DNA from: Gammaproteobacteria bacterium
Lineage (GTDB): Bacteria; Pseudomonadota; Gammaproteobacteria; Steroidobacterales; Steroidobacteraceae
Direction: 5' to 3'
DNA: 64,000 nt
NCBI GenBank assembly: GCA_947452065.1
Contig: CANGBB010000004.1
Span: 1 to 64,000, forward strand
Shown here: positions 1 through 64,000 of the stretch, piece after piece
How positions within the stretch are numbered: the stretch's first letter is position 1
How the letters are laid out: each line of letters begins with the position of its first letter
The notes under the pieces: model-generated
Databases searched by the model: none
What the model was told of the DNA's origin: nothing
The model's input: only the letters and a program-made list of their open reading frames with translations
Made by a program: the position numbers and the translations under genes

Positions 1-168
1 AACGTCAGCCAGCGCACGCAGGAAGCGCTGTCGGGTATTGAGGATGCGGACTACGCCGCCGAGTCTGCAAACCTAGCGCGTGGCACGGTTCTGGCCCAGG
101 CCGGTACCGCCATGCTCGCGCAGGCCAACCAGTCGCCGCAGTACATCCTGACTCTGCTGCGCGGTTGA
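1..168 (+). CDS. fliC: Flagellin, C-terminal fragment
   Basis: This open frame runs in from the left edge and encodes the last 55 residues of a flagellin, the filament subunit exported by the flagellar type III system. The C-terminal D0 helix is recognisable: an IEDADYAAE stretch, then GTVLAQAGTAMLAQAN and SPQYILTLLRG at the very end, as in FliC families. The 5' part lies outside the window. The gene is followed by a strong hairpin and then fliS. That fits a flagellin with its chaperone downstream, although the usual intervening fliD is not present here. Confidence 0.93.
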   Translation, partial: NVSQRTQEALSGIEDADYAAESANLARGTVLAQAGTAMLAQANQSPQYILTLLRG

Positions 169-183
169 TTTGAGCGTTGAGCG

Positions 184-208
184 CTCCCCGGGGTAATACC
201 CCGGGGAG
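184..208 (+). terminator. Hairpin after flagellin gene
   Basis: A perfect 10-bp stem (CTCCCCGGGG / CCCCGGGGAG, loop TAATA) lies 15 bp after the flagellin stop codon. The T-run (GTTTTTG) starts about 12 bp beyond the stem, so this is not a textbook intrinsic terminator. It may instead be a 3'-end stabilising or partial-readthrough hairpin that separates abundant fliC mRNA from fliS. Confidence 0.6.
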
Positions 209-259
209 TGTCCTGAGAGTGTTTTTGTATGTACTGAGGCAACTGCCAGGAGAACAGAA

Positions 260-739
260 ATGGCACCACGTTCTGTTTTAAAGGCCTACCAGGACACCGA
301 GATGCAGTCGGTGGCTCACGGGGGCAGAAGGATTGATCTGGTCTTGGCCTTATACGACGGCATGATCGATGCCATCGGACAGGCGACCATTTTCATGGAA
401 CGCAAGGAATACCGCGATTGCGGCAGACAGTGCACGCGAGCGCTGACCATTCTTGCGGGATTACGCGAGACGCTCGATTTCGAGCACGGGGAGCCGGTCG
501 CCAGTGCCTTGCTCCGCGTTTACAACGTTGCGACGTCGAAGATCATCGGCGCGCAGACGCGACGGGACGCATCTTGGCTCGGCGAGGCCAGGAGCACGCT
601 TGCGTCGGTTCGGGAGGCTTGGGCGGAACTCTCCGCGCGAGTCGCCGTACCGGCTGGAGCCGTGACTGCAGGTTATGTTGGCGCCGTAAAGGCGACGGCG
701 GTGGTACCGAGTGGTGCCGGCGTCGCCGCCGCTGTCTAA
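260..739 (+). CDS. fliS: FliS-like flagellin export chaperone (copy 1)
   Basis: Encodes 159 residues. FliS binds the disordered C-terminus of flagellin in the cytoplasm and delivers it to FlhA. The family start (ALxAYxxT, here VLKAYQDT) and the LYDGMIDAI segment are visible, followed by a helix with RALTILAGLRETLDF. An AGGAGA Shine-Dalgarno lies 7 bp before the ATG. Residues beyond about 130 form an Ala/Val/Gly-rich tail longer than usual for FliS. It sits directly behind flagellin and is followed by a second related gene with which it shares the RALTILAGLRETLD block, which suggests an old tandem duplication. Confidence 0.85.
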   Translation: MAPRSVLKAYQDTEMQSVAHGGRRIDLVLALYDGMIDAIGQATIFMERKEYRDCGRQCTRALTILAGLRETLDFEHGEPVASALLRVYNVATSKIIGAQTRRDASWLGEARSTLASVREAWAELSARVAVPAGAVTAGYVGAVKATAVVPSGAGVAAAV

Positions 740-841
740 CGGCGACTGACTGACCTGCAGTCGGGGGTCGCGGCGGGAGGGGAACCTCCCGCCGCCTTTC
801 CTCATTATCTATAAGGTCTCGGCCGCCAGGCGGCACGCCAC

Positions 842-868
842 TAAAGAAAATCGCGCTCCTTCCGACTG
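842..868 (+). promoter_or_regulatory. Candidate FliA (sigma28) promoter
   Basis: TAAAGAAA is followed after exactly 11 bp by TCCGACTG. Compared with the sigma28 consensus TAAAGTTT-N11-GCCGATAA, the TAAAG and CCGA cores and the spacing match. The site lies 44 bp upstream of the ATG of the second fliS-like gene, as expected for a late flagellar gene. It was identified by eye only. Confidence 0.5.
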
Positions 869-911
869 TATTCAGTGCACGGGAATGAACCCGCGTATGG
901 AGCACCACACC

Positions 912-1334
912 ATGTCCGCCTATGCACTGAAAGCCTACCGTTCCACTCAGCTCGATGCGCGCTTCGAGACTTCTGATAAGCGCGATCTGGTCGTCATGAT
1001 GTATGACGGCGCCATTGACGCGATCCGTCAGGCCGGCCAGCACGCCAGCCGTCAGGAGGCGCGTTCAGTGAGCGCCAGCGTGTCGCGCGCACTCACCATT
1101 CTGGCCGGTCTGCGCGAGACCCTGGATATGGACAACGGCGGCTCTGTAGCAACGCATCTCCATGATTTTTATCAGTATTTGATGCGTCGTATGGTTCGGG
1201 CCGGTGCCCGCGCTGCGGTCGAGGAACTGGCCGATTGCGCCGATTTGCTCTCCCAGGTGCGCGAGGCTTGGATGGTCATCAACCCGAATACGGCCGCTGA
1301 AGCCAGCCGTCGGATGTTCTTGATCCATTCCTGA
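912..1334 (+). CDS. FliS-like flagellin export chaperone (copy 2)
   Basis: Encodes 140 residues from ATG 912, chosen because GGAG lies 9 bp upstream and the family start (MSAYALKAYRST) begins there. In-frame ATGs at 885 and 897 would add only non-conserved residues. The VVMMYDGAIDAIRQA and RALTILAGLRETLD segments mark it as FliS family. It has its own FliA-like promoter and a terminator hairpin behind it, so it can be expressed apart from copy 1. It may serve a second flagellin or filament-cap protein, or fill a FliT-like role; this is inference. Confidence 0.82.
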   Translation: MSAYALKAYRSTQLDARFETSDKRDLVVMMYDGAIDAIRQAGQHASRQEARSVSASVSRALTILAGLRETLDMDNGGSVATHLHDFYQYLMRRMVRAGARAAVEELADCADLLSQVREAWMVINPNTAAEASRRMFLIHS

Positions 1335-1370
1335 AGCCCTTGGGCGCCCTTCAGGGCGCTTGGGCTGCTT
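1335..1370 (+). terminator. Terminator-like hairpin after fliS copy 2
   Basis: Immediately after the stop codon lies a two-part stem: outer AGCCC/GGGCT and inner GCGCCC/GGGCGC around a TTCA loop, followed by GCTTTGGG. The U-tract is weak. It probably ends the late flagellin-chaperone transcript before the activator gene. Confidence 0.5.
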
Positions 1371-1607
1371 TGGGCCCATAAAATACCAATAAAAACAGCT
1401 ATTTAAATCTAATCCGGTGGGGCTGGGCGTCTGCTCCACCCATCTGGCTGAAGTCCAGCCGGCCCTAATGAGCGACCCAAATGGTGGTCGATTCGGGCAA
1501 ATCCCTTGTTAATATCCGACCGATGAAGGCTCGGGTGCAATTTTTACTATTTCGCCCGAGACTAGAAAAACAATGCCCGGGTTTTAGTCCGGACGGGAAA
1601 GGGTTCG
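1371..1607. other. Leader region upstream of the FleQ-like gene
   Basis: No gene is supported here. The part from about 1378 to 1415 is strikingly AT-rich (ATAAAATACCAATAAAAAC, TATTTAAATC) against a GC-rich background and probably holds the promoter of the activator gene, though no convincing -35/-10 pair can be fixed by eye. A CTCGGG/CCCGAG inverted repeat flanks another AT-rich stretch at about 1530-1560. A short open frame in this interval does not resemble any protein and does not encode the missing FleQ N-terminal domain. Confidence 0.5.
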
Positions 1608-1661
1608 GTGGCCGGTCTATCGGTCCGCCGCTCTCGCCGGGTGGTTCTAACGTGGTACGGC

Positions 1662-2822
1662 ATGTCTGAAAAACTGGTGACCGCTCATAGAGAGTCGGAG
1701 CAGGGCCTGGAAATGCTGGCCGGGGCATCCCCAGCGATGCGTTCCCTGCGGATGCTGATCCGTCGCGTGGCGCGAAGCGATAGCACGGTACTCGTATTGG
1801 GTGAGTCCGGTACCGGCAAGGAATTGGTTGCGCAGTCCATCCACCGGCTTTCCGTACGCGGACGCAGTCCATTTGTTCCGGTGAACTGCGGGGCCATCCC
1901 GCATGAATTGCTCGAAAGCGAACTCTTCGGACATACCAAGGGATCATTCACCGGCGCACTCAGCGACCGGCGCGGCCGATTTGAAATGGCCGACTCGGGA
2001 ACTCTGTTCCTCGACGAAATCGGTGATATGCGCTTAGAGATGCAGGTGAAACTGCTCCGGGTGCTTCAAGAGCGCGTTGTAGATCGGGTGGGTGATGAAC
2101 GTCCTAGGCCGGTGAATGTCCGCATCATTGCTGCGACACACCGGGAGCTCGAGAACGCGGTCACTGAGGGTGTATTCCGGGCTGACTTGTATTACCGACT
2201 AAACGTCATACCGCTTCAAGTGCCGCCACTGCGCGAACGCGAAGACGATGTGCTTCTACTCTTTGATCACTTTGCTCGCGGCTGCGCTGGGCAAGGACGT
2301 TTGCCCGTGCGCGCTGCGCCGGATCTGCGTGAATGGATGTTGAGTCATAGCTGGCCTGGAAACTGTCGGGAGCTGCTCAACTTTGTCGAAAGACTGTCCG
2401 TTCTCTGGCCGGGGGAGGAGATGTCGCTCTCCAGCATTCCGCCCTCCATGATGCCTCGACGATCTGATTCGCCGCCGTCGCGGTCAGAGGAATATCGAGC
2501 CGTTCTGGATATGTGGGACCTCGCATCGGAGGAGGGGGCCGAAGAGCCACCCGCCAGTCATCCCGAGCCGACGGCCGAGCCCGCTGCTTCAACAGAATGG
2601 CGCTCCATGCTCTCGACCTCTCCCAATCTGCCTAGCGCCAACGATCGGGTGACCGCGGTCGATCTCAAGAAGCTGCTCAGCGAATACGAGGAAGCGTGGA
2701 TCCGCGCTTCGCTACGCGAGAGTCTGGGCAACATTTCCCATTCGGCTGACCTGCTGGGCCTACCGCGGACAACATTCATCGAGCGATTGCGCAAGTACGG
2801 ACTGTCGGCATCTCGACAGTAG
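1662..2822 (+). CDS. fleQ: FleQ-like sigma54-dependent flagellar master activator
   Basis: Encodes 386 residues from ATG 1662 (a GTG at 1608 would add 18). It is an AAA+ enhancer-binding protein that opens sigma54 promoters. Visible are Walker A GESGTGKE (47-54), the sigma54-contact loop GSFTGA (94-99), Walker B GTLFLDEI (113-120) and a C-terminal Fis-type helix-turn-helix ending RTTFIERLRKYGLS, which resembles the FleQ/FlrA C-terminus. Only about 20 residues precede the AAA+ domain, so the usual FleQ receiver-like N-domain is absent and there is no room for it upstream. A linker rich in Pro/Glu/Ser lies between the AAA+ and HTH parts. Position ahead of fleR-fliE supports a top-level flagellar role. 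Confidence 0.82.
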   Translation: MSEKLVTAHRESEQGLEMLAGASPAMRSLRMLIRRVARSDSTVLVLGESGTGKELVAQSIHRLSVRGRSPFVPVNCGAIPHELLESELFGHTKGSFTGALSDRRGRFEMADSGTLFLDEIGDMRLEMQVKLLRVLQERVVDRVGDERPRPVNVRIIAATHRELENAVTEGVFRADLYYRLNVIPLQVPPLREREDDVLLLFDHFARGCAGQGRLPVRAAPDLREWMLSHSWPGNCRELLNFVERLSVLWPGEEMSLSSIPPSMMPRRSDSPPSRSEEYRAVLDMWDLASEEGAEEPPASHPEPTAEPAASTEWRSMLSTSPNLPSANDRVTAVDLKKLLSEYEEAWIRASLRESLGNISHSADLLGLPRTTFIERLRKYGLSASRQ

Positions 2823-2879
2823 CGTCGGAAGCAGTCGGAGGGCGCGCGGAACCCTCTGTATCGCATAGCTAATTTTCAT

Positions 2880-2896
2880 CTGGCACGCGGGTTGCT
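2880..2896 (+). promoter_or_regulatory. Sigma54 (-24/-12) promoter
   Basis: CTGGCACG-CGGG-TTGCT is a full match to the YTGGCACGN4TTGCW consensus, with the invariant GG and GC 12 bp apart. Transcription would start near 2907, just ahead of the second activator gene, and should carry on into fliE-fliF and the long flagellar operon. The upstream FleQ-like protein is the obvious candidate activator. Confidence 0.88.
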
Positions 2897-2923
2897 AACC
2901 ACCACTCGGTTCTGATCACTGGT

Positions 2924-3976
2924 GTGCCCGTGTCCGCAATGCCCGAAACAGTCTCTGCCGCGATCGCCGCGCCCGCAGCTCCCGTTGCGGCCGATGACGT
3001 CGTCGTCTTTGGCGACCCTTTCACGGAGCAGTTGCTGGCCCTCGGCGCACGCGTGGCACGCACGGAAGTGACGGTGCTGATTGGTGGTCCATCGGGGACC
3101 GGCAAAGAGGTTCTTGCTCGATTCATCCACGGACGTTCGGTGCGCGCTAGCGGCAACTTCGTTGCCTTCAACTGCGCCTGCTTGCCGGAGTCCATGGTCG
3201 ACGATCTGCTCTTCGGTCACGAAAAGGGCTCATTCACCGGCGCATCGCAACGCTTTGCAGGCTTCTTCGAGCAGGCCGATGGCGGAACGCTGTTCCTCGA
3301 TGAGGTGGGCGAGCTGCCGTTGACCGTGCAGGCCAAGTTGTTGCGAGTGCTGCAGGAACGTGAATTCACGACGCTCGGTGGAACGCGCCCAATCAAGACG
3401 CGCTTCCGCCTGCTTGCTGCAACGAATCGAGATCTGAAAGCCGAGGTTGCAGCAGGCCGATTCCGCGAAGATCTTTACTACCGCCTGAACATTTTCCCGC
3501 TGCAGCTCAAGCCGCTGCGCGAGAGACCCGGCGACGTCGTGCCGCTGGCGCGCGCCATGCTTCATCGGCATCGCTATATCTCCGGCGAGATGCAGCTCGA
3601 CGCCAGTGCCATTGCGGCGCTGAAGGCCTATGACTGGCCCGGCAATGTCCGCGAACTGGAGAATGTGATCCAACGCGCGATGGTGGTCGCCGATGGTCCG
3701 ACGCTATCAGCCGCTCACCTTGGCCTTGATATGTTTGCTTCCTCGAAGCCGCTCAGTGAGGTTGCTCTGGTGCCTAGCCCATCGGTCAGCGCTGAGAAGC
3801 CTGAGACCACGCTGGCAGAGCACCGCGCTATGCAAGAAGCCGAGCTCATCCTCGCGACGCTCCGGGCTACACCGACCAAGACACAGGCTGCAGCGCATCT
3901 CGGTATGTCCGAGCGCACGCTGCGCTACAAGCTCGCGCGTCTGCGTAATTATGGATTGGTGGAGGCGGGCATATGA
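2924..3976 (+). CDS. fleR: FleR/FlrC-like sigma54-dependent activator lacking a receiver domain
   Basis: Encodes 350 residues. AAA+ activator with Walker A GPSGTGKE (55-62), sigma54 loop GSFTGA (102-107), Walker B GTLFLDEV (121-128), and a C-terminal Fis-type HTH (MSERTLRYKLARLRNYGL) as in FleR/FlrC. Canonical FleR carries a phospho-receiver and pairs with sensor kinase FleS. Here only about 30 Ala/Val-rich residues precede the ATPase, and no kinase gene is nearby. The start is uncertain: GTG 2924 and 2930 and ATG 2939 are all in frame with no clear Shine-Dalgarno. It is transcribed from a consensus sigma54 promoter and overlaps fliE by 4 bp (ATGA). Confidence 0.82.
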   Translation: MPVSAMPETVSAAIAAPAAPVAADDVVVFGDPFTEQLLALGARVARTEVTVLIGGPSGTGKEVLARFIHGRSVRASGNFVAFNCACLPESMVDDLLFGHEKGSFTGASQRFAGFFEQADGGTLFLDEVGELPLTVQAKLLRVLQEREFTTLGGTRPIKTRFRLLAATNRDLKAEVAAGRFREDLYYRLNIFPLQLKPLRERPGDVVPLARAMLHRHRYISGEMQLDASAIAALKAYDWPGNVRELENVIQRAMVVADGPTLSAAHLGLDMFASSKPLSEVALVPSPSVSAEKPETTLAEHRAMQEAELILATLRATPTKTQAAAHLGMSERTLRYKLARLRNYGLVEAGI

Positions 3977-4347
3977 CACTTCACTCCGTAGCTATGCAGC
4001 AGGCGCTGGATCAATTGCAGGCTATGCGTGAAGCCGTGCGTCCAGAGGCCACTCCAAGCGTTGGCAAGCTGCACGGTCCGTCAACGCAGATGCTGGCTCC
4101 GGGTTCTCAGGCGCCCGCTGTGCAGCAGCCGTCCTTCCTCGACACCATCCGTTCAGCGATCGATTCGGTGAACCAGCAGCAGAGTCTGTCGAGCAATCTA
4201 CAGACAGCTTATGCACGCGGAGAGGATGTGTCGCTGACCGACGTGGCCATTGCCATGCAAAAGTCTTCCGTTGCTTTTGAAGCCACTGTCCAGGTGCGCA
4301 ACAAGATGCTGGAAGCGTACAAAGAAATCATGAGCATGACGGTGTAA
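3973..4347 (+). CDS. fliE: Flagellar hook-basal body protein FliE
   Basis: Encodes 124 residues. FliE links the MS ring and FliP/FliR gate to the proximal rod and is among the first exported subunits. The conserved C-terminal half is clear: VSLTDVAIAMQKSSVAFEATVQVRNKML is followed by EAYKEIMSMTV at the terminus. A GGAGG lies 10 bp before the ATG, inside the end of the preceding activator gene, with a 4-bp ATGA overlap indicating translational coupling. fliF starts 5 bp after its stop codon. Confidence 0.95.
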   Translation: MTLHSVAMQQALDQLQAMREAVRPEATPSVGKLHGPSTQMLAPGSQAPAVQQPSFLDTIRSAIDSVNQQQSLSSNLQTAYARGEDVSLTDVAIAMQKSSVAFEATVQVRNKMLEAYKEIMSMTV

Positions 4348-4351
4348 CGCC

Positions 4352-6250
4352 ATGGCCGCTGTAGAAGCTGATGTTTTGCGAGGCAGACTGGGCACCGAAG
4401 ATCCGACTGACGGGGTCACGGTGACCACGTCACGGGGGTCGGTGGTCAACGCCGACCGAGCGCTTGCACCGCTGCCCGCGCCAGGCCCGGTGCGTGCTCT
4501 GTTGCAGCGGCCGGTGGTTCGCCAGACGCTGCCCTATGTTGGTATGGCGCTCGTGTTGCTGTTGGCCGTGATGGCGTATATCTCGATGTCGACGCCGGCA
4601 CCACGCGCTCTCTACCCTGATATGGCTGATGCGGATAAGGAAGCCGCGCAGCAGCTGCTGCAGAAGAACGGCGTGAATGTGCGCCTGGATTCAACTACCG
4701 GTTCGCTGACCGTGCCTGCAGATGAGTTTCACGAAGCGCGCATCATGCTCGCAGCCGCCGGGCTCCCAAAGGAATCGACGGGTGGCTCCTCTGTTCTTAA
4801 GGAAACCATGCCGCTGGGCACCAGCCAGTTCATGGAGCAGGCGCGCTACAACGCAACAGTTGAAGAAGAGCTGGCGCAGAGCATTCGTCGCATCAACACG
4901 ATTCAGAATGCCCGCGTTCACCTTGCCTTGCCCAGGCAGAGTGCCTTCATCAGTGATCGTGTCGATCCGAAGGCATCTGTGATCGTTACTCCCTATGCCG
5001 GACGCGCGTTGAGCGAGGGTCAGGTTCAGGCCATTGTGCATCTGGTCTCCTCAAGCATTCCGTATATGACTCCGGCGGGTGTCTCGGTGGTCGACCAGTT
5101 TGGCCGGCTATTGACCGAAGCTCAGGGAGCCAAGGACCTGAATGCAAAGCAGCTGGAGCTGCGACAGAAGGTCGAGGCGGATTACGTCGATCGCATCAAC
5201 CAGATTCTTGCCCCGATCTTTGGCTCAACTAATGTCCATGCGCAGGTGAGTGCCGATCTCGACTTCTCGGTGATCGAACAAACCATGGAGAACTTTGATC
5301 CGGGTAATGCCGGAACCAAGGTTCGTTCCGAGCAGCTCAAGCAAAGCGAGAAAACCGAGCCGCGCGCTACCGGCGTGCCGGGATCGCTCTCGAATGAACC
5401 TCCGGCGGCGGCAGCCCCCACAGCAGATGCCAATCTGCCCACTCCGGCAGCAGGCCAGGCCGCTACCGATAACACCATTCGCGGCAAGGACAGCAGTCAG
5501 AGCCGCAATTATGAAATGGACCGTACGGTGAAGTACGTCGTCGATCCGGCGCCGCGCATGCGTCGCCTGACCGTGGGCGTAGCCATCAATGACGCGATCG
5601 CTGCGGCCGGTGCCACGACGGCACCCACTCGGCGACCGCTCCCTGAGGCGGAGATCACTCGACTCACAAGCCTGGTGCAGGGTGCCGTGGGCTTCAGCGC
5701 TGAGCGTGGCGATCTGGTCAACATCATCAGCACCAGCTTTGAGCCGCCGCATGTGGAAGCTCCGGTTCCGCTCTGGCAGCAGTCGCGTTACATCGATCTG
5801 GCCAAATACGTCAGTGTCGCGCTGGCTATCGCTTTGCTTGCATTCCTCGTGGTGCGCCCGGTGGTCAACCGACTGACGCATGTGCCGCAACCTGAAATGT
5901 CACGTGAACAAATGCTCGCCTCGCTGGCGGAGAGCGGCGTGGATGTGGGCCGGCTAACTGGTGCTGCAACGAGCGCAAGCGGTGAAGCCGGCGACGGCGA
6001 GGACGGCGCCCAGGATGGTGCGGCCGGCGATAAGCCTAGCGACGGAGACGTGGAATTGCGCGAGGGTGAAACACTCGAAGAGCTGCGCGCACGGCTCAAG
6101 CCACGCAAGAAAACCGCCATCTCCGCTGAGATGCTGGATACCGCCAATAGCTATGATGACAAGGTCACGGTTGTACGCATGATGGTTTCCCAGGATGCCA
6201 AGCGCGTGGCCCTCGTATTGAAGAATCTCATCGCCAAGGATATTCGCTGA
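4352..6250 (+). CDS. fliF: Flagellar MS-ring protein FliF
   Basis: Encodes 632 residues that assemble the inner-membrane MS ring, the scaffold for the export gate and rotor. There are two membrane segments (about 61-79 and 480-503). Between them lie the YscJ-like ring-building domain (RALYPDMADADKEAAQQLLQKNGV; IRRINTIQNARVHLALP) and a large periplasmic loop with a low-complexity Pro/Ala/Thr insert at about 340-370. The cytoplasmic C-terminus (MVSQDAKRVALVLKNLI) is the FliG-binding tail. The order fliE-fliF-fliG is canonical. An N-terminal cytoplasmic extension of about 55 residues is longer than in enteric FliF. Confidence 0.97.
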   Translation: MAAVEADVLRGRLGTEDPTDGVTVTTSRGSVVNADRALAPLPAPGPVRALLQRPVVRQTLPYVGMALVLLLAVMAYISMSTPAPRALYPDMADADKEAAQQLLQKNGVNVRLDSTTGSLTVPADEFHEARIMLAAAGLPKESTGGSSVLKETMPLGTSQFMEQARYNATVEEELAQSIRRINTIQNARVHLALPRQSAFISDRVDPKASVIVTPYAGRALSEGQVQAIVHLVSSSIPYMTPAGVSVVDQFGRLLTEAQGAKDLNAKQLELRQKVEADYVDRINQILAPIFGSTNVHAQVSADLDFSVIEQTMENFDPGNAGTKVRSEQLKQSEKTEPRATGVPGSLSNEPPAAAAPTADANLPTPAAGQAATDNTIRGKDSSQSRNYEMDRTVKYVVDPAPRMRRLTVGVAINDAIAAAGATTAPTRRPLPEAEITRLTSLVQGAVGFSAERGDLVNIISTSFEPPHVEAPVPLWQQSRYIDLAKYVSVALAIALLAFLVVRPVVNRLTHVPQPEMSREQMLASLAESGVDVGRLTGAATSASGEAGDGEDGAQDGAAGDKPSDGDVELREGETLEELRARLKPRKKTAISAEMLDTANSYDDKVTVVRMMVSQDAKRVALVLKNLIAKDIR

Positions 6251-6266
6251 GTGGCGGGCTTAGAAA

Positions 6267-7325
6267 ATGGCTGAAGCAATCAATCTGGCACCTGAAGTGC
6301 CACTGGGTCCCGATCCGCAGCAGATTGCCGCGGAAGTTGCGGCGCTATCCAACACCCAGCGTGCAGCGGTGATGCTGATGCTGCTTGGCGAGGAGGAAGC
6401 CGCGAGCGTAATCCGGCACCTGGCGCCCAAGGAAGTTCAGCACTTAAGCGCCGCCATGATTTCCGTGGCGGATCTTTCTCAGGAAGCAGTGAGCGCTGTG
6501 CTCGATGGATTCATCGGCACAATCAAGAAGCAGACCAATATCGGCGGTGGCGTTGATTACCTCGAAGCCATCCTGAAGAGCGCCATTGGTGAGGACAAGG
6601 CGAGCAGCGTGCTCAGCCGAATCATGCCGGCCTCCGCCAATCGCGGCTTGGAAGTGCTGCAGTGGATGGATGCCAGGTCGATATCAGAGATGATCATCCA
6701 TGAGCATCCGCAGATCATCGCGATTGTGCTTTCGTTCCTAGATAACGATGTCGCTGCGGACGTGTTGCGATTCCTGCCCGAAAGTCTCCGGCCAGAGGTG
6801 ATAGCCAGAGTGGCCTCGCTCGAGACCATTCAGCCAACCGCCATGCAAGAGCTTGAGACCATCATGCGCAAGCAGTTCTCCTCGAACTCTTCGCTGAAAT
6901 CCTCGAGCGTCGGTGGCGTCAAGGCCGCGGCGAAGATTATGAACTTCGTCAAGACTGACGTTGAGCAGGCGATGATGCGCAAGCTCTCGTCTCAGAATGC
7001 CGATCTCGCGCAGCGCATTCAGGACAATATGTTTGCCTTCGAGAATCTCGAGGGCTCTGATAACCGCAGTATCCAGACGCTCATGCGTAACGTTCCCACT
7101 GAGCTGCTGATGATCGCGCTCAAGGGGTCCGACGAATTGCTGAAGGGCAAGTTCCTCGAAAACATGTCGCAGCGTGCCCGCGAAATGTTTGTAGAGGAGA
7201 TGGAAGCCAAGGGCCCGATGCGCCTCTCGGAAGTCGAGGAAGCGCGCAAGCAGATCCTGCGCACGGCGCGCAAGCTGTCGGACGCGGGCGAAATCATGCT
7301 CGGCCGCGGTGCGGATTACGTCTGA
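6267..7325 (+). CDS. fliG: Flagellar motor switch protein FliG
   Basis: Encodes 352 residues, close to family length. FliG sits on the MS ring and transmits stator force to the rotor. Visible are the N-terminal FliF-binding helices (LSNTQRAAVMLMLLGEEEAASVIRHL), the EHPQ motif of the middle domain (in MIIHEHPQIIAIVLSFL) and the C-terminal charged torque helix (KGSDELLKGKFLENMSQRA). It lies between fliF and fliH in the standard order. Confidence 0.97.
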   Translation: MAEAINLAPEVPLGPDPQQIAAEVAALSNTQRAAVMLMLLGEEEAASVIRHLAPKEVQHLSAAMISVADLSQEAVSAVLDGFIGTIKKQTNIGGGVDYLEAILKSAIGEDKASSVLSRIMPASANRGLEVLQWMDARSISEMIIHEHPQIIAIVLSFLDNDVAADVLRFLPESLRPEVIARVASLETIQPTAMQELETIMRKQFSSNSSLKSSSVGGVKAAAKIMNFVKTDVEQAMMRKLSSQNADLAQRIQDNMFAFENLEGSDNRSIQTLMRNVPTELLMIALKGSDELLKGKFLENMSQRAREMFVEEMEAKGPMRLSEVEEARKQILRTARKLSDAGEIMLGRGADYV

Positions 7326-7341
7326 TGAAGCTGGATTCGCC

Positions 7342-8151
7342 GTGAGTGAAGTGGTTCGCCTCGGCGTCCGACCTGCAGGATCATTCAAGCCGGCGGGTGT
7401 ATTTGGCCGTGAGAAGTCCGCGGCTCAGGCCGCTTTTGCTGCGCGCCACTTTGCCGTCAAGCGTGCGGGGTTCCTGCTCCGCGAGCTTGCCCGGCAGTAT
7501 GAACAGCCGGCTGGCGATGAGCTCCCGGAACTCGCAACGATTACGCATGCCCCCGCTGATGAGGCGGCTGGTGGTGCAGGCGGCCAGGCTTCGGCTGAGC
7601 CGGGCGTTGCCGCTTCAACGGGGCCCACGGCTGAGGAAATACAGCGGCTCGTGACTGAGGCTGAGGAGCGCGGTCGCGCGCAAGCCAAGGCTGAGCTCGC
7701 AGCAGCACTGGATCAGGCAATTGTCGCCCTCGATGCTGCGGGGCGAACGCTCGTGCAAATGCAAAGCGAAGTCGAGCGCAGGCTGATTGTGCCGCTGGCA
7801 CAGGCCAGTCTGCACATTGGCAGTGAACTGGCGCGGCAGGCCCTGCTCGAAGGCGACGGGCTCGCCCGCTATCTCGATGCTGTGGCGGACTCAATCAAGC
7901 CGGCTGGTGAGCACGATACAGACGCGGCCATTGCCGTACACATGAACCCCGATGATCTTGCCGTCCTAGAGCTGGCTTCGCGGCGGCCTGAATTCCTGCG
8001 CTTCGTTCCCGATGCCCTCGTGCCGAGTGGTGGAGTCACTGCCAGCAGTGGCGACAAAGTGATCGATGATCGCTTCGAGAATCGGGTGCGCGAGATTCGT
8101 GAGCGAGTCCTTGGATTGGCAGCCGATCTTCGTCGCGAGGTTCCGCCTTGA
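7342..8151 (+). CDS. fliH: Flagellar export ATPase regulator FliH
   Basis: Encodes 269 residues from GTG 7342, placed after the fliG stop codon; a GTG at 7309 would overlap fliG by 17 bp. FliH dimers bind FliI and dock it at the export gate and FliN. The middle shows a long Ala/Glu/Gln-rich helix (EEIQRLVTEAEERGRAQAKAE) and the VERRLIVPLAQASLHIGSELARQAL segment shared with V-ATPase subunit E-like proteins. The C-terminus has the family GGVTASSGDKVIDDRFENRV signature. It overlaps the fliI start by 4 bp. Confidence 0.9.
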   Translation: MSEVVRLGVRPAGSFKPAGVFGREKSAAQAAFAARHFAVKRAGFLLRELARQYEQPAGDELPELATITHAPADEAAGGAGGQASAEPGVAASTGPTAEEIQRLVTEAEERGRAQAKAELAAALDQAIVALDAAGRTLVQMQSEVERRLIVPLAQASLHIGSELARQALLEGDGLARYLDAVADSIKPAGEHDTDAAIAVHMNPDDLAVLELASRRPEFLRFVPDALVPSGGVTASSGDKVIDDRFENRVREIRERVLGLAADLRREVPP

Positions 8152-9467
8152 GTTCAGGGATCATCGATACGCTGCAGAGGCGTATCCAAGACCTGGAACT
8201 GTCGCCGCCGACCGTCTGCGGTGTGCTCACTCGCGTCACCGGTATGTTACTGGCCGCGCGCGGTGTGCGGGCTCCGCTGGGTGCCTATTGCGAAGTGATG
8301 GCAGAACAGGGTGACGGCGTAGTCTGTGAGGTAGTCGGCTTCGACGGCGAAGAAGTCATGCTCATGCCGCTCGCAGCTGTTCAGGGTCTTCTGCCCGGGG
8401 CCGGCGTCCGGGTCATGACGCTCACCGCCCGTGTCGGCGTGGGCAACGCACTGCTTGGTCGCGTGCTGGATGGCCTGGGACAACCGCTCGATGGGGGTCC
8501 TGCGATCGAGCCCGAGGTCTATGTGCCGCTGCGGGCAGAGCGTCGAAATCCGCTCGAGCGCGCCCCCATCTCATCAGTGCTCGATGTGGGTGTGCGCGCT
8601 ATCAACTCCTTTCTGACCATCGGCCAGGGGCAGCGCATTGGTCTCATCGCGGGCAGCGGTGTAGGCAAGAGCATGCTGCTTGGCATGATGACTCAATACA
8701 CAGCCGCTGACGTGGTAGTGATCGGAATGATCGGTGAGCGTGGCCGCGAAGTCCTGGATTTCGTGCACGAGACGCTCGGCCGCGAGGGATCCAGTCGTGC
8801 GGTGGTGATTGCCGCACCCGGTGACTGCTCACCCGTGATTCGATTACGCGCCACACACTACACTTGCGCGGTTGCGGAGTTCTTTCGCGATCAGGGTAAG
8901 AACGTACTGCTGCTGATGGATTCTCTGACCCGCGTGGCTCATGCGCAACGCGAGGTCGGACTGGCGGTTGGCGAGCCGCCAACCACGAAGGGATATACCC
9001 CTTCCGTTTTCTCGCTCATCAATGAATTGATCGAACGTGCGGGCAGTGTCAGTAGCGGTGGCAGTATCACTGGCATATACACCATTCTGGCCGAGGGCGA
9101 TGACACCAACGATCCGATCGTTGATGGCGCGCGCGCAATTCTGGATGGACACGTGCTGCTGTCCCGAGATCTGGCAGCGCTTGGCCAATATCCCGCCATT
9201 GATATCAACACCTCCATTTCGCGTCTGGCCAACCGACTCATCTCCCAGGATCAGCGCACACTGGTGCGCAAATTCCGGCGGCTGATGGCGACATGGGAGG
9301 AAAACAGAGATCTTGTCTCTGTGGGCGCCTACCGCGCCGGCACGAATGCAGAGCTGGATGAAGCCCTCCAGCGGCATGGCTCGCTGCGTGAATTCCTGAT
9401 GCAGGAAGCTGACGAGAAGGTCGATTTTGCCACGGGCTTTCAGCAGCTCGCGCGAGTGCTTGCGTGA
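8148..9467 (+). CDS. fliI: Flagellum-specific ATPase FliI
   Basis: Encodes 439 residues. FliI is the F1-beta-like hexameric ATPase that energises export of rod, hook and filament proteins. Walker A is GLIAGSGVGKSMLL and the Walker B strand is NVLLLMDSLTRVAHAQREVGLA. The GEPPTTKGYTPSVFSLINEL stretch and C-terminal helices are typical. Initiation is probably at TTG 8148: GAGG lies 7 bp upstream and the codon overlaps the fliH stop (TTGA). A TTG start at a tight overlap suggests coupled, dampened translation relative to FliH. Confidence 0.96.
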   Translation: MSSGIIDTLQRRIQDLELSPPTVCGVLTRVTGMLLAARGVRAPLGAYCEVMAEQGDGVVCEVVGFDGEEVMLMPLAAVQGLLPGAGVRVMTLTARVGVGNALLGRVLDGLGQPLDGGPAIEPEVYVPLRAERRNPLERAPISSVLDVGVRAINSFLTIGQGQRIGLIAGSGVGKSMLLGMMTQYTAADVVVIGMIGERGREVLDFVHETLGREGSSRAVVIAAPGDCSPVIRLRATHYTCAVAEFFRDQGKNVLLLMDSLTRVAHAQREVGLAVGEPPTTKGYTPSVFSLINELIERAGSVSSGGSITGIYTILAEGDDTNDPIVDGARAILDGHVLLSRDLAALGQYPAIDINTSISRLANRLISQDQRTLVRKFRRLMATWEENRDLVSVGAYRAGTNAELDEALQRHGSLREFLMQEADEKVDFATGFQQLARVLA

Positions 9468-9922
9468 CCAGTCGACATGCAACGCGGGCGACACGCCTGC
9501 AGCGCATCGCGAAGGTGGGTGATGCACTGGCCAAGGCCGCCGAACGGGCTGCGTCGGAGCGGCGCGAGAACCTGCTGATGCAGCAGGACCGGCTCGAGAC
9601 GGTGGCGCGGTACTGCGCTGACTACGGGGGCATGATTCGCGGACGTGAGCTCAGCAGTCAGAGCGTCTCCAGTCTGCGCATGTACCGCGAATTCTCCGGT
9701 TGGCTGACCCAGCTTTCGCAGAATCAGCTGAACGAAGTGGCGCAAGCCGAATTCCTGCTCGAGTCCGCTTTGGAGGAGGTGCGTGAGAAGCGCAGCTTTG
9801 CCAAAGCCGTAGAGCTCGCCGCTGAGAAGTCCGGACAAATGGCCGCGAGCGAAGTGCGTGCTCGCGAGCAAAAGATTCTGGACGGGTTGGTGCGTCGTCA
9901 GCCTAGAAGCAGGCTGGCATAG
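9464..9922 (+). CDS. fliJ: Flagellar export chaperone FliJ
   Basis: Encodes 152 residues. FliJ is a coiled-coil stalk protein of the FliHIJ ATPase complex, resembling the F1 gamma subunit. The sequence is almost wholly helical and charged, with the family pattern RLQRIAKVGDALAKAAERAA near the N-terminus and EKRSFAKAVELAAEKS near the C-terminus. GTG start overlaps the fliI stop (GTGA). Confidence 0.9.
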   Translation: MTSRHATRATRLQRIAKVGDALAKAAERAASERRENLLMQQDRLETVARYCADYGGMIRGRELSSQSVSSLRMYREFSGWLTQLSQNQLNEVAQAEFLLESALEEVREKRSFAKAVELAAEKSGQMAASEVRAREQKILDGLVRRQPRSRLA

Positions 9923-9936
9923 CGCTTGCAACGGAG

Positions 9937-11709
9937 GTGACGGTCAATCACGTTCGGGATCCAATTTCCGCGATTATGGCTGCTTCAGACTTACTACTGA
10001 ATTCCATCGAACCGGCGGCCCGGCCGGCTGAAAACGCCCAATCTGGCGCTATTTCCGCGTCGGATGGGGCCTCACTGGGTCCGCTTTTCGCTAGCCTGAT
10101 GCAGGAAGCGGGAGGGCAGTCGGTCAGCCCGGATGCCGCCGGTCCGACGCTGAACTTGCCTGAAGCCGGCAATGGGTTGCCGGAATTGCCGCCTCGATCG
10201 CCGGAGTTTGCGCGCTGGCAGGCCCAGCCCATATCCGACGCGAAGCTCGAAGATTTTGCGGTCACGATCGGAATCGACCGTTCGCTGGCGCGGTTGCTAC
10301 TGAGTCGGACCGCTACGGACGAAGTAGTGGCGGACCAACTGGGCGAAGGTCTGGATTCCACCAAGTCTGACTCCGCAGATTCCACCAGCGCTGCTGTCAA
10401 AGGTGCAAATGGCATCGACTCAGCGTTTGTTCTCCCTCTGTTGCCGATGCCGATCATGTCTCCGCCGATGGTTCCAGCAGCTCCGGTCGAGCCGCCGGAA
10501 TCAATCGTTGCGTCTGAAGTCACTGGCGTTACGACCGGCATCAATCTGCCTACCGACGCTCTCCGCCGCTCCCCGACCATGATTGCTGACGAGGATCTGA
10601 TGTCATGGCGGGCTGTGGGTGCGCGCAGCCAAGTTGGAGCCAGCGTTGCGGAAACTCCAGCGGTTCTCGGGTCGGCGGCCGAAACTCCGCAGCCAGCGGC
10701 GCTGCCGCCACTCGCTCTGGCCTCTACGCTGCAGGAACTGCGCCTGCGCCCGCTTTCCGGTTCCAACGGGATCAATTCCGCGATCTCCGGGGCCGAAAGG
10801 CTCGAGTCATTGAAGGCTGAGGTGTTGGACCCCGCGTCTGGCACTGCATCGATGATGCGTACGGGTCCGTCCGTGTTGGCGCTGAACGATATCGCCGGGG
10901 CCATCGTTAAAGGCAAGGTTACTGGTCCCGCAAAAATGCCTTCGACGCTGTCGGCTTTGCGTACCCGGGGGCTCCCGGTCGCGGGAGCCGAAGCCAGTGC
11001 CGGCCTGGACAAGGTGGTCGCAACTGAGCTGCATGACGCGTCGCTGCCAGCTTCGCTGGGTGCACAGGCAATTCTGTCGCAGTCCGACTCAGCCCTAAGC
11101 CCCGTGTCATCGGATTCCTCGGCCATGGGCTTGGACAACAAGCCACCCGCTGGGGTGGCCCCAGACCTCGCGCCTACAAATCCTGCCATCGTCGCAACAG
11201 CCGAGGGTCGGCGCCCCGACATGTCCCATGTGGTTCGTGACTCCGTCGAGCACTTGCGTGTCCTTGATCAGCGAATGAACTTCGAGGATCGCACGCAAAG
11301 CTTTGCCGATGCGGTCGCGCAGAGGATAATGAATCAGGTACGCAGCGAGAACTGGAACGTAAGTCTGCAGCTTGAACCGGGCAATCTGGGTTCGATGGAT
11401 ATCAGCCTTTTGCTGCGCGGTTCCGAGTTGACTGCAAATGTAAATATGTCAAGCAGCGAGGCCAAGGCCATTCTCCAGGCTGGCCTTCCGCGCTTGCAGG
11501 AATCCCTCGAGTCCTATGGTCTGCAGCTCGCTGGTTGGTCGTTTGGCCAATCCGGCTCGCGGGCGCAGGGTGAGCGCTCATCGACCCCGTTCACTGCTCA
11601 GGCTTACCGGCAGCAGCCGGAAGAAGACAATCTGCTGGCGACTCCATCCGCCGTTGCAGCTCTGCAGCGAGTTCAAGACAACTCGCGCGAAATTGACCTG
11701 TTTGTTTGA
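9937..11709 (+). CDS. fliK: Flagellar hook-length control protein FliK
   Basis: Encodes up to 590 residues. FliK is exported as a molecular ruler and switches FlhB substrate specificity when the hook is complete. Most of the protein is a low-complexity Ala/Pro/Ser ruler region. The last 150 residues carry the conserved hook-length domain (VSLQLEPGNLGSMDISLLLR; ANVNMSSSEAKAIL; LPRLQESLESYGLQL). The start is unsure: GTG 9937 overlaps a GGAGG, while ATG 9976 (a 577-residue product) has no clear ribosome site. The poorly conserved N-terminus does not decide it. Confidence 0.92.
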   Translation: MTVNHVRDPISAIMAASDLLLNSIEPAARPAENAQSGAISASDGASLGPLFASLMQEAGGQSVSPDAAGPTLNLPEAGNGLPELPPRSPEFARWQAQPISDAKLEDFAVTIGIDRSLARLLLSRTATDEVVADQLGEGLDSTKSDSADSTSAAVKGANGIDSAFVLPLLPMPIMSPPMVPAAPVEPPESIVASEVTGVTTGINLPTDALRRSPTMIADEDLMSWRAVGARSQVGASVAETPAVLGSAAETPQPAALPPLALASTLQELRLRPLSGSNGINSAISGAERLESLKAEVLDPASGTASMMRTGPSVLALNDIAGAIVKGKVTGPAKMPSTLSALRTRGLPVAGAEASAGLDKVVATELHDASLPASLGAQAILSQSDSALSPVSSDSSAMGLDNKPPAGVAPDLAPTNPAIVATAEGRRPDMSHVVRDSVEHLRVLDQRMNFEDRTQSFADAVAQRIMNQVRSENWNVSLQLEPGNLGSMDISLLLRGSELTANVNMSSSEAKAILQAGLPRLQESLESYGLQLAGWSFGQSGSRAQGERSSTPFTAQAYRQQPEEDNLLATPSAVAALQRVQDNSREIDLFV

Positions 11710-11742
11710 TACCCATTCCATTCCTAACTGACGGTACCTCCG

Positions 11743-12432
11743 ATGTCGGACAAGAAAGACAGCAAGAAAAAAGCCCCTGAAGCTGCGGGTGCAGCCGGTG
11801 AAGAGGCGCAGCCGAAGAAGAAGTCTTCAATACTTCTCTTTGTGATGATTGCCGCGGGTGCTTTGGTGCTCATCGGCGGATCGGTCGGTGCGACGCTCTA
11901 TTTAACGGGTTTCTTCACCAAGAAGCCGGCCGCCGAGGCTGAGGCTGAGGCCGCAGCGGGCGAGCATGGGGCGGGTGAGCATGGCGAGGCCTCTGGCGCG
12001 GAGGCGGCTCCGGCTGCCAAGGGAGAGCATGAGGCGGCCAGCGGTGGCGAACATGGCGCAGCGGCTGAGCATGGCGCAGCGAAGTCCTCGGCCGCGGTTC
12101 CGTCGGCTGAGAAATTTGCTGCAACCTACAAGCCCATCGAACGGGACTTCACGATCAATATCCCCAACTCACGCAAGTTTGTGCAGTTCAAGGTCGCCTA
12201 CAAGACCTTCTATGGCGACACGATCGTCGAACGCGTGACTAAGCATCAGATTGCCATCGAGGCGGCCATCCTGGCCTCAGCCAGCCAGTTTGGCGAGGAA
12301 GAAATGGTTTCGCTAGAAGGCCGCGCGCATCTGGCGGAGTCGCTTCGCAATGCGATGAATGACGTGCTGATCCGTAACGAGAATTTCGGCGGTATCGAAG
12401 AAGTGATGTTTACCCACTTCGTGTTCCAGTAA
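11743..12432 (+). CDS. fliL: Flagellar basal body-associated protein FliL
   Basis: Encodes 229 residues. FliL forms a ring around the stator MotAB. After a Lys-rich cytoplasmic tail comes one membrane helix (about 29-55), then an odd linker from about 63 to 120 made of Ala/Glu with repeated EHG units, and then the conserved periplasmic FliL domain (FTINIPNSRKFVQFKVAYKT; FGGIEEVMFTHFVFQ). The linker makes it longer than the roughly 150-170 residues usual for FliL, and its many His residues are unusual. It precedes fliM as in most gammaproteobacteria. Confidence 0.93.
   Translation: MSDKKDSKKKAPEAAGAAGEEAQPKKKSSILLFVMIAAGALVLIGGSVGATLYLTGFFTKKPAAEAEAEAAAGEHGAGEHGEASGAEAAPAAKGEHEAASGGEHGAAAEHGAAKSSAAVPSAEKFAATYKPIERDFTINIPNSRKFVQFKVAYKTFYGDTIVERVTKHQIAIEAAILASASQFGEEEMVSLEGRAHLAESLRNAMNDVLIRNENFGGIEEVMFTHFVFQ
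11959..12088 (+). repeat. Degenerate GCGAGCATGG repeats encoding EHG units in fliL
   Basis: Imperfect in-frame repeats built on GAGCATGG occur several times between 11962 and 12078, giving GEHGAGEHGE, GEHEAASGGEHG and AAEHG in the periplasmic linker. Slippage would alter linker length without breaking the frame. Confidence 0.7.
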
Positions 12433-12459
12433 CTGACCTTCATGGTAGAGAGATCTGAA

Positions 12460-13581
12460 ATGTCCAAGTCAGGCCAGTTGCTGACACCCGACGAGGTGAA
12501 TGCCCTCGTCGGAGCCCTGCAGAGCGGTGACATCGAGACGTCAGCCACGTCGTCGTCAGGCTCATCGGTGCAGCCGTATAGCTTGGTCGGCAGCGACACT
12601 ACTTCCCGTTCCCAGCTTGCTGCTCTCGAGATGATCGATGACCGCTTTTCGCGTCAGCTGCGTGGAAGCTTGCTCACTCGGCTGCGGCAGGCGGTCAAGG
12701 TTACTGCGACACCCTTCGAAGTGACGACTTTTCATGACTACATGCAGGGTTTGCCATCACCCTGCAACGTCAACATCGTGCGCTATCCACCTCTGCGCGG
12801 CTACGGGCTGGTGACTATGGATCCGGCGATCGTTTATGGCGCCGTGGATAGTTTCTTCGGCGGCCGCGGCGGTGGTTCTATGGAACTGTCACCGCAACGC
12901 GGTTTCACGCAGACTGAGGAACGAATCATCCAGCTGCTGCTTGAATCCATCTTCACCGATCTTGCAGACGCCTGGGAGCCGGTCTTTGCTATGAAGCCGG
13001 AATATGTGAGTCGCGAGATCAACCCATCCTTCGCGCAGATTGGCGAAGACAAAGAGATCGTTGCCGTGAGCCGATTCGATCTTGAGCTCGGGGCAGATGT
13101 CCGCGGGCAGCTCACAATCATGTATCCGTTCTCAGCACTCAAGCCGATCCGTCTGCTGTTGCGCGGACGAGTGCAGACCGGCGAGCGCGACGAAAAGCTC
13201 TCAGCTCGTTGGGCTGAACAGCTGCGCAACGCTGTAGGTGACACAGAGCTTGAAGTCATCGCGCAGCTGGCCACTCTGCGCGTGTCAGCACTGGATCTAG
13301 CGAGCATCAAGCCCGGTGACACGCTGTGGTTCAAGCCGCCGCCGAGCGTCAAGGTGCTCGTTCAGTCCGCTCACCTGTTTGACGCCGAGTACGGTTCAAC
13401 GGACAGCAATGCCGCCATCCGGATCGAACGGGTCATTGAGCCGCCGGTCGAAAATCTTCCATCGCTGGAGTCAGCAAATAGCGACACGGCTACAGAACCG
13501 CAGGCTGCCTCAGCGGCCAGTGGTAAGTCCCGCAAGGTTGTTGCGGACAGCAAGAAAGCGCCAGGAGTATCGGCAGCATGA
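12460..13581 (+). CDS. fliM: Flagellar motor switch protein FliM
   Basis: Encodes 373 residues from ATG 12460, preferred because AGAGAG lies 7 bp upstream; ATG 12442 would add 6 residues. FliM is the C-ring subunit that binds CheY-P. The N-terminal CheY-binding peptide is LLTPDEVNALVGAL, in place of the usual LSQDEIDALL. The middle domain (GYGLVTMDPAIVYGAVDSFFGG) and C-terminal SPOA domain follow. The C-terminus has an extra Ser/Ala-rich tail of about 45 residues. It overlaps fliN by 4 bp. Confidence 0.95.
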   Translation: MSKSGQLLTPDEVNALVGALQSGDIETSATSSSGSSVQPYSLVGSDTTSRSQLAALEMIDDRFSRQLRGSLLTRLRQAVKVTATPFEVTTFHDYMQGLPSPCNVNIVRYPPLRGYGLVTMDPAIVYGAVDSFFGGRGGGSMELSPQRGFTQTEERIIQLLLESIFTDLADAWEPVFAMKPEYVSREINPSFAQIGEDKEIVAVSRFDLELGADVRGQLTIMYPFSALKPIRLLLRGRVQTGERDEKLSARWAEQLRNAVGDTELEVIAQLATLRVSALDLASIKPGDTLWFKPPPSVKVLVQSAHLFDAEYGSTDSNAAIRIERVIEPPVENLPSLESANSDTATEPQAASAASGKSRKVVADSKKAPGVSAA

Positions 13582-13883
13582 GTGAATCAATTATGAGTAC
13601 CACCAGGGAAGCGTCCGCAGACCCGACCGTGCAACTTGACCTCATCCAGAACGTCGCGGTCAGCATTTCCGTCGAGGTTGGGCGTTCGTCGCTCCGCATC
13701 CGCGATTTGATCAAGCTGGGACAAGGCAGTGTTCTGGAGTTGGATCGCGTTGCCGGTGAACCGCTGGATGTCTGTGTCAACAACACCGTGATCGCAAGGG
13801 GAGAGGTCGTGCTCGTCAACGAACGATACGGCATCCGCCTGACTCAGGTGGTCGATCCGGAAGATCGCGTCAAGCACCTCTAA
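13578..13883 (+). CDS. fliN: Flagellar motor switch protein FliN
   Basis: Encodes 101 residues. FliN forms the base of the C-ring and docks FliH-FliI. The SPOA domain is complete: VAVSISVEVGRSSLRIRDLIKLGQGSVLELD, followed by EPLDVCVNNTVIARGEVVLV and NERYGIRLTQV. ATGA overlap with the fliM stop and an AGGAG about 11 bp upstream indicate coupled translation. ATG 13593 is a possible alternative start. Confidence 0.96.
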   Translation: MSESIMSTTREASADPTVQLDLIQNVAVSISVEVGRSSLRIRDLIKLGQGSVLELDRVAGEPLDVCVNNTVIARGEVVLVNERYGIRLTQVVDPEDRVKHL

Positions 13884-13912
13884 TTGTCGACACAGACGCC
13901 GGGGAAAAAATA

Positions 13913-14203
13913 ATGGATCCAGTTCGGTACTTCAGTGCCCTGGTGCTTGTTGGTGGATTGCTCGCCCTGGCCATTTGGCTGCTAAAGCGCCTGCGGCTTG
14001 GTACGCGCCATGGCGAATCCGAGGCGCTCAACATCATCTCGCATACATCGCTGGGAACGCGCGAAAAGCTCGTCGTGGTTCGCTTCGGTGACAAAAAACT
14101 GTTACTTGGCGTAACTCCGGGAAGCATCACGCGACTGGCCACATCACGGGCTGACTCATCCGTCGATGGCTCAGACCAGCCGTCGAGGAAGCGCACGTCA
14201 TGA
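13913..14203 (+). CDS. fliO: Flagellar biosynthesis protein FliO
   Basis: Encodes 96 residues. FliO is a single-pass membrane protein that helps assemble the FliP ring of the export gate. One membrane helix lies at about 7-24, followed by the short cytoplasmic domain with NIISHTSLGTREKLVVVRFG and KLLLGVTPGSI, which is the family signature. Its position between fliN and fliP and the 4-bp overlap with fliP support the call. Confidence 0.92.
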   Translation: MDPVRYFSALVLVGGLLALAIWLLKRLRLGTRHGESEALNIISHTSLGTREKLVVVRFGDKKLLLGVTPGSITRLATSRADSSVDGSDQPSRKRTS

Positions 14204-14967
14204 CAAAACATTCGAAGCAGCGACTCGCTTTGCTCCTCGTGCTGCTTACGGGCACGTCGGTCGCTTTCGGTCAGAGTCACTCTTCCATAGAAATCCTCAG
14301 AACAACTCCGGTGGGCGGTGGTGGCCAGGCTTACAGCCTGTCCCTGCAGGCCTTGGGGTTGATGACGCTTCTTACGCTGATCCCGGCCATCGTCCTGTCG
14401 ATGACGGCATTCACGCGCATCGTGATTGTGCTCGGAATTCTTCGCCAAGCCATTGGTGCAGCCCAGACTCCACCCAACCAGGTGCTGGTCGGTCTGGCGC
14501 TGTTCCTGACGCTTTTTGTCATGGCGCCCACCTTGTCTCAAGTCCAGCAGGTTGCGCTGCAGCCATACATGGAAGAGAAGATCCCGTTTGAGACGGCTCT
14601 TGGTCGCGCTGTCGATCCGATGAAGAAATTCATGCTCGCACAGACCCGCGAGTCTGATGTGAAACTTTTCATGGGGCTGGGCAAGGTTCCGGCAGTCAGT
14701 ACGCCGATGGATACGCCGCTCACAATTCTTGTGCCGGCATTTCTCACCAGTGAACTGCGAACCGCTTTCACCATCGGCTTTCTCATCTACATCCCGTTCC
14801 TGGTCATCGATCTGGTTGTTGCCAGCGTACTGATGTCGATGGGCATGATGATGGTTTCGCCCGTGATGATCGCGATGCCATTCAAGTTCCTGCTGTTCGT
14901 CCTTGTTGACGGGTGGGCGCTGGTCCTCGGTTCGGTGGCAGCGAGCTTTCAGGCGCCGCTGCCATGA
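14200..14967 (+). CDS. fliP: Flagellar export gate protein FliP
   Basis: Encodes 255 residues. FliP forms the pentameric core of the FliPQR export gate in the MS ring. It has a cleavable-type signal peptide (about 1-24), then membrane segments with the family motifs TRIVIVLGILRQAIGAAQTPPNQVL and PFLVIDLVVASVLMSMGMMM. Overlaps fliO at its start (ATGA) and fliQ at its end. Confidence 0.97.
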   Translation: MTKHSKQRLALLLVLLTGTSVAFGQSHSSIEILRTTPVGGGGQAYSLSLQALGLMTLLTLIPAIVLSMTAFTRIVIVLGILRQAIGAAQTPPNQVLVGLALFLTLFVMAPTLSQVQQVALQPYMEEKIPFETALGRAVDPMKKFMLAQTRESDVKLFMGLGKVPAVSTPMDTPLTILVPAFLTSELRTAFTIGFLIYIPFLVIDLVVASVLMSMGMMMVSPVMIAMPFKFLLFVLVDGWALVLGSVAASFQAPLP

Positions 14968-15233
14968 GCGAGACCGATGTTGTCTCAATCGTCCGTGAGG
15001 CCATGTGGGTGGGAGGTCTGGTTGCCGGCCCGATCCTCGTAGTCGTGCTGCTCCTGGGCGTGATCGTCGGCATTCTGCAGGCAGCCACGTCCATTAACGA
15101 AATGACCCTGACGTTCCTGCCGAAGCTCATCGGTGTGATGCTGCTGACGCTGCTGATCGGCAACTGGCAATTGCAGGAACTCGCGGATTTCGCGCGTCGA
15201 ATATTCGAGCGCATCCCGGCTATTGGTCACTGA
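14964..15233 (+). CDS. fliQ: Flagellar export gate protein FliQ
   Basis: Encodes 89 residues from ATG 14964, which overlaps the fliP stop codon; upstream in-frame starts lie inside fliP. FliQ is a two-helix hairpin subunit of the gate. The QAATSINEMTLTFLPKLIGV segment between the helices is highly characteristic. Confidence 0.96.
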   Translation: MSETDVVSIVREAMWVGGLVAGPILVVVLLLGVIVGILQAATSINEMTLTFLPKLIGVMLLTLLIGNWQLQELADFARRIFERIPAIGH

Positions 15234-15236
15234 GCC

Positions 15237-16013
15237 GTGCTGGAGCTGGGCGTCATCACGTTGAACTGGATGCAGGCGCTGCTCCTGCCCATGACGCGCA
15301 TCACGGCTTTTCTTGCGGCTGCTCCGGTGTTTGGCCAGGCGGCGGCCACTGGGCGCATCCGTATCGTATACGCCGCTGCCTTGTGCATTTTGATGATGCC
15401 GGTGCTGCCGACCTCAATGCTTAAGCCAGGTCAGCCATACGGAGAGCCCACGCTTCTACTGCTTTTCAGTGAGGCGCTGGTCGGTGTGTCGATGGGGTTG
15501 GTGCTGCAATGTGTCGCGGCCGCCGTGGTCACTGCTGGGGAACATATATCGATGACCGTAGGGCTCAGTTTCGCGCAGTCCTTTGATCCAACGATCGGCT
15601 CGACGCCAGTGCTGTCCCAATTTCTGAATCTATTTGCGCTGCTGATCTTTCTCGCAGCAGATGGGCATGTGGTTGTGATCTCGATGATGTCCGAGAGCAT
15701 TCGTGTGCTCCCGCCCGGTCAGTTTCATCTCACCGATATTCCGGCGCTGCTGGATTTCTCAAAGGTCATCTTTACTGGAGGCGCATTATTGGCTGCGCCA
15801 CTGCTCTTTGCCTTGCTCGCCGTGAATCTGGGTGTCGGCGCACTGTCACGGGCTACGCCGTCTCTGAACGTGTTCGCAGTGGGCTTTGCAATCACTCTTC
15901 TTATCGGGTTTGCCATGCTTTTCCTGCTCATGCCGGCGATCGGTGAGCGAATCGCCGACCTCTGGAAGCAGGCCGAGATCATGATGCGTAGTCAGCTTCT
16001 CAAGGGTCCTTGA
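15237..16013 (+). CDS. fliR: Flagellar export gate protein FliR
   Basis: Encodes 258 residues from GTG 15237. FliR is the membrane component that closes the FliPQR gate and contacts FlhB. Multiple hydrophobic segments are seen, with the conserved GLSFAQSFDPTIGSTPVLSQF stretch. It starts 3 bp after the fliQ stop codon and precedes flhB, the standard order. Confidence 0.95.
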   Translation: MLELGVITLNWMQALLLPMTRITAFLAAAPVFGQAAATGRIRIVYAAALCILMMPVLPTSMLKPGQPYGEPTLLLLFSEALVGVSMGLVLQCVAAAVVTAGEHISMTVGLSFAQSFDPTIGSTPVLSQFLNLFALLIFLAADGHVVVISMMSESIRVLPPGQFHLTDIPALLDFSKVIFTGGALLAAPLLFALLAVNLGVGALSRATPSLNVFAVGFAITLLIGFAMLFLLMPAIGERIADLWKQAEIMMRSQLLKGP

Positions 16014-16016
16014 TCC

Positions 16017-17174
16017 ATGGCTGAAGATCAGGGCGAAGAGAAAACAGAGGACCCCACCTCTAGAAGGCTGCAACAAGCCCGCGAACGCGGCGAATTGCCG
16101 CGCTCGCCTGACTTCGGTGGTGCCGTCGAGGTACTGGTGATCTGTCTGGTGATGCTTTTCCTGGGTGGCGAGATGATCGAGTCATTCGCCGCGTTGCTCC
16201 GGAGCAGTCTGACCTTCAATCACGGCCGGATCGAAGCGGTGCAGGATCTGCCCCAGTTGCTTGGCCAAGGTGTGCTGGAAGGGTTTTGGGCAGTTCACTG
16301 GCTGCTACTGGCGTCTGTGGTAATCGTGTTATTGGCCGCAATGCTGAACGGTGGTCTTAACTTCTCCTCGCAGGCCGCTGCACCGAAATTCAGCAAACTC
16401 AATCCGCTGAATGGGCTGCGGCGAATGTTTGGCGCTCAGGCGTGGATGGGTCTGCTGCGGAATCTGGTCAAGTTCGCAGTCATTGGAGCTGTGCTATCCG
16501 CCATGCTGTGGTCGCGCAAGATGGAGATCATGGCGATTGCCCGCGAGGCGCTCGATCAGATGTTGGTCAGCGGAACCTCCCTAGCGCTAATGATATTTAC
16601 TCTTGTCAGCGTGTCGGTCGCGGCGATCGCTTTGCTCGATCTGCCTTACCAAAGATGGAATTACCTGCGGCGCCTGCGCATGACCAAGCAGGAAGTTCGC
16701 GATGAGATGAAAGACATCGAGGGCCGTCCAGAGGTCAAGCGGCAGCTGCGCCGCAAGCAACGCGAGATGAGTCGCGGAAAGATGTTGAAGAAGGTTGCTG
16801 ATGCGGACGTGGTCATCGTCAACCCGTCCGAGTTCGCAGTGGCGCTGGAATACGATGAGGCGCGCAATCCGGTTCCTATCCTGTTAGCTAAGGGCCGCGG
16901 TGATGTCGCCAAGGCGATTAAAGAACAGGCCAACAAGGCGGGCGTTCCTTTGGTTTCCTCGCCGCTGCTGGCGCGAGCCATTTACTTCACCACAGAGCTT
17001 GATCGCGCGATTCCTGAGGGGCTCTATCGCGCAGTTGCGGTGGTGCTGGCCTATGTGTTCCGCATGAGTGCGCTGACACCAAATCTGCAGACGCCGGAGT
17101 TGCCCAAGGCCGACGTCCCGCCGGAATTCATGTTCGATGAGCATGGCCGGCCGCTGGAGGGTGAGGCGAAATGA
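16017..17174 (+). CDS. flhB: Flagellar export switch protein FlhB
   Basis: Encodes 385 residues. FlhB is the membrane gate regulator that self-cleaves to switch from rod/hook to filament substrates. The N-terminus EDQGEEKTEDPTSRRLQQARE is typical. Four membrane segments lie between about 35 and 210. The autocleavage motif is NPSE at 269-272 (N-P is the scissile bond) where enterics have NPTH, so Ser and Glu replace Thr and His after the bond. Residues beyond about 345 form a short tail. The last 4 bp overlap the next, unfamiliar gene. Confidence 0.96.
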   Translation: MAEDQGEEKTEDPTSRRLQQARERGELPRSPDFGGAVEVLVICLVMLFLGGEMIESFAALLRSSLTFNHGRIEAVQDLPQLLGQGVLEGFWAVHWLLLASVVIVLLAAMLNGGLNFSSQAAAPKFSKLNPLNGLRRMFGAQAWMGLLRNLVKFAVIGAVLSAMLWSRKMEIMAIAREALDQMLVSGTSLALMIFTLVSVSVAAIALLDLPYQRWNYLRRLRMTKQEVRDEMKDIEGRPEVKRQLRRKQREMSRGKMLKKVADADVVIVNPSEFAVALEYDEARNPVPILLAKGRGDVAKAIKEQANKAGVPLVSSPLLARAIYFTTELDRAIPEGLYRAVAVVLAYVFRMSALTPNLQTPELPKADVPPEFMFDEHGRPLEGEAK

Positions 17175-18190
17175 GCGATCTAGTTACATCAGGACTGGAT
17201 GGCGGCATTGTCGCAGTTAATGCCAAGAAGCAACTGCTCAGCGGCAACCCGTCAGTGCTGATCTTATGTGCGACATCAGCCAGTCTTTTGTCCAAGCACT
17301 CGCGCGAGTTGATCAGGAGTGTTCGGACGGATGGCGTGCGCACTGAATTCCACGCACCGGATGATTCGGATACGGTGCTGAAGTCTGCAAATCGATTGCT
17401 GGCTGACATGCCTCTTGAGCGACTTTATGAAGGCGCCGCCCAGCAGGCGGTACGGATACTCGTCATCGATGACGGAGAAAGGCTCGCTGAGCCTGAGGTC
17501 GCTTCCTTGCGTCGTCTGGTCGAAGGGCTGCGTGGCACCGCATTGCGCGTCGTTGTGCTCGCCAAGCACGCCAGCTCGCGCCTGAGTGAGTTGCCAATTG
17601 CTGGATTGGGCGAGCGCGCGCTCGTGTGGGATTTGGAAAGCCCAATCGGTGAGCTCCGGCGGCTTGAACAGGGATCAGATGGTACGGGGCGCCGCGCGAA
17701 GCCAACCCAACAGGGTTTTTCCGAGCCGCTGAGAGCACGGATCGATGATCTGACTGAACTCTCTGAGGCTGAAGATATTCTGGCTGAGCTGGCTCGCGAA
17801 CGCTCCGATGCGGGAGCGGTTGTGCACGCCGGATCGCGCCGCACGCGTGGGATATGGATTGCAATGCTCGGCGTCGTGATCGTTCTGCTCGGCACACTGG
17901 GCGTGGTCCGGTGGATGACTGATCAAAAGGCTGCGGCCTTGCTGATGGTCTACGACTGCGGACTGCAGCCGGATCGTGAATCGGTGCAGACTCTCATTGA
18001 TCAGCTAGGGCAGGGGATTCCCACTCGCGTCAGCGAACAGCTCGGCCGCTATCGTCTCGAGGCAGGCCCATTCAAGGGAAAGGCAGCAGCCGAGGCAGCG
18101 CGCGCTCAGATCTGGCGCATCGGGGCCTGCCATGTGGCCCCGATCATCGTGTCTGCTGCGACTGAAATACCCCGTGGAAATGGAGGTTGA
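17171..18190 (+). CDS. DamX-like membrane protein with degenerate ATPase-like half and SPOR-like domain
   Basis: Encodes 339 residues; not a recognised flagellar protein. The first 160 residues look like a P-loop ATPase remnant: a Walker B-like strand RILVIDDGERL (95-105) and ALRVVVLAKHA are present, but the strand where Walker A should lie (SVLILCATSASLLSKHS) has no GKS/T. A charged linker leads to one membrane helix (about 227-247). The C-terminal 75 residues (PTRVSEQLGRYRLEAGPF; AAEAARAQIWRIGACHVAPI) resemble a SPOR domain, which in DamX binds denuded septal peptidoglycan. ATGA overlap with flhB places it in the export-gate operon. Function in anchoring the basal body to the cell wall or pole is speculation. 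Confidence 0.7.
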   Translation: MSDLVTSGLDGGIVAVNAKKQLLSGNPSVLILCATSASLLSKHSRELIRSVRTDGVRTEFHAPDDSDTVLKSANRLLADMPLERLYEGAAQQAVRILVIDDGERLAEPEVASLRRLVEGLRGTALRVVVLAKHASSRLSELPIAGLGERALVWDLESPIGELRRLEQGSDGTGRRAKPTQQGFSEPLRARIDDLTELSEAEDILAELARERSDAGAVVHAGSRRTRGIWIAMLGVVIVLLGTLGVVRWMTDQKAAALLMVYDCGLQPDRESVQTLIDQLGQGIPTRVSEQLGRYRLEAGPFKGKAAAEAARAQIWRIGACHVAPIIVSAATEIPRGNGG

Positions 18191-18194
18191 TGGT

Positions 18195-18659
18195 ATGTCT
18201 GATCCAATGGATGAAGACTCAAAGGGAACTGCTGGCGCAGTCGCGGGAGTGTTTAAGTCCGCTGAGATGGCGCCGCACAAGCTGGCTCCCGGAACTAATT
18301 CCGCGGTATCGGATGTTGCAGTGGATCGGGATGCAGAGTCCGCTTCGCACCATTCAGTGGACAGCCCCGCTCAGCCGCAGGCGTCCGCGACACCCAGCGA
18401 AGACTCCAGTGTGCCCGCAATTGTGCAGGCGGCGAACAGTGCGACGGACCAGCTTCAGGCCTCTGTGGCTAAAGCGGATGCCGCAATCCGGTCTATTGAG
18501 GAGCGACAGATGGCACTGGAGGAATCATTCCAGAAAGCCGAAGCCATGGTGGCTGAGGTCGCTCGTGTGAGTGCCTCCATGAGCCTCAATGATGAGCTAC
18601 GCAAGCGTATTGCCGCCACCATCCAGCGCACGCGTGGTCTGCGTGAACACCTGAAATAA
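18195..18659 (+). CDS. Small cytoplasmic coiled-coil protein, unknown
   Basis: Encodes 154 residues from ATG 18195 (GGAGG about 8 bp upstream). No family recognised. The first 80 residues are acidic, Ser/Ala/Pro-rich and probably disordered. Residues about 85-150 are helical with heptad spacing (ASVAKADAAIRSIEERQMALEES; EAMVAEVARVSASM). No signal peptide or membrane segment is seen. It is 4 bp behind the SPOR-like gene and 44 bp ahead of another coiled-coil gene, so the three probably act together. Confidence 0.65.
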   Translation: MSDPMDEDSKGTAGAVAGVFKSAEMAPHKLAPGTNSAVSDVAVDRDAESASHHSVDSPAQPQASATPSEDSSVPAIVQAANSATDQLQASVAKADAAIRSIEERQMALEESFQKAEAMVAEVARVSASMSLNDELRKRIAATIQRTRGLREHLK

Positions 18660-18703
18660 CAGGCAGTGCTGCAAATCAGCAGTACATCGACGGAGAGAAT
18701 GCC

Positions 18704-19597
18704 ATGAACGAAGAAGTCAAACCCCAGGATGCTGTAGTCGAAAGCCCGGATGTGGTGAGCCCGCTCGAGGAGCTGGCATCACTGACGCTGGATGCGGCTG
18801 ACGCTGCCAACGACAGTGCGCAGTCCACGCACGAATCCATCGCTAAGCTCTCGCAAGTTGTCGAGACGCATCAGGAGGTCACGCGTTCGGTGAGGAATGC
18901 GCCGGCTATCCTCGGTGCCATCATGCTAAGTGGCTGCGTCGTGATGGCAATTGTCATCGCTATCGTCTTTACAAAGGTCACTGAAAAGGCCTCAACTCTC
19001 GATGCTGCGATTGCTGCGCAGAAAGAGGAGTTGAGCAAGGTCGAGACTGCGCTCAAGGAACTGAAGGTGCTGCAGTCCGATCTCGGGAAGTTCCAGAACA
19101 TCGCCGAGGAGACCACCCAGCGCGCCGTTGTGACGCTTAGAGAGCAGGTTAAAACCGATCGACTGGCGGTGCAGCAACTTGAAGTCCGTCGTATCAATGA
19201 GATGCTGGCGTCGCTGCGTAGTGGCATTGCCTCCGCACCTCGAGCAGGGGCAAGCCACCCTGACGAGCTGGAGACAAAAATCGTAGCGCTCGAGAAGTCG
19301 ATCGCTGGTATCGATACGCGCCTTCGGGCTGGCAGGTTCGAGGCCATGGAAGAAGGCATCAAGCGTGTTGATACACGCCTGGCTGCGATCGAGAAGTCTG
19401 CGAGCGGCCCAAGCAATGCCAGTGCTCAGGCTGCTAACAGTCGCGCCAGCGATGCCCTTGCAAAAGACATGAAGACGACTCTTGAGGAGTTGGCTGGGCT
19501 GAAGGCGGAAATCAGCACGCTTCGCGGTGCGATTGAGCGTCGTGGCAACGACACGCCGGCCTCGGGGCCGACCTTCCGCAAGTCGGCCGGAGGCTGA
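18704..19597 (+). CDS. Membrane-anchored coiled-coil protein, unknown
   Basis: Encodes 297 residues. No family recognised. Residues 1-65 are acidic and predicted cytoplasmic. One membrane helix (about 69-90, ILGAIMLSGCVVMAIVIAIVF) follows. Then come about 190 residues of largely helical, heptad-rich sequence (AAIAAQKEELSKVETALKEL; MEEGIKRVDTRLAAIEKS), with a Ser/Ala break near 235-250 and a Thr/Pro/Gly tail. GGAGAG lies 6 bp before the ATG. It ends a three-gene insertion between flhB and flhA and converges on the flgT-like gene. Confidence 0.65.
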   Translation: MNEEVKPQDAVVESPDVVSPLEELASLTLDAADAANDSAQSTHESIAKLSQVVETHQEVTRSVRNAPAILGAIMLSGCVVMAIVIAIVFTKVTEKASTLDAAIAAQKEELSKVETALKELKVLQSDLGKFQNIAEETTQRAVVTLREQVKTDRLAVQQLEVRRINEMLASLRSGIASAPRAGASHPDELETKIVALEKSIAGIDTRLRAGRFEAMEEGIKRVDTRLAAIEKSASGPSNASAQAANSRASDALAKDMKTTLEELAGLKAEISTLRGAIERRGNDTPASGPTFRKSAGG

Positions 19598-19643
19598 GCG
19601 CGCCCGTTCCCCTTCGGTCTGAGCTGTTAAAGGGGTAGCGCGC
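19598..19643. terminator. Possible bidirectional terminator between convergent genes
   Basis: GCGCGC and CCCCTT in the left half pair with AAGGGG and GCGCGC in the right half, forming a bipartite hairpin between the convergent coiled-coil and flgT-like genes, overlapping the last codons of the latter. There is no clear U-tract on either side. Confidence 0.4.
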
Positions 19644-20646
19644 GGCAACCGGCCGCGCACGTGGATGCGTCACCACGCACCACGTCGAGCTCAGCCAGAC
19701 TGGCGCGGTTGGCTTGCCGAACCCGGACAATCGGCCATTGACTGGTGATTGAGGCGTCCATTGACGGCACCAGCAGTAGGGCATGCCCCTCATCCAGACC
19801 GCTGACGCTGGAACTATCGATCCACAGCTTGGCGGCTGACATTGTCACCGGCAGCACGGGTAGTGCGCACGAAAGGGGCCGGAGCATCTCACGGGCTGAG
19901 CTCGCGACCGCTTCGAGTACCGTTTCTCTCCACGTGCCTGGAATCCCGCCTGAAATCTGCGCTCGGTATCCGGGGCGTGTGCGCGCTTGGATGTTGCGAG
20001 CTGCAATCACGCGACCGTCTTCCGCTGTATCGACGAGCTCCATCGAAATCGAAGCCGTCAGCGGCAGGCGCAGCCATTCATCCAGAACGCGCTGCGACAG
20101 CGGCGAACCGCGATAGTTGATCCGCACCCGCAGTGACAGACCTTCTTCAGTATGGCTCGCACTCTTCGCATTGGTATTTCGCGGCACGCGGACTTGGGTG
20201 CTGATGCCGAGGTTAACGAGGGTGTCGACGAGGCCATCTTCAAGTCGGGTTCGATCATTGGCCGACCATGAAGAATGCTGCTCGCCAATGGACATGTTGA
20301 GGCCGATGACAGGGTGCACTGCGGACGAGGGCGCGCAAGGCGTGCTCGCTGTCACAGCGGGAGCAGAGCAGTCCTTCCCGGAGTTCGGATTCACGCCATC
20401 AGCGATACTCGCGGAACCCCAGTGCGTGACACGCACCGTATCCTCAACGCGCCCATCCCGAATCACCGAGGATTCAACCTGAAGCGGCGCGAAGGACTTC
20501 TCGAGGCAGCGCTGCAGTGTTTGGGCGCGCTGCTGGATGTCATAGCCAACAGGGCCTACTGACGTTTCGGCACCCGCAGAAACCCGTGCGCCCACAACGC
20601 TCGCTAGACCCAGCATGGTGGCCAGCAATGCCTGGCAATGCTTCAT
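19627..20646 (-). CDS. FlgT-like secreted flagellar accessory protein
   Basis: Encodes 339 residues with a signal peptide (about 1-26, cleavage after GAETS is possible). Cys residues occur in pairs suited to disulfides. The arrangement resembles FlgT of the Vibrio H-ring: an N-terminal segment (QRAQTLQRCLEKSFAPLQVESSV), a middle TolB-N-like part (MSIGEQHSSWSANDRTRLEDGL) and a short C-terminal beta domain (LWIDSSSVSGLDEGHALLLV). Sequence similarity is weak by eye, so the name is inferred from layout and from its partner, the FlgP-like lipoprotein upstream, which it overlaps by 4 bp. Confidence 0.6.
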   Translation of the reverse strand: MKHCQALLATMLGLASVVGARVSAGAETSVGPVGYDIQQRAQTLQRCLEKSFAPLQVESSVIRDGRVEDTVRVTHWGSASIADGVNPNSGKDCSAPAVTASTPCAPSSAVHPVIGLNMSIGEQHSSWSANDRTRLEDGLVDTLVNLGISTQVRVPRNTNAKSASHTEEGLSLRVRINYRGSPLSQRVLDEWLRLPLTASISMELVDTAEDGRVIAARNIQARTRPGYRAQISGGIPGTWRETVLEAVASSAREMLRPLSCALPVLPVTMSAAKLWIDSSSVSGLDEGHALLLVPSMDASITSQWPIVRVRQANRASLAELDVVRGDASTCAAGCRALPL

Positions 20647-21242
20647 GGCGTTGCGGGTTTTGCTGCAGATGCCGGTGATAATGATCCCGATGCTGCCGGC
20701 GTTTCCGTTGATGCAGGCGTCGCTGCTGGGGCAGTCGCAGGCCGCGCTGCGGGGATGCGAACGGTGGCCTGGTAGGAATCATTCCCAAAGGGTTCGATGG
20801 AGACAAGCTCCGCTCCGGTGATGGCGCCGGCAACGCGGGCTCGCATGTTATCGCTACGAACCCGTCCGCCCTCGACGATGGATTCACCGGCGAGATCCAG
20901 CCCATAGAGCTGCTCCGCAAGGTTGCGGTAGGCATCCAGTTTGGCAGCCAGAGCCGCCTGCAGGCGGCGTTGGTTCAAATCCTCACCACTTTGCGCCGCG
21001 ATGGAGGCAAAGCCGAAGGCCACCATCTCCGTGGTGGGCATCGGGGGCGTGGGCTTCGCGACGGGCGGGGTGACAGCCGCCGCTGTCGCAGAGGCGTTCC
21101 GCTTGTGGACAGCAGCGGTTATCCACGTAGTGAGGACGTGTGCCTTGACGCTGGCCAGCGGATTGGTCACGGACACGGTGGTGCAACCGGCCAGACCAAC
21201 TGATACCGCCAAAAGGGCGAAGGTGGTGCTTCTCGTACCCAT
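20643..21242 (-). CDS. flgP: FlgP-like outer-membrane lipoprotein (LPP20 family)
   Basis: Encodes 199 residues from the ATG at 21242, chosen because GGGAGG lies just upstream and a lipoprotein signal follows (lipobox LAGC, Cys 20). The LPP20 domain is clear: AALAAKLDAYRNLAEQLYG, then VEGGRVRSDNMRARVAGAI and GAELVSIEPFGNDSYQATVRI. The C-terminus is a Pro/Ala-rich tail. In Vibrio and Campylobacter, FlgP forms outer-membrane basal disks around the flagellum. It is divergent from flhA and coupled to the flgT-like gene. Confidence 0.8.
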   Translation of the reverse strand: MGTRSTTFALLAVSVGLAGCTTVSVTNPLASVKAHVLTTWITAAVHKRNASATAAAVTPPVAKPTPPMPTTEMVAFGFASIAAQSGEDLNQRRLQAALAAKLDAYRNLAEQLYGLDLAGESIVEGGRVRSDNMRARVAGAITGAELVSIEPFGNDSYQATVRIPAARPATAPAATPASTETPAASGSLSPASAAKPATP

Positions 21243-21303
21243 GCCTCCCGAGTCGGCCGGTGGGGGTGTTCCTTGAGCCCCAGTTTGCTGCCGGATTTCC
21301 GCG

Positions 21304-21319
21304 TGGCATGAGGGTTGCA
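21304..21319 (+). promoter_or_regulatory. Sigma54 (-24/-12) promoter for flhA
   Basis: TGGCATG-AGGG-TTGCA has the invariant GG and GC 12 bp apart and differs from TGGCACGN4TTGCW at one base (T for C). Predicted start near 21331 leaves a leader of about 68 nt before the flhA ATG. It would make flhA-flhF-flhG-fliA-motAB a second sigma54 transcript. Confidence 0.8.
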
Positions 21320-21398
21320 TCACTTGCCGGGCGGCAACCAATTCGTCGGTGGTCGCTGGCTTGGCGATTTCGTAAAACGTTGTTTTTATTGGAATAAA

Positions 21399-23513
21399 AT
21401 GGAACTGGCTGCGGGCGACTTCCTGTCGAAGCTTCGACAATCAGGCAAGAACCTGCCGTTACAGGCGGTGTCCATCCCGCTCGGCTTCCTGTTGCTGCTC
21501 GGTATGCTGGTGCTGCCGGTGCCGCCGCTGCTGCTCGATCTGCTGTTCACTTTCAATATCGCGCTGTCGCTGGTCATCCTGTTTCTCGCGATCTCGACCT
21601 CGCGCCCGTTCTCCTTCTCGGTCTTTCCGACGGTCCTGCTATTCGCCACCTTGATGCGACTGTCGCTCAACGTGGCGTCCACCCGCGTCGTGCTCAGCGC
21701 CGGACACGAGGGCACGGATGCCGCGGGTCACGTGATCGAGGCCTTCGGATCGGTACTGGTCGCCGGCGATTACATCGTCGGGCTGGTGGTGTTTGCCATC
21801 CTGGTGATCATCAATTTCGTGGTCGTGACCAAGGGCGCAGGCCGCGTCTCCGAAGTGACCGCGCGCTTCACCCTCGACGCGATACCCGGCAAGCAGTTGG
21901 CGGTGGATGCGGATCTCGGGGCCGGTCTGATCAATCAGGAGCAGGCCAGAGCGAGGCGTCTGGAAATCACGGCGGAAGCCGACTTCTATGGGTCCATGGA
22001 TGGTGCCAGCAAGTTTGTCCGCGGTGACGCGGTCGCGGGCATCCTCATCCTGCTGATCAATATCGTGGGCGGCATTCTCGTGGGCAGCCTGCAGCATGGT
22101 ATGACGCTGGCTGCTGCATTCGGCCGTTATGCAACACTCGCCGTCGGCGACGGTCTCGTCGCGCAGGTGCCTGCACTGTTGCTCTCGATTGCAACCGCCA
22201 TCATCGTGACCCGTGTTTCCGGCGAGGAATCACTGCACGAGCAGACCTACGCGCAGTTCAACAATGTCGAAGCCTGGTGGCTGACCTCCTCGATCCTTGC
22301 TCTGCTCGGAATCATCCCGGGTATGCCGCACCTCGCATTCCTCGTGCTGGCCACTGTAACGGCCGGAGCGGCATGGATGCTCAGCAAACGCCGTCAAATG
22401 ACGAAGGCAGCCGAAAAGAAAACTGAAGAGGCCGCCGCTGCGCCGCGCGAACTCTCCTGGTCTGATGTGCAGCAGGCCGACGCGATCGGTCTAGAAGTTG
22501 GATACGCGCTCGTCGCGTTGATCGATGCCCAGCAGGGCGGATCACTGGTCACCCGCATTCGTGGCATCCGCAAGAAATTGACTTACGAACTGGGGTTCCT
22601 GATTCCCCAAGTGCATATCCGCGATAACCTTGATCTGCGGCCCGAGGCCTACCAGATCATGGTCAACGGCGTTGTGATCGGCCGCGGTGAGGTCAAGCCA
22701 ACGCGTGAGCTGGCGATTCACTCCGGCGTGGTTCACGGCGAACTGCAGGGCATCCGCACGAAAGATCCGACCTTCGGTCTTGATGCCGTCTGGATCGATC
22801 CTGCACAGCGCGACTACGCGCGATCCCTCGGCTACACCGTTGTGGATGCGAGCACGACGATTGCGACTCACCTCAACAAGATCCTGCAGGAGAACTGCAA
22901 CCTGCTGATGGGTCATGATGAGGCACAACAGTTGATTGATAAGCTGGCGTCCGCAGCGCCCAAGCTGGTCGATGAGCTGATCCCCAAGAAGCTATCGATT
23001 GGTGCGCTGACACAGGTGCTGCAAAACCTGCTGTCCGAAGGCGTTTCGATCCGCGACCTGCGCGGTGTTCTGCTGGCACTGGCTCCCGTGGCCGAGAAAG
23101 TGCAGGACATCGACGAGTTGACTGGCGTTGCACGCGTCGCTCTGGGTCGCATGATTGTTCAGCAATATGCCCAGCACGGTGAAGAGCTTGGCGTCATGAC
23201 GCTGGCTCCCGAACTCGAGCAGGTGCTGTATGCCACCGTGCGCCGCGGACAGGGCGGGAATATTCCGGTGGAACCGGAACTCGCCGAGGGACTCCTGCGC
23301 TCGGTCAGCAAGGCCTCACAGGACGAGATGAATCTGGATCGGCCGGCAATCCTGGTGACATCGCCGACGCTGCGACCATGGCTGTCGCGAATTCTCCGTC
23401 CGCGTATCCCGGGCCTATCGGTTCTGTCCTATGCCGAGCTGCCCGAGGATACCAACCTGCGGGTGAATACCAGCATCACAGTGCAGGCGCGGCCCAGTGC
23501 CGTGGCCGCATAG
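21399..23513 (+). CDS. flhA: Flagellar export gate protein FlhA
   Basis: Encodes 704 residues from ATG 21399, where the conserved sequence begins; upstream in-frame codons overlap the promoter. FlhA is the nonameric gate and chaperone-docking platform. The N-terminal half has about eight membrane helices with FHIPEP-family motifs (FPTVLLFATLMRLSLNVASTR, the first conserved loop DAIPGKQLAVDADLGAGLI). The cytoplasmic half includes VHIRDNLDLRPEAYQIMVNG and the C-terminal chaperone-binding domain. flhF follows 12 bp later. Confidence 0.97.
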   Translation: MELAAGDFLSKLRQSGKNLPLQAVSIPLGFLLLLGMLVLPVPPLLLDLLFTFNIALSLVILFLAISTSRPFSFSVFPTVLLFATLMRLSLNVASTRVVLSAGHEGTDAAGHVIEAFGSVLVAGDYIVGLVVFAILVIINFVVVTKGAGRVSEVTARFTLDAIPGKQLAVDADLGAGLINQEQARARRLEITAEADFYGSMDGASKFVRGDAVAGILILLINIVGGILVGSLQHGMTLAAAFGRYATLAVGDGLVAQVPALLLSIATAIIVTRVSGEESLHEQTYAQFNNVEAWWLTSSILALLGIIPGMPHLAFLVLATVTAGAAWMLSKRRQMTKAAEKKTEEAAAAPRELSWSDVQQADAIGLEVGYALVALIDAQQGGSLVTRIRGIRKKLTYELGFLIPQVHIRDNLDLRPEAYQIMVNGVVIGRGEVKPTRELAIHSGVVHGELQGIRTKDPTFGLDAVWIDPAQRDYARSLGYTVVDASTTIATHLNKILQENCNLLMGHDEAQQLIDKLASAAPKLVDELIPKKLSIGALTQVLQNLLSEGVSIRDLRGVLLALAPVAEKVQDIDELTGVARVALGRMIVQQYAQHGEELGVMTLAPELEQVLYATVRRGQGGNIPVEPELAEGLLRSVSKASQDEMNLDRPAILVTSPTLRPWLSRILRPRIPGLSVLSYAELPEDTNLRVNTSITVQARPSAVAA

Positions 23514-23525
23514 CGAGGAGCTCTC

Positions 23526-24638
23526 ATGCGTATCGAACGGGTAGTGGGTGGTACTTTCAACGAGGCGAGCGAGCGCTCACGCGAGCTGTTCGGTCCTAGC
23601 GTCATGTTGATTTCCTCTGCGCGTGTTGGTGATGTGCACGAACTGCTGGTCTGCACCGAGACGGCGGAAAACGATGAGAACGATCAGATTAGCCCGGTCG
23701 ATCGGAGTGGTAAGTTCGCTGCCACCCTGCAGGCCGAGCTAAGTTCAAGCCGCACTTCAGGCCGACCGATTCCGCGGGTGGTGCCAACGGTTATGCCGAC
23801 GCAGGCCGCTGCTGTCAAAGCCGCTGCCGACCCACTCAGCAAGGAGCAGGGAGCGGCACTCGTCAACGTGATCCGCAAGGAATTGCACGCTCTGGAAACA
23901 CGGCTCGCTGGTAACAGCGGCACCGTCAGAGGTCTGAGCCAAAAGATGGCGCTGCTGGAGCAAGGCCTGACGGCTGAATATGCGACGCGCCTGCTCGAGC
24001 ATGGGCTCGAGAGCGCTGAAGTCAGCCAGCAACTGCTCGATGATCTTGCTCCCCGCATGGCCTCTGACACGCTCGGTCGCAAGCCGCTGTTGCTGGTCGG
24101 ACCGACCGCTGGTGGCAAGACCACCGTTGCGATGCAGGCGACGAATTTTATTGCAGCTGCTCGCGGTGTATCGCCGATCGTCAGTGCCGTGCGCGACCAG
24201 CGTCCCGGAGCACGGGAAAAGTTTTTTGCGACTGCCGATGCAGCGAAAACCATCTCCAGCTGGGGAGGTGTCGCCGATGAGTCGCTGGTCATCGACGGCG
24301 GTGCCTACTCGATCGAAGAACTTCAAAATGCCGGTGGGCAGTTCGCAGACGTCGACCTTTGTCTGTGCACCCCGTCCTACCTGAATCGTGCGGCGGCCAC
24401 GCGCTGGCTCGACTGCGGCATCCCATTCAGTGGCGTGATTATCACTCACTGGTCTGAGGCTGAGGTGCCGCTGGGGCTGCTGGCTGCGCTCGCTGAACGG
24501 CAGTTGCCCTTGCTCGGTCTGTCGGCATCTGCTGATCCCTCACAGCCGATCATGGCTGCGGATCCGGCGAGCATTGGTGCCGCGGTTCATCGTGTCATGG
24601 AACTGGTTCTGGCAACCGACATCCCAGGAAACGATTGA
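23526..24638 (+). CDS. flhF: FlhF-like SRP-type GTPase with eroded GTPase motifs
   Basis: Encodes 370 residues. FlhF marks the pole for flagellar assembly through a GTP-dependent dimer. The N-terminal B domain (MRIERVVGGTFNEASERSRELFGPSVMLIS) and an NG-like arrangement are present, and the P-loop GPTAGGKTT (192-200) is kept. The DTxRxxAxEQL box is not recognisable. DTAG of G3 is replaced by DGGA (257-260), and the guanine-specifying TKLD of G4 by THWS (307-310). So it may bind nucleotide weakly or not be GTP-specific. Gene order flhA-flhF-flhG-fliA is canonical and supports the identity. It overlaps flhG by a TGATG junction. Confidence 0.85.
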   Translation: MRIERVVGGTFNEASERSRELFGPSVMLISSARVGDVHELLVCTETAENDENDQISPVDRSGKFAATLQAELSSSRTSGRPIPRVVPTVMPTQAAAVKAAADPLSKEQGAALVNVIRKELHALETRLAGNSGTVRGLSQKMALLEQGLTAEYATRLLEHGLESAEVSQQLLDDLAPRMASDTLGRKPLLLVGPTAGGKTTVAMQATNFIAAARGVSPIVSAVRDQRPGAREKFFATADAAKTISSWGGVADESLVIDGGAYSIEELQNAGGQFADVDLCLCTPSYLNRAAATRWLDCGIPFSGVIITHWSEAEVPLGLLAALAERQLPLLGLSASADPSQPIMAADPASIGAAVHRVMELVLATDIPGND

Positions 24639-25462
24639 TGGACTCCGCGCAGAGCAGAACACGTCTGATCGCGTTCTCCAGTGGCAAGGGAGGCGTTGGC
24701 AAGACGTTCCTAAGCCTGAATGTCGCTGTGGCACTCGCCCAGCGCGGCCATTCCGTCATGCTCTTCGATGGCGACATGGGCCTGGCGAACGTGCATGTGC
24801 TGCTGGGGATCCACACGGAAAAAGATATTTCGGATGTGCTTGCCGGTCGTTGTGCACTGGCGCAGACAATTCTGAAAGGCCCGGCTGGCGTCAGGATTGT
24901 TCCGGGCGCATCGGGCAAGCGTGATGTTGCCGAGCTCAGCATGCTCGAGCTGACGCGCGTCTTGCAGGGGCTGGGATCCTTGGTTCCCGCCGCGGATTAC
25001 ATCGTCATCGATACCGGTGCGGGGATCGGTACCCATGTAACCACATTGGCGCAGCTGTCTGACGCCATCGTTGTGGTCGTGCGTGATGAGCCCGCGTCGC
25101 TGGCTGACGCCTATGGACTGATCAAAGTCATGTACCAGGAGTTTGGCAGCCAGCGCTTCCAGATCGTGGTGAATGGCGTCTCGAATCCTGTTCGGGGCAA
25201 TCAGATCTTTGAACGGCTGCAAAATGTAGCGATGAAATTCCTTGGGCTGCCGCTGGAACTGGCGGGTGTCATCCCACAGGATTCCAATGCGATCGCAGCG
25301 ATTGGTCGCCGTGATGCCTTGCTCACGGCCTTCCCTGACAGCGTTGGTGCCATGGCGGTACGGCGCGTGGCAGCGAAGCTTGAAGGTCTCCGTGTGGATG
25401 CCGGCAGCTCGCCCTTCCTGATCGATCGCCTGGATGCCGTCTCTTTAGGAGCCGTGACATGA
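24638..25462 (+). CDS. flhG: FlhG/FleN MinD-like ATPase, flagellar number regulator
   Basis: Encodes 274 residues from ATG 24638, which shares a base with the flhF stop. FlhG/FleN restrains flagellar number and, in Pseudomonas, antagonises FleQ. The deviant Walker A is SSGKGGVGKTFLSLNVA, switch I is LFDGDMGLANVHVLLG and switch II YIVIDTGAGIG. All are intact, in contrast to the neighbouring FlhF. The C-terminal amphipathic targeting helix is plausible (AVRRVAAKLEGL region). It overlaps fliA by 4 bp. Confidence 0.93.
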   Translation: MDSAQSRTRLIAFSSGKGGVGKTFLSLNVAVALAQRGHSVMLFDGDMGLANVHVLLGIHTEKDISDVLAGRCALAQTILKGPAGVRIVPGASGKRDVAELSMLELTRVLQGLGSLVPAADYIVIDTGAGIGTHVTTLAQLSDAIVVVVRDEPASLADAYGLIKVMYQEFGSQRFQIVVNGVSNPVRGNQIFERLQNVAMKFLGLPLELAGVIPQDSNAIAAIGRRDALLTAFPDSVGAMAVRRVAAKLEGLRVDAGSSPFLIDRLDAVSLGAVT

Positions 25463-26211
25463 AACGTCTCGGCGAGACCTATGCCAAAGTCGCGAGCGCG
25501 ACTGCCGCATCCAAGATGGCCGGCGAATTCGCCGCGCACTTCAAGCTGGTCAAGCGTATTGCCGCGCACTTTCGCGGCCGGTTGCCGACCGCTATCGAAC
25601 ATGCAGATCTGGTGCAGGTTGGCATCGTCGGTCTGATGGAAGCCATTGAAGCGTTTGATGAAGAGCGCGGCAGTGATTTCGAGACCTTTGCCAAGCTGCG
25701 CATACGCGGGGCAATGCTCGATGAAATCCGTCGGGCCGGGTGGGCGCCACGCAGCACAGTTAAGATCGCTGTCGAAGCGCGTGCCGCCGCAGCGCGAATC
25801 GCCAACGCAACTGGCGTCACGGCCACCAATCGCCAGATCGCGGATGAGTTGGGCATTGATGTCACTCGCTACGAGCAGCTGCGTGGTCGTAATCAGGGAC
25901 TATCCGGAACCACCACGCTCGAGGATCTGGAATTCGTCAGCGATTCGCCGCTGCCTGATGAAGTAGCGGAGGAGGAGAGCAATCACACTGCTCTCGTCAA
26001 AGGTATCGCGGCGCTTTCCGACCGCGAAAAGCTGGTGCTGGCCATGTATTACGACCGAGAGCTCACGCTGCGCGAAATCGGCGCTGTGCTCGAGGTCAGC
26101 GAGTCGCGCGTCAGTCAGATTCTGACGGCGACGGCTAAGAAACTGCGGGGTTTAATAAACGGTGACAGTGCTCCGGCTCGCAACCCGGGACTGTCAGCAG
26201 GGGAGAGATGA
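25459..26211 (+). CDS. fliA: Flagellar sigma factor FliA (sigma28)
   Basis: Encodes 250 residues. FliA directs late genes such as flagellin and chemotaxis genes. Region 2 (DLVQVGIVGLMEAIEAFDEERGSDFETFAKLRIRGAMLDEIRRAGW in overlapping parts) and region 4 (LSDREKLVLAMYYDRELTLREIGAVLEVSESRVSQI in parts) are present. The segment after RRAGWAPRS is more divergent than usual. A candidate target promoter is at 842-868. It starts in an ATGA overlap with flhG, and the motA start follows 1 bp after its stop codon. Confidence 0.95.
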   Translation: MKRLGETYAKVASATAASKMAGEFAAHFKLVKRIAAHFRGRLPTAIEHADLVQVGIVGLMEAIEAFDEERGSDFETFAKLRIRGAMLDEIRRAGWAPRSTVKIAVEARAAAARIANATGVTATNRQIADELGIDVTRYEQLRGRNQGLSGTTTLEDLEFVSDSPLPDEVAEEESNHTALVKGIAALSDREKLVLAMYYDRELTLREIGAVLEVSESRVSQILTATAKKLRGLINGDSAPARNPGLSAGER

Positions 26212-27075
26212 ATGTTCGTAATTATCGGTCTGGTCGTCCTGTTCGGCTGCGTGTTTGGTTTGTACGTGCATCACCACGGCCCAATGGAACCGATCATTGA
26301 AGCTGCCCCCACCGAAATGGGCATCATCCTCGGCGCCGGCATAGGCGCAATGATTATTGGTAACAGCATTACCGTGCTTAAGGGTGTAGGCGGCGGCATT
26401 GGCAAATGCATGAAAGGCGCTGCCTACCACAAGCAGGATTACCAGGACACGATCACGCTGATCGTCAAGCTCTTCAAGCTGTTCAAGGCTGAGGGTGCGG
26501 TGGCCCTGGAGCCGCATATTGAAAACCCGGAAGCGAGTGCTGTCTTCGGCGAATATCCCAAGCTCCTCAAGGATCATGCCTTGGTCGCTATGATTTGCGA
26601 CACGATCCGGCTGCTCGTCACATCCAACCAACCGCCGAGTCCCGATGCGGTGGAAGATGCGCTCAACGTCGGGATCAAGACTCATCATCACGGCGCCCTG
26701 AAGCCAGCCGAGGCACTTGCTGCGCTGGAAGGCGCGCTGCCGGCACTGGGAATCGTGGCGTGCGTGCTGGGCGTGGTGAAGACCATGGCCGCGATCGACC
26801 AGCCGCCACCGGTGCTTGGCGGACTGATCGGAAGCGCGCTCGTCGGTACCTTCCTCGGCGTGTTCATGGCCTACGGAATCGTTGGACCGCTCGCTGGTCG
26901 ACTGAAGCAGGTTATCGATGAGGAAGCCCAGATCTATCAGGTGGCCAAGTTCACCCTGATCGGGCATCTCAAAGGAATGCCTGTGCCGCTGATCATCGAA
27001 TCCGCACGCGCTGCGATCGATCATCACTCTCAGCCAACTTTTGCGGAAGTATTCGATGGCCTCCGCGGCAAGTGA
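26212..27075 (+). CDS. motA: Flagellar stator protein MotA
   Basis: Encodes 287 residues with GGGGAGAG just before the ATG. MotA forms the pentameric ion-channel part of the stator around MotB. Four membrane helices are seen, with the cytoplasmic loop between the second and third, and the LEGALPALGIVACVLGVVKTM and GGLIGSALVGTFLGVFMAYG motifs, which contain the Pro residues important for torque. It overlaps motB by 20 bp. Confidence 0.96.
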   Translation: MFVIIGLVVLFGCVFGLYVHHHGPMEPIIEAAPTEMGIILGAGIGAMIIGNSITVLKGVGGGIGKCMKGAAYHKQDYQDTITLIVKLFKLFKAEGAVALEPHIENPEASAVFGEYPKLLKDHALVAMICDTIRLLVTSNQPPSPDAVEDALNVGIKTHHHGALKPAEALAALEGALPALGIVACVLGVVKTMAAIDQPPPVLGGLIGSALVGTFLGVFMAYGIVGPLAGRLKQVIDEEAQIYQVAKFTLIGHLKGMPVPLIIESARAAIDHHSQPTFAEVFDGLRGK

Positions 27076-28069
27076 TCAGGCCGCTGGCGCGGCCGAGGCG
27101 GTAGCAGAGGCGGCGCCGGAGTCAGGCGCGCCCGCTGCGCCGGCTGCCAGCCCACCTGAACAGGGGAATGAGGCCCCGGCTCCGCTGCAGCCGATCATCA
27201 TCAAGAAGATCATTGATGAGGGTCACGGCGGAGCACATGGTGGCGCCTGGAAGATCGCTCTTGCGGACATGATGACCGCAATGATGGCGTTCTTTCTGCT
27301 GATGTGGCTGCTCGGTGCCACCAATGCAGATCAGCGCAAAAGCATCGCCGAATATTTTCAGCCGACCAATCGCCCCAAAGTGGACAAGTCAGGCGGATCG
27401 ACAGGATTTTTCGGTGGCATGTCGCTGATCGATCCGAAGTCGCTCCCCCTAACGTTGACGCAGACGGGAATCGCGCAGCTGACCGCGGCGGGTACTGAAG
27501 AAGTGCAGTCCACCCATGAGGATCAGGCGCTGCCCCAGGGGCTCAGTCAGGAAGAGCGCAAAAAGATCGCTGCGGAGCAGGACGAAAAATCATTTGAGAG
27601 CCTGCAGGACAAGCTTGAGAAGCAGATTGGCGCTGACCAGAAAACGTCTGACCTGCTGTCCGTGGTCAAGTTTGTGAAGGAAAAAGAAGGCCTGCGGATC
27701 GATATCCTGGACGATGCGGGATTCTCGATGTTCGCCTCTGGTACCAACGAACTCTCTGCAGAAGCGAAGGCGCTAATTCAGAAAGTCGGCGATAGCCTCA
27801 AGAAGGTTCCGAATGAAATCGCTGTTCGTGGGCACACGGATAGCCTGCAGTTCAAGAACTCAACCAACAATAACTGGAGTCTCTCCGCCAATCGTGCGGA
27901 TATGACGCGACAGTTCCTCACTTCAATCGGTGTCGACAATTCCCGCTTCTCCCGCATTGAGGGTGTTGCGGATTCGCAGCCGGTCAATGCTCTGAATCCG
28001 GCGGATCCGAAAAATCGTCGCATCAGTATCACGGTTCTCTATCGCAATGGTGAGAGGCCAACCAAGTGA
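27056..28069 (+). CDS. motB: Flagellar stator protein MotB
   Basis: Encodes 337 residues from ATG 27056 (GGAAG 7 bp upstream). MotB carries the ion-binding Asp of the stator, here D71 in WKIALADMMTAMMAFFLLMWL. The C-terminal OmpA-like domain binds peptidoglycan (IAVRGHTDSLQF; NWSLSANRADMTRQFL). An Ala/Pro/Glu-rich cytoplasmic extension of about 45 residues before IIIKKI is longer than in E. coli. The plug and linker region is Gln/Glu-rich. The ion used is not settled by the sequence; proton use is likely. Confidence 0.95.
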   Translation: MASAASDQAAGAAEAVAEAAPESGAPAAPAASPPEQGNEAPAPLQPIIIKKIIDEGHGGAHGGAWKIALADMMTAMMAFFLLMWLLGATNADQRKSIAEYFQPTNRPKVDKSGGSTGFFGGMSLIDPKSLPLTLTQTGIAQLTAAGTEEVQSTHEDQALPQGLSQEERKKIAAEQDEKSFESLQDKLEKQIGADQKTSDLLSVVKFVKEKEGLRIDILDDAGFSMFASGTNELSAEAKALIQKVGDSLKKVPNEIAVRGHTDSLQFKNSTNNNWSLSANRADMTRQFLTSIGVDNSRFSRIEGVADSQPVNALNPADPKNRRISITVLYRNGERPTK

Positions 28070-28602
28070 TGCATAGGCCGGCCAGCAACTTTCTGATCGC
28101 AGCATTTGCTGTATTGGCACTGTCGCTGCCCTCCTTGTCGCTGGCGAACTTTCTGAGTGGGTTTGATGACTTCCGCGCCGGCAACTATTGCGCGGCCAGA
28201 GACGCGTGGGTAGAGAGTGAAAAGTCCGGCGACTCCTCATCAGCCTTTGGGCTTGCTGAGCTCTATGCGCGCGGCTTATGCGTCAAGCAGAACGACCGAC
28301 TGGCGACGCGGTGGTATCTGACCGCCGCGCTGCGTGGGAATTCCCGTGCCCGGGCTGAAGTGGGCATGCGCTATGCCTACGGCAAGGGCGTCGAGGTCAG
28401 TGCCTTCAAGGCCTACGTGTGGATCTCGGCTGGGAAGCTCAGTGCGTCGGGCTGGGACACCAACTTCATCGCCAACGCTGATACGAATTGCCAGATGCTG
28501 GAAAAGATGTTGACGCCTGCGGAACGCAAGCGAGCCGCCGAAATTCTGGCTGGCTTTGCGAGGACGTGGCAGCTGCCTCGTGAATTCAACTCGCTCGAGT
28601 GA
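28069..28602 (+). CDS. Secreted Sel1-repeat protein
   Basis: Encodes 177 residues from ATG 28069, overlapping the motB stop by one base. A signal peptide (about 1-25) is followed by two or three Sel1-like repeats (ARDAWVESEKSGDSSSAFGLAELYARG; ATRWYLTAALRGNSRARAEVGMRYAYGKG). Such repeats are protein-binding helical solenoids. In Vibrio, Sel1-like MotX is a T-ring component that stabilises stators. The position right behind motAB makes a MotX-like role attractive, but this is inference. Confidence 0.75.
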   Translation: MHRPASNFLIAAFAVLALSLPSLSLANFLSGFDDFRAGNYCAARDAWVESEKSGDSSSAFGLAELYARGLCVKQNDRLATRWYLTAALRGNSRARAEVGMRYAYGKGVEVSAFKAYVWISAGKLSASGWDTNFIANADTNCQMLEKMLTPAERKRAAEILAGFARTWQLPREFNSLE

Positions 28603-28611
28603 GCGATGCCA

Positions 28612-29580
28612 TTAGCCGCCTGCGTCGCTGAAACGCACTACGATCTGCGTGCAGACAGGATCAGCGCCGTCCGGCGTTCCGCTGACCTGCCAGCGTGCTT
28701 CGCGGGCCCAGGCCAGTGCCGTCTCATTGGCTTCCGACTCCGGCGCTGGATCGGAGAGTTCGAACGATCTCTGTCCGTCGACCCCGTGTCCGCAAACCTT
28801 CACCCCCACAGTTGCATCGCCCACCTTTTGGCGCTGCTCCGCGCTGAGCATTGCGCTGGGAGTGCGTGATGCCGAATACAGCACAAGACGCGCTGCAGCC
28901 AGTGTGGGCGGCTGGGGTGGCTCACTATTGTGCGCAGCCGGTGCCACGGGCTTGGCGGCATTTGATCCTTCGTGAGTGGGTGTTGCAGCAGGCGCTTCGT
29001 GATGAGCCTGCTGAGTGGGGTGTTCAGTCGCACTTTGGGGTGTCCCGACCGGCTCTGGCATGGCCGAGGAGTGATGGTGCTGAATCCTCCAGCCACCATC
29101 GCGATATGTGTATGCAAAAGAGTAGCGGGCATGCACCAACGAAATATTTCCCGCTGGGTCCAGCACCGAGAAGTCATACAGCCCCATGTCGAGTGCGAGA
29201 TTGCATGCATGGTAAATGGTGCGGCTCAGAATCACTCCGCGGGGAAACTTCTGCAGGAAGTGGACGAAATAGTCCTCAATGGCAGCTGAGCTGGTGCGTG
29301 GAATATTGGAAACCGTGGGTAGCAGAACAGCATCCTGCCAATAGAGTCCGGCCACCTGCTTTGGATCCAGTGAAGCAAGGGCTAGGTTCCACTTGCTGAA
29401 CAGCCCCGCAACCTCAGAATCTGTCAGCCGCGCGCAGTTCGCCGCTGAAGCGCTGTCGGCTGCTTTGGACGGCGCTGCATTCGGGTGGGTAGCCGCCGAC
29501 ACAGGGCTGACCATAGCCGGCGCCGTTGAGAGCAGCAGAATGATCGCGGTGGCGAATAAGTCACGACGTCCATTTTTCAT
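28612..29580 (-). CDS. Secreted protein, NTF2/SgcJ-like domain plus TonB-C-like domain
   Basis: Encodes 322 residues with a signal peptide (about 1-29). Residues about 50-175 form an NTF2-like domain of the SgcJ/EcaC or CaMKII-association type: DSEVAGLFSKWNLALASLDPKQVAGLYWQDAVLLP and the closing GGWRIQHHHSSAMPEP. A His/Pro/Ala-rich linker follows. The last 90 residues (GDATVGVKVCGHGVDGQRSFELSDPAPE; ALAWAREARWQVSGTPDG) resemble a TonB C-terminal domain with two extra Cys. The combination is unfamiliar. It converges on the Sel1 gene and is divergent from the next gene. Confidence 0.65.
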   Translation of the reverse strand: MKNGRRDLFATAIILLLSTAPAMVSPVSAATHPNAAPSKAADSASAANCARLTDSEVAGLFSKWNLALASLDPKQVAGLYWQDAVLLPTVSNIPRTSSAAIEDYFVHFLQKFPRGVILSRTIYHACNLALDMGLYDFSVLDPAGNISLVHARYSFAYTYRDGGWRIQHHHSSAMPEPVGTPQSATEHPTQQAHHEAPAATPTHEGSNAAKPVAPAAHNSEPPQPPTLAAARLVLYSASRTPSAMLSAEQRQKVGDATVGVKVCGHGVDGQRSFELSDPAPESEANETALAWAREARWQVSGTPDGADPVCTQIVVRFSDAGG

Positions 29581-29619
29581 ACTGCAAAGTCCTCAACGCC
29601 TGGTGATCTCGTCAGCCTC

Positions 29620-30342
29620 ATGACCACGCCTAACCCTAACCAGCCCGAAGACCCAACGCCAGCCTACTTCCGCGAGACTGGAGGACTGCGCTGGCATGCG
29701 CGCGCCCTGATGCATTGGCGCCTTCATGAACCCTTTCGGCGCGAGGTGCATGAGTTCCTAGGACAGTGGCAGCCGCGCACGGCCGACGTGGTGCTTGTCG
29801 GCCCGAGCGCGGGGTGGTCCCTGCCAAGTACGTTCCTGTCCCGCTTTAGTCGGCTTACATTCATTGAACTGGATAGGGCCGCGCCACTTTTTTTTCGCCT
29901 CCGACATGGCCGGGCCCTGCGTGCTGCTAAATGCTCCACGCGCTGGATTCTTGGGGACTTTACGACTCACCTGAAGACCGTGATCGAAGCGCAGCCTGGC
30001 TGCGCAGTTCTATTCTGTAATGTATTAGGTCAACTTGGGCTGGAGCGCGCGGACTATGAGAGCCAGCTTGCAGCATTGCCTCAGTCTCTAAGCGGACATC
30101 CATGGGCCAGCTTTCATGATCGCTTTTCAGCCGTCATTGACCAAAGCCGGATGCAAGCACTGAGCGCATTCTCGACCGATCAGCCTCTGGACGCACGAGC
30201 TTTACAGAATCTTGGTCTAACTGGTCAGTGGACTGATCACGGCACGGGTCAGCTGTTGATGCCAGGCGTTACGCGGCGATATATTCCATGGCAAATAACA
30301 TCAAGACGCTTCCACTGGGTTGAAGCCGGCTCAGTCGGCTAG
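29620..30342 (+). CDS. Orphan Rossmann-like (methyltransferase-like) protein
   Basis: Encodes 240 residues, cytoplasmic. Residues 56-80 (VVLVGPSAGWSLPSTFLSRFSRLTFIE, then LD) look like the glycine loop and acidic end of strand 2 of a class I SAM-dependent methyltransferase, followed by a possible motif at WILGDFTTHL and AVLFCNVLGQLG. No specific family is recognised and the catalytic motif is not identifiable. Distribution of Arg/Trp/His residues suggests a soluble enzyme or nucleic-acid-related role, but nothing firmer can be said. There is no strong ribosome site. Confidence 0.55.
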   Translation: MTTPNPNQPEDPTPAYFRETGGLRWHARALMHWRLHEPFRREVHEFLGQWQPRTADVVLVGPSAGWSLPSTFLSRFSRLTFIELDRAAPLFFRLRHGRALRAAKCSTRWILGDFTTHLKTVIEAQPGCAVLFCNVLGQLGLERADYESQLAALPQSLSGHPWASFHDRFSAVIDQSRMQALSAFSTDQPLDARALQNLGLTGQWTDHGTGQLLMPGVTRRYIPWQITSRRFHWVEAGSVG

Positions 30343-30405
30343 TAGCACTGCAGGAGCAGGGTGATGCTATCTGCAGCCGGATATGCCCAATACAGGATTA
30401 ATGCG

Positions 30406-30864
30406 ATGACTGCTGATTCCAAGGCTTTGTTAAAAGCGCCAGCCGGCATGCTCCTTATGGCGGTCCTGTTGGCAGGGTGTGGTTCAAAGGCCAGCTGCGA
30501 TAACCCAACGGCGACTGACCGAATGATTGAACTGGCGCGACAGGGCGTAGTCACCGATCTCGCTGACCAGTGCGCCACCAAGTTGTTCAATAAAATTCCG
30601 GCTGCATCGAGCGCCTGTTCCGCCACAGCGGAAAGTGGCGCCCAAAAATGTCAGACCGCTTGTAAGGTTTGGGCAGGGCAGGCTGTCAGTTCAAAAGTAC
30701 TCGAGGTCAAGACGGCATTCTCCGATGACACTATCGCCACAGTCCGATGTGTCGCATCGGTGCGCTTTGATGTCGCATTCGAAGGTGGACAAAAGGTCAC
30801 AACCGATATCGCCTACCTAGTTGCAAAGCAGAATGGCAAGCTGATGGTCGCGCTCAGTCAATGA
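30406..30864 (+). CDS. Small lipoprotein, unknown
   Basis: Encodes 152 residues from ATG 30406 (AGGA 9 bp upstream); ATG 30364 after an AGGAG is an alternative that would give an overlong signal peptide. Lipobox LAGC with Cys 25 is followed by Gly-Ser-Lys, which suggests outer-membrane sorting. The mature part has several Cys (CDNP, DQCATK, SACSAT, KCQTACKVW) that could form disulfides, and a beta-rich C-terminus. It overlaps the next lipoprotein gene by 4 bp. Confidence 0.6.
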   Translation: MTADSKALLKAPAGMLLMAVLLAGCGSKASCDNPTATDRMIELARQGVVTDLADQCATKLFNKIPAASSACSATAESGAQKCQTACKVWAGQAVSSKVLEVKTAFSDDTIATVRCVASVRFDVAFEGGQKVTTDIAYLVAKQNGKLMVALSQ

Positions 30865-31316
30865 CCACGTGGCGCTCATTCAGACTGCCGATTTACACGT
30901 GGCCGTTGCTTGCAGCGGCCGCGGCCTGTGGATGCAGCGCAGCTAGTAACGAATCGACGCCACCTGCTCAGGCGACTGTTGCCAAGGATGTGATTGATCT
31001 TGGCGCCACCCGTCTCGAAGCTCTTATTGTCTGCTACAAAGTCGTCATCCTGACCCAGCAGCGCTACTCCGGATCCGGTGTCCAGCATGATGGAATCGCC
31101 GGAGCGCTGGCTAAACCCAGGCGCAGTATTGAGGATCGCCTGATTGGTGACCTCACTGAAGGGCGACAAAAAGCTCGCGTTGCATCGCAAGTCGAAGAAA
31201 GACTTCAGTCATTGATAGAGAGCAAGCCCTATACCGTTAATGAGCTGTTACTCAACACGGCACAGAAGTGCTCGGACCTGGAGCAGCGCAACGGCTGGGC
31301 GGAGTTGTCCAAGTGA
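30861..31316 (+). CDS. Small lipoprotein, unknown (second of pair)
   Basis: Encodes 151 residues. A signal peptide ends at CGC-type lipobox (AAACGC, about residue 23-25). The mature part is Ser/Thr-rich and then helical, with a Cys near KCSDLEQ. No family recognised. ATGA overlap with the preceding lipoprotein indicates coupled expression. The pair lies 100 bp ahead of the two-sensor channel gene in the same direction, so co-transcription is possible. Confidence 0.58.
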   Translation: MTTWRSFRLPIYTWPLLAAAAACGCSAASNESTPPAQATVAKDVIDLGATRLEALIVCYKVVILTQQRYSGSGVQHDGIAGALAKPRRSIEDRLIGDLTEGRQKARVASQVEERLQSLIESKPYTVNELLLNTAQKCSDLEQRNGWAELSK

Positions 31317-31416
31317 AGAATCAGTTCCGTAAACACTGCGGCTCCGAATTGGAAAGCGCCGCCGGCCCAAATGATTTGTCTCAAATAGCCAAACGATCAA
31401 GCAAAGGAAGTGCCGC

Positions 31417-32934
31417 ATGTTCCTAGCCTCAGCCCGCGCCTGGGTATTCAATAGCCTTTTCAATGTTGAAAAGCGCAGCGGGCCCGCCAGGCGGCTCGAT
31501 ACCTTCATCACCTGGTTGATCGTCGCCAATCTCTTGGCGCTGGTTTTTGAGCACATTCCCGCGGTGTATTCAGTACATGCGGAGTATTTTCATCTATTCG
31601 ATCGGCTCTCCATTTATTTCTTCACCCTCGAGTATGTTCTCCGGCTTTTCGCGGCGGGCGGTGACCCGAGGTTCCAGGGTCGGCATTTCCCAGCATTACG
31701 CTTCTCTCTGACCGCGTTTGCGCTGATCGACATACTTGTCATCGCTCCCTATTGGTTGCATCTGGTGGGAGTCATTGATCTGGATCTCAGAGCACTGCGA
31801 GCTCTGCGTCTGCTGCGTCTATTGAAGTTAATGCGCGACTTCGTGCCAGCACTGGCTGAGTTTCGTCGAGTCAATAAGGGCCGAACAATCCGTCAGAAGG
31901 TTGATGCGCTCATCAACGAAACGCCGACATCAGGACGTCTGCATCGGCAAATCGACTGGATTTTCATGTTCTTCATCATCTCGAGCGTCTTGGCAGTATT
32001 CCTCGAGACCATACCTGCAGTACATGATCCGCTGAAAATCGAGTTCCGCTGGTTTGACACGGTTTCGATCACGATATTCACATTCGAATACCTGCTGCGT
32101 CTTTATGCAGCGCCAGAAACCATGCGGAAAAGCTCTGCGTTCGGTGCCCGACTGGGCTTCATTAAGAAGCCCAGTAGCATCGTGGACCTGCTGGCCATTC
32201 TGCCGTACTACCTGCAGTTCCTCGTGGTGGCTGATCTGAGATTCATCCGTATCCTGCGGGCTCTCCGGATCCTGAAGCTATCGCGATACAACACTGCGTT
32301 GACCACCTTTGGTCAGGTGCTCAGGCGCGAGCACCGTGCATTTTTTGCGGCCATGTTCATCACTGCGTTGATCACGGTCATTTCGGCGGCTGTCGTCTAT
32401 GAGCTCGAACATCCCGTGCAGCCCGACAAATTCGACACCATGCCGCGCGCACTGTATTGGGCTGTCATCACGCTGGCGAGTGTCGGGTACGGAGATCTTT
32501 CGCCAGTAACGCCGATCGGCCAGTCATTCACAATGATTCTGGCCATTCTCGGTATCGGCATCGTGGCACTCCCAGCCGGTATTCTGGGATCTGCGTTCTC
32601 CGACCAGCTTCAGCAGCAGCGAGAGCAGATGCTAAAAGAAGTTGAGGAAGCGTTTTCTGATGGCGTGCTTTCCGAAGATGAGACGCGTTATCTTGAAGAA
32701 GAGCGCATTCGCCTCCACCTGACTGAAGAGCAGTTGCAAGGTATGAAGGAGCGTGCCATGGCGCGTTTTTCAGCCGAAGCTACGCTGCCTCAACGGATCC
32801 TCAAGGCTTCCGATGAAATCATCCGGCTGCGAGAAGAGTTGCACGCGCTGCCGATTGATGCGGCAATCGTCGAAATCGACAAGCTCAATCTTCCGGGCGC
32901 CGAGAAGGCGGCCCTGCGCGTGCTGTTGAAATAG
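31417..32934 (+). CDS. Voltage-gated K+-channel-like protein with two voltage-sensor domains and one pore
   Basis: Encodes 505 residues with AAAGGAAG before the ATG. Membrane segments group as S1-S4 (28-140), S1-S4 again (178-290) and one S5-P-S6 (308-392). Both S4 helices carry basic residues every third position: R125, R128, R131, R134, K137, R140 and R275, R278, R281, R284, K287, R290. Both S2 helices have the FT(L/F)EY acidic site (E72, E224) and both S3 an Asp (D105, D257). The filter is ASVGYGD (354-360), so K+ selectivity is likely. A charged helical C-terminus has a DGVLSEDE segment like TerB-type helical domains. Tetrameric assembly would bring eight sensors to one pore. Confidence 0.88.
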   Translation: MFLASARAWVFNSLFNVEKRSGPARRLDTFITWLIVANLLALVFEHIPAVYSVHAEYFHLFDRLSIYFFTLEYVLRLFAAGGDPRFQGRHFPALRFSLTAFALIDILVIAPYWLHLVGVIDLDLRALRALRLLRLLKLMRDFVPALAEFRRVNKGRTIRQKVDALINETPTSGRLHRQIDWIFMFFIISSVLAVFLETIPAVHDPLKIEFRWFDTVSITIFTFEYLLRLYAAPETMRKSSAFGARLGFIKKPSSIVDLLAILPYYLQFLVVADLRFIRILRALRILKLSRYNTALTTFGQVLRREHRAFFAAMFITALITVISAAVVYELEHPVQPDKFDTMPRALYWAVITLASVGYGDLSPVTPIGQSFTMILAILGIGIVALPAGILGSAFSDQLQQQREQMLKEVEEAFSDGVLSEDETRYLEEERIRLHLTEEQLQGMKERAMARFSAEATLPQRILKASDEIIRLREELHALPIDAAIVEIDKLNLPGAEKAALRVLLK

Positions 32935-32962
32935 TCCGAAGGAAGTGTGTTTTATAAGAGGC

Positions 32963-32994
32963 TGGCGCCGGGTTCTGTCATGAGCCCGGCGCCA
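32963..32994. terminator. Bidirectional hairpin between convergent genes
   Basis: A perfect 10-bp inverted repeat (TGGCGCCGGG / CCCGGCGCCA, 12-nt loop) lies 28 bp after the channel gene and 15 bp after the phosphatase gene on the other strand. No long U-tract is visible, but its position suits termination of both. Confidence 0.6.
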
Positions 32995-33009
32995 CCGTCC
33001 TAAAGTTCA

Positions 33010-34548
33010 CTATTTGCTCTTGGCAGCAGCCTGGGTTGAGGTCTTGGCCACATACGGACGCATGACGTAAGAGTCCGCCACCATCCCGTTCTTGCGGCCT
33101 GCGTCTTCCTTCGATGGGATCCAGGTCTGCACGTAGTCCACCTTCACACCTTCCGGGCCGACATGTGCGCGCAGGTAGCCCGAGCCACCCAGCACCGTGC
33201 CGTGGGTGTAGCCGTAGCGCGTGCCACGATCGCCCAATTCAGTGCTACGTGCGCTGGGCTGCGGACCTTCCTGGTAAACGATGCCGTCCAGATCCTGCTT
33301 GGCGTAAGTGTGATCATGGCCATGGAAGAAGGCGGTGACGTGGTTCGCCACCAGTAACTGGTGAATCGGCATTGGCCAGCCTGGACGCGCCTTGTCGAAG
33401 CCCCAGGTGTCATCGAGGTTGTAGCCACCCCATTCGAGGTACTTCGCAACTTCGATGCCGCCGCGCATGATGCCATCCATGTCCTTGCCACCGATCAGAT
33501 TGTGGGCGAACACGAATTTGTATTTGGCTTTACTGGTTTCCAAAGTCTTCTTCAGCCAGTCATATTGATCGCGACCCAGCGTCAGGAACCAGTCACCGGC
33601 CTGCTCGGGCGGCTTCGGCACGTTCCAGTAAGGATCGAGCATGATGAATAGCGCATCACCCCATTCCCAGGCGTAATTGGCCTGGCGCAGGCCGATGCCG
33701 GGTTCATTCTTGCTGCTGCCGGTGTAGAAGCCATTGGGCTCCGGGTTCGGGAAGTAACGTTTGCGCTCGACGGAATCCCAGATTGGCAAATCGTCCTTCG
33801 GTCCCATGGGGTTGCCCCATTCGCCCTCGTGGTTGCCAAGGCCAAAATACAGCACGGCCGAATGAGTGAGCAGATCGTAGTAGGAACGGTTCAACAGTGC
33901 GCGCTGATGCACACCTTCCATGCTGTGCGGACGCAGTCGATCGGTGAACAGGTTGTCGCCGACGTCCACCAAGAAATCTGGCTTGTCGGCCAGCATGTTC
34001 TTCAGCGTCAGCTTGTAAGTCTCGGCATCGGTCCCTTCATCCAGATGCGGATCGAACTGCATGACGAAGGTGAATTCGCTGCCCGGCTTGCGCTGTGTGT
34101 GGAAGGTATGTTCCGCACGGGTCGTGAAATTCGTTGCACCGGGTTCGCGATACTGCATGCGATAGTAGTACTGCGTGTCGGGTTGCAGTTTCTCGATCAG
34201 CACATTGATGGGCTGGTCCGCCGGTAGATAAGTGATCGGCGTCTTGGCGGTGTAAGAGCCGGGCTTGGTGCCGTACTCGTAATAGATCTCGACGTTCTGG
34301 CGAGCCGCAGCGTTGATGGTGATGGCTGTATCGGTCGGTCGACCCAGCATTTCCAAGCCGACAAACACCGGATCATTGGTCGCTGGCGCGTGCTGTGACT
34401 GTCGCTGTCCCTGTCCCTGTCCCTGACCCTGACCTTGTCCTTGCCCCGCGCCCTGTCCGGCACGCGACTGAGCGCCGGCATGCATGCCGGCCAGTAGCAG
34501 CGGCAGCGCTGCAGCAGCGATCACGATACGTGTGTTGCGGAAGTTCAT
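33010..34548 (-). CDS. Secreted purple-acid-phosphatase-like metallophosphoesterase
   Basis: Encodes 512 residues. A signal peptide (about 1-26) is followed by a Gly-Gln repeat, then a fibronectin-like N-domain typical of purple acid phosphatases (VEIYYEYGTKPGSY; LQPDTQYYYRMQYR) and the metallophosphoesterase domain. Metal ligands are visible in FDPHLDE, VGDNLFTD, GLGNHEGE, FAHN and FHGHDHTY. The first motif is DPH rather than the common DxH with a hydrophobic middle. Substrate unknown; phosphate scavenging or phosphodiester cleavage in the periplasm is likely. It lies behind an arylsulfotransferase-like gene on the same strand. Confidence 0.85.
   Translation of the reverse strand: MNFRNTRIVIAAAALPLLLAGMHAGAQSRAGQGAGQGQGQGQGQGQGQRQSQHAPATNDPVFVGLEMLGRPTDTAITINAAARQNVEIYYEYGTKPGSYTAKTPITYLPADQPINVLIEKLQPDTQYYYRMQYREPGATNFTTRAEHTFHTQRKPGSEFTFVMQFDPHLDEGTDAETYKLTLKNMLADKPDFLVDVGDNLFTDRLRPHSMEGVHQRALLNRSYYDLLTHSAVLYFGLGNHEGEWGNPMGPKDDLPIWDSVERKRYFPNPEPNGFYTGSSKNEPGIGLRQANYAWEWGDALFIMLDPYWNVPKPPEQAGDWFLTLGRDQYDWLKKTLETSKAKYKFVFAHNLIGGKDMDGIMRGGIEVAKYLEWGGYNLDDTWGFDKARPGWPMPIHQLLVANHVTAFFHGHDHTYAKQDLDGIVYQEGPQPSARSTELGDRGTRYGYTHGTVLGGSGYLRAHVGPEGVKVDYVQTWIPSKEDAGRKNGMVADSYVMRPYVAKTSTQAAAKSK
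34404..34446. repeat. Hexanucleotide repeat encoding (GQ)n
   Basis: Seven or so copies of a CTGTCC-type hexamer (with CTGACC and TTGTCC variants) encode alternating Gly-Gln directly after the signal peptide of the phosphatase. Because the unit is 6 bp, copy-number change alters linker length but keeps the frame. Confidence 0.8.
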
Positions 34549-34589
34549 GTCTGCATTGCTCTCCAGAAGATAAACATCATCACTGAATA

Positions 34590-34622
34590 CCTGTCCCGAT
34601 CAGTGGGTCTGATCGGGACAGG
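34590..34622 (-). terminator. Long hairpin after the arylsulfotransferase-like gene
   Basis: A perfect 14-bp stem (CCTGTCCCGATCAG / CTGATCGGGACAGG, 5-nt loop) lies 8 bp beyond the stop codon of the arylsulfotransferase-like gene, between it and the phosphatase gene. No U-tract follows, so it may act as an attenuator or an mRNA-stability element rather than a full stop. Confidence 0.55.
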
Positions 34623-34630
34623 TGGTTGCC

Positions 34631-36130
34631 TCAGCGAGGCAGGTCAGTAATCAAGCCGCGCGGCGTCAGCGTGCGGCCCTTGAACGCCGGGTAATCCGGA
34701 CCGTAGCGGTAGGCGCGGAAGACCTGGTTGATCATGGGTAGTTCATCGGGCTTGATCTTGTAAACACCCTTGGCGGTCACCGGGCTGATGTACTCCCACA
34801 CTAGTGTGCCGTCCGAGGTGACTTCGAAGAAGTGTCCTTCGGTATCGGCGCAGATCAGGGTGTTGCCGTTGGGCAGGCGCTGGCCGCTGCTGCCAATCTG
34901 GCTGAAGAAGCCCTTATTGCTCTGGGAGCGGTACTTCCACACGATCTGCTTGGACACCTTGCGCGGGATGTTGTGGGTGTCGGGGTGATAGGTCTCATTG
35001 ACGTATCCAGCATCCGGCGGATTCACGTACTTGCCGGTGTCGCGTCCGCTCGAGTCGATGTACGGGTTGACCTCGATGATCTCCGAGCCCGGTGTCAGTT
35101 GATGCAGGTACTGGGCATTGTTGAAGAACATCATGTGGCCGGCACCCGGCAGCCCCGGTGCAATCCACTGGGCATTGTGTACGCCACCCAGCTGGCGCGT
35201 ACCGGTGCTGACGCGATCGTAGTTCTCCAGCAGGCTCGGCGCTTCACCCTGCTTGTAGCGCACCGGGTCGCCGAAGCGATAGAGGAAATCACCGGCCGGG
35301 CCGGCGGCCTTGGCAACGCTGGCGGCCGGATTGCCGGCGACAAAGGTGCCGCCGTGGTCGATCACATAGATCTCACCCTGCACCGAGCTGGTGACCAGCT
35401 GGTCGAGATCCGGGTTGTACTCAAGTGAATTGCAGTGCAGCCAGTCGCGACGAAGCGGACGGCCAGGCAGGTTCAAGTCGAGGCGACCCGGATAATCAGC
35501 GATGGTCTTGCCTGCACCCACATAGTTGGGCTTGGTGGCATCCACATCCTGGATGCCGTGATTGAAGAACCACCACTCCCAGACGATGTTGCCCTTCATA
35601 TCCACTTCCACCAGCGAATCCACCTGTGCGCCGTTGTACGGCCCGTTCTTCGGGTCTGCACCGGCGGCAATGGCCTGCTCCTGGGTGATGGTGCGATTGG
35701 CAATGAACACCGTGGTCGGCGCATTCAACTTCTTGTTGAAGATGCGGATGGCGTCATGGTGCGGGTTGTAGTCGGCACGCTTCTCCACGTACTGCCAGAC
35801 CACTTTTCCGTCCCAGTCGACTTCCTGGATTCGCGGCAGCTTTGCCTGCGCATCACGATCGGAGCTGAGCACATGCCCATCGGGCAGTAGCTTCGGATTC
35901 TGACCGGCTGGCCATGTGTGCACCACCTTGCCTTCCATATCGATCAGGTAGGCGGTGCCAAAAGCGCCGAAGAATGTGTAGCCGTTGTAGGCGCGGGCCT
36001 TGTCCCAGTAGCGGAATTCAGTCGGCCCCTGGATCTGCTCGATTGCTTGCAGCGAATTCGCCAGCATTAGGACGCCGGCTGCGGCGGCCATTGCCAGGCT
36101 GGCGCGCCTGATCAAACGCTTCTGGAACAT
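34631..36130 (-). CDS. Periplasmic arylsulfotransferase-family protein
   Basis: Encodes 499 residues from the ATG at 36130, preceded by GAGGAGGGA at ideal spacing. Signal peptide about 1-31. The body is a six-bladed-propeller-like arylsulfotransferase/ASST family sequence with repeated blade motifs (TAYLIDMEGKVVHTW, QEVDWDGKVVWQYVEKRADYNPHHDAI, VEVDMKGNIVWEWWFFNHG, VTSDGTLVWEY). ASST enzymes move sulfate between phenolic substrates. The likely active-site His cannot be assigned with certainty; NPHHD and LHCNS are candidates. The phosphatase gene downstream may be co-transcribed. Confidence 0.82.
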   Translation of the reverse strand: MFQKRLIRRASLAMAAAAGVLMLANSLQAIEQIQGPTEFRYWDKARAYNGYTFFGAFGTAYLIDMEGKVVHTWPAGQNPKLLPDGHVLSSDRDAQAKLPRIQEVDWDGKVVWQYVEKRADYNPHHDAIRIFNKKLNAPTTVFIANRTITQEQAIAAGADPKNGPYNGAQVDSLVEVDMKGNIVWEWWFFNHGIQDVDATKPNYVGAGKTIADYPGRLDLNLPGRPLRRDWLHCNSLEYNPDLDQLVTSSVQGEIYVIDHGGTFVAGNPAASVAKAAGPAGDFLYRFGDPVRYKQGEAPSLLENYDRVSTGTRQLGGVHNAQWIAPGLPGAGHMMFFNNAQYLHQLTPGSEIIEVNPYIDSSGRDTGKYVNPPDAGYVNETYHPDTHNIPRKVSKQIVWKYRSQSNKGFFSQIGSSGQRLPNGNTLICADTEGHFFEVTSDGTLVWEYISPVTAKGVYKIKPDELPMINQVFRAYRYGPDYPAFKGRTLTPRGLITDLPR

Positions 36131-36248
36131 GTTCCCTCCTCGTAATGTGTTCTTGTCATGTCGGGTGTGACCCGTCGCGCAGTGTACGCCGCGACGGCCG
36201 GTGGAGCGATGCCTGACCGGCAGCCCGAGGGGAGGGGGAGCGGTCAAA

Positions 36249-36806
36249 TCAGTCGGAGTCTTTCGCGCTGCGCTTAGCCAAGTAGCGCAGCTCTTTTTCC
36301 AGCGCCAGCCGCCACGGCTGACCCTCGGGATCATGGCGTCCGCAGCCGACCTGAGTCACGTAGCCGGGATAAGCAGCCGTGCGATAAGCGTCATCCTGCT
36401 GCCGCACCGGCGGTGGGCAGGGCTGGTCATCATCATCCAACTCGAGTGGAAACAGCCAGCAGGTGAAGGGCTTGTAGGTCCACGGATGTTCGCCGCGTCC
36501 CCGCGCCAATTTTTCCAGTTCGCAGAAGCCGACTGAATCAGCGAATACGCAGCGTGTGCGCGGGAAGTGCGCCGGAAACCCAGGATTTTTGTACTCATGC
36601 GGACGCGTGGCCGTCTTGCGGCCCAGATGTTCGCCGTTCCAGTGGCCTTCAACTATATAAGTGTCCGGCAGCAGGGCGCGCAACGTGGGTTCCTGCTGCA
36701 CAACAGCGTGCAGTGCGGCTTCTTCTTCAGAATCGAGGTACACGCCGTCATGGCAGCACATGGCCTCGCAGGCGCGGACGTCGCAGTTCTTGAGGCGAAG
36801 CGCCAT
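36249..36806 (-). CDS. Cys-rich YkgJ/DUF3109-like protein
   Basis: Encodes 185 residues from the ATG at 36806. The N-terminus has CDVRACEAMCCHDGVYLD and later CVFADSVGFCELEKLA and PFTCWLFPLEL. These clustered Cys resemble the zinc/iron-chelating CxxxCC proteins of the YkgJ/DUF3109 type. Biochemical role unknown. It starts 16 bp behind the PBP7-like gene on the same strand, without a strong ribosome site. Confidence 0.7.
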   Translation of the reverse strand: MALRLKNCDVRACEAMCCHDGVYLDSEEEAALHAVVQQEPTLRALLPDTYIVEGHWNGEHLGRKTATRPHEYKNPGFPAHFPRTRCVFADSVGFCELEKLARGRGEHPWTYKPFTCWLFPLELDDDDQPCPPPVRQQDDAYRTAAYPGYVTQVGCGRHDPEGQPWRLALEKELRYLAKRSAKDSD

Positions 36807-36822
36807 CCGCGGGAGTGAGTAA

Positions 36823-37734
36823 CTACTGCGAGCGGGTCGAGACGCTCGTGCCCACGGCCCGGTTCTGCGACTGAGCGATGGTATTTCGCCAGGCGCTGGT
36901 TGACTCCATCCAGCTGCGGATGCGGCGGGCGTCGGCGATGCGCGTGTACTTGCCGACGGAGTCCAGCAGTACGATGACCACATCACGCCCCTGGATGGTG
37001 GTCTTCATCACCAGACATTTGCCACCCTCAGAGATGTAGCCCGTCTTCTGCAGGGTGATGTCCCAGCCTGGGTTGCGCACCAGCAGGTTGGTGTTCACGA
37101 ACTGCACCTCTTGCTTGCCGGAGCGGATGCTGAACTTGGGGTCGGTCGAGTAATTACGAATCGCGGGCTGCTTGGCAGCAGCATTGACCAGTCGCGTGAG
37201 GTCCTGAGGACTGGCAACGTTCTGGCTCGACAGGCCGGTGGGCTCCACGAAGTGGCTGTGGTTCATGCCGAGTGCTGCCGCCTTGGCGTTCATAGCCTTT
37301 GCCAGCGCCGGCAGGCCGCCCGGATAGCTGCGACCCAGCGCGTTGGCCGCGCGATTTTCAGATGCCATCAGGGCAAGATGCATCAATTCCGCGCGCGTCA
37401 GCCGTGTGCCCACGGCGAGGTGTGAGCGATTGCCCAGCGTGGCACGTTGGTCGTCGGCCGTGATGGCGAGCATTTCGTCCATCGGCTGGCCCGCTTCGAG
37501 CACCACCAGCGCCGTCATCAGCTTGGTGATGGATGCGATCGGTGCGGCTTCGTCAGGCCGACGCGAAAGCAAAACGGTGGATGAGGCGGTGTCGAGCACC
37601 AGCACCGAAGCCGACTTGATATCCGGCATGACCGGCTTCTTCGGGGCGACGGTCTTGGCGTGGGCCGGAAGGCTTGCAGCCAGCACGCACAGGGCCAGCA
37701 GCAAAATTGAGCGAAAGGTCTTGAAGCGCAGCAT
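36823..37734 (-). CDS. pbpG: D-alanyl-D-alanine endopeptidase, PBP7 type
   Basis: Encodes 303 residues with a signal peptide (about 1-26). Penicillin-binding serine hydrolase: SxxK is SITK, SxN is SEN and KTG is KTGY, in order and at family spacing. The length matches PBP7/PbpG, which cleaves meso-DAP-D-Ala cross-links in peptidoglycan in the periplasm. The C-terminal Ser/Thr/Arg tail is not conserved. Confidence 0.9.
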   Translation of the reverse strand: MLRFKTFRSILLLALCVLAASLPAHAKTVAPKKPVMPDIKSASVLVLDTASSTVLLSRRPDEAAPIASITKLMTALVVLEAGQPMDEMLAITADDQRATLGNRSHLAVGTRLTRAELMHLALMASENRAANALGRSYPGGLPALAKAMNAKAAALGMNHSHFVEPTGLSSQNVASPQDLTRLVNAAAKQPAIRNYSTDPKFSIRSGKQEVQFVNTNLLVRNPGWDITLQKTGYISEGGKCLVMKTTIQGRDVVIVLLDSVGKYTRIADARRIRSWMESTSAWRNTIAQSQNRAVGTSVSTRSQ

Positions 37735-37838
37735 AAGCGGCGAGTTTATAGCAGACTTTTTTGTTGCCAGAAACTGCGCTGCACACCCGGCTTAGCAGGG
37801 ACTACTCGGTGCATGGCTGTGCGATCCGCTGAAACAAG

Positions 37839-37865
37839 AAAGGCCCGGCGATTAGCCGGGCCTTT
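37839..37865 (-). terminator. Intrinsic terminator
   Basis: A perfect 11-bp stem (AAAGGCCCGGC / GCCGGGCCTTT, loop GATTA) lies 27 bp past the stop of the 144-residue gene. Read leftward, the stem ends in CCTTTCTTGTTTC, a reasonable U-tract. It insulates the next gene on the same strand. Confidence 0.8.
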
Positions 37866-37891
37866 GAGGAAAGCGGCCCGCGTGTGTCAGC

Positions 37892-38326
37892 TCACGGGTT
37901 AGTCCATTGCCGCTTTCTTAATACGAAGCTTACTCGTCTTTGCGCCCGAGGCAAGGGGTCGTTAACCTCTGGCGTCGCATCATAGTTAATCGATTCAAAG
38001 ATCCGCCGCTCTGATTTGGGCGGCGGACCCTGACGCAGCACCACACGCGGCAGATGCTTGTAGCGGTGCCGATCGAGACGCGCGCGTTCGAAAGTGGAGT
38101 CGGCGCGAAACACCAGGTCGGGGTGTGATTTGCTGTAGCGGCGTCGCAGCTCGGCTTCGAACTGACTCGAAGAGAGCTCGACGTTGATCTGGCCGGTGAC
38201 CGCGCAGATTCGCGCCCCTGGCAGCTCGCGCGCGCACTGAATAACCAACAGTGCCCGGCGCAGGAAGCGGGTCTGACGCGGAGGTCGCGTCGCATCAGCC
38301 AATGCTTTTTTGAGTTCTTCTTCCAT
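37892..38326 (-). CDS. Conserved-looking basic protein, unknown
   Basis: Encodes 144 residues from the ATG at 38326; an in-frame TTG at 38383 would extend it by 19. Strongly basic with many Arg (TRPPRQTRFLRRALLVIQ; ELRRRYSKSHPDLVFRADSTFERARLDRHRYKHLPRVVLRQ in parts). No signal peptide or membrane segment. No family recognised. It ends in a clear terminator and is divergent from an NAD(P)-binding protein gene. Confidence 0.55.
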   Translation of the reverse strand: MEEELKKALADATRPPRQTRFLRRALLVIQCARELPGARICAVTGQINVELSSSQFEAELRRRYSKSHPDLVFRADSTFERARLDRHRYKHLPRVVLRQGPPPKSERRIFESINYDATPEVNDPLPRAQRRVSFVLRKRQWTNP

Positions 38327-38412
38327 TGCAGACGCTGTCTTGCCCGCTGCCTGATTCTTGCACTGCCTCAGCGATTTCTGCAACCGCCGAGGACGCCCCC
38401 TGCATGCAGAGT

Positions 38413-38434
38413 TGCGCGGCTGCGCAGCCGCGCA
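38413..38434. promoter_or_regulatory. 22-bp perfect palindrome in a divergent promoter region
   Basis: TGCGCGGCTGC / GCAGCCGCGCA is a perfect 22-bp dyad with no spacer, ending 14 bp before the ATG of the NAD(P)-binding gene and 86 bp from the start of the divergent gene. It could be a repressor operator or, as RNA, a hairpin that controls access to the ribosome site. Confidence 0.5.
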
Positions 38435-38448
38435 GTTAGAATCAGGCC

Positions 38449-39084
38449 ATGTCAGTCGTACTTATAATGGGGGCCAGCCGAGGCATCGGACTGGAAACGG
38501 TCAGGCAGGCGCTCGCCGCCGGCCATACGGTCCGCGCCATGGCGCGTTCTGCATCGGCCATTCCACTGCAACATCCGCTTCTCGAGAAGTTCGCTGGTGA
38601 TGCGCTGATGCCACAGGATGTGTGCCGGGCGCTACAGGGCGTCGAGGTGGTCATTCAGGCCCTCGGCATCCGCAATAGCGACCTGTTCCGACCGGTGCAC
38701 CTGTTCTCCGCAGCCACCCGAGTGCTGGTGCCCGAGATGCAGGCTCAGGGTGTGCGCCGACTCATCACTGTGACCGGTTTTGGTGCCGGCGACAGCCAGT
38801 CCAGTATCGGCGTGTTGCAGCGTCTGCCGTTCCGGGTGATGTTTGGCCGCGCCTATGATGACAAGAGCGAGCAAGAACGCCTGATCCGTGCCAGCGGACT
38901 GGACTGGACGCTGGTGCGCCCGGGTGTGCTGACCTCCGGACCTCACACCGCGCGCTACCGCGTGCTGCTGGAGCGCGATCAGTGGCGCAACGGCATCATT
39001 GCGCGGGCCAATGTCGCCGATTATCTGGTGCGTCAGATCACAGATCGCAGTGCCATCGGCCAGGCGCCGGTGGTGATCGGCTGA
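38449..39084 (+). CDS. Atypical SDR, NAD(P)H-binding protein
   Basis: Encodes 211 residues. The N-terminal Rossmann motif VVLIMGASRGIGLETVRQALAAGH in parts and the TVTGFGAGDS strand indicate an NAD(P)H-binding atypical short-chain dehydrogenase of the NmrA/YwnB kind. No YxxxK catalytic pair in the classical place is obvious. SGLDWTLVRPGVLTSGP is characteristic of this group. It precedes another SDR gene by 8 bp, so the two form an operon. Confidence 0.8.
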   Translation: MSVVLIMGASRGIGLETVRQALAAGHTVRAMARSASAIPLQHPLLEKFAGDALMPQDVCRALQGVEVVIQALGIRNSDLFRPVHLFSAATRVLVPEMQAQGVRRLITVTGFGAGDSQSSIGVLQRLPFRVMFGRAYDDKSEQERLIRASGLDWTLVRPGVLTSGPHTARYRVLLERDQWRNGIIARANVADYLVRQITDRSAIGQAPVVIG

Positions 39085-39092
39085 GGGCGCGA

Positions 39093-39779
39093 GTGGCGGC
39101 AACAGCCATTGTCCTTGGGGCCAGCGGCGGCATCGGCGCGGCTCTGTTGGAGCAGCTGCGCACCAGCGGCGAATATAGTGAAGTCATCGGGTTCAGCCGG
39201 CACAGTACGCCAGCGCTCGATATGCAGGATCCATCCAGCATCGAAAGCGTCGCTGCGCATGCGATCGCCAGCGGTGAACTGCGGCTGATCATCAATGCCA
39301 CCGGGTTCCTGCACGCAGCGGGTAGTGGTCCGGAGCGTTCTTGGCGCGACCTGAATCCGGACTATCTGGCGCAGGCCTTTGCCGTGAACGCCATCGGTCC
39401 GGCCCTGCTGATGAAACATCTACTGCCACATCTGCCGCGCACCGGTCGTGCCGTGTTCGCAACCTTGTCCGCACGCGTCGGCAGCATCGGCGATAACCGT
39501 CTGGGCGGCTGGTATGGCTATCGCGCATCCAAGGCGGCTTTGAACCAGTTCGTACGTACGGCCTCCATCGAATTGCGCCGCCGTTCGCCTGATGCCATCT
39601 GTGTGGCGCTGCACCCCGGCACGGTGGCTACAGCGCTGTCCGCGCCGTTCATCCGTGAGGGATTGGAGCTGCAAACACCGGCCACCGCCGCGCAGCGTCT
39701 GCTGCAGGTAATTGCACAGCTCACGCCCGCTGACAGCGGCGGCTTCTTCGATCATCGCGGTACGGCGGTGCCTTGGTAA
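39093..39779 (+). CDS. Short-chain dehydrogenase (C-factor/CsgA-like SDR)
   Basis: Encodes 228 residues from GTG 39093, 8 bp after the previous gene, with GAGGG upstream. Motifs: ATAIVLGASGGIGAALLEQL (cofactor), NATGF, and YGYRASKAALNQF giving the catalytic YxxxK. C-terminal PADSGGFFDHRGTAVPW is typical of CsgA/C-factor-like SDRs. Substrate unknown. Confidence 0.82.
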   Translation: MAATAIVLGASGGIGAALLEQLRTSGEYSEVIGFSRHSTPALDMQDPSSIESVAAHAIASGELRLIINATGFLHAAGSGPERSWRDLNPDYLAQAFAVNAIGPALLMKHLLPHLPRTGRAVFATLSARVGSIGDNRLGGWYGYRASKAALNQFVRTASIELRRRSPDAICVALHPGTVATALSAPFIREGLELQTPATAAQRLLQVIAQLTPADSGGFFDHRGTAVPW

Positions 39780-39825
39780 CTTCACTCATTCACGACGCGA
39801 CTCCCGCCAAAAACATCACAGCGCC

Positions 39826-40803
39826 ATGAAGATTATTCGCATCACACAACCGGGCGGCCCGGAAGTTCTGCAGCCGACCGAGGTGCCGGATCCGCAGCCC
39901 GGTCGCGGCGAAGTCGTGCTCGATGTCGCTGCGACGGCGGTCAATCGGGCCGATCTGCTGCAGCGACAAGGTTTTTATCCACCCCCTTCAGGTGCCGTCG
40001 AATGGCCGGGGCTGGAAGCCAGCGGAATCATCAGTGCCGTGGGCGAGGGCGTTCGGGGTTGGTCGGTAGGTGATGCGGCCTGCGCATTGCTGGCCGGTGG
40101 TGGTTATGCCGAGAAGGTGGCTGTGCCGGTTGGGCAGCTGCTGCCAGTGCCGCGCGGCATCAGTGTGGTCGATGCGGCCGCATTGCCTGAAGTGGCGTGC
40201 ACAGTGTGGAGCAATGTCTTCATGCTCGCCGCATTAAAGAGTGGCGAATATCTGTTGGTGCATGGCGGCGGCAGTGGCATCGGCACCATGGCTATCCAGC
40301 TGGCCCATCAATTCGGTGCGCGTGTTGCGGTCACGGCCGGCAGCGCCGACAAGCTGGCGCGGTGTCGCGCGCTGGGCGCTGACATTCTGATCGACTATCG
40401 CAGTGAGGATTTCGTGGCGCAGGTCCGCGACGCAACCGGTGGTCGGGGCGCGGATGTCGTGCTCGACATCATCGGGGCGAAGTATCTGTCCAAGAACGTT
40501 GAAGTGCTGGCGCCGCAGGGGCGGCTAGTGGTGATCGGACTTCAGGGGGGCACTCGCGCCGAACTCGATCTGGCGGCACTGCTGCGCAAGCGCGGCACCT
40601 TGTTCGCCACCGCGTTACGCGCCCAGTCCATCGAAGAGAAATCAGCCATCGTGGCCAGCGTACGTGAGCACGTCTGGCCATTACTCGAGAGCGGCGCGAT
40701 CCACCCGGTAGTTCATGCGCGCCTCCCGCTGACCGAGGCTGCGCAGGCGCATCGCCTGCTGCAGGACTCGGTCCATGTCGGCAAGGTCTTGCTGACCGTA
40801 TAA
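39826..40803 (+). CDS. NAD(P)H:quinone oxidoreductase, PIG3/QOR-like
   Basis: Encodes 325 residues from ATG 39826, where the conserved sequence begins (MKIIRITQPGGPEVLQ). Zinc-free medium-chain dehydrogenase: AVNRADLLQRQGFYPPP, the coenzyme loop LLVHGGGSGIGTMAIQLAHQFGA, and DVVLDIIGAKYLSKNVEVLAPQGRLVVIG in parts. The pattern matches the TP53I3/PIG3 quinone oxidoreductase group. Start is 46 bp after the SDR gene. Probably reduces quinones or enones with NADPH. Confidence 0.87.
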   Translation: MKIIRITQPGGPEVLQPTEVPDPQPGRGEVVLDVAATAVNRADLLQRQGFYPPPSGAVEWPGLEASGIISAVGEGVRGWSVGDAACALLAGGGYAEKVAVPVGQLLPVPRGISVVDAAALPEVACTVWSNVFMLAALKSGEYLLVHGGGSGIGTMAIQLAHQFGARVAVTAGSADKLARCRALGADILIDYRSEDFVAQVRDATGGRGADVVLDIIGAKYLSKNVEVLAPQGRLVVIGLQGGTRAELDLAALLRKRGTLFATALRAQSIEEKSAIVASVREHVWPLLESGAIHPVVHARLPLTEAAQAHRLLQDSVHVGKVLLTV

Positions 40804-40832
40804 CGGGACGGCCCAAGATTAGGCCGCCGCCG

Positions 40833-41741
40833 TTACTTCACCTTGACGATGCGATTGCGCAGCTCGCCGATGCGATCAACGCGCGTGACGACGACATCGC
40901 CGTCCGCAAGATACTGCGGCGGATTCATCGCATAGCCCACACCCGAGGGCGTGCCGGTGCAGATCACATCGCCCGGCTCGAGGGTCAGGCCTGCGGACAG
41001 CGCGGCGAGGATGGTCGGCAGATCAAAGATCATCTGCGATACGCGTCCATGCTGTCGTTGTTCGCCGTTGACCGTCAGCGTCAACTCCAGCGTCGTCGGG
41101 TCGCCAATCTCTTCCGGATCGATGATCCACGGGCCCAGCGGCAGTGAAGTATCCAGCGACTTGCCGCGGAACCACTGCTCATGGGCACGCTGTACATCAC
41201 GCGCGGTGAAGTCGTTGGCCACGGTGTAGCCAAAGATATGTGACATGGCATCGGCCGGAGCAATGTCGCGTCCGCCCTTGCCGATGATGATGGCCAGCTC
41301 CACTTCATAATCGAAGCGCTGCGTCACGGTGGTATCGAGGCGCACGTCGCCGGTCGGGCTGTTCAGTGCATGCGTGGCCTTGGTGAAGAACTGCGGCACC
41401 TTCGGCAGTGCTGCAGCGGCGCCGGCGACGGCTGCACCTTCCTTCACATGATCCATGTAATTGCGGCCCACGCAAAAGGCGTTGCGTACCAGCTGCGGGA
41501 TCGGCGACACCAGTTGCACGCCCGAGGCTGGCAGCAGCGCAGCGGGGAATTCGGTGGCACGCGCCACCAGCCGACGGACCTCGGCGAGTGCCGCATCGCC
41601 GCCGCGGATGATGGCCAGCATTGATCCCAGTTCGGCGCGGCTCCCACCGGCCTGACCGGCAGCGGCGAGATCGAGTACCTGCTCACCCAGCCACACACCC
41701 GGAGCGGTGGCCGCGCCCTTGCGGAAACTCACGAATTTCAT
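40833..41741 (-). CDS. Fumarylacetoacetate hydrolase-family enzyme
   Basis: Encodes 302 residues. The FAH fold is clear: FCVGRNYMDHVKEG, TQRFDYEVELAIIIGKGGRDI with the metal-binding Glu pair, FTARDVQRAHEQWFRGKSLDTSLPLGPWI in parts, and GDVICTGTPSGVGYAMNPP near the end. Such enzymes cleave or isomerise acylpyruvate-like or 2-oxo acids in aromatic catabolism. Exact substrate cannot be assigned. It converges on the quinone oxidoreductase gene. Confidence 0.88.
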   Translation of the reverse strand: MKFVSFRKGAATAPGVWLGEQVLDLAAAGQAGGSRAELGSMLAIIRGGDAALAEVRRLVARATEFPAALLPASGVQLVSPIPQLVRNAFCVGRNYMDHVKEGAAVAGAAAALPKVPQFFTKATHALNSPTGDVRLDTTVTQRFDYEVELAIIIGKGGRDIAPADAMSHIFGYTVANDFTARDVQRAHEQWFRGKSLDTSLPLGPWIIDPEEIGDPTTLELTLTVNGEQRQHGRVSQMIFDLPTILAALSAGLTLEPGDVICTGTPSGVGYAMNPPQYLADGDVVVTRVDRIGELRNRIVKVK

Positions 41742-41959
41742 GTCGGTATGATTCCTGTCCAGTGTAGAAAATCGGTGACCTGTGGCGCAGGACGTCAGCT
41801 GGCAGGGTGCTCAGCCAGTCATGCGCCGGATCAGAGACGAATGGTACGCGTTTGGGGCGCTTGTAGGCAGCCAGTCGCTTATACCGCACAATAGTGCCGG
41901 ATCCTGCAGCCGCCTGGCTGGCGGGGTCAGGATCAGTCGGTTGAGTGGAGGGAGGCAGC

Positions 41960-42547
41960 ATGATGGGTATCGCGACACGCACTTCGCTGGCAATGCTGGG
42001 ACTGGGCCTGTTGGCAACATTCACCGGTTGCGCCTCACTCAATGTGCGCTCCGATGCCAGTGCTTCGGCCAGCGTCAGCGTCTGCAAAACCTTTTCATGG
42101 CCTGATCCACCAGGCGGTCGGCCCGATCCCTTCAGCAATCCTCTGAACGATCAACGTCTGCGCGATGCGGTGACGCGCCGATTACAGAGTCACGGCATTG
42201 CTCCGGCGACGGATGGTCGCGGCGACTGCGAAGTGGATTACGCCTTCGGTTCGCGGCCCGCGCCGGATGATGGCCGCCCGCGCGTTAGCGTCGGCATCGG
42301 TACAGGCTGGGGTGCCTGGGGTCGCGGCATGGGCTCGGTCTTCTGGGACACCGCGCCGGATTACTATCGCGAGAATCGCGTATCACTGGATCTGTATCGT
42401 CTGGGCCCGGGGCCGGGCGGTGGGCGCGAGCCACTGTGGCATGCATCGGTAGAAACTGATCTGGCAACGCTGACCGGTGCTGAGGCGGAGCGACGCATCG
42501 AGGCCGTCGTGACCGCGATGTTCACGCAGTTCCCGACGGCACACTAA
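41960..42547 (+). CDS. DUF4136-like lipoprotein
   Basis: Encodes 195 residues from ATG 41960, behind GGAGGGAGG. Signal peptide with lipobox FTGC. Mature protein has VCKTFSWPDPP and QRLRDAVTRRLQSHG, followed by DCEVDYAFGSR and a Gly/Trp-rich stretch (VGIGTGWGAWGRGMGS), which fits the DUF4136 lipoproteins of unknown function in the cell envelope. Confidence 0.75.
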   Translation: MMGIATRTSLAMLGLGLLATFTGCASLNVRSDASASASVSVCKTFSWPDPPGGRPDPFSNPLNDQRLRDAVTRRLQSHGIAPATDGRGDCEVDYAFGSRPAPDDGRPRVSVGIGTGWGAWGRGMGSVFWDTAPDYYRENRVSLDLYRLGPGPGGGREPLWHASVETDLATLTGAEAERRIEAVVTAMFTQFPTAH

Positions 42548-42578
42548 GACCGGCATCGTGCGCGCCAGTGGCGCGCGC

Positions 42579-43103
42579 TCAGGCCGGCAGCAGCGTGCGC
42601 GATTCGATGCCTGCTCCGCGTAGGCGTTCTTTTCCGCCGAGCGGATCAATGGACAACAGCGCCACGACACCGCTGACCACACCGCCGAGCTGTCGGACTA
42701 AATCGGCCGCGGCGAGCAGCGTACCGCCCGTCGCAATCACATCATCAACCAGCAGCACGCTCTCCCCACGACCAATGGCGGTGCGCTGCATCTCCAGCGC
42801 ATCGCTTCCGTACTCCAGTGCATAGCTGGCGCGTACGATGGGTGGTGGCAGCTTGCCGGCCTTGCGCATCGGCACCAGTGGGCGCGACATGTGCAGCGCC
42901 AGCGCCGCACCAAAGATCAGCCCGCGTGATTCGATCCCTGCGATCCGATCCACTCGCCAGCCCACAGTGGCGGCAGCCATGGATTCGACTGCGTACGAAA
43001 ATGCAGACGGATCTGCCAGTAGCGGTGAGATGTCGCGAAACACCACACCGGGCCGGGGGAAGTCCGTTACGCTGGGAAGATAGTCGTCGAGTCGGATACT
43101 CAT
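42579..43103 (-). CDS. apt: Adenine phosphoribosyltransferase
   Basis: Encodes 174 residues. Apt makes AMP from adenine and PRPP. The N-terminus RLDDYLPSVTDFPRPGVVFRDISPLL, the flexible-loop region RKAGKLPPPIVRASYALEYGSD and the PRPP motif VLLVDDVIATGGTLLAAADL are canonical (quoted in parts). The ATG at 43103 overlaps, head to head, the ATG of the nucleosidase-like gene at 43102 (shared CATG), with no intergenic space. No convincing ribosome site is seen for either. Confidence 0.93.
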   Translation of the reverse strand: MSIRLDDYLPSVTDFPRPGVVFRDISPLLADPSAFSYAVESMAAATVGWRVDRIAGIESRGLIFGAALALHMSRPLVPMRKAGKLPPPIVRASYALEYGSDALEMQRTAIGRGESVLLVDDVIATGGTLLAAADLVRQLGGVVSGVVALLSIDPLGGKERLRGAGIESRTLLPA

Positions 43104-43671
43104 GATTGTCATCATCGTCGCATTGGAAAGCGAGTTGTCAAGGCAGCCCCTGCCGGATGGTGTGCAACTGATCCATTCCGGTGTGGGCAAAATCAATGCC
43201 GCGCTGGCCGCGCATGAGGCCATCGAGCGTTTCCGCCCCGAACTGGTGGTGAACTACGGCACGGCCGGTTCGCTACATGCTGGCGCGCACGGCCTGCTCG
43301 CCGTGGGTCGCGTGATTCAGCGCGACATGGATGCCGAACCCATCGCGCCGCGCGGCGTGACGCCCTGCGGCACCTTGCCTTCTGAGATCTTTGCCGAGGA
43401 GCCGGGCGTCTGCTGCGCCACCGGCGACAGTTTCGTGCGCGCACCGGATGACTGGCTGCTTGCACAGAATGTTGATGTGGTCGATATGGAACTCTTCGCC
43501 ATCGCCGAGGTCTGTCGTCGACGGGGTATCCCTTGGCGGGGCTACAAATTCGTCACCGATGGTGCCGACGAAAATGCCGGTGAAGACTGGGCGGCGCGTG
43601 TCAGTCACGGCGAGCCACTGTTCCTCGAGGCTTTGCGGCGGCGCTTAGCGTTGCTCGGGCATCATGGGTAA
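43102..43671 (+). CDS. MTA/SAH nucleosidase-like (phosphorylase family) protein
   Basis: Encodes 189 residues. Purine-nucleoside-phosphorylase/UDP superfamily: IIVALESEL start, HSGVGKINAALAAHEAI, VVNYGTAGSL and the catalytic strand VDVVDMELFAIAEVC with the Met-Glu pair that binds ribose, then KFVTDGADENAGEDW. It is shorter than E. coli Pfs (about 230 residues). It would release adenine (or a related base) from methylthioadenosine or SAH, supplying the divergent Apt. Exact substrate unproven. Confidence 0.82.
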   Translation: MIVIIVALESELSRQPLPDGVQLIHSGVGKINAALAAHEAIERFRPELVVNYGTAGSLHAGAHGLLAVGRVIQRDMDAEPIAPRGVTPCGTLPSEIFAEEPGVCCATGDSFVRAPDDWLLAQNVDVVDMELFAIAEVCRRRGIPWRGYKFVTDGADENAGEDWAARVSHGEPLFLEALRRRLALLGHHG

Positions 43672-43765
43672 GAGCCGCAAAGCGTAGCCCACATAACTTA
43701 AGGGTCCTCTGAACAAGTCAACGGCCTGCGGCGTAGGCTGAACGCTGAAGAATTTGGCCTGATTT

Positions 43766-43923
43766 ATGAAACCTGATTTACCGTCAATTGCCGCGCTGCG
43801 CGGTCCCGCGCGCCCTGATCTGTTGCGCGATGAAACCCTGCCCGCGATCTTTGCCGCAACTGTGGCGCGATACCCAGACAATGTTGCGCTGGAGTGGGGC
43901 GGGCGTTCAATCACCTATCGAGA
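43766..43923 (+). pseudogene. Truncated N-terminus of an AMP-binding/NRPS-like gene
   Basis: From ATG 43766 the frame encodes about 52 residues that look like the start of an adenylation enzyme of the poly-lysine-synthetase-like NRPS type: ALRGPARPDLLRDETL, then IFAATVARYPDNVALEWGG and SITYRD (compare SYAELD in the A1 region). Homology stops exactly where the stop codon of the convergent rcnA-like gene begins (43924), after which the frame reads antisense through that gene. No other part of the enzyme is in the window, so this is a remnant left by a deletion or rearrangement. Confidence 0.7.
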
Positions 43924-44727
43924 TCAGTGCGTGCCCAGTCCGTGCAGGGCCAGCGCCAGCATGTAGCTCCCGACCAGCAGCATCAGCGCGCCTGACAAAT
44001 ACGGTGCGCGTGCGCTCAGAGCTCCCAAGGAGCCGAAGTAGTGGCTCGCATGGCGCACGCCGAGCGCGGCGATGACTCCGCTGGCTACCAACGTCAGCGC
44101 CAGCCCGATACCAAAGCACAGCACCAGCACACTGCCCAACGCCACCTGTTTCAGCTGCAGGCAGACCATCAATACCGTGATTGAAGCTGGGCAGGGCACC
44201 AGGCCACCGGTTAATCCGAACAGCGCAATGCGTGCGTTGGTAACCGGACCGCCATCCAGTGTGCGCCGCATGGCCTCCGCGTGTTCACGCGCATGATCAT
44301 CGAGGCCGGCGTGATCGTGATGATGATCGTGGTCATGATCATGATCATGGTCATGGTCATGGTCATGGTCATGCCCACCGTGCGTATGCCGCCAGGTCCG
44401 CCACAGCATCCAAGCCGCGATCGCGATAACGATCACGGCGGCGATCAGTTGCATGATTGGTTCTACGGCGGCGCTGTTGAAGCGCGAGCCGAAGTACATG
44501 CCCAGTGCAGCAATGATCCACACGATGGCCGTGTGAGAGAGGGCTGCCGTTGCGCCAAGCAGCACGGCCTGAACGATAGTGCCGCGAATCGCCACTATAA
44601 ACGCCGCCATCATGGTCTTGCTGTGGCCCGGCTCAAGGCCGTGGAGGGCACCGAGCAGCACGGCACTGGGTATGTAAAGCCAGCTGTAGCCTTGGCCGGG
44701 CTGCAGGAGTTGCGTCAGCGAATTCAT
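43924..44727 (-). CDS. rcnA: Nickel/cobalt efflux protein, RcnA/NicO family
   Basis: Encodes 267 residues. Six membrane segments with the family motifs LLGALHGLEPGHSKTMMAAF and LFGLTGGLVPCPASITVLMVCL. Between the third and fourth segments is a His-Asp repeat loop (about residues 116-140), probably metal-binding. The start is ATG 44727; a TTG at 44733 is in frame. TATAAT lies 5 bp upstream of the ATG, so the mRNA may be leaderless. The 3' end abuts a truncated NRPS-like gene. Confidence 0.88.
   Translation of the reverse strand: MNSLTQLLQPGQGYSWLYIPSAVLLGALHGLEPGHSKTMMAAFIVAIRGTIVQAVLLGATAALSHTAIVWIIAALGMYFGSRFNSAAVEPIMQLIAAVIVIAIAAWMLWRTWRHTHGGHDHDHDHDHDHDHDHDHHHDHAGLDDHAREHAEAMRRTLDGGPVTNARIALFGLTGGLVPCPASITVLMVCLQLKQVALGSVLVLCFGIGLALTLVASGVIAALGVRHASHYFGSLGALSARAPYLSGALMLLVGSYMLALALHGLGTH
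44311..44374. repeat. Hexanucleotide repeat encoding (His-Asp)n in rcnA
   Basis: About nine units of a CATGGT/CATGAT hexamer (plus strand) encode alternating His-Asp in the cytoplasmic metal-binding loop. The 3' units are nearly identical, which points to recent slippage. Length changes preserve the frame and would tune metal-binding capacity. Confidence 0.85.
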
Positions 44728-44732
44728 GCACA

Positions 44733-44738
44733 ATTATA
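44733..44738 (-). promoter_or_regulatory. Consensus -10 element immediately upstream of rcnA
   Basis: A perfect TATAAT (minus strand) ends 5 bp before the A of the rcnA ATG, putting the predicted transcription start at or within the start codon. The -35 at the expected distance is weak, and no Shine-Dalgarno is visible. Confidence 0.5.
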
Positions 44739-44808
44739 AAGTGTTCATGCCCGCAATGGAGCGCTCATGCGGGTCGCGCCGGGCCGCTGCGCAGGCTATT
44801 CTTGCTGC

Positions 44809-46053
44809 ATGACCGCCCGTGACACCGTGGATGGCGCCCGTCCCGCCCATCCCGTCCTCCTGACACTCCTTTATATGCCCTTCGGCATGCCGTCGGGCTA
44901 TGTGTCGGTAACGCTGGCCTATGTGCTGGCGCATGCCGGTTTCAGCGTTGAGCAGATTGCCGGCCTTGTGGCGCTCCAGCTCCTTCCGCAGACCTGGAAA
45001 TTTGCGTGGGCACCGCTTGTCGACACCACGCTCACCGCGCGTCGCTGGTATCTGATCGGCGCACTGGGCACGACTGCGGGCCTGTTTGGCACAGCCTTCA
45101 TCCCGGCGCGACAGGATGCGCTGTGGTTGATGGGTGCGCTGGTGTTTATGTCCAGTGTGGCCTCCACGCTGCTGGCCATGGCCGCCGAAGTACTGATGGC
45201 GCATGGCACGCATCAGACACAGCGTGGCGCCGCTGGCGGCTGGAGTCAGGCTGGCAATCTTGGCGGTACGGGTCTCGGCGGCGGTCTGGCTTTGTGGTTG
45301 TCGCAGCACCTGGCACCGTGGACCGGTGGCGCTGCGCTGGGTGTCATCACCTTGTTGTGCTGTCTGGCGCTACTGGCTTACCGCGAACCGCAGCGCGAAA
45401 GTGCGACGCATCTTCATTATCTGCACAGCCTCGCCGCCGTCGGTCGCGATGTGTGGGCGATTGCACGTTCACGCGCTGGTTACCTCACGCTGCTTCTGTT
45501 CATCCTGCCCATCGGCACTGGTGCGGCCAGCGGCCTGTGGTCCGCGCTTGCGGATGAGTGGCAGGCCAATGCCGACACGGTGGCGCTGGTTAATGGTGCT
45601 CTGGGCGGTGTGATCGCCATGGTCGGTTGTATCATCGGTGGGCGATTGAGTGACTTCATGGAACGCCGCATGGCGTACATGGCCTATGGCCTCATGCTCG
45701 CGGTACTCACTGTGGCCATGGGTGCGCTGCCCAAGACGCCAACCAGCTTCATCGTGTTCACCAGCGTTTATGCTTTCCTGACCGGCTTCGTCTACGCCGC
45801 CTATGCTGCGGTGGTGCTCGATGCTATCGGACGTAAATCTGCGGCCACCAACTGGAATCTGCTGGCCAGCTTCGCCAACATTCCCATCTGGTACCTCACT
45901 CTGATCGAGGGCCACGCGCAGGCCCGCTGGGGTTCCAGCGGCATGCTGTACACCGAATCCGCACTGGCCGTCGTGGCGGTCATCGTCTTCGGCGTGGTCA
46001 GTGCTGCAACAGCCCGATACACACGGGCTCAAAATAAGGTCACAGTCTCCTGA
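44809..46053 (+). CDS. MFS permease (AmpG/PAT-like)
   Basis: Encodes 414 residues from ATG 44809; ATG 44767 is possible but adds a Cys/Arg-rich stretch unlike transporters. Twelve hydrophobic segments. The motifs [29 protein letters not shown] and [15 protein letters not shown] with [17 protein letters not shown] resemble the AmpG/acetyl-CoA-transporter branch of MFS, which imports muropeptides or similar solutes. Substrate not established. It is 2 bp ahead of the large oxidoreductase gene, which suggests an operon. Confidence 0.78.
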
Positions 46054-46055
46054 CG

Positions 46056-49000
46056 ATGAACGCCGTACTGCAAGAATTGCCCGAGATTGCCGAGGCCGCG
46101 CCGCGCCTGCGCGAAATCCCGTACAACTACACCTCGTTCTCCGATCGCGAAATCGTGATTCGCCTGCTGGGCGAGTCGATGTGGCAGGTGCTCGATGAGC
46201 TGCGTCACGAACGTCGCACGGGTCGTTCGGCGCGCATGCTCTATGAAGTTCTAGGCGACATCTGGGTAGTGCGCCGCAACCCGCATCTGCAGGATGATCT
46301 GATCAAGCATCGCAAGCGCCGACGCATGCTCATCGATGCATTGCATCATCGTCTGCGTGCCATCGATCAGCGGCGTGATACTGACCAGTCCGAGCGCTTC
46401 GAGCGTGTGGGCGCGTTGCTCGCCGCCACGCGCGAAGCCGTGAAGCATTTCGAGTCCGATCTCGATGCGCTGGCCGCCATGCGCACCCGATTGCGGCGCG
46501 CGCTGCAGAAGCACACCCGTGCCGACAACATCCGCTTCGACAGTTTCGCGCGTGTCTCGCATGTCACTGACGCCACCGACTGGCGCGTCGAGTATCCATG
46601 CGTGGTGCTGATGCCTGACAGCGAAGCGGAGATCCCGGCGCTGGTGCGGGAATGCATCGCACTGGACCTGACCATCATTCCGCGCGGCGGCGGCACCGGT
46701 TACACCGGTGGTGCGGTGCCGCTCACCGCTATGTCTGCCGTATTCAACACCGAGAAGCTGGAGCGGCTCGGTGCCGTTGAAGCGCTTGCGCTGCCCGGCG
46801 TTGAAGGCGAGGTACCCACTATTTATTCCGAGGCCGGTGTGGTCACGCGTCGCGTGGCTCAGGCAGCGGAGCAGGCGGGTTTGGTATTCGCCGTCGATCC
46901 CACCTCCGCCGATGCCTCATGCATCGGTGGCAACGTGGCGATGAATGCCGGCGGCAAGAAAGCCGTATTGTGGGGCACTGCCGTCGATAACCTCGCCTGG
47001 TGGCGCATGGTCGATGCCGATGGCAACTGGCTCGAAGTCACGCGCCTGGCGCATAACCGCGGCAAGATTCATGACGTCGCAGCCGCTGACTTCGAACTGG
47101 TTTGGAAGGACGGTCACAGCAACCCCGAGAGCGCCGGCGAACTGCGTCGCGAACGGCTGAGTATTCCCGGTGCCGTGTTCCGCAAGACCGGTCTGGGCAA
47201 GGATGTCACCGATAAATTCCTCGGCGGTCTGCCCGGCGTACAGAAAGAAGGGTGCGATGGTCTCATCACCGCAGCCCGCTGGGTGCTGCATCGGATGCCG
47301 CGGCACACGCGCACCGTATGCTTAGAATTCTACGGCCCGGCACGCAATGCGGTGCCAGCCATCGTCGAGATCAAGTCACTCCTCGAGCAGACTGAGCGCG
47401 AGCGCGGCGTACAGCTCGCGGGCCTCGAACATCTGGACGAGCGTTATTTGCACGCGGTTGGTTACACCGCGAAGTCGCGTCGCGGCGGCCTGCCGAAGAT
47501 GGCGCTGTTCGGTGACATCGTGAGTGACGATGAAGCGGCAGTGGCCGCTGTTGCCTCAGATGTGGTGCGCATCGCCAATGCGCGCGGCGGCGAAGGCTTC
47601 ATCGCCGTAAGCCCCGAGGCACGTCGCACCTTCTGGCTCGATCGTGCCCGCACCGCTGCCATCGCGCGCCACACCAACGCCTTCAAGATCAACGAAGACG
47701 TGGTCATCCCGTTGGCGCGCATGGGTGAATACACCGATGCCATCGAGCGCATCAACATCGAGCTCTCCTGTCAGAACAAGCTGGAGCTGGTGGATGAGCT
47801 GGAGTCGCTGTTCGCCGCGCCGCTCCCACGCGCTGCGGTGGATGACACCGAATCCCAGCGTGCCGCACGTACCACCGATGACGATGCGGAGCGCTCCGGC
47901 CGCGCCCGTGCGCTGCTGATCGATGTGCGGCAACGCTGGCAGTGGTTGCTGCAAAACCTCGACCTGACGCTGACGGAAGTTGTCGAGCAGGGCGGTGCTG
48001 TGCTGCTCAGTGAGCAGATGGCGGTGTTGCGTGAACGCGCGACTACGCATCCGCAGCAGCGTCTGGTTGAATTGCTGCAGGAGCGCGCGCTGCGCGTATC
48101 CTGGAAGCGCGAACTGCGCGATCCGCTGGAGCAGCTGTTTGAAGGCGGCGCGTGGCGCGCCGTGCTCGACGCCTGCCAAGCCACACAGAAGCGCGTGCTG
48201 CGCGGGCGTGTGTTCGTGGCGCTGCACATGCATGCCGGCGACGGCAATGTGCATACCAACATTCCGGTCAATTCCGATGACTACGCCATGCTGCGCACCG
48301 CGCAGCACACCGTCGAGCGCATCATGGCCATCGCCCGTTCGCTCGATGGTGTGATCTCTGGCGAGCACGGCATCGGCATTACCAAGCTGGAATTCCTCAG
48401 CGAGGACGAACTGCGCGACTTCCGGAAGTACAAAGAGCGCGTCGATCCTGATGGCCACTTTAATCGCGGCAAACTGCTACCGGGCGGCGATCTGCGCAAT
48501 GCCTACACGCCCAGCTTCAACCTGCTGGGCCATGAATCATTGATCATGCAGCAGGCGGATCTCAGCTCTGTGTCCCATGCGGTCAAGGACTGCCTCCGCT
48601 GCGGCAAGTGCAAGCCGGTATGCGCCACCCATGTGCCGCGTGCCAACCTGCTGTACAGCCCGCGTAACAAGATCCTCGCCACCTCAGCCTTGATCGAAGC
48701 CATTCTGTATGAAGAGCAGACCCGCCGCGGCGTGTCGCTGCAACACTGGGAGGACTTCGAGGACGTGGGCGATCACTGCACGCTGTGCCATAAGTGCGCC
48801 ACACCGTGCCCAGTGGATATCGACTTCGGCGATGTGTCCATGTCCATGCGGGCGCTGCTGCGGCGGGGTGGTCACAAGAGCTTTAACGCGGGTACGGCCG
48901 CGGCGATGTTCTTCCTTAATGCCACCAACCCCGAAACCATCCGCGCCACGCGTCGCATGATGGTGGGTGTGGGCTATCGCGCACAGCGACTGGCCAGCAC

Positions 49001-50006
49001 GCTGCTCAAGCCACTGGCGCGTCGCCAGACCCAGCGTCCCCCGGCTACCACGGGCGGACGGCCGTCGGCACGCGAGCAGGTGATCCATTTCGTCAATCGC
49101 AAGATGCCTGGTGGACTGCCCAAGAAAACCGCGCGCGCATTGCTGGACATCGAGAACTCGGATTACGTGCCGGTGATCCGCGACCCGCGTCGCACACAAA
49201 GCGATAGTGAGGCCGTGTTTTACTTCCCCGGCTGCGGCTCCGAGCGCCTTTTCTCGCAGGTGGGGCTCGCCACCCAGGCCATGCTCTGGCACACCGGCGT
49301 GCAGACCGTTCTGCCACCGGGCTACCTGTGCTGCGGCTATCCGCAGCGCGGCGCGGGAATGCAGGATAAGGCCGACAAAATCATCACTGACAACCGGATT
49401 CTCTTCCACCGCGTGGCCAATACGCTCAACTACCTCGACATCCGCACTGTCGTGGTCAGCTGTGGCACCTGCTACGACCAGCTGCAGGGCTACAACTTCG
49501 AAGAGATCTTCCCTGGCTGCCGCATCATTGATATTCACGAATATCTGCTCGAGAAGGGAATGAAGCTGGAGCAGGTGACCGGTGTGCGTTACATGTACCA
49601 CGATCCCTGCCATTCGCCGATCAAGCAGCAGGAACCATTGAAAGTGGTCAATGCGCTGATGAATGCCGAGCTCAATGGCAGCATCGCCAAGAACGATCGC
49701 TGCTGCGGCGAGAGCGGCACACTGGCCGTGACGCGCCCCGATGTGTCGACCCAAGTGCGCTTCCGCAAGGAAGAAGAGATGCGCAAGGGTGCCGACGTGC
49801 TGCGGAGCGATGGCTTCAGCGGCGAAGTCAAAGTGCTTACCAGCTGTCCATCCTGTCTGCAGGGCCTCAAGCGCTATGACGAAGTTTCGGCCACTGACGC
49901 CGACTACATCGTTGTCGAAATGGCGCGCCACGTGCTCGGGGAGAACTGGCTGGCGGATTACGTGCATGCCGCCAACGCCGGCGGCATCGAACGCGTGCTG
50001 GTGTAG
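46056..50006 (+). CDS. Large FAD/Fe-S oxidoreductase (D-lactate/glycolate-dehydrogenase-like fusion)
   Basis: Encodes 1316 residues. After a DUF3683-like N-terminal domain (about 1-150) comes an FAD-binding type 4 domain ([32 protein letters not shown]) and an FAD-linked oxidase C-domain ([33 protein letters not shown]). Two 4Fe-4S motifs follow ([25 protein letters not shown]). Two CCG heterodisulfide-reductase-like domains close the protein ([20 protein letters not shown] and [10 protein letters not shown]). This fuses the parts of a GlcD/GlcF or LutABC-type 2-hydroxyacid dehydrogenase. Such fusions occur in beta- and gammaproteobacteria; the substrate is unknown. Confidence 0.9.
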
Positions 50007-50011
50007 CGCAC

Positions 50012-50512
50012 ATGAGAAGCTCTGTACGCCTGCGCTACCTCATCGCCATCCCTATCTGCCTCGGCCTCACCTTCATGGTTACCACGCGGCTGCGTTGGCC
50101 CGGCACTGCCGGTGACTTACCGGTCGCGGTGACACAGCAGGAAACCCAGTGGGCCGCCAAAGGGCCCAGCCGCTACATCCTCACCGTTACCCACACCGCA
50201 GCCGGCAAGCCCACTTGGTTCACGCTGAGCCAGGTGACCCGCGGCAAGCTCGATAACGTCATCTGCCGTCGCTATGAGAAGAATGACTCCATCAGCGAAT
50301 GCGGTGTGACCGACGCACTGTTCCCTATCACCATCGACCAAGTGTTCGAAGCTGTGAAGAGCGCCTACCGCAGCAAACTGCGCGGCATCGACGTGCAGTA
50401 CGACCCTCGCACCGGCCATCCCACCGGCATTCACTTCGATCCTGTCTCCGAAAAGACCGGCGACGAGTGGGGCTACGAAATCGAACTGAGCCCCGCACCG
50501 CCGGAAGGCTAG
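50012..50512 (+). CDS. Exported DUF6174-like protein
   Basis: Encodes 166 residues starting 5 bp after the oxidoreductase. An N-terminal hydrophobic segment (about 8-26) acts as a signal or anchor. The mature part (YILTVTHTAAGKPTWFTLSQVTRGKLDNVICRR in parts; SAYRSKLRGIDVQYDPRTGHPTGIHFDP) resembles the DUF6174 family of short exported proteins. Function unknown. Confidence 0.65.
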   Translation: MRSSVRLRYLIAIPICLGLTFMVTTRLRWPGTAGDLPVAVTQQETQWAAKGPSRYILTVTHTAAGKPTWFTLSQVTRGKLDNVICRRYEKNDSISECGVTDALFPITIDQVFEAVKSAYRSKLRGIDVQYDPRTGHPTGIHFDPVSEKTGDEWGYEIELSPAPPEG

Positions 50513-50797
50513 CCAGCGCTCCTCAGTGCGTGTCTGCAGCGAAATGAAAATGTCGGCGAAAATGATTCAACCGATTCGCATTCGCGTCGAACAGCATCCC
50601 TGATCCTCATCTACGCCTGAAGAGATCGTCTTCCTTCAGGAGACCGGCCCCATTTTTTAATCACGCCCGCGAGTCGGGATAGCCGGACAAGTCACCCAGC
50701 CCGTAACAAATACCCCATGTGGGGTTTGACGCCCAAACGGGTCTTATGTTGTATATGACATATAGTGGTTTCCCACAATGTTGTGACGACACAAGAC
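50513..50797. other. Intergenic region with hairpins upstream of PEGA lipoprotein genes
   Basis: No gene seen in 285 bp. CCTGAAG...CTTCAGG (50626-50650) could form a small stem followed by CCCCATTTTTTAATC, a possible terminator for the operon ending at 50512. A further ACCCC/GGGGT dyad at about 50711-50724 precedes TTGACG (50726-50731), a possible -35 with no clear -10 at 17 bp. Confidence 0.45.
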
Positions 50798-51277
50798 ATG
50801 AACCTCCAATCCATTTTCCTTGGCGCAATACTCACCGGGCTCGGGCTGTTGGCGGGCTGCGGATCTACGACCAATCAGCTCAGCCAATCCGGCAACGCGC
50901 CCAGACAGCCGATCGGAATTAGCGTCAGCATCGACAACACGCCGCGCGGAATAGCGCCGGTGTTGGTCGGCCTCAATCGCGGGGCGGAGCACACGGTCAC
51001 CATCGAAATGCCGGGCTATGAAGCCACCCACGTGACGCTCACCAAGGACGTCAGCGGCTGGGTGTGGGGTAACCTGCTGCTGGACTTCGGCGGCATCGTT
51101 GGTCTGGCCGTCGACGCTAAGTCCGGCGGGGTCTACAGCCTCTCGCCTGAACAGGTGAGTGCAGAGCTGCGCAAGGGCAACCTCGGCAGCACCGAATACA
51201 ACGACAGCGTCTTTGTGGTCGCGGCCGTGGAGGCGGAGCCTCGGTGGAAGAAAGTCGGCCAGCTTAAGAAGACTTAG
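50798..51277 (+). CDS. PEGA-like lipoprotein (copy 1)
   Basis: Encodes 159 residues from ATG 50798; a GTG at 50765 would add residues before the signal. Lipobox LAGC. The mature part has a PEGA-like repeat (ISVSIDNTPRGIAPVLVGLNRGAEHTVTIEMPGYEATHVTL in parts), often surface-exposed, then a Gly/Trp stretch (SGWVWGNLLLDFGGIVGLAVDA) and SLSPEQVSAELRKG. It is a paralogue of the next gene. Confidence 0.75.
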   Translation: MNLQSIFLGAILTGLGLLAGCGSTTNQLSQSGNAPRQPIGISVSIDNTPRGIAPVLVGLNRGAEHTVTIEMPGYEATHVTLTKDVSGWVWGNLLLDFGGIVGLAVDAKSGGVYSLSPEQVSAELRKGNLGSTEYNDSVFVVAAVEAEPRWKKVGQLKKT

Positions 51278-51324
51278 AGCGCCGCAACAAGCGTGTCATC
51301 CGCATCCTCTGGAGTCACAAAGAA

Positions 51325-51798
51325 ATGAAATTCCAAACACTCTTCCGCAGCGGACTGATTGCCGGCCTTGCCCTCGTAACGGGCTGCGCATCCATCATGC
51401 ACGGAACCAGCCAGAAGATCGGCATCTCCAGTAGCCCGACCGGTGCGAACGTCATTGTCGATAACATGCCACGCGGCACTACGCCCGTATTCGTCGACCT
51501 GAAGCGCGATTCGGAACACATCATCACCATCCAGATGCCCGGATATGAGAAGGCTCAGCTGACCATCACCAAGAGTGTCAGCGGCTGGGTGTGGGGCAAC
51601 ATCGTGTTTGGCGGATTGATCGGACTGGCTGTGGACGCCATCTCTGGCGGCCTCTACACGCTGTCACCCGAGCAGGTGAATGCCGAACTGCATAAAGGCA
51701 GCGCCAGCGCCTCGTACTACAAAGAGGGCGTCTTTGTTGTTGCAGCCCTGCAGCCCGATCCGTCGTGGAAGAAGGTGGGTCAATTACAGCGGGAGTAG
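51325..51798 (+). CDS. PEGA-like lipoprotein (copy 2)
   Basis: Encodes 157 residues. Lipobox VTGC followed by Ala-Ser. The same layout as copy 1, with matching blocks SGWVWGNIVFGGLIGLAVDA, LYTLSPEQVNAEL and WKKVGQL. The PEGA part is SSSPTGANVIVDNMPRGTTPVFVDLKRDSEHIITIQMPGYE, read in parts. The two differ along their length, so the duplication is old. Function unknown; envelope-associated. Confidence 0.75.
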   Translation: MKFQTLFRSGLIAGLALVTGCASIMHGTSQKIGISSSPTGANVIVDNMPRGTTPVFVDLKRDSEHIITIQMPGYEKAQLTITKSVSGWVWGNIVFGGLIGLAVDAISGGLYTLSPEQVNAELHKGSASASYYKEGVFVVAALQPDPSWKKVGQLQRE

Positions 51799-52029
51799 TG
51801 AGTAGCACGATCAGTTGCCCGCAACCCGATGGATGTGGCGCATAGCGATCGACGTGCTGTCACTGCTTTTCATGCGCTCTGAGTGGGTGTTGCTGTCGAC
51901 TGGCACCCACCTCAGACAAGAGAGGCTCCCATCTGCGGTGCATTCGGACTGAATTTCCTGGCCGACTCTCTCCTTCGGTTGATTCCATACCCGCTCGTCC
52001 TAGCCTGATCCGCTAGAAGGAGTCTTGTC

Positions 52030-53016
52030 GTGCCTGCCCATTTCGTCATGTGCGCGCGTGCTGTGAAGAACGGTGCATTCATCCCCGAGCCTGGTCCGTC
52101 GATGTTTCTACTGGTACCTGAGGGCGAGAGGCCATCGCCGAAACATGCGGTGTCGAGGTCGGATCTGTGGTTCAAGAAGCTGCGCCGCGCGTCGGTGTGG
52201 GGCATGGATGCGCGTGATGGTGCGCGTGAGCGCGGTGACCTGCTGGTTTTCGTGCACGGCTTCAACAACGATCAGCAGCTGGTCATGGAGCGGCATGCAC
52301 AGCTGCGCCGCGATCTGACTGCGGCAGGCTACAAGGGTGAGGTCTTGTCCTTCGACTGGCCGAGCAATGACAAGGCGCTTAACTACATAGAGGATCGGCA
52401 CGACGCGAAGACCACCGCGATGCAGCTGGTGACCGATGGCATCCGCGCGCTGTCCGCGCAGCAGCGTCCGGACTGCACCATCAACATTCATTTGCTGGGC
52501 CACTCAACCGGGGCCTATGTGATTCGCGAGGCCTTTGATGATGCCGATGACTCGCGGCTGGCCAATAACGGCTGGGCTGTCAGTCAGATTGTGTTTATCG
52601 CCGGCGACATCTCTTCATCGTCCATGGAACAGGGCGACAGCTCGACCGATTCTTTGTATCGCCACTGCGCGCGCATCACGAATTATTCAAACCTGTATGA
52701 CTCCGTGCTCAAGCTCTCCAACGCCAAGCGACTGGGCGTTGCGCCGCGTGTCGGCCGGGTGGGATTGCCCGTTGAGGTATCAACGAAAGCGGTGAATGTG
52801 GATTGCACGGAGTACTTTGCTCTGCTCAATTCAAACGAAGAGATTAAGAAGACGGATCAGTCGGCCGTGCTCGGCTCCTTCGATCACTCTTGGCACATTG
52901 GCAATCAGTTGTTTGCTCGCGATCTCTTTGAAACGCTGCGCGGTGATCTAGATCGCGCGGTTATCCCCACTCGCTCCATGGGCGCTGACGGAAAGTTGAA
53001 GCTGGCACGCTCTTGA
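52030..53016 (+). CDS. Alpha/beta hydrolase, DUF900-like
   Basis: Encodes 328 residues from GTG 52030, with AAGGAG about 9 bp upstream. Alpha/beta hydrolase of the DUF900 kind: LLVFVHGFNNDQQLVMERHAQL (oxyanion strand), VLSFDWPSNDKALNYIEDR, and the nucleophile elbow LLGHSTGAYVIREAF with Ser as likely nucleophile. DHSWHIGNQLFARDL near the C-terminus provides a plausible catalytic His. No signal peptide, so probably cytoplasmic. Substrate unknown. It is not coupled to neighbours. Confidence 0.78.
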   Translation: MPAHFVMCARAVKNGAFIPEPGPSMFLLVPEGERPSPKHAVSRSDLWFKKLRRASVWGMDARDGARERGDLLVFVHGFNNDQQLVMERHAQLRRDLTAAGYKGEVLSFDWPSNDKALNYIEDRHDAKTTAMQLVTDGIRALSAQQRPDCTINIHLLGHSTGAYVIREAFDDADDSRLANNGWAVSQIVFIAGDISSSSMEQGDSSTDSLYRHCARITNYSNLYDSVLKLSNAKRLGVAPRVGRVGLPVEVSTKAVNVDCTEYFALLNSNEEIKKTDQSAVLGSFDHSWHIGNQLFARDLFETLRGDLDRAVIPTRSMGADGKLKLARS

Positions 53017-53050
53017 AGGTTGAGTGGCAGCGCGCTGCCAGTAAGCGGCC

Positions 53051-53081
53051 AAAAAAAAAGCCCCGCGTGAGCGGGGCAGTG
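53051..53081 (-). terminator. Intrinsic terminator, strongest leftward
   Basis: GCCCCGC / GCGGGGC (53060-53077) with a 4-nt loop is flanked on its left by nine A residues, which read as a run of U on the minus strand, giving a textbook terminator for leftward transcription (from rpoH or the intergenic region). On the plus strand it is followed by AGTGTTTTG and may also stop the hydrolase transcript. Confidence 0.85.
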
Positions 53082-53270
53082 TTTTGATGCACCCGGTCCG
53101 TCAGGGAAGGCAAAATGTCGGATCTGCTCGTCTGGTTTTCACCGCGCCTGAAACTGCAGGCCGCTGCACGTCGATTCGTGCATCCAACTCGCCAGGGGAG
53201 ACCGCAATTGGGGCTCCCACAGGATCCGTGCCCACCGGTGACGGCCAGATTTCTTCAGAAACCGGCTGTA

Positions 53271-53351
53271 CCATCGACGCATCAACAGTGAGATGCCGTC
53301 GATGGATTGATACTAGCCCCTGTTTGTTACAAAAAACAATCAGGGACTAGT
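53271..53351. repeat. Pair of inverted repeats downstream of rpoH
   Basis: CCATCGACG pairs with CGTCGATGG (9 bp, 17-nt loop). Next, ACTAGCCCCTGTTTGTT pairs with AACAATCAGGGACTAGT (17 bp, two mismatches, 6-nt loop ACAAAA). The second arm sequence is AT-richer than the surroundings. Possible small RNA, mRNA 3'-end structure, or relic of a mobile palindromic element. Confidence 0.5.
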
Positions 53352-53419
53352 GCTTACGCCAAATATTTTTGGCCGTTCCGAGGAGCTTGCTGAAAATTAA
53401 TGCCGTACTGTGGCGCGGA

Positions 53420-54298
53420 TCACACAGCCGCGCCGGGCAGCAGCCTGCGCAGCCGGGTGATGGCGGAGGCTTCGATCTGGCGGATCCGCTCGGCCGAAAC
53501 CCCGTATTCGCTGGCCAGTTCCTGCAGCGTGGCCTTGTTTTCGCCCATCCAGCGCCGCTGCAGGATGTCCCGGCTGCGCGGGTCGAGTTCCTGTACGGCC
53601 CGGATCAGGTGGGCGCTGGAGTTGTTGTCCCAGTCCTCGCCCTCGGCCTGTTCGGCCGGGTCGGCGCCCGGTGAGGGCAGGTAGGCGGCGGGCTCGTGGA
53701 GCTCTTCGTCGTCGGCCTGCGGCACGGGGTCGAAGGACAGGTCGTGGGCGCTGAGTCGCTGCTCCATTTCCGTGACTTCGGCAGCGGTGACGCCCAGTTC
53801 GCGGGCCACCTCACGCGTCTCGTCGGCGTTTAGCCAAGCGAGGTTCTTCTTCATGCGGCGCAGGTTGAAGAACAGCTTGCGCTGCGACTTGGTGGTCGCA
53901 ATCTTGACCACGCGCCAGTTGCGCAGCACGTATTCGTGAATCTCGGCGCGGATCCAGTGGACGGCAAAGCTGACCAGGCGCACGCCGACGCCGGCGTCGT
54001 AGCGCTTGACCGCCTTCATCAGGCCGACATTGCCTTCCTGAACCAGATCGTTGATGGGTAGGCCGTAGCCGACATAGCCGCGGGCGATGTGAACCACGAA
54101 GCGCAGATGCGAGAGCACCAGCGCGCGGGCGGCTTCCAGGTCGTTCTGTTCACGGAAGCGGGTGGCCAGACGCTGCTCCTCCTCGCGCGAGAGCACGGGG
54201 ATGCGGCTGACCCGTTCGATGTAGGCATCGAAGCTGCCGATGGGGCCGGTAAGCGCCAGCTCTGCGGCCGGGGCGATCAGGGTATTGGTTGCACTCAT
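53420..54298 (-). CDS. rpoH: Heat-shock sigma factor RpoH (sigma32)
   Basis: Encodes 292 residues. RpoH directs heat-shock promoters. The sigma region 2 core (DLVQEGNVGLMKAVKRYD; VSFAVHWIRAEIHEYVLRNWR), the RpoH box (KSQRKLFFNLRRMK) and region 4 (LQELASEYGVSAERIRQIE) are present. A GGGAGGA lies 10 bp before the ATG. Its promoter carries a CIRCE-like HrcA operator. The ftsX-ftsE-ftsY genes upstream on the same strand match the usual gammaproteobacterial order. Confidence 0.97.
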   Translation of the reverse strand: MSATNTLIAPAAELALTGPIGSFDAYIERVSRIPVLSREEEQRLATRFREQNDLEAARALVLSHLRFVVHIARGYVGYGLPINDLVQEGNVGLMKAVKRYDAGVGVRLVSFAVHWIRAEIHEYVLRNWRVVKIATTKSQRKLFFNLRRMKKNLAWLNADETREVARELGVTAAEVTEMEQRLSAHDLSFDPVPQADDEELHEPAAYLPSPGADPAEQAEGEDWDNNSSAHLIRAVQELDPRSRDILQRRWMGENKATLQELASEYGVSAERIRQIEASAITRLRRLLPGAAV

Positions 54299-54332
54299 GT
54301 CGGAGCGATCCTCCCATTCACCAGATAGCGTG

Positions 54333-54362
54333 ATTCTAGCACTCCGGAAGGTAGAGTGCTAA
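54333..54362 (-). promoter_or_regulatory. Sigma70-type promoter of rpoH
   Basis: On the minus strand TAGAAT (54333-54338) matches TATAAT at 5 of 6, and TTAGCA (54357-54362) is a plausible -35 with an 18-bp spacer. Both elements fall inside or beside the CIRCE dyad, so repressor binding would block polymerase directly. Confidence 0.6.
54336..54362 (-). promoter_or_regulatory. CIRCE element (HrcA operator) upstream of rpoH
   Basis: TTAGCACTC-N9-GAGTGCTAG on the minus strand matches the CIRCE consensus TTAGCACTC-N9-GAGTGCTAA in 17 of 18 arm positions, with the exact 9-bp spacer (TACCTTCCG). It lies 38 bp before the rpoH ATG. HrcA normally represses groESL and dnaK; here it would link repression and sigma32 synthesis. 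Confidence 0.88.
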
Positions 54363-54406
54363 CGGGCTTCGCAAGTTCCGATCAAATATTTTTCTATTTA
54401 GATCAA

Positions 54407-55324
54407 TTAGTTATTTCGATCGATGCGGGCTAGGTGGCCGCTGGCGGCCAGCCAGGCGCCCAGCCAGCCAAGCAGCGCGCCCGCCGCGGCCAGCCAGCCG
54501 AGTTCGTGCAGGCCCGGGCCAGCCAGCACGAACTGGCTGCCATAGGCTTGGGCTAACTCCCGCACCGCTGAGCGCAGCGAGAGGATGGCCGCGGCCACGA
54601 TAAGCCAGGCTAGGGCGCCGGCCATGAGTCCATACAGCAGGCCGGTGTACAGGAACGGCCGCCGCACGAAGGCATTGGTGCCGCCCACCAGCTTGGTGAC
54701 TTCGATCTCCGTGCGCCGCGCTTGGATCTCGAGCCGGACGGTGTTGCCCACGACGGCGATGACAGCGGCCGCGAGCAGTGCGGTGATCATCCACAGCACC
54801 GCATGCAGGACGGAGAGGATGGCGGTGATGCGGTTGATCCAGTCGCTATCGAGCTGCACCAGTTCGATTTCCGGCCAGGCGGCCAGCGCGGTGCGCAGGT
54901 TCTCGACCGATGCGCGGTCGCTGGCGCTCGGGACCGGAGTCACGATCAGCACATGCGGCAGTGGGTTCTCGGGCAGCACGTCGAGCGCCGCGCCGAGGCC
55001 GGAGTTGCGGCGGAATTCGGTCATCGCCTGTGTGGCGGTGATCAGCTCCACGCGCGCCACGCCGCTCCGCGCACGGGTCGAGCGGGCCAGTTGATCGGCT
55101 TTCTGTTCGCCGACCTCCGGCTTCAGATACGCCGTCAGCGTGATGGTGCCGCTGAGGTTGCCGGTGGCGGAGGTGGTGTTGCGCACCAGCGTGAGCAGAC
55201 TTTGCGGCAGTGCCAGCGCCAGCGCCATGACGGCCACGGTTAGTGCGGTGGCCAGCGGCGCACGCGCCAGATTCCCGGTCGAGGACACCAGGGCATGTAG
55301 GTGACGAGCCAACCAGCTCCCCAT
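54407..55324 (-). CDS. ftsX: Cell division protein FtsX
   Basis: Encodes 305 residues. FtsX is the membrane subunit that, with FtsE, activates septal peptidoglycan hydrolases. One N-terminal membrane segment, a periplasmic loop (TITLTAYLKPEVGEQKADQLA; NPLPHVLIVTPVP) and three C-terminal membrane segments with the conserved IEVTKLVGGTNAFVRRPFLYTGLLYG stretch, read in parts. Two bases after the ftsE stop codon. Confidence 0.94.
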   Translation of the reverse strand: MGSWLARHLHALVSSTGNLARAPLATALTVAVMALALALPQSLLTLVRNTTSATGNLSGTITLTAYLKPEVGEQKADQLARSTRARSGVARVELITATQAMTEFRRNSGLGAALDVLPENPLPHVLIVTPVPSASDRASVENLRTALAAWPEIELVQLDSDWINRITAILSVLHAVLWMITALLAAAVIAVVGNTVRLEIQARRTEIEVTKLVGGTNAFVRRPFLYTGLLYGLMAGALAWLIVAAAILSLRSAVRELAQAYGSQFVLAGPGLHELGWLAAAGALLGWLGAWLAASGHLARIDRNN

Positions 55325-55326
55325 GA

Positions 55327-56019
55327 CTAACGTACTCCCTTGATGGTGGGCAGCGCGCCCACCGTATGGTCGTGCACGGTGCCGCCTTCGAGCACCACTT
55401 CGCGCAGACCCGATTCGCGCACCAGATGCAGGTCGTGTGTGGCCAGCAGTACTGTGACGCCCACTGAATTGAGCCGACGGAACAACGTCATCATTTCGAC
55501 GGCCAGCTCTGGATCGAGATTGCCCGTGGGTTCATCGGCGATCAGGAGCGGTGGTCGGCCAACGATGGCGCGCGCAATGCCGACGCGTTGCTGCTCGCCC
55601 ACGGAGAGCTCTTCGGGCAGCTGGCGTTCCTTACCCAACAGACCCACCTGATCCAGCGCTGCGCGCACGCGCTTGTCGATCTCGCGCAGTGAGGTGTCGG
55701 TCACCACCAGTGGGAGCGCGACATTGTCGAAGACGTCGTTGTTGGGCAGCAGCTTGTGATCCTGAAAGACCATGCCCACGCCGCGGCGGAAGGCCGGGAT
55801 GCGTTTGGCCGGCAGATCGCTGAGGTTCACGCCGTTGACGATGGCGCGGCCGCGGGTGGGGCGTTCGAGCAGCGCGATGAGCTTGAGTAGTGTGCTCTTG
55901 CCGGCCCCGGAGCGGCCCGTGAGCACCACCATCTCGCCGGCGGCGATTTCCAGTGTCACGCCGGCCAGCGCCTCGCGACCATTGGGATAGCGTTTGACGA
56001 CCCGATCGAAGCTGATCAT
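55327..56019 (-). CDS. ftsE: Cell division ATP-binding protein FtsE
   Basis: Encodes 230 residues. ABC ATPase: Walker A GRSGAGKST, Q-loop in MVFQDHKLLP, signature SVGEQQRVGIARAI (usually LSGGQ; here ELSVGEQQ), Walker B PPLLIADEPTGNLD, H-loop ATHD. It couples ATP hydrolysis to FtsX in septal wall cleavage. It overlaps ftsY by 4 bp (ATGA) upstream. Confidence 0.95.
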   Translation of the reverse strand: MISFDRVVKRYPNGREALAGVTLEIAAGEMVVLTGRSGAGKSTLLKLIALLERPTRGRAIVNGVNLSDLPAKRIPAFRRGVGMVFQDHKLLPNNDVFDNVALPLVVTDTSLREIDKRVRAALDQVGLLGKERQLPEELSVGEQQRVGIARAIVGRPPLLIADEPTGNLDPELAVEMMTLFRRLNSVGVTVLLATHDLHLVRESGLREVVLEGGTVHDHTVGALPTIKGVR

Positions 56020-56999
56020 GGAGCACTTCCTGTGGTGGGCACTTCGCCGACCAGTCCGCTGGCAAAGCTGAGGGCATCGAATTCGCCGAAATCTTCGGCA
56101 GTTTCACCGAGTCCGACAAAGCGGATCGGCAGTTTCAGGCGCCGTGCGATGGCGACGACGATGCCGCCGCGCGCGCTGCCGTCGAGTTTGGTGATGGCCA
56201 GGCCGGTCAGGCCCAGCGCGGCATGGAACTGTTCAGCCTGCACCAGCGCATTTTGGCCCTGATTGGCATCCAGGATCTGCAGCACTTCATGCGGGGCCGC
56301 GGGGTCCACGCGCTGAAGAACGCGCTTCACCTTCTTGAGCTCTTCCATCAGATGCGCCTGATTCTGCAGCCGACCGGCGGTGTCGGCGATCAGCACGTCG
56401 GTGCCGTCCTGTTGCGCGCTCTTGAGCGCGTCGAATACCACGGCGGCCGGATCGCTCCCCGTGGCCTGGCCACGAAATTGGCTGTTGGTGCGCTGTGCCC
56501 AGATGTGTAGCTGTTCGACGGCGGCGGCGCGGAAGGTGTCGCCGGCTACCAGCGTGACCTTCTTGCCCTCCTGCACATAGCGCTGCGCCAGCTTGCCGAT
56601 GCTGGTGGTCTTACCCGAGCCATTGACGCCCACTACCAGGATCACGAAGGGTCGTGCGCTGGGATTGATCTGCAGCGGCTGCTGGCAGGGCAGCAGAATC
56701 TGGCTGAGCTCTTCGCGCAGGGCGCTGAGCAGGGCCTCGGCATCATCCAGTTCGCGCCGCGCGACACGTGCGGTGAGCGAATCGAGAATGGCCGTGGTGG
56801 CCTCGATGCCGACGTCGGCCGCCAGCAGGCGCGCCTCAAGATCCTCGAACAGCGAGGCGTCGATCCGGCGGCCGCGCACCAGCACCTGCAGATCACGGGC
56901 CAGCGAGCTGGCGCCACGGCTCAGCCCGGCCTTCAGTCGTGCAAAAAAGCCCTTGGGAGCCGCGCTGGCTCCGGAGGCGTCGACGGGTGCTTCGGACAT
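56016..56999 (-). CDS. ftsY: Signal recognition particle receptor FtsY
   Basis: Encodes 327 residues from the ATG at 56999, chosen because sequence upstream overlaps the divergent rsmD gene and is not FtsY-like. SRP-type NG domain with G1 GVNGSGKTTSIGKLA, GDTFRAAAVEQL, G3 DTAGRLQNQ and G4 TKLDGSA. The acidic A domain is much shorter than in E. coli. FtsY targets nascent membrane proteins to the translocon. All GTPase motifs are intact, in contrast to FlhF in the same window. Confidence 0.96.
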   Translation of the reverse strand: MSEAPVDASGASAAPKGFFARLKAGLSRGASSLARDLQVLVRGRRIDASLFEDLEARLLAADVGIEATTAILDSLTARVARRELDDAEALLSALREELSQILLPCQQPLQINPSARPFVILVVGVNGSGKTTSIGKLAQRYVQEGKKVTLVAGDTFRAAAVEQLHIWAQRTNSQFRGQATGSDPAAVVFDALKSAQQDGTDVLIADTAGRLQNQAHLMEELKKVKRVLQRVDPAAPHEVLQILDANQGQNALVQAEQFHAALGLTGLAITKLDGSARGGIVVAIARRLKLPIRFVGLGETAEDFGEFDALSFASGLVGEVPTTGSAP

Positions 57000-57057
57000 C
57001 GAATTACCTGAATGAGGAGAGAACTGATTGTAGCGTCTGCGGTAGGCTCGCGTACCG

Positions 57058-57654
57058 ATGCCATCGACAACACAGACACGCGGCTCGCGGACCCGCTCCC
57101 TGCGCATCATTGCCGGGGCCTGGCGCGGTCGCCGCTGGCAATTTCCCGACACCGACATGCGGCCCACGCCGGATCGCGTGCGCGAGACGCTGTTTAACTG
57201 GCTGCAGACGCGGATCGCCGGGCTGCGCTGTCTGGATCTGTTCGCAGGGTCGGGCGCGCTGGGACTGGAAGCATTGTCGCGCGGGGCAGCAGCCGTGGTG
57301 TTCATCGAAGCCGATGCCCGGGCCGCACAGGGGCTGCGCGAGTTGCTGACGAGCTGGCAAGCCTCGCAGGCCGAGGTGCATCGGGGCGACGCACTGCATT
57401 ACCTCGCCGGACCGTCGCGGCCGATGGACTTGGTCTTTCTCGATCCGCCGTTTGCGGCTGGGCTGCTGGCGCCAGTGGCCGAGGCACTGACTCGCCGCGG
57501 CTGGCTGGCCGAGGGCGCAATGATCTATGTGGAACACGCTGCCGATGATCGCTGGCAGCCGCCAACGGGTTGGGAGCGGCTGAAATCCGGGACCGCCGGC
57601 GCCGTCGGCTATCATCTGTACCAGTTCAGGACTGCGAAGGAGCAGCCTTTATGA
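57058..57654 (+). CDS. rsmD: 16S rRNA (guanine(966)-N2)-methyltransferase RsmD
   Basis: Encodes 198 residues. The RsmD start LRIIAGAWRGRRWQFP and RPTPDRVRETLFNWL are diagnostic. SAM motif CLDLFAGSGALGLEALSRGA and the catalytic DPPF (in DLVFLDPPFAAGLL) follow. Modifies G966 in the 30S head. The divergent ftsY is the usual neighbour; the start is 58 bp away. It overlaps coaD by 4 bp. Confidence 0.95.
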   Translation: MPSTTQTRGSRTRSLRIIAGAWRGRRWQFPDTDMRPTPDRVRETLFNWLQTRIAGLRCLDLFAGSGALGLEALSRGAAAVVFIEADARAAQGLRELLTSWQASQAEVHRGDALHYLAGPSRPMDLVFLDPPFAAGLLAPVAEALTRRGWLAEGAMIYVEHAADDRWQPPTGWERLKSGTAGAVGYHLYQFRTAKEQPL

Positions 57655-58133
57655 ATCGAACCGCCGTCTATCCGGGCACCTTTGACCCCATCACGCGTGG
57701 TCATGAAGACCTGGTACGCCGCGCGGCCGGGATTTTCCAGCGCGTGGTGGTGGCCATCGCGGAGAATCCGAACAAGGCGCCGCTGTTCAACATTACCGAG
57801 CGCGTCGAGATGGCGCGCGCGGTGCTCGCTGATGTCAGCAACGTAGAGGTCACGGGCTACCGCGGTCTGACCGTGGACGTGGCCCGTCAGCATGACAATG
57901 GTGTGATCGTGCGCGGTCTGCGTGCCATCTCCGACTTCGAGTTCGAATTCCAGCTGGCCAACATGGGCCGACATCTCGCGCCGGGCGTTGAGACGATGTT
58001 CCTGACACCCAAGGAACAGTTCACGTTCATTTCATCCACGCTGGTGCGCGAAATCGCGATGCTGGGTGGCAATGTGTCGGAGTTCGTACATCCGGTAGTG
58101 GAAGCCGCATTCAAACGGAAGCTGGCGAAATGA
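57651..58133 (+). CDS. coaD: Phosphopantetheine adenylyltransferase
   Basis: Encodes 160 residues from ATG 57651, in a 4-bp overlap with rsmD. CoaD makes dephospho-CoA. The nucleotidyl-transferase motif YPGTFDPITRGHEDL contains the (T/H)xGH signature and NGVIVRGLRAISDFEFEFQLANMGR (read in parts) and SSTLVREIAMLGGNVSEFVHP are typical. It overlaps the following ggt start by 4 bp. Confidence 0.97.
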   Translation: MNRTAVYPGTFDPITRGHEDLVRRAAGIFQRVVVAIAENPNKAPLFNITERVEMARAVLADVSNVEVTGYRGLTVDVARQHDNGVIVRGLRAISDFEFEFQLANMGRHLAPGVETMFLTPKEQFTFISSTLVREIAMLGGNVSEFVHPVVEAAFKRKLAK

Positions 58134-59866
58134 TCTTGCGCCGCAGACTCCCCGCACTGCTGCTTGGCGCGCTGGGCGTATGCGGCGCGGTGAATGTTTT
58201 GTCGGCTGCGGAAGTGGCTGCGGCACGCGCATCGGTCACTGCGAAGCCGGTGGCCACGGTGGCTGCTCATCATGCCGCCATCGCCAGTGCGCACCCCGAG
58301 GCTACGGCTGCGGGGCTGGAAGTCCTGCGCGCCGGTGGTAATGCCTTTGACGCTGCGGTAGCCGTGGCAGCCGCGCTGGGCGTTGTCGATCCGGCGGGTT
58401 CGGGACTGAGCGGCGGCGGATTTTTTCTGCTGCATCGGGCCCGTGATGGCAAGGACATCCTCATCGATGCGCGCGAAATGGCGCCGGGCGCTGCCAATCG
58501 CGACATGTTTTTGGATTCGGCCGGCAATCCGGTGCCGCGTCTCTCGATGGACAGTGCGCTCGGTGCGGGCATTCCCGGCGAGCCGGCCGGCATGGCGCTG
58601 GTGGCGGCGCGGTATGGTCGCTTGCCGGCGGCACAGAGCCTAGCACCGGCGATCCGTCTCGCGCGTCAGGGCTTTGCGCTGACGCCGCGTTTGCGTGCAG
58701 AACTCGAAGCCCGGCAGCGCAAATTTGCTGACACACCCGATGTAGCGCGCAACTTCCTGCGCAATGGCGCAGTGCCGGAGCTGGGCGTCATCATTCGCCA
58801 GCCGGAACTGGCCAGCACGCTGGAATCACTGGCCAAGAATGGCCTCGATTCTTTCTACCGCGGTGAACTGGCGCGTCGCGTCGTAGCCGGTGTGCGTTCA
58901 CTCGGCGGTATCTGGACGGAGCAGGATCTGGCGGCGTATCGCGCCATCGAGCGCGAGCCGCTCGTCGCGCAGTATCGCGGTGCGCGCATCGTGTCGGCAC
59001 CGCCGCCCAGCTCAGGCGGTGTGGGTCTCATCGAAGGACTGAACATCCTGTCCAACTTCGATCTCGGTGCGGTCGATGCGCTGACGCGCAAGCATCTGAT
59101 CATCGAGTCCGAGCGGCGACTGCATCGCGATCGTGCGATGTATCTCGGTGATCCGGATTTCGTCAGCGTGCCGGTGGCACGACTCACCAGTCCGGATTAT
59201 GCGGCGGGTCTCGCGGCCTCCATTCACAGTGCTCATGTATTGCCCAGTGCCAATCTGCCTGGCATCGGTGCTGGTGCCGCGCAAGGTCCACAGACCACGC
59301 ATTTCTCGATCATCGATGGTGAGGGCAATCGCGTCGCTGCCACGCTGACACTGAACTTCAGTTTTGGTTCGGGTCTGATGGTCAGCGGCACTGGCATGTT
59401 CCTCAACAATGAGATGGATGACTTCTCGATGAAGCCCGGTGTGCCGAATGGCTATGGCCTGGTGGGTCAGGAAGCGAACGCCATCGCGCCGGGCAAGCGC
59501 ATGCTCTCTTCGATGACGCCGACATTTGTCGAGACGCCTGACAAGGTCATGGTGGTGGGTTCACCCGGCGGCAGTTTCATCATCGGCATGGTGTTGTTTG
59601 CGACGCTGGATTTCCTTGATGGTCGGAGCGCAGCGCAGATCGTCGGCGCACCGCGCATTCATCATCAGTATCTGCCCGATGTGTTGATGGCCGAGCCCGG
59701 TGCACTGACGGATGCGGAGCGCACGGGGCTGCAGGCGCTGGGTCACACGGTGCAGGAAGGCAATCGGCGCTGGGGCAATCTGCAGGTGGTGATTCAGGAG
59801 CGCGCCAGCGGTGCGTTCGATGCGGCTGCCGATCCGCGCGGTGATGGAGTGGCGAAGATTCAGTGA
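58130..59866 (+). CDS. ggt: Gamma-glutamyltransferase
   Basis: Encodes 578 residues with a signal peptide (about 1-26). Periplasmic GGT that self-cleaves before the nucleophilic Thr, here predicted T389 in GPQTTHFSIIDGEG. HPEATAAGLEVLRAGGNAFDAAVAVAAALGV near the N-terminus, SGLSGGGFFLLHR and GSPGGSFIIGMVL are conserved. It degrades glutathione and other gamma-glutamyl compounds. The ATG overlaps the coaD stop, and the 3' end overlaps the convergent alkA-like gene by 7 bp. Confidence 0.94.
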   Translation: MILRRRLPALLLGALGVCGAVNVLSAAEVAAARASVTAKPVATVAAHHAAIASAHPEATAAGLEVLRAGGNAFDAAVAVAAALGVVDPAGSGLSGGGFFLLHRARDGKDILIDAREMAPGAANRDMFLDSAGNPVPRLSMDSALGAGIPGEPAGMALVAARYGRLPAAQSLAPAIRLARQGFALTPRLRAELEARQRKFADTPDVARNFLRNGAVPELGVIIRQPELASTLESLAKNGLDSFYRGELARRVVAGVRSLGGIWTEQDLAAYRAIEREPLVAQYRGARIVSAPPPSSGGVGLIEGLNILSNFDLGAVDALTRKHLIIESERRLHRDRAMYLGDPDFVSVPVARLTSPDYAAGLAASIHSAHVLPSANLPGIGAGAAQGPQTTHFSIIDGEGNRVAATLTLNFSFGSGLMVSGTGMFLNNEMDDFSMKPGVPNGYGLVGQEANAIAPGKRMLSSMTPTFVETPDKVMVVGSPGGSFIIGMVLFATLDFLDGRSAAQIVGAPRIHHQYLPDVLMAEPGALTDAERTGLQALGHTVQEGNRRWGNLQVVIQERASGAFDAAADPRGDGVAKIQ

Positions 59867-60561
59867 GCGCTTGCGCCGCGCCGCTTCGTGCGGCGGGCGA
59901 GCCGCGGCGCGGGTCGACGTGGCGGCGGCAATTCTCCGGCGCGATGCAGGTCCACGGCGCGCCACAGATACCAAGCCGCAGCACTGCGATACGGGCGCCA
60001 GCGTTCGCCGAATTCGCGCAGCGCGCGTGGTGTCGGCATCTGCTTCAAGCCGTAAGCCAGTCGGAAGCCGTTGCGCACACCAAAGTCATCCACAGGCCAG
60101 ACATCTGGTCGGCCGAGCTGGAACATCAGCAGCATCTCCACCGTCCAGCGACCCACGCCGCGCACTGAGCTCAGTCGCTCGATGATGGTCTCATCGTCCA
60201 TCTCGCGCAGTGTGTCTCCGGGCGGCACGACGCCGGCGCGGGTCTTGTCAGCCAGATCATGCAGCGCGCGGATTTTGGCAAAGGAGAAGCCCGCCGAGCG
60301 CAGTGACTCGGGCGGTGTAGCCAACAGAGCCGCGGGCGTTGGGAATGCAGTGCCCGGATACAGCGCGCAGAAACGATCCAGAATGCGTTGAGCCACCACG
60401 CCACTCAGTTGCTGGTGCGCGATGGCCCGCACCAATGATTCAAAGGGCTCGCGCTCACTCTGGATGCGCAGCGCATAGCGTCCAGCGGCCTGCACCAGCG
60501 CGGCCATCACCGGATCGTCCAGCAGCACGGCTTTGCGACTGCGCTCCTTTAACGCTGGCAT
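59860..60561 (-). CDS. DNA-3-methyladenine glycosylase II (AlkA-like)
   Basis: Encodes 233 residues from the ATG at 60561, 13 bp inside the end of mutM. HhH-GPD superfamily: hairpin LSSVRGVGRWTVEMLLMF and the catalytic Asp region DVWPVDDFGVRNGF. Removes alkylated bases. Closest by eye to AlkA-type glycosylases without the N-terminal Ada or AraC-like parts. Its overlap with mutM makes a two-gene base-excision-repair unit. The C-terminus is Arg/Pro-rich. Confidence 0.87.
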   Translation of the reverse strand: MPALKERSRKAVLLDDPVMAALVQAAGRYALRIQSEREPFESLVRAIAHQQLSGVVAQRILDRFCALYPGTAFPTPAALLATPPESLRSAGFSFAKIRALHDLADKTRAGVVPPGDTLREMDDETIIERLSSVRGVGRWTVEMLLMFQLGRPDVWPVDDFGVRNGFRLAYGLKQMPTPRALREFGERWRPYRSAAAWYLWRAVDLHRAGELPPPRRPAPRLARRTKRRGASAH

Positions 60562-61364
60562 GACGGACAGTAGTAAGTGGATCGCTGGCCGTGCACGAGC
60601 ATGCGAATGGGCGTGCCGCAGCGGCGGCAGGGTTCGCCGGCGCGTTCGTAGACGTAGAGTTTCTGACGGAAGTAGCCCGGTGTGCCCGACGGGTTCACGT
60701 AATCGCGCAGTGTGGTGCCGCCGGCACGGATGGCCATGCGCAACACTGCGCGGATGCTGCTCCACAGGCGCTGGATCTCGGCGTGAGTGAGTGAGCGCGC
60801 CGCGCGGCCCGGGCGGATGCCGGCGCGGAACAGCGCCTCGCTCGCGTAGATGTTGCCGACGCCCGTGACCAGGCGGCCATTCATCAGCAGCAGCTTGATG
60901 GCCACGCGCCGCGCGCGGGTGATGCGGTACAGGTAGTCGGCCGTGAATTCGCTGTCGAAGGGTTCGGGTGCCAGCGCACGCAGCAGCGGATGAGTGCTTG
61001 GATCTTCGCTGGTGTACAGGCAGCAGCCAAAGCGCCGCGGGTCGTTCAGTCTCAACGAGTGACCGTCATCGAGCAGCAGTTCGACATGATCATGGGTCAG
61101 TCGCGGTGTGGCTTCGGGCAGCACGCGCAGACTGCCGGACATGCCCAGATGGAAGATCAGGGTGCCCCGATCCAGTTTCAGCAGCAGATATTTGGCGCGG
61201 CGTTCGACGGCATGGATGCGCTGACCGCGCACCGTCGCCGGGAGGCTGGGTTCGATGGGCCAGCGCAGGCGCGGATGATGGACGAGGAGTTGCCGGATCG
61301 TGTGGCCGGCGAGCAGCGGCGCCAGACCGCGCCGCGTTGTCTCGACTTCCGGTAATTCGGGCAC
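60549..61364 (-). CDS. mutM: Formamidopyrimidine-DNA glycosylase
   Basis: Encodes 271 residues. [14 protein letters not shown] gives the catalytic P2 and E3 after Met removal. Middle helix-two-turn-helix and the C-terminal zinc finger ([24 protein letters not shown]) are intact. Removes 8-oxoguanine and Fapy lesions. Upstream ribosomal protein genes rpmG-rpmB and radC, on the same strand, are usual neighbours in gammaproteobacteria. Confidence 0.97.
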   Translation of the reverse strand: [271 protein letters not shown]

Positions 61365-61386
61365 GGTTGCTGCCCGCCGGAAATGG

Positions 61387-61542
61387 CTACTTGATCTTGG
61401 TTTCTTTGTACGCGACGTGCTTGCGCACGACCGGATCGAACTTGCGCAGTTCCATCTTTTCCGGATGGAGGCGCTTGTTCTTCATCGCGACGTAGAAGTG
61501 GCCGGTACCGGCCGAAGACAGCAGTTTGACTTTCTCACGCAT
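61387..61542 (-). CDS. rpmG: 50S ribosomal protein L33
   Basis: Encodes 51 residues: [18 protein letters not shown] begins the protein, followed by [20 protein letters not shown] and [13 protein letters not shown]. This is the zinc-free (Cys-less) L33 form typical of proteobacteria. It lies 28 bp behind rpmB and ahead of mutM. Confidence 0.97.
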
Positions 61543-61570
61543 GATGCAGCTTCCCGTTGGCTGGCGACGG

Positions 61571-61807
61571 TCAGATGTGTTCGCCGGCTGCGCGCAGCTC
61601 AGCGACGACCGCTTCGATGCCGTTCTTTTCGACCGTGCGCAGCGCGCTGGCGCTCAGACGCAGGCTCACCCAGCGCTTTTCGCCTTCCAGCCAGAAGCGC
61701 TGCGTGTGCAGGTTCGGCAGGAAGCGGCGGCGCTTGCGGTTGTTGGCGTGGGAAACAGTATTGCCGGTAATCGGCTTTTTGCCCGTGATCTGACAGACGC
61801 GCGACAT
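61571..61807 (-). CDS. rpmB: 50S ribosomal protein L28
   Basis: Encodes 78 residues. [20 protein letters not shown] is the family start and [18 protein letters not shown] follows. A C-terminal Ala/Glu-rich helix is as in other L28 proteins. The rpmB-rpmG pair is transcribed leftward with mutM likely in the same unit. Confidence 0.97.
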
Positions 61808-61946
61808 GACACAACCTCAAGAATCAATGACTTACGTGCGGCCGGGGGGTCCCGGCAGCGCTCGAAGGGCGGGCTTTATACCAGTTTCCGGGGCTGCTGA
61901 TCAACTGCCACGTGTCTGGGCGGCCTGACGGGTCCGGCCGATGGGG

Positions 61947-62624
61947 TTAGAGCAGGCCCCGTTCTGCGAAGGAGAGGCAGCCGTTGTCGGCGACGATGCA
62001 GTGATCGAGCACCCGGATGTCGACCAGGGCGAGCGCTTCGCGTAGCCGCTGCGTGATGAGCTGGTCGGCCTGACTGGGTTCGCTGACCCCGGAGGGGTGG
62101 TTGTGCGCCAGGATTACGGCCGCGGCGTTGCGCGCCAGGGCCTGTTTGACCACTTCGCGCGGGTGCACGCTGGCACCGTCGATGGTGCCGCGGAAAAGTT
62201 CGTCGAAGGCGATCAGGCGGTGGCGATTGTCCAGGTGCAGGCAGCAGAAGACCTCGTGCGGCTGGTCGCGCAGGCGGGAGATCAGAAAGCGGTGGGTGGC
62301 GGCCGGTGAGTCCAGCAGCGGCCCGGTGCGCATGGCTTCAGCGTAATAGCGGCGGGCCAGTTCGAGCGATGCCTGCATCCGGCACCAGCCGACCACGCCG
62401 AGGCCGCGCTGGCTGAGGGCTGACTCGCGCGAGGCGTTGAACAGATCGCGCAGGCTCCGGTGGGCGCTGAGCAGCTGGCGCGCCGTGTCCACGGCGCTGC
62501 GGCCCCGCTGGCCCGAGCAGCCCAACAGCGTGGCCAGCAGCTCGGCCTCGGACAGGGACTGGGCGCCGTTCAGCAGCAGCTTTTCCCGTGGGCGTTCGGA
62601 CAGGGGCCAGTCACTCAAGGGCAT
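61947..62624 (-). CDS. radC: RadC-family JAB/MPN-domain protein
   Basis: Encodes 225 residues. N-terminal helix-hairpin-helix region (REKLLLNGAQSLSEAELLATLLGCS) and C-terminal JAMM-like site HNHPSGVSEPSQAD. RadC family is conserved beside coaBC and rpmB; its cellular role is unresolved, with competence-related or DNA-processing roles proposed. Divergent from coaBC. Confidence 0.95.
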   Translation of the reverse strand: MPLSDWPLSERPREKLLLNGAQSLSEAELLATLLGCSGQRGRSAVDTARQLLSAHRSLRDLFNASRESALSQRGLGVVGWCRMQASLELARRYYAEAMRTGPLLDSPAATHRFLISRLRDQPHEVFCCLHLDNRHRLIAFDELFRGTIDGASVHPREVVKQALARNAAAVILAHNHPSGVSEPSQADQLITQRLREALALVDIRVLDHCIVADNGCLSFAERGLL

Positions 62625-62774
62625 GCGGGTTCACTCACACCTTCAGAGGCCTTTTGGGCGCCGGGCCCGTGGGTGGCCCGGGCGTGGGGGCAGTGTCGAC
62701 GATATGGCGGTAGCGTTCGATCCACATATCGGGCGTGCATGGCCCGAAACGCCGGGATTGGCCGATAATGGGCT

Positions 62775-64000
62775 GTGCGCGGTAAACACATCATCTTGGG
62801 CGTCACCGGCGGCATCGCGGCCTACAAGAGCGCGGAGCTGGTGCGTCGGCTCGTCGAGCGCGGCGCCGAGGTGCAGGTGGTGATGACCGCATCGGCACGT
62901 GAATTCATCGGCCCCACCACCTTCCAGGCCCTGTCCGGTCGCCCGGTACGCGACAGCCTGTGGGACAGCGCAGCCGAGGCGGCGATGGGTCATATCGAAT
63001 TGGCGCGCTGGGCCGATGTGGTGCTGGTCGCGCCCGCCAGCGCCGACTTCCTCGCGCGGCTGACTCACGGCCGAGCGGACGACCTGCTGGCCACTTTGTG
63101 TCTGGCGACGGATGCGCCCATCGTCGTGGCGCCGGCCATGAATCGTCTGATGTGGGCCAATGCCGCGACCCAGGCCAATGTCGCGACGCTGCGCTCTCGC
63201 GGCGTGCGGCTGCTCGGTCCCGGCAGCGGCGCGCAGGCCTGCGGCGAGGTGGGTGAGGGTCGTATGCTGGAGCCGCAGGAACTGGCCGACCATCTGGCCA
63301 TGCTGCTGGTGGATTCGGGTCCGCTGAGCGGACGGAAGATCGTGATCACCGCCGGCCCGACGCGCGAGGCCATCGATCCGGTGCGATTCGTGACCAACCG
63401 CAGCTCCGGCAAGATGGGTTTTGCCGTGGCGCAAGCGCTACGCGAAGCCGATGCGGAAGTGGTGCTGATCAGCGGGCCGGTGCATCTGCCGACGCCCCCC
63501 GGCGTGCGGCGCATCGACGTGGAGAGCGCGGCGCAGATGGCCGATGCGGTGCAGGCCGAGCTGGCGGGCACGGCTATTTTTATTGGCACGGCGGCGGTGG
63601 CGGATTATCGCCCCGAAGTATTCGCCGAGAAGAAGATCAAAAAGACCCAGCAGCGACTGGAGCTGGCGCTGGCACGCACGCCGGACATTCTGGCCGGCGT
63701 GGCCGCGAGCGCGGACCGGCCGTTTGTGGTCGGCTTTGCCGCCGAGACGGACGCGGTCGAGCGTCACGCCCGCGAGAAGCTGGTGCGCAAGAAGCTCGAC
63801 ATGATCGCGGCCAATGAAGTCGGGGCCTGCAAGGCCTTCGACTGTGAGGACAACTCGCTGCTCGTGCTCTGGGACAACGGCCGGGCGGAATTGCCCCACA
63901 GCCCAAAGCTGGAACTGGCGCGTGCGCTGGTCAGGCTGATCATCGAGCGCTGGCAGGCACAGGGCGGCGACGCAGTGGGCGAGCACGCGGGCCAGACCCG
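62775..64000 (+). CDS. coaBC: Phosphopantothenoylcysteine decarboxylase/synthetase CoaBC (3' incomplete)
   Basis: From GTG 62775 the frame stays open to the right edge (408 codons, nearly complete). The CoaC half shows ILGVTGGIAAYKSAELVRRL, the active-site His in MGHIELARWAD, and the APAMNRLMW motif. The CoaB half shows ITAGPTREAIDPVRFVTNRSSGKMGFA and AVADYRPEVFAEKKIKK with the catalytic Lys. It makes 4'-phosphopantetheine, the substrate of CoaD encoded 5 kb away. The upstream ATG 62768 is out of frame. Confidence 0.95.
   Translation, partial: MRGKHIILGVTGGIAAYKSAELVRRLVERGAEVQVVMTASAREFIGPTTFQALSGRPVRDSLWDSAAEAAMGHIELARWADVVLVAPASADFLARLTHGRADDLLATLCLATDAPIVVAPAMNRLMWANAATQANVATLRSRGVRLLGPGSGAQACGEVGEGRMLEPQELADHLAMLLVDSGPLSGRKIVITAGPTREAIDPVRFVTNRSSGKMGFAVAQALREADAEVVLISGPVHLPTPPGVRRIDVESAAQMADAVQAELAGTAIFIGTAAVADYRPEVFAEKKIKKTQQRLELALARTPDILAGVAASADRPFVVGFAAETDAVERHAREKLVRKKLDMIAANEVGACKAFDCEDNSLLVLWDNGRAELPHSPKLELARALVRLIIERWQAQGGDAVGEHAGQT

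Follow-up and report, generated by a model that had tools for sequence, protein, structure and literature searches.

Ordinary Kv-type channels have one voltage sensor per pore unit. The original prediction for this locus had phrased the rule as one sensor per pore; its substance stands, the correct wording being one sensor per pore-forming subunit. Hv1, by comparison, has no pore module, and is marked by an Asp in mid-S1 and the S4 motif RxWRxxRxxN. Two-pore channels (TPC) have two voltage-sensor domains (VSDs) per chain, each chain consisting of two repeats of six transmembrane segments (6TM) and therefore carrying two pore modules (PMC8665364). In the tandem Kv-like channels of dinoflagellates, oomycetes and a chlorarachniophyte, the entire 6TM unit is doubled, giving an S4 in each repeat, two VSDs and two pore modules (PMC7576140). 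NavAb has a single VSD per subunit, and its sensors are able to leave the pore and pair together (PMC10730821). Among the literature matches listed, whose scope left out most subscription journals, no prokaryotic VSD-VSD-pore protein was described, in agreement with the original prediction, which knew of no characterised prokaryotic example.

The window, by which we mean the whole stretch of 64,000 nucleotides that was analysed, contains such a protein. Its gene is an open reading frame with an ATG start on the forward strand (31417-32934; all features below are on this strand unless marked otherwise), and the ORF list and translation give 505 residues with the layout VSD-VSD-pore. VSD1 comprises residues 27-142 (31495-31842), as judged from a match to the A3 VSD profile (G000:C4:31426-31881, 1.1e-53) and from a structure model. 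VSD2, residues 177-291 (31945-32289), adjoins the pore, matches the same profile (G000:C4:31876-32328, 2.5e-58) and is the homologue of the sensor in single-VSD relatives. The two are separated by a linker that runs from the VSD1 S4 to VSD2 (residues 143-176, 31843-31944). As the original prediction had noted, each block carries an acidic S2 residue (E72, E224), an S3 Asp (D105, D257) and an S4 with six basic residues at every third position, and these were all found in the translation: R125, R128, R131, R134, K137 and R140 in VSD1 (31789-31836), and R275, R278, R281, R284, K287 and R290 in VSD2 (32239-32286). It had not mentioned the S2 aromatic charge-transfer residue (F69, F221) or the S2 Arg (R76, R228). 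Runs of at least four K or R at every third position occur only twice in the protein, both of six, and two runs of six basic residues appeared in none of 5000 letter shuffles. The single S5-P-S6 that had been predicted was likewise confirmed. The pore module spans residues 305-400 (32329-32616), Pfam Ion_trans_2 matches one stretch only (316-394, 1.9e-15), and the filter ASVGYGD lies at residues 354-360, its last six residues at 32479-32496. Residues 413-505 (32653-32931) form cytoplasmic C-terminal helices in the model, and lack the CPHCG motif present in the consensus of the A2 alignment, of whose 39 rows 31 are single-VSD proteins.

The match to Pfam Ion_trans (PF00520) scores 162.4 bits against a cut-off of 25 (1.3e-47), in two stretches of which the best is 177-401. 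As it extends over sensor and pore, it places the protein in the voltage-gated cation channel superfamily, and the GYGD filter within S5-P-S6 is that of K+-selective Kv channels. The layout departs from the canonical 6TM arrangement of one VSD per pore module, with two VSD profile matches within one frame. With two VSDs in the chain it resembles TPC (PMC8665364), and it shares with the eukaryotic tandem channels an internal doubling in a Kv-like chain with an S4 in each repeat (PMC7576140). In both of these, however, the pore module is doubled as well, whereas here there is one filter and one Ion_trans_2 stretch, and only the VSD is doubled. The presence of S5-P-S6 sets the protein apart from Hv1. 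Homology to the hyperpolarization-activated voltage-gated potassium channel family of NCBIfam (NF040645, K_channel_Meth) is weak, the score of 67.6 bits (best stretch 173-378) falling far below the cut-off of 300. The most similar relatives found were single-VSD 6TM bacterial Kv-like channels (PF00520), whose VSD and pore are homologous to VSD2 and pore of the tandem protein. The 33 that were compared (L009-L032, L053-L063, same class) are 32-43% identical to it, and most share the S4 register, together with the GYGD filter; they have one VSD, and fall outside the tandem clade (100/99). The window's own genome (2.17 Mb, 10 contigs) holds one tandem copy only, and its second channel is a single-VSD protein in a 289-aa frame (G000:C1:344438-345169).

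Scans for the tandem layout covered samples of each taxon rather than all genomes. A search of 296 genomes of the window's order with the 505-aa protein gave matches in 65 at E<=1e-20. The match takes in VSD1 in six (the window's own, G201, G073, G152, G273 and, in two pieces, G118), and starts at residue 130 or later, that is, in single-VSD channels, in the other 59. With the tandem profile, the window's family gave 12 matching genomes out of 217 at E<=1e-40: the gene is intact in eight, has a broken frame in three (G118, G413, G408) and runs off the end of its contig in one (G418). The frames are broken at differing points (G118:C29 around residues 306-325, G413:C38 around 81-102, G408:C2 around 92-94), by either real decay or assembly error. 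Within the window's genus the tandem gene was found in one of 15 listed genomes, its own, and not in the other 14. The distribution is patchy. At class level, 26 of 369 genomes match at E<=1e-60, with a tandem in the window's own genome only. At phylum level, where VSD profile matches were listed at E<=1e-15 only, 114 of 398 genomes match, and two VSDs in one frame occur only in the window's own genome and in G1149; of 12 other frames longer than 450 aa, the 11 fetched have one VSD each (G695 was left out). G1149 is a single-contig genome of 2.02 Mb from family f202. Four of 200 genomes of that family match at E<=1e-50, three of them with a tandem and all three in genus g357, where 19 of 121 genomes match and 18 are tandem. 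One g357 genome (G1376) carries two copies, and the copy in another (G1394) has an in-frame stop, TAA.

A single tandem member was found in the plasmid collection, on a complete plasmid of the alphaproteobacterium Gemmobacter aquarius HYN0069 (NZ_CP028919.1; L102:3860-5335), where it is annotated 'ion transporter' (WP_159082572.1). It is 33% identical to the window protein and has two VSD profile matches. Plasmid matches to VSD1 from Hymenobacter and Halorussus were rejected as single-VSD channels. Five matches among phage records do not extend to VSD1, and of three loci in the viral collection two are single-VSD and the third (L120) is a tandem channel truncated where its contig begins. No match extended over VSD1 in family f236 (29 of 179 genomes at E<=1e-35; 15 fetched loci have one VSD each) or in its class, that of G1007 (30 of 190 at E<=1e-60). 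One metagenome bin holds a full and a partial tandem copy (CAMCBU010000004.1, L036; CAMCBU010000033.1, L038); it is titled Klebsiella pneumoniae, a title that looks wrong, and gives the same match as G073 of the window's family.

Conservation was assessed by aligning 27 intact tandem proteins, encoded in 26 genomes of two families: eight come from the window's family and 19 from g357. All 12 S4 charges are invariant in 27/27, as are F69, E72, R76, D105 and their counterparts F221, E224, R228 and D257, and the filter residues S355-D360 (SVGYGD). Linker residues P144, F149, N153, G173 and L175 are kept in 28/28, the Gemmobacter member counted in. That protein keeps R128, R131 and R134 of VSD1 (3/6) and R281, R284, K287 and R290 of VSD2 (4/6), with Leu replacing F69, Ala N38 and Asp E45. 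Mean pairwise identity among the 27 proteins is 0.62 for VSD1, 0.59 for VSD2, 0.75 for the pore (the highest) and 0.45 for the C-terminus. VSD1 is thus on average no faster-varying than VSD2, although in some pairs it is the less conserved block (L006/L007, 56% against 64% identity). dN/dS was taken from the two closest pairs, dS being saturated or not computable in distant ones. For L033/L034 it is ~0.06 in VSD1 (dN 0.08, dS 1.33) and ~0.11 in VSD2 (dN 0.13, dS 1.23); for L004/L005, ~0.08 (dN 0.03, dS 0.40) and ~0.12 (dN 0.04, dS 0.34). VSD1 is under purifying selection.

An AlphaFold2 (AF2) model of the full protein from a 39-row alignment had a mean pLDDT of 85.3 and a pTM of only 0.65, with VSD1 helices at 22-45, 55-82, 100-117 and 124-152; VSD1 modelled alone reached pLDDT 83.3 and pTM 0.73. 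The best Foldseek match of the VSD1 model was KCNQ2 (8j00_A, E 3.7e-4, TM 0.74). KCNQ chains occupied the first 24 rows (TM 0.67-0.74), nine matches having E<=0.001, and Kv4.2, NavAb and a bacterial-type calcium channel followed below. The whole model matches Kv4, Kv2.1, Kv1 and KCNQ channels, and among PDB sequences VSD1 matches a sodium channel (4bgn, 4.8e-7) and KCNQ5 (7.8e-7). The original prediction, that neither S4 is vestigial, had called for homologues of the same layout with both S4 arrays kept, and had named a non-VSD fold of the first block as grounds for abandoning it. The first block models as a VSD, and the charges of both blocks are conserved throughout the 27 proteins, Gemmobacter with its 3/6 in the first block standing apart.

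The phylogenetic trees carried a long-branch warning from treekit. In a first tree of eight tandem proteins and 33 single-VSD units, VSD1 and VSD2 each formed a clade (100/100 and 100/99), the VSD1 branch being long. A second VSD tree held 13 tandem proteins, 18 single-VSD units and four g357 paralogues that lack VSD1 (S2). Here 12 VSD1 rows, 13 VSD2 rows and the four S2 rows formed one clade (96/92) apart from the single-VSD units, and those 12 VSD1 rows a clade of their own (100/100). The Gemmobacter VSD1 sat on a very long branch (4.43) among single-VSD rows, outside the VSD1 clade; holding all 13 VSD1 rows together was not rejected (p-AU 0.354), nor was joining VSD1, VSD2 and S2 (0.541) or a VSD2 clade without S2 (0.188). 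VSD1 is sister to VSD2, which points to internal duplication: most likely, the channel copied its own VSD unit to give the first VSD.

A tree built on residues 157-445 placed the tandem proteins and the four VSD1-less paralogues (L076, L081, L083, L100) in a clade (100/99) against the 33 single-VSD channels, with the paralogues nested inside (100/95). They start with a tandem-like linker, NKGR-RQK-TPTSG, and no VSD1 remnant was found in the 1000 bases upstream of L076. Loss of VSD1 is the simplest reading of these paralogues, though two separate gains would need equal steps on this tree. They show that VSD1 is dispensable for the pore module. One further g357 tandem protein, L084, groups with the window's clade (100/99), which suggests transfer or old paralogy. 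The G+C content of the window's gene is 0.543 against 0.612 for the whole window, but as the neighbouring ORF 30361-30864 has 0.540, we make no claim of transfer for it.

In the second clade, that of the other g357 tandem proteins, a gene for a small protein lies directly upstream of the channel, encoding 177-188 aa in 16 aligned copies; the L101 copy, as cut, has 148 aa. In G1149 it overlaps the channel start by 4 bases (8353-8919, with the channel starting at 8916; L064). A tblastn search with the G1149 copy found it at 18/18 second-clade loci (33-100% identity), with weak or incomplete matches at L101 (23%, 6.9e-9) and L086 (truncated where its contig begins); none was found at L084 of the first clade, at three VSD1-less loci, or at the window-clade or Gemmobacter loci searched. 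A profile of 17 copies added L099, making 19/19 second-clade loci, and no others. Among 14 chosen genomes, it occurs in 3/3 with a second-clade tandem channel and in 0/11 others, G1427 (VSD1-less paralogue only) and G1363 included. The 17 aligned copies all have four cysteines in the same columns. No Pfam (E<=0.01) or PDB sequence match (E<=10) was found, and the best NCBIfam score is at chance level (11.2 bits, cut-off 768). From our reading of its letters, the companion would have a membrane helix at its N-terminus and a cysteine domain in the periplasm, and may be an accessory subunit of the second-clade channel.

The neighbourhood of the window's own clade is shared only in part, with no consistent partner. 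Two consecutive small ORFs without Pfam match lie upstream of the channel (30361-30864 and 30861-31316, the latter stopping 100 bases before the channel start); read by eye, they are putative lipoproteins. Relatives of both (54% and 45%) lie upstream of the L046 channel, with at least one other ORF between, and the first has a weak relative in L035/L036 (23%, 1.9e-7). In the 14 genomes searched, a relative of 30861-31316 was found in three of nine with a first-clade tandem (the window's own, G406 and G273, in the last on a different contig from its channel) and in none of five same-genus genomes without one. Within ~5 kb of the channel, L033/L034 and L035/L036 have a polysaccharide deacetylase/GHL13 protein and a family-2 glycosyltransferase, which we take to be PgaB/PgaC-like; these are 57-65% identical between the two pairs of loci and do not occur within the window. 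In L034 and L033 a gene on the same strand, 93% identical between them, follows the tandem channel after 13 bases (L034:7517-8890, L033:4475-5848), the L034 product having a cyclic-nucleotide-binding domain and membrane-like ends. On the reverse strand of the window, an arylsulfotransferase-like protein (PF05935, 34631-36334) adjoins a metallophosphoesterase (33010-34548).

We favour a reading, with a probability of roughly 60%, in which VSD2 gates the K+ pore and is joined by VSD1 as a second module that responds to voltage and modulates the pore; K+ selectivity, tetrameric assembly, movement of VSD1 and coupling between the sensors are the parts that we infer. A single-VSD bacterial Kv channel would have duplicated its N-terminal VSD unit (pre-S1 helix, S1-S4 and post-S4 helix) to give a K+-channel subunit with ten transmembrane segments, four of which would probably assemble around one K+ pore with eight voltage sensors. 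VSD2, retaining the ordinary link to S5, would gate the pore directly, a role well supported by homology since VSD2 and pore are those of an ordinary Kv-like channel. The VSD1 S4 would still move with voltage and act through the conserved post-S4 linker (P144, F149, N153) on VSD2 or a neighbouring subunit, shifting the voltage response or gating it in a second step. The evidence for voltage sensing and modulation by VSD1 is its invariant sensing set (27/27) and the invariance of these exit-helix residues (28/28). VSDs can act or pair without an adjoining pore in Hv1 and in the sensor dimers of NavAb, and the NavAb pairing (PMC10730821) shows that contact between sensors is physically possible, though it does not show it in the tandem channel. 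Against this reading count the charge loss and the long VSD1 branch in Gemmobacter, the VSD1-less paralogues, the patchy occurrence of the gene, the pairs in which VSD1 is less conserved than VSD2, and the pTM of 0.65 for the whole model.

The S4 charges could have been retained for folding or insertion rather than for sensing. VSD1 would then be kept as a structural or assembly element, or as a place where a partner docks, its charges serving folding and salt bridges. The companion of the second clade, which is encoded together with the tandem channel but was not detected around the VSD1-less paralogues, fits such a role, as does the Gemmobacter member, which keeps the layout with fewer charges. 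However, the 27 proteins keep the full R-R-R-R-K-R register with its Phe, Glu and Asp, which is the pattern of VSD2 and of most single-VSD units, and no companion homologue was found in the window's own clade. We regard this alternative as unlikely, if still a serious one. Much less probable is that VSD1 forms a permeation path of its own for protons or other cations, independent of the K+ pore, as the original prediction had suggested for protons. VSD1 is complete, and Hv1 establishes that a VSD can conduct. Nevertheless, S1 of VSD1 has an Asn (N38) in 27/27 proteins at what we take, aligning through E45, to be the place of the Hv1 selectivity Asp; its S4 does not contain RxWRxxRxxN; none of the 46 PDB sequences matching VSD1 at E<=1 is named as a proton channel; and KCNQ and Kv channels head its structural matches. 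Finally, the layout might stem from duplication during sequencing or assembly, an outcome that had been named as one that would overturn the prediction, or might be a fusion in decay; the three broken frames and the in-frame TAA could speak for this. It can be dismissed for the family, because VSD1 and VSD2 are only ~38% identical, the layout recurs in independent assemblies, including single-contig genomes such as G1149 and a complete plasmid, and dN/dS is low.

The reading of VSD1 as a voltage-responsive modulator can be taken further, tentatively and with more doubt than confidence. The assembly would be an eight-sensor K+ channel in which two rings of sensors gate one pore in sequence, VSD1 being a separately tuned regulator; in the second clade, VSD1 might be controlled by a dedicated, co-translated subunit whose four-cysteine domain would lie outside the cytoplasm.

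As at least one member was already public as an 'ion transporter', the novelty lies in recognising the layout, its conservation and the companion gene of one clade. Work on how S4 movement is transmitted to the pore, and on how many sensors must move, mostly uses channels with a single sensor per pore unit. Two sensors per pore unit offer a natural test of sensor-pore coupling, and a ready-made comparison set exists in the two-sensor family, its VSD1-less sister paralogues and a divergent member in which both sensors carry fewer charges. If the further reading is true, the four-cysteine subunit could let the second-clade channel respond jointly to membrane voltage and to a signal from the periplasm. 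The finding would show that some bacteria invest in elaborate voltage gating, and bears on bacterial electrical signalling.
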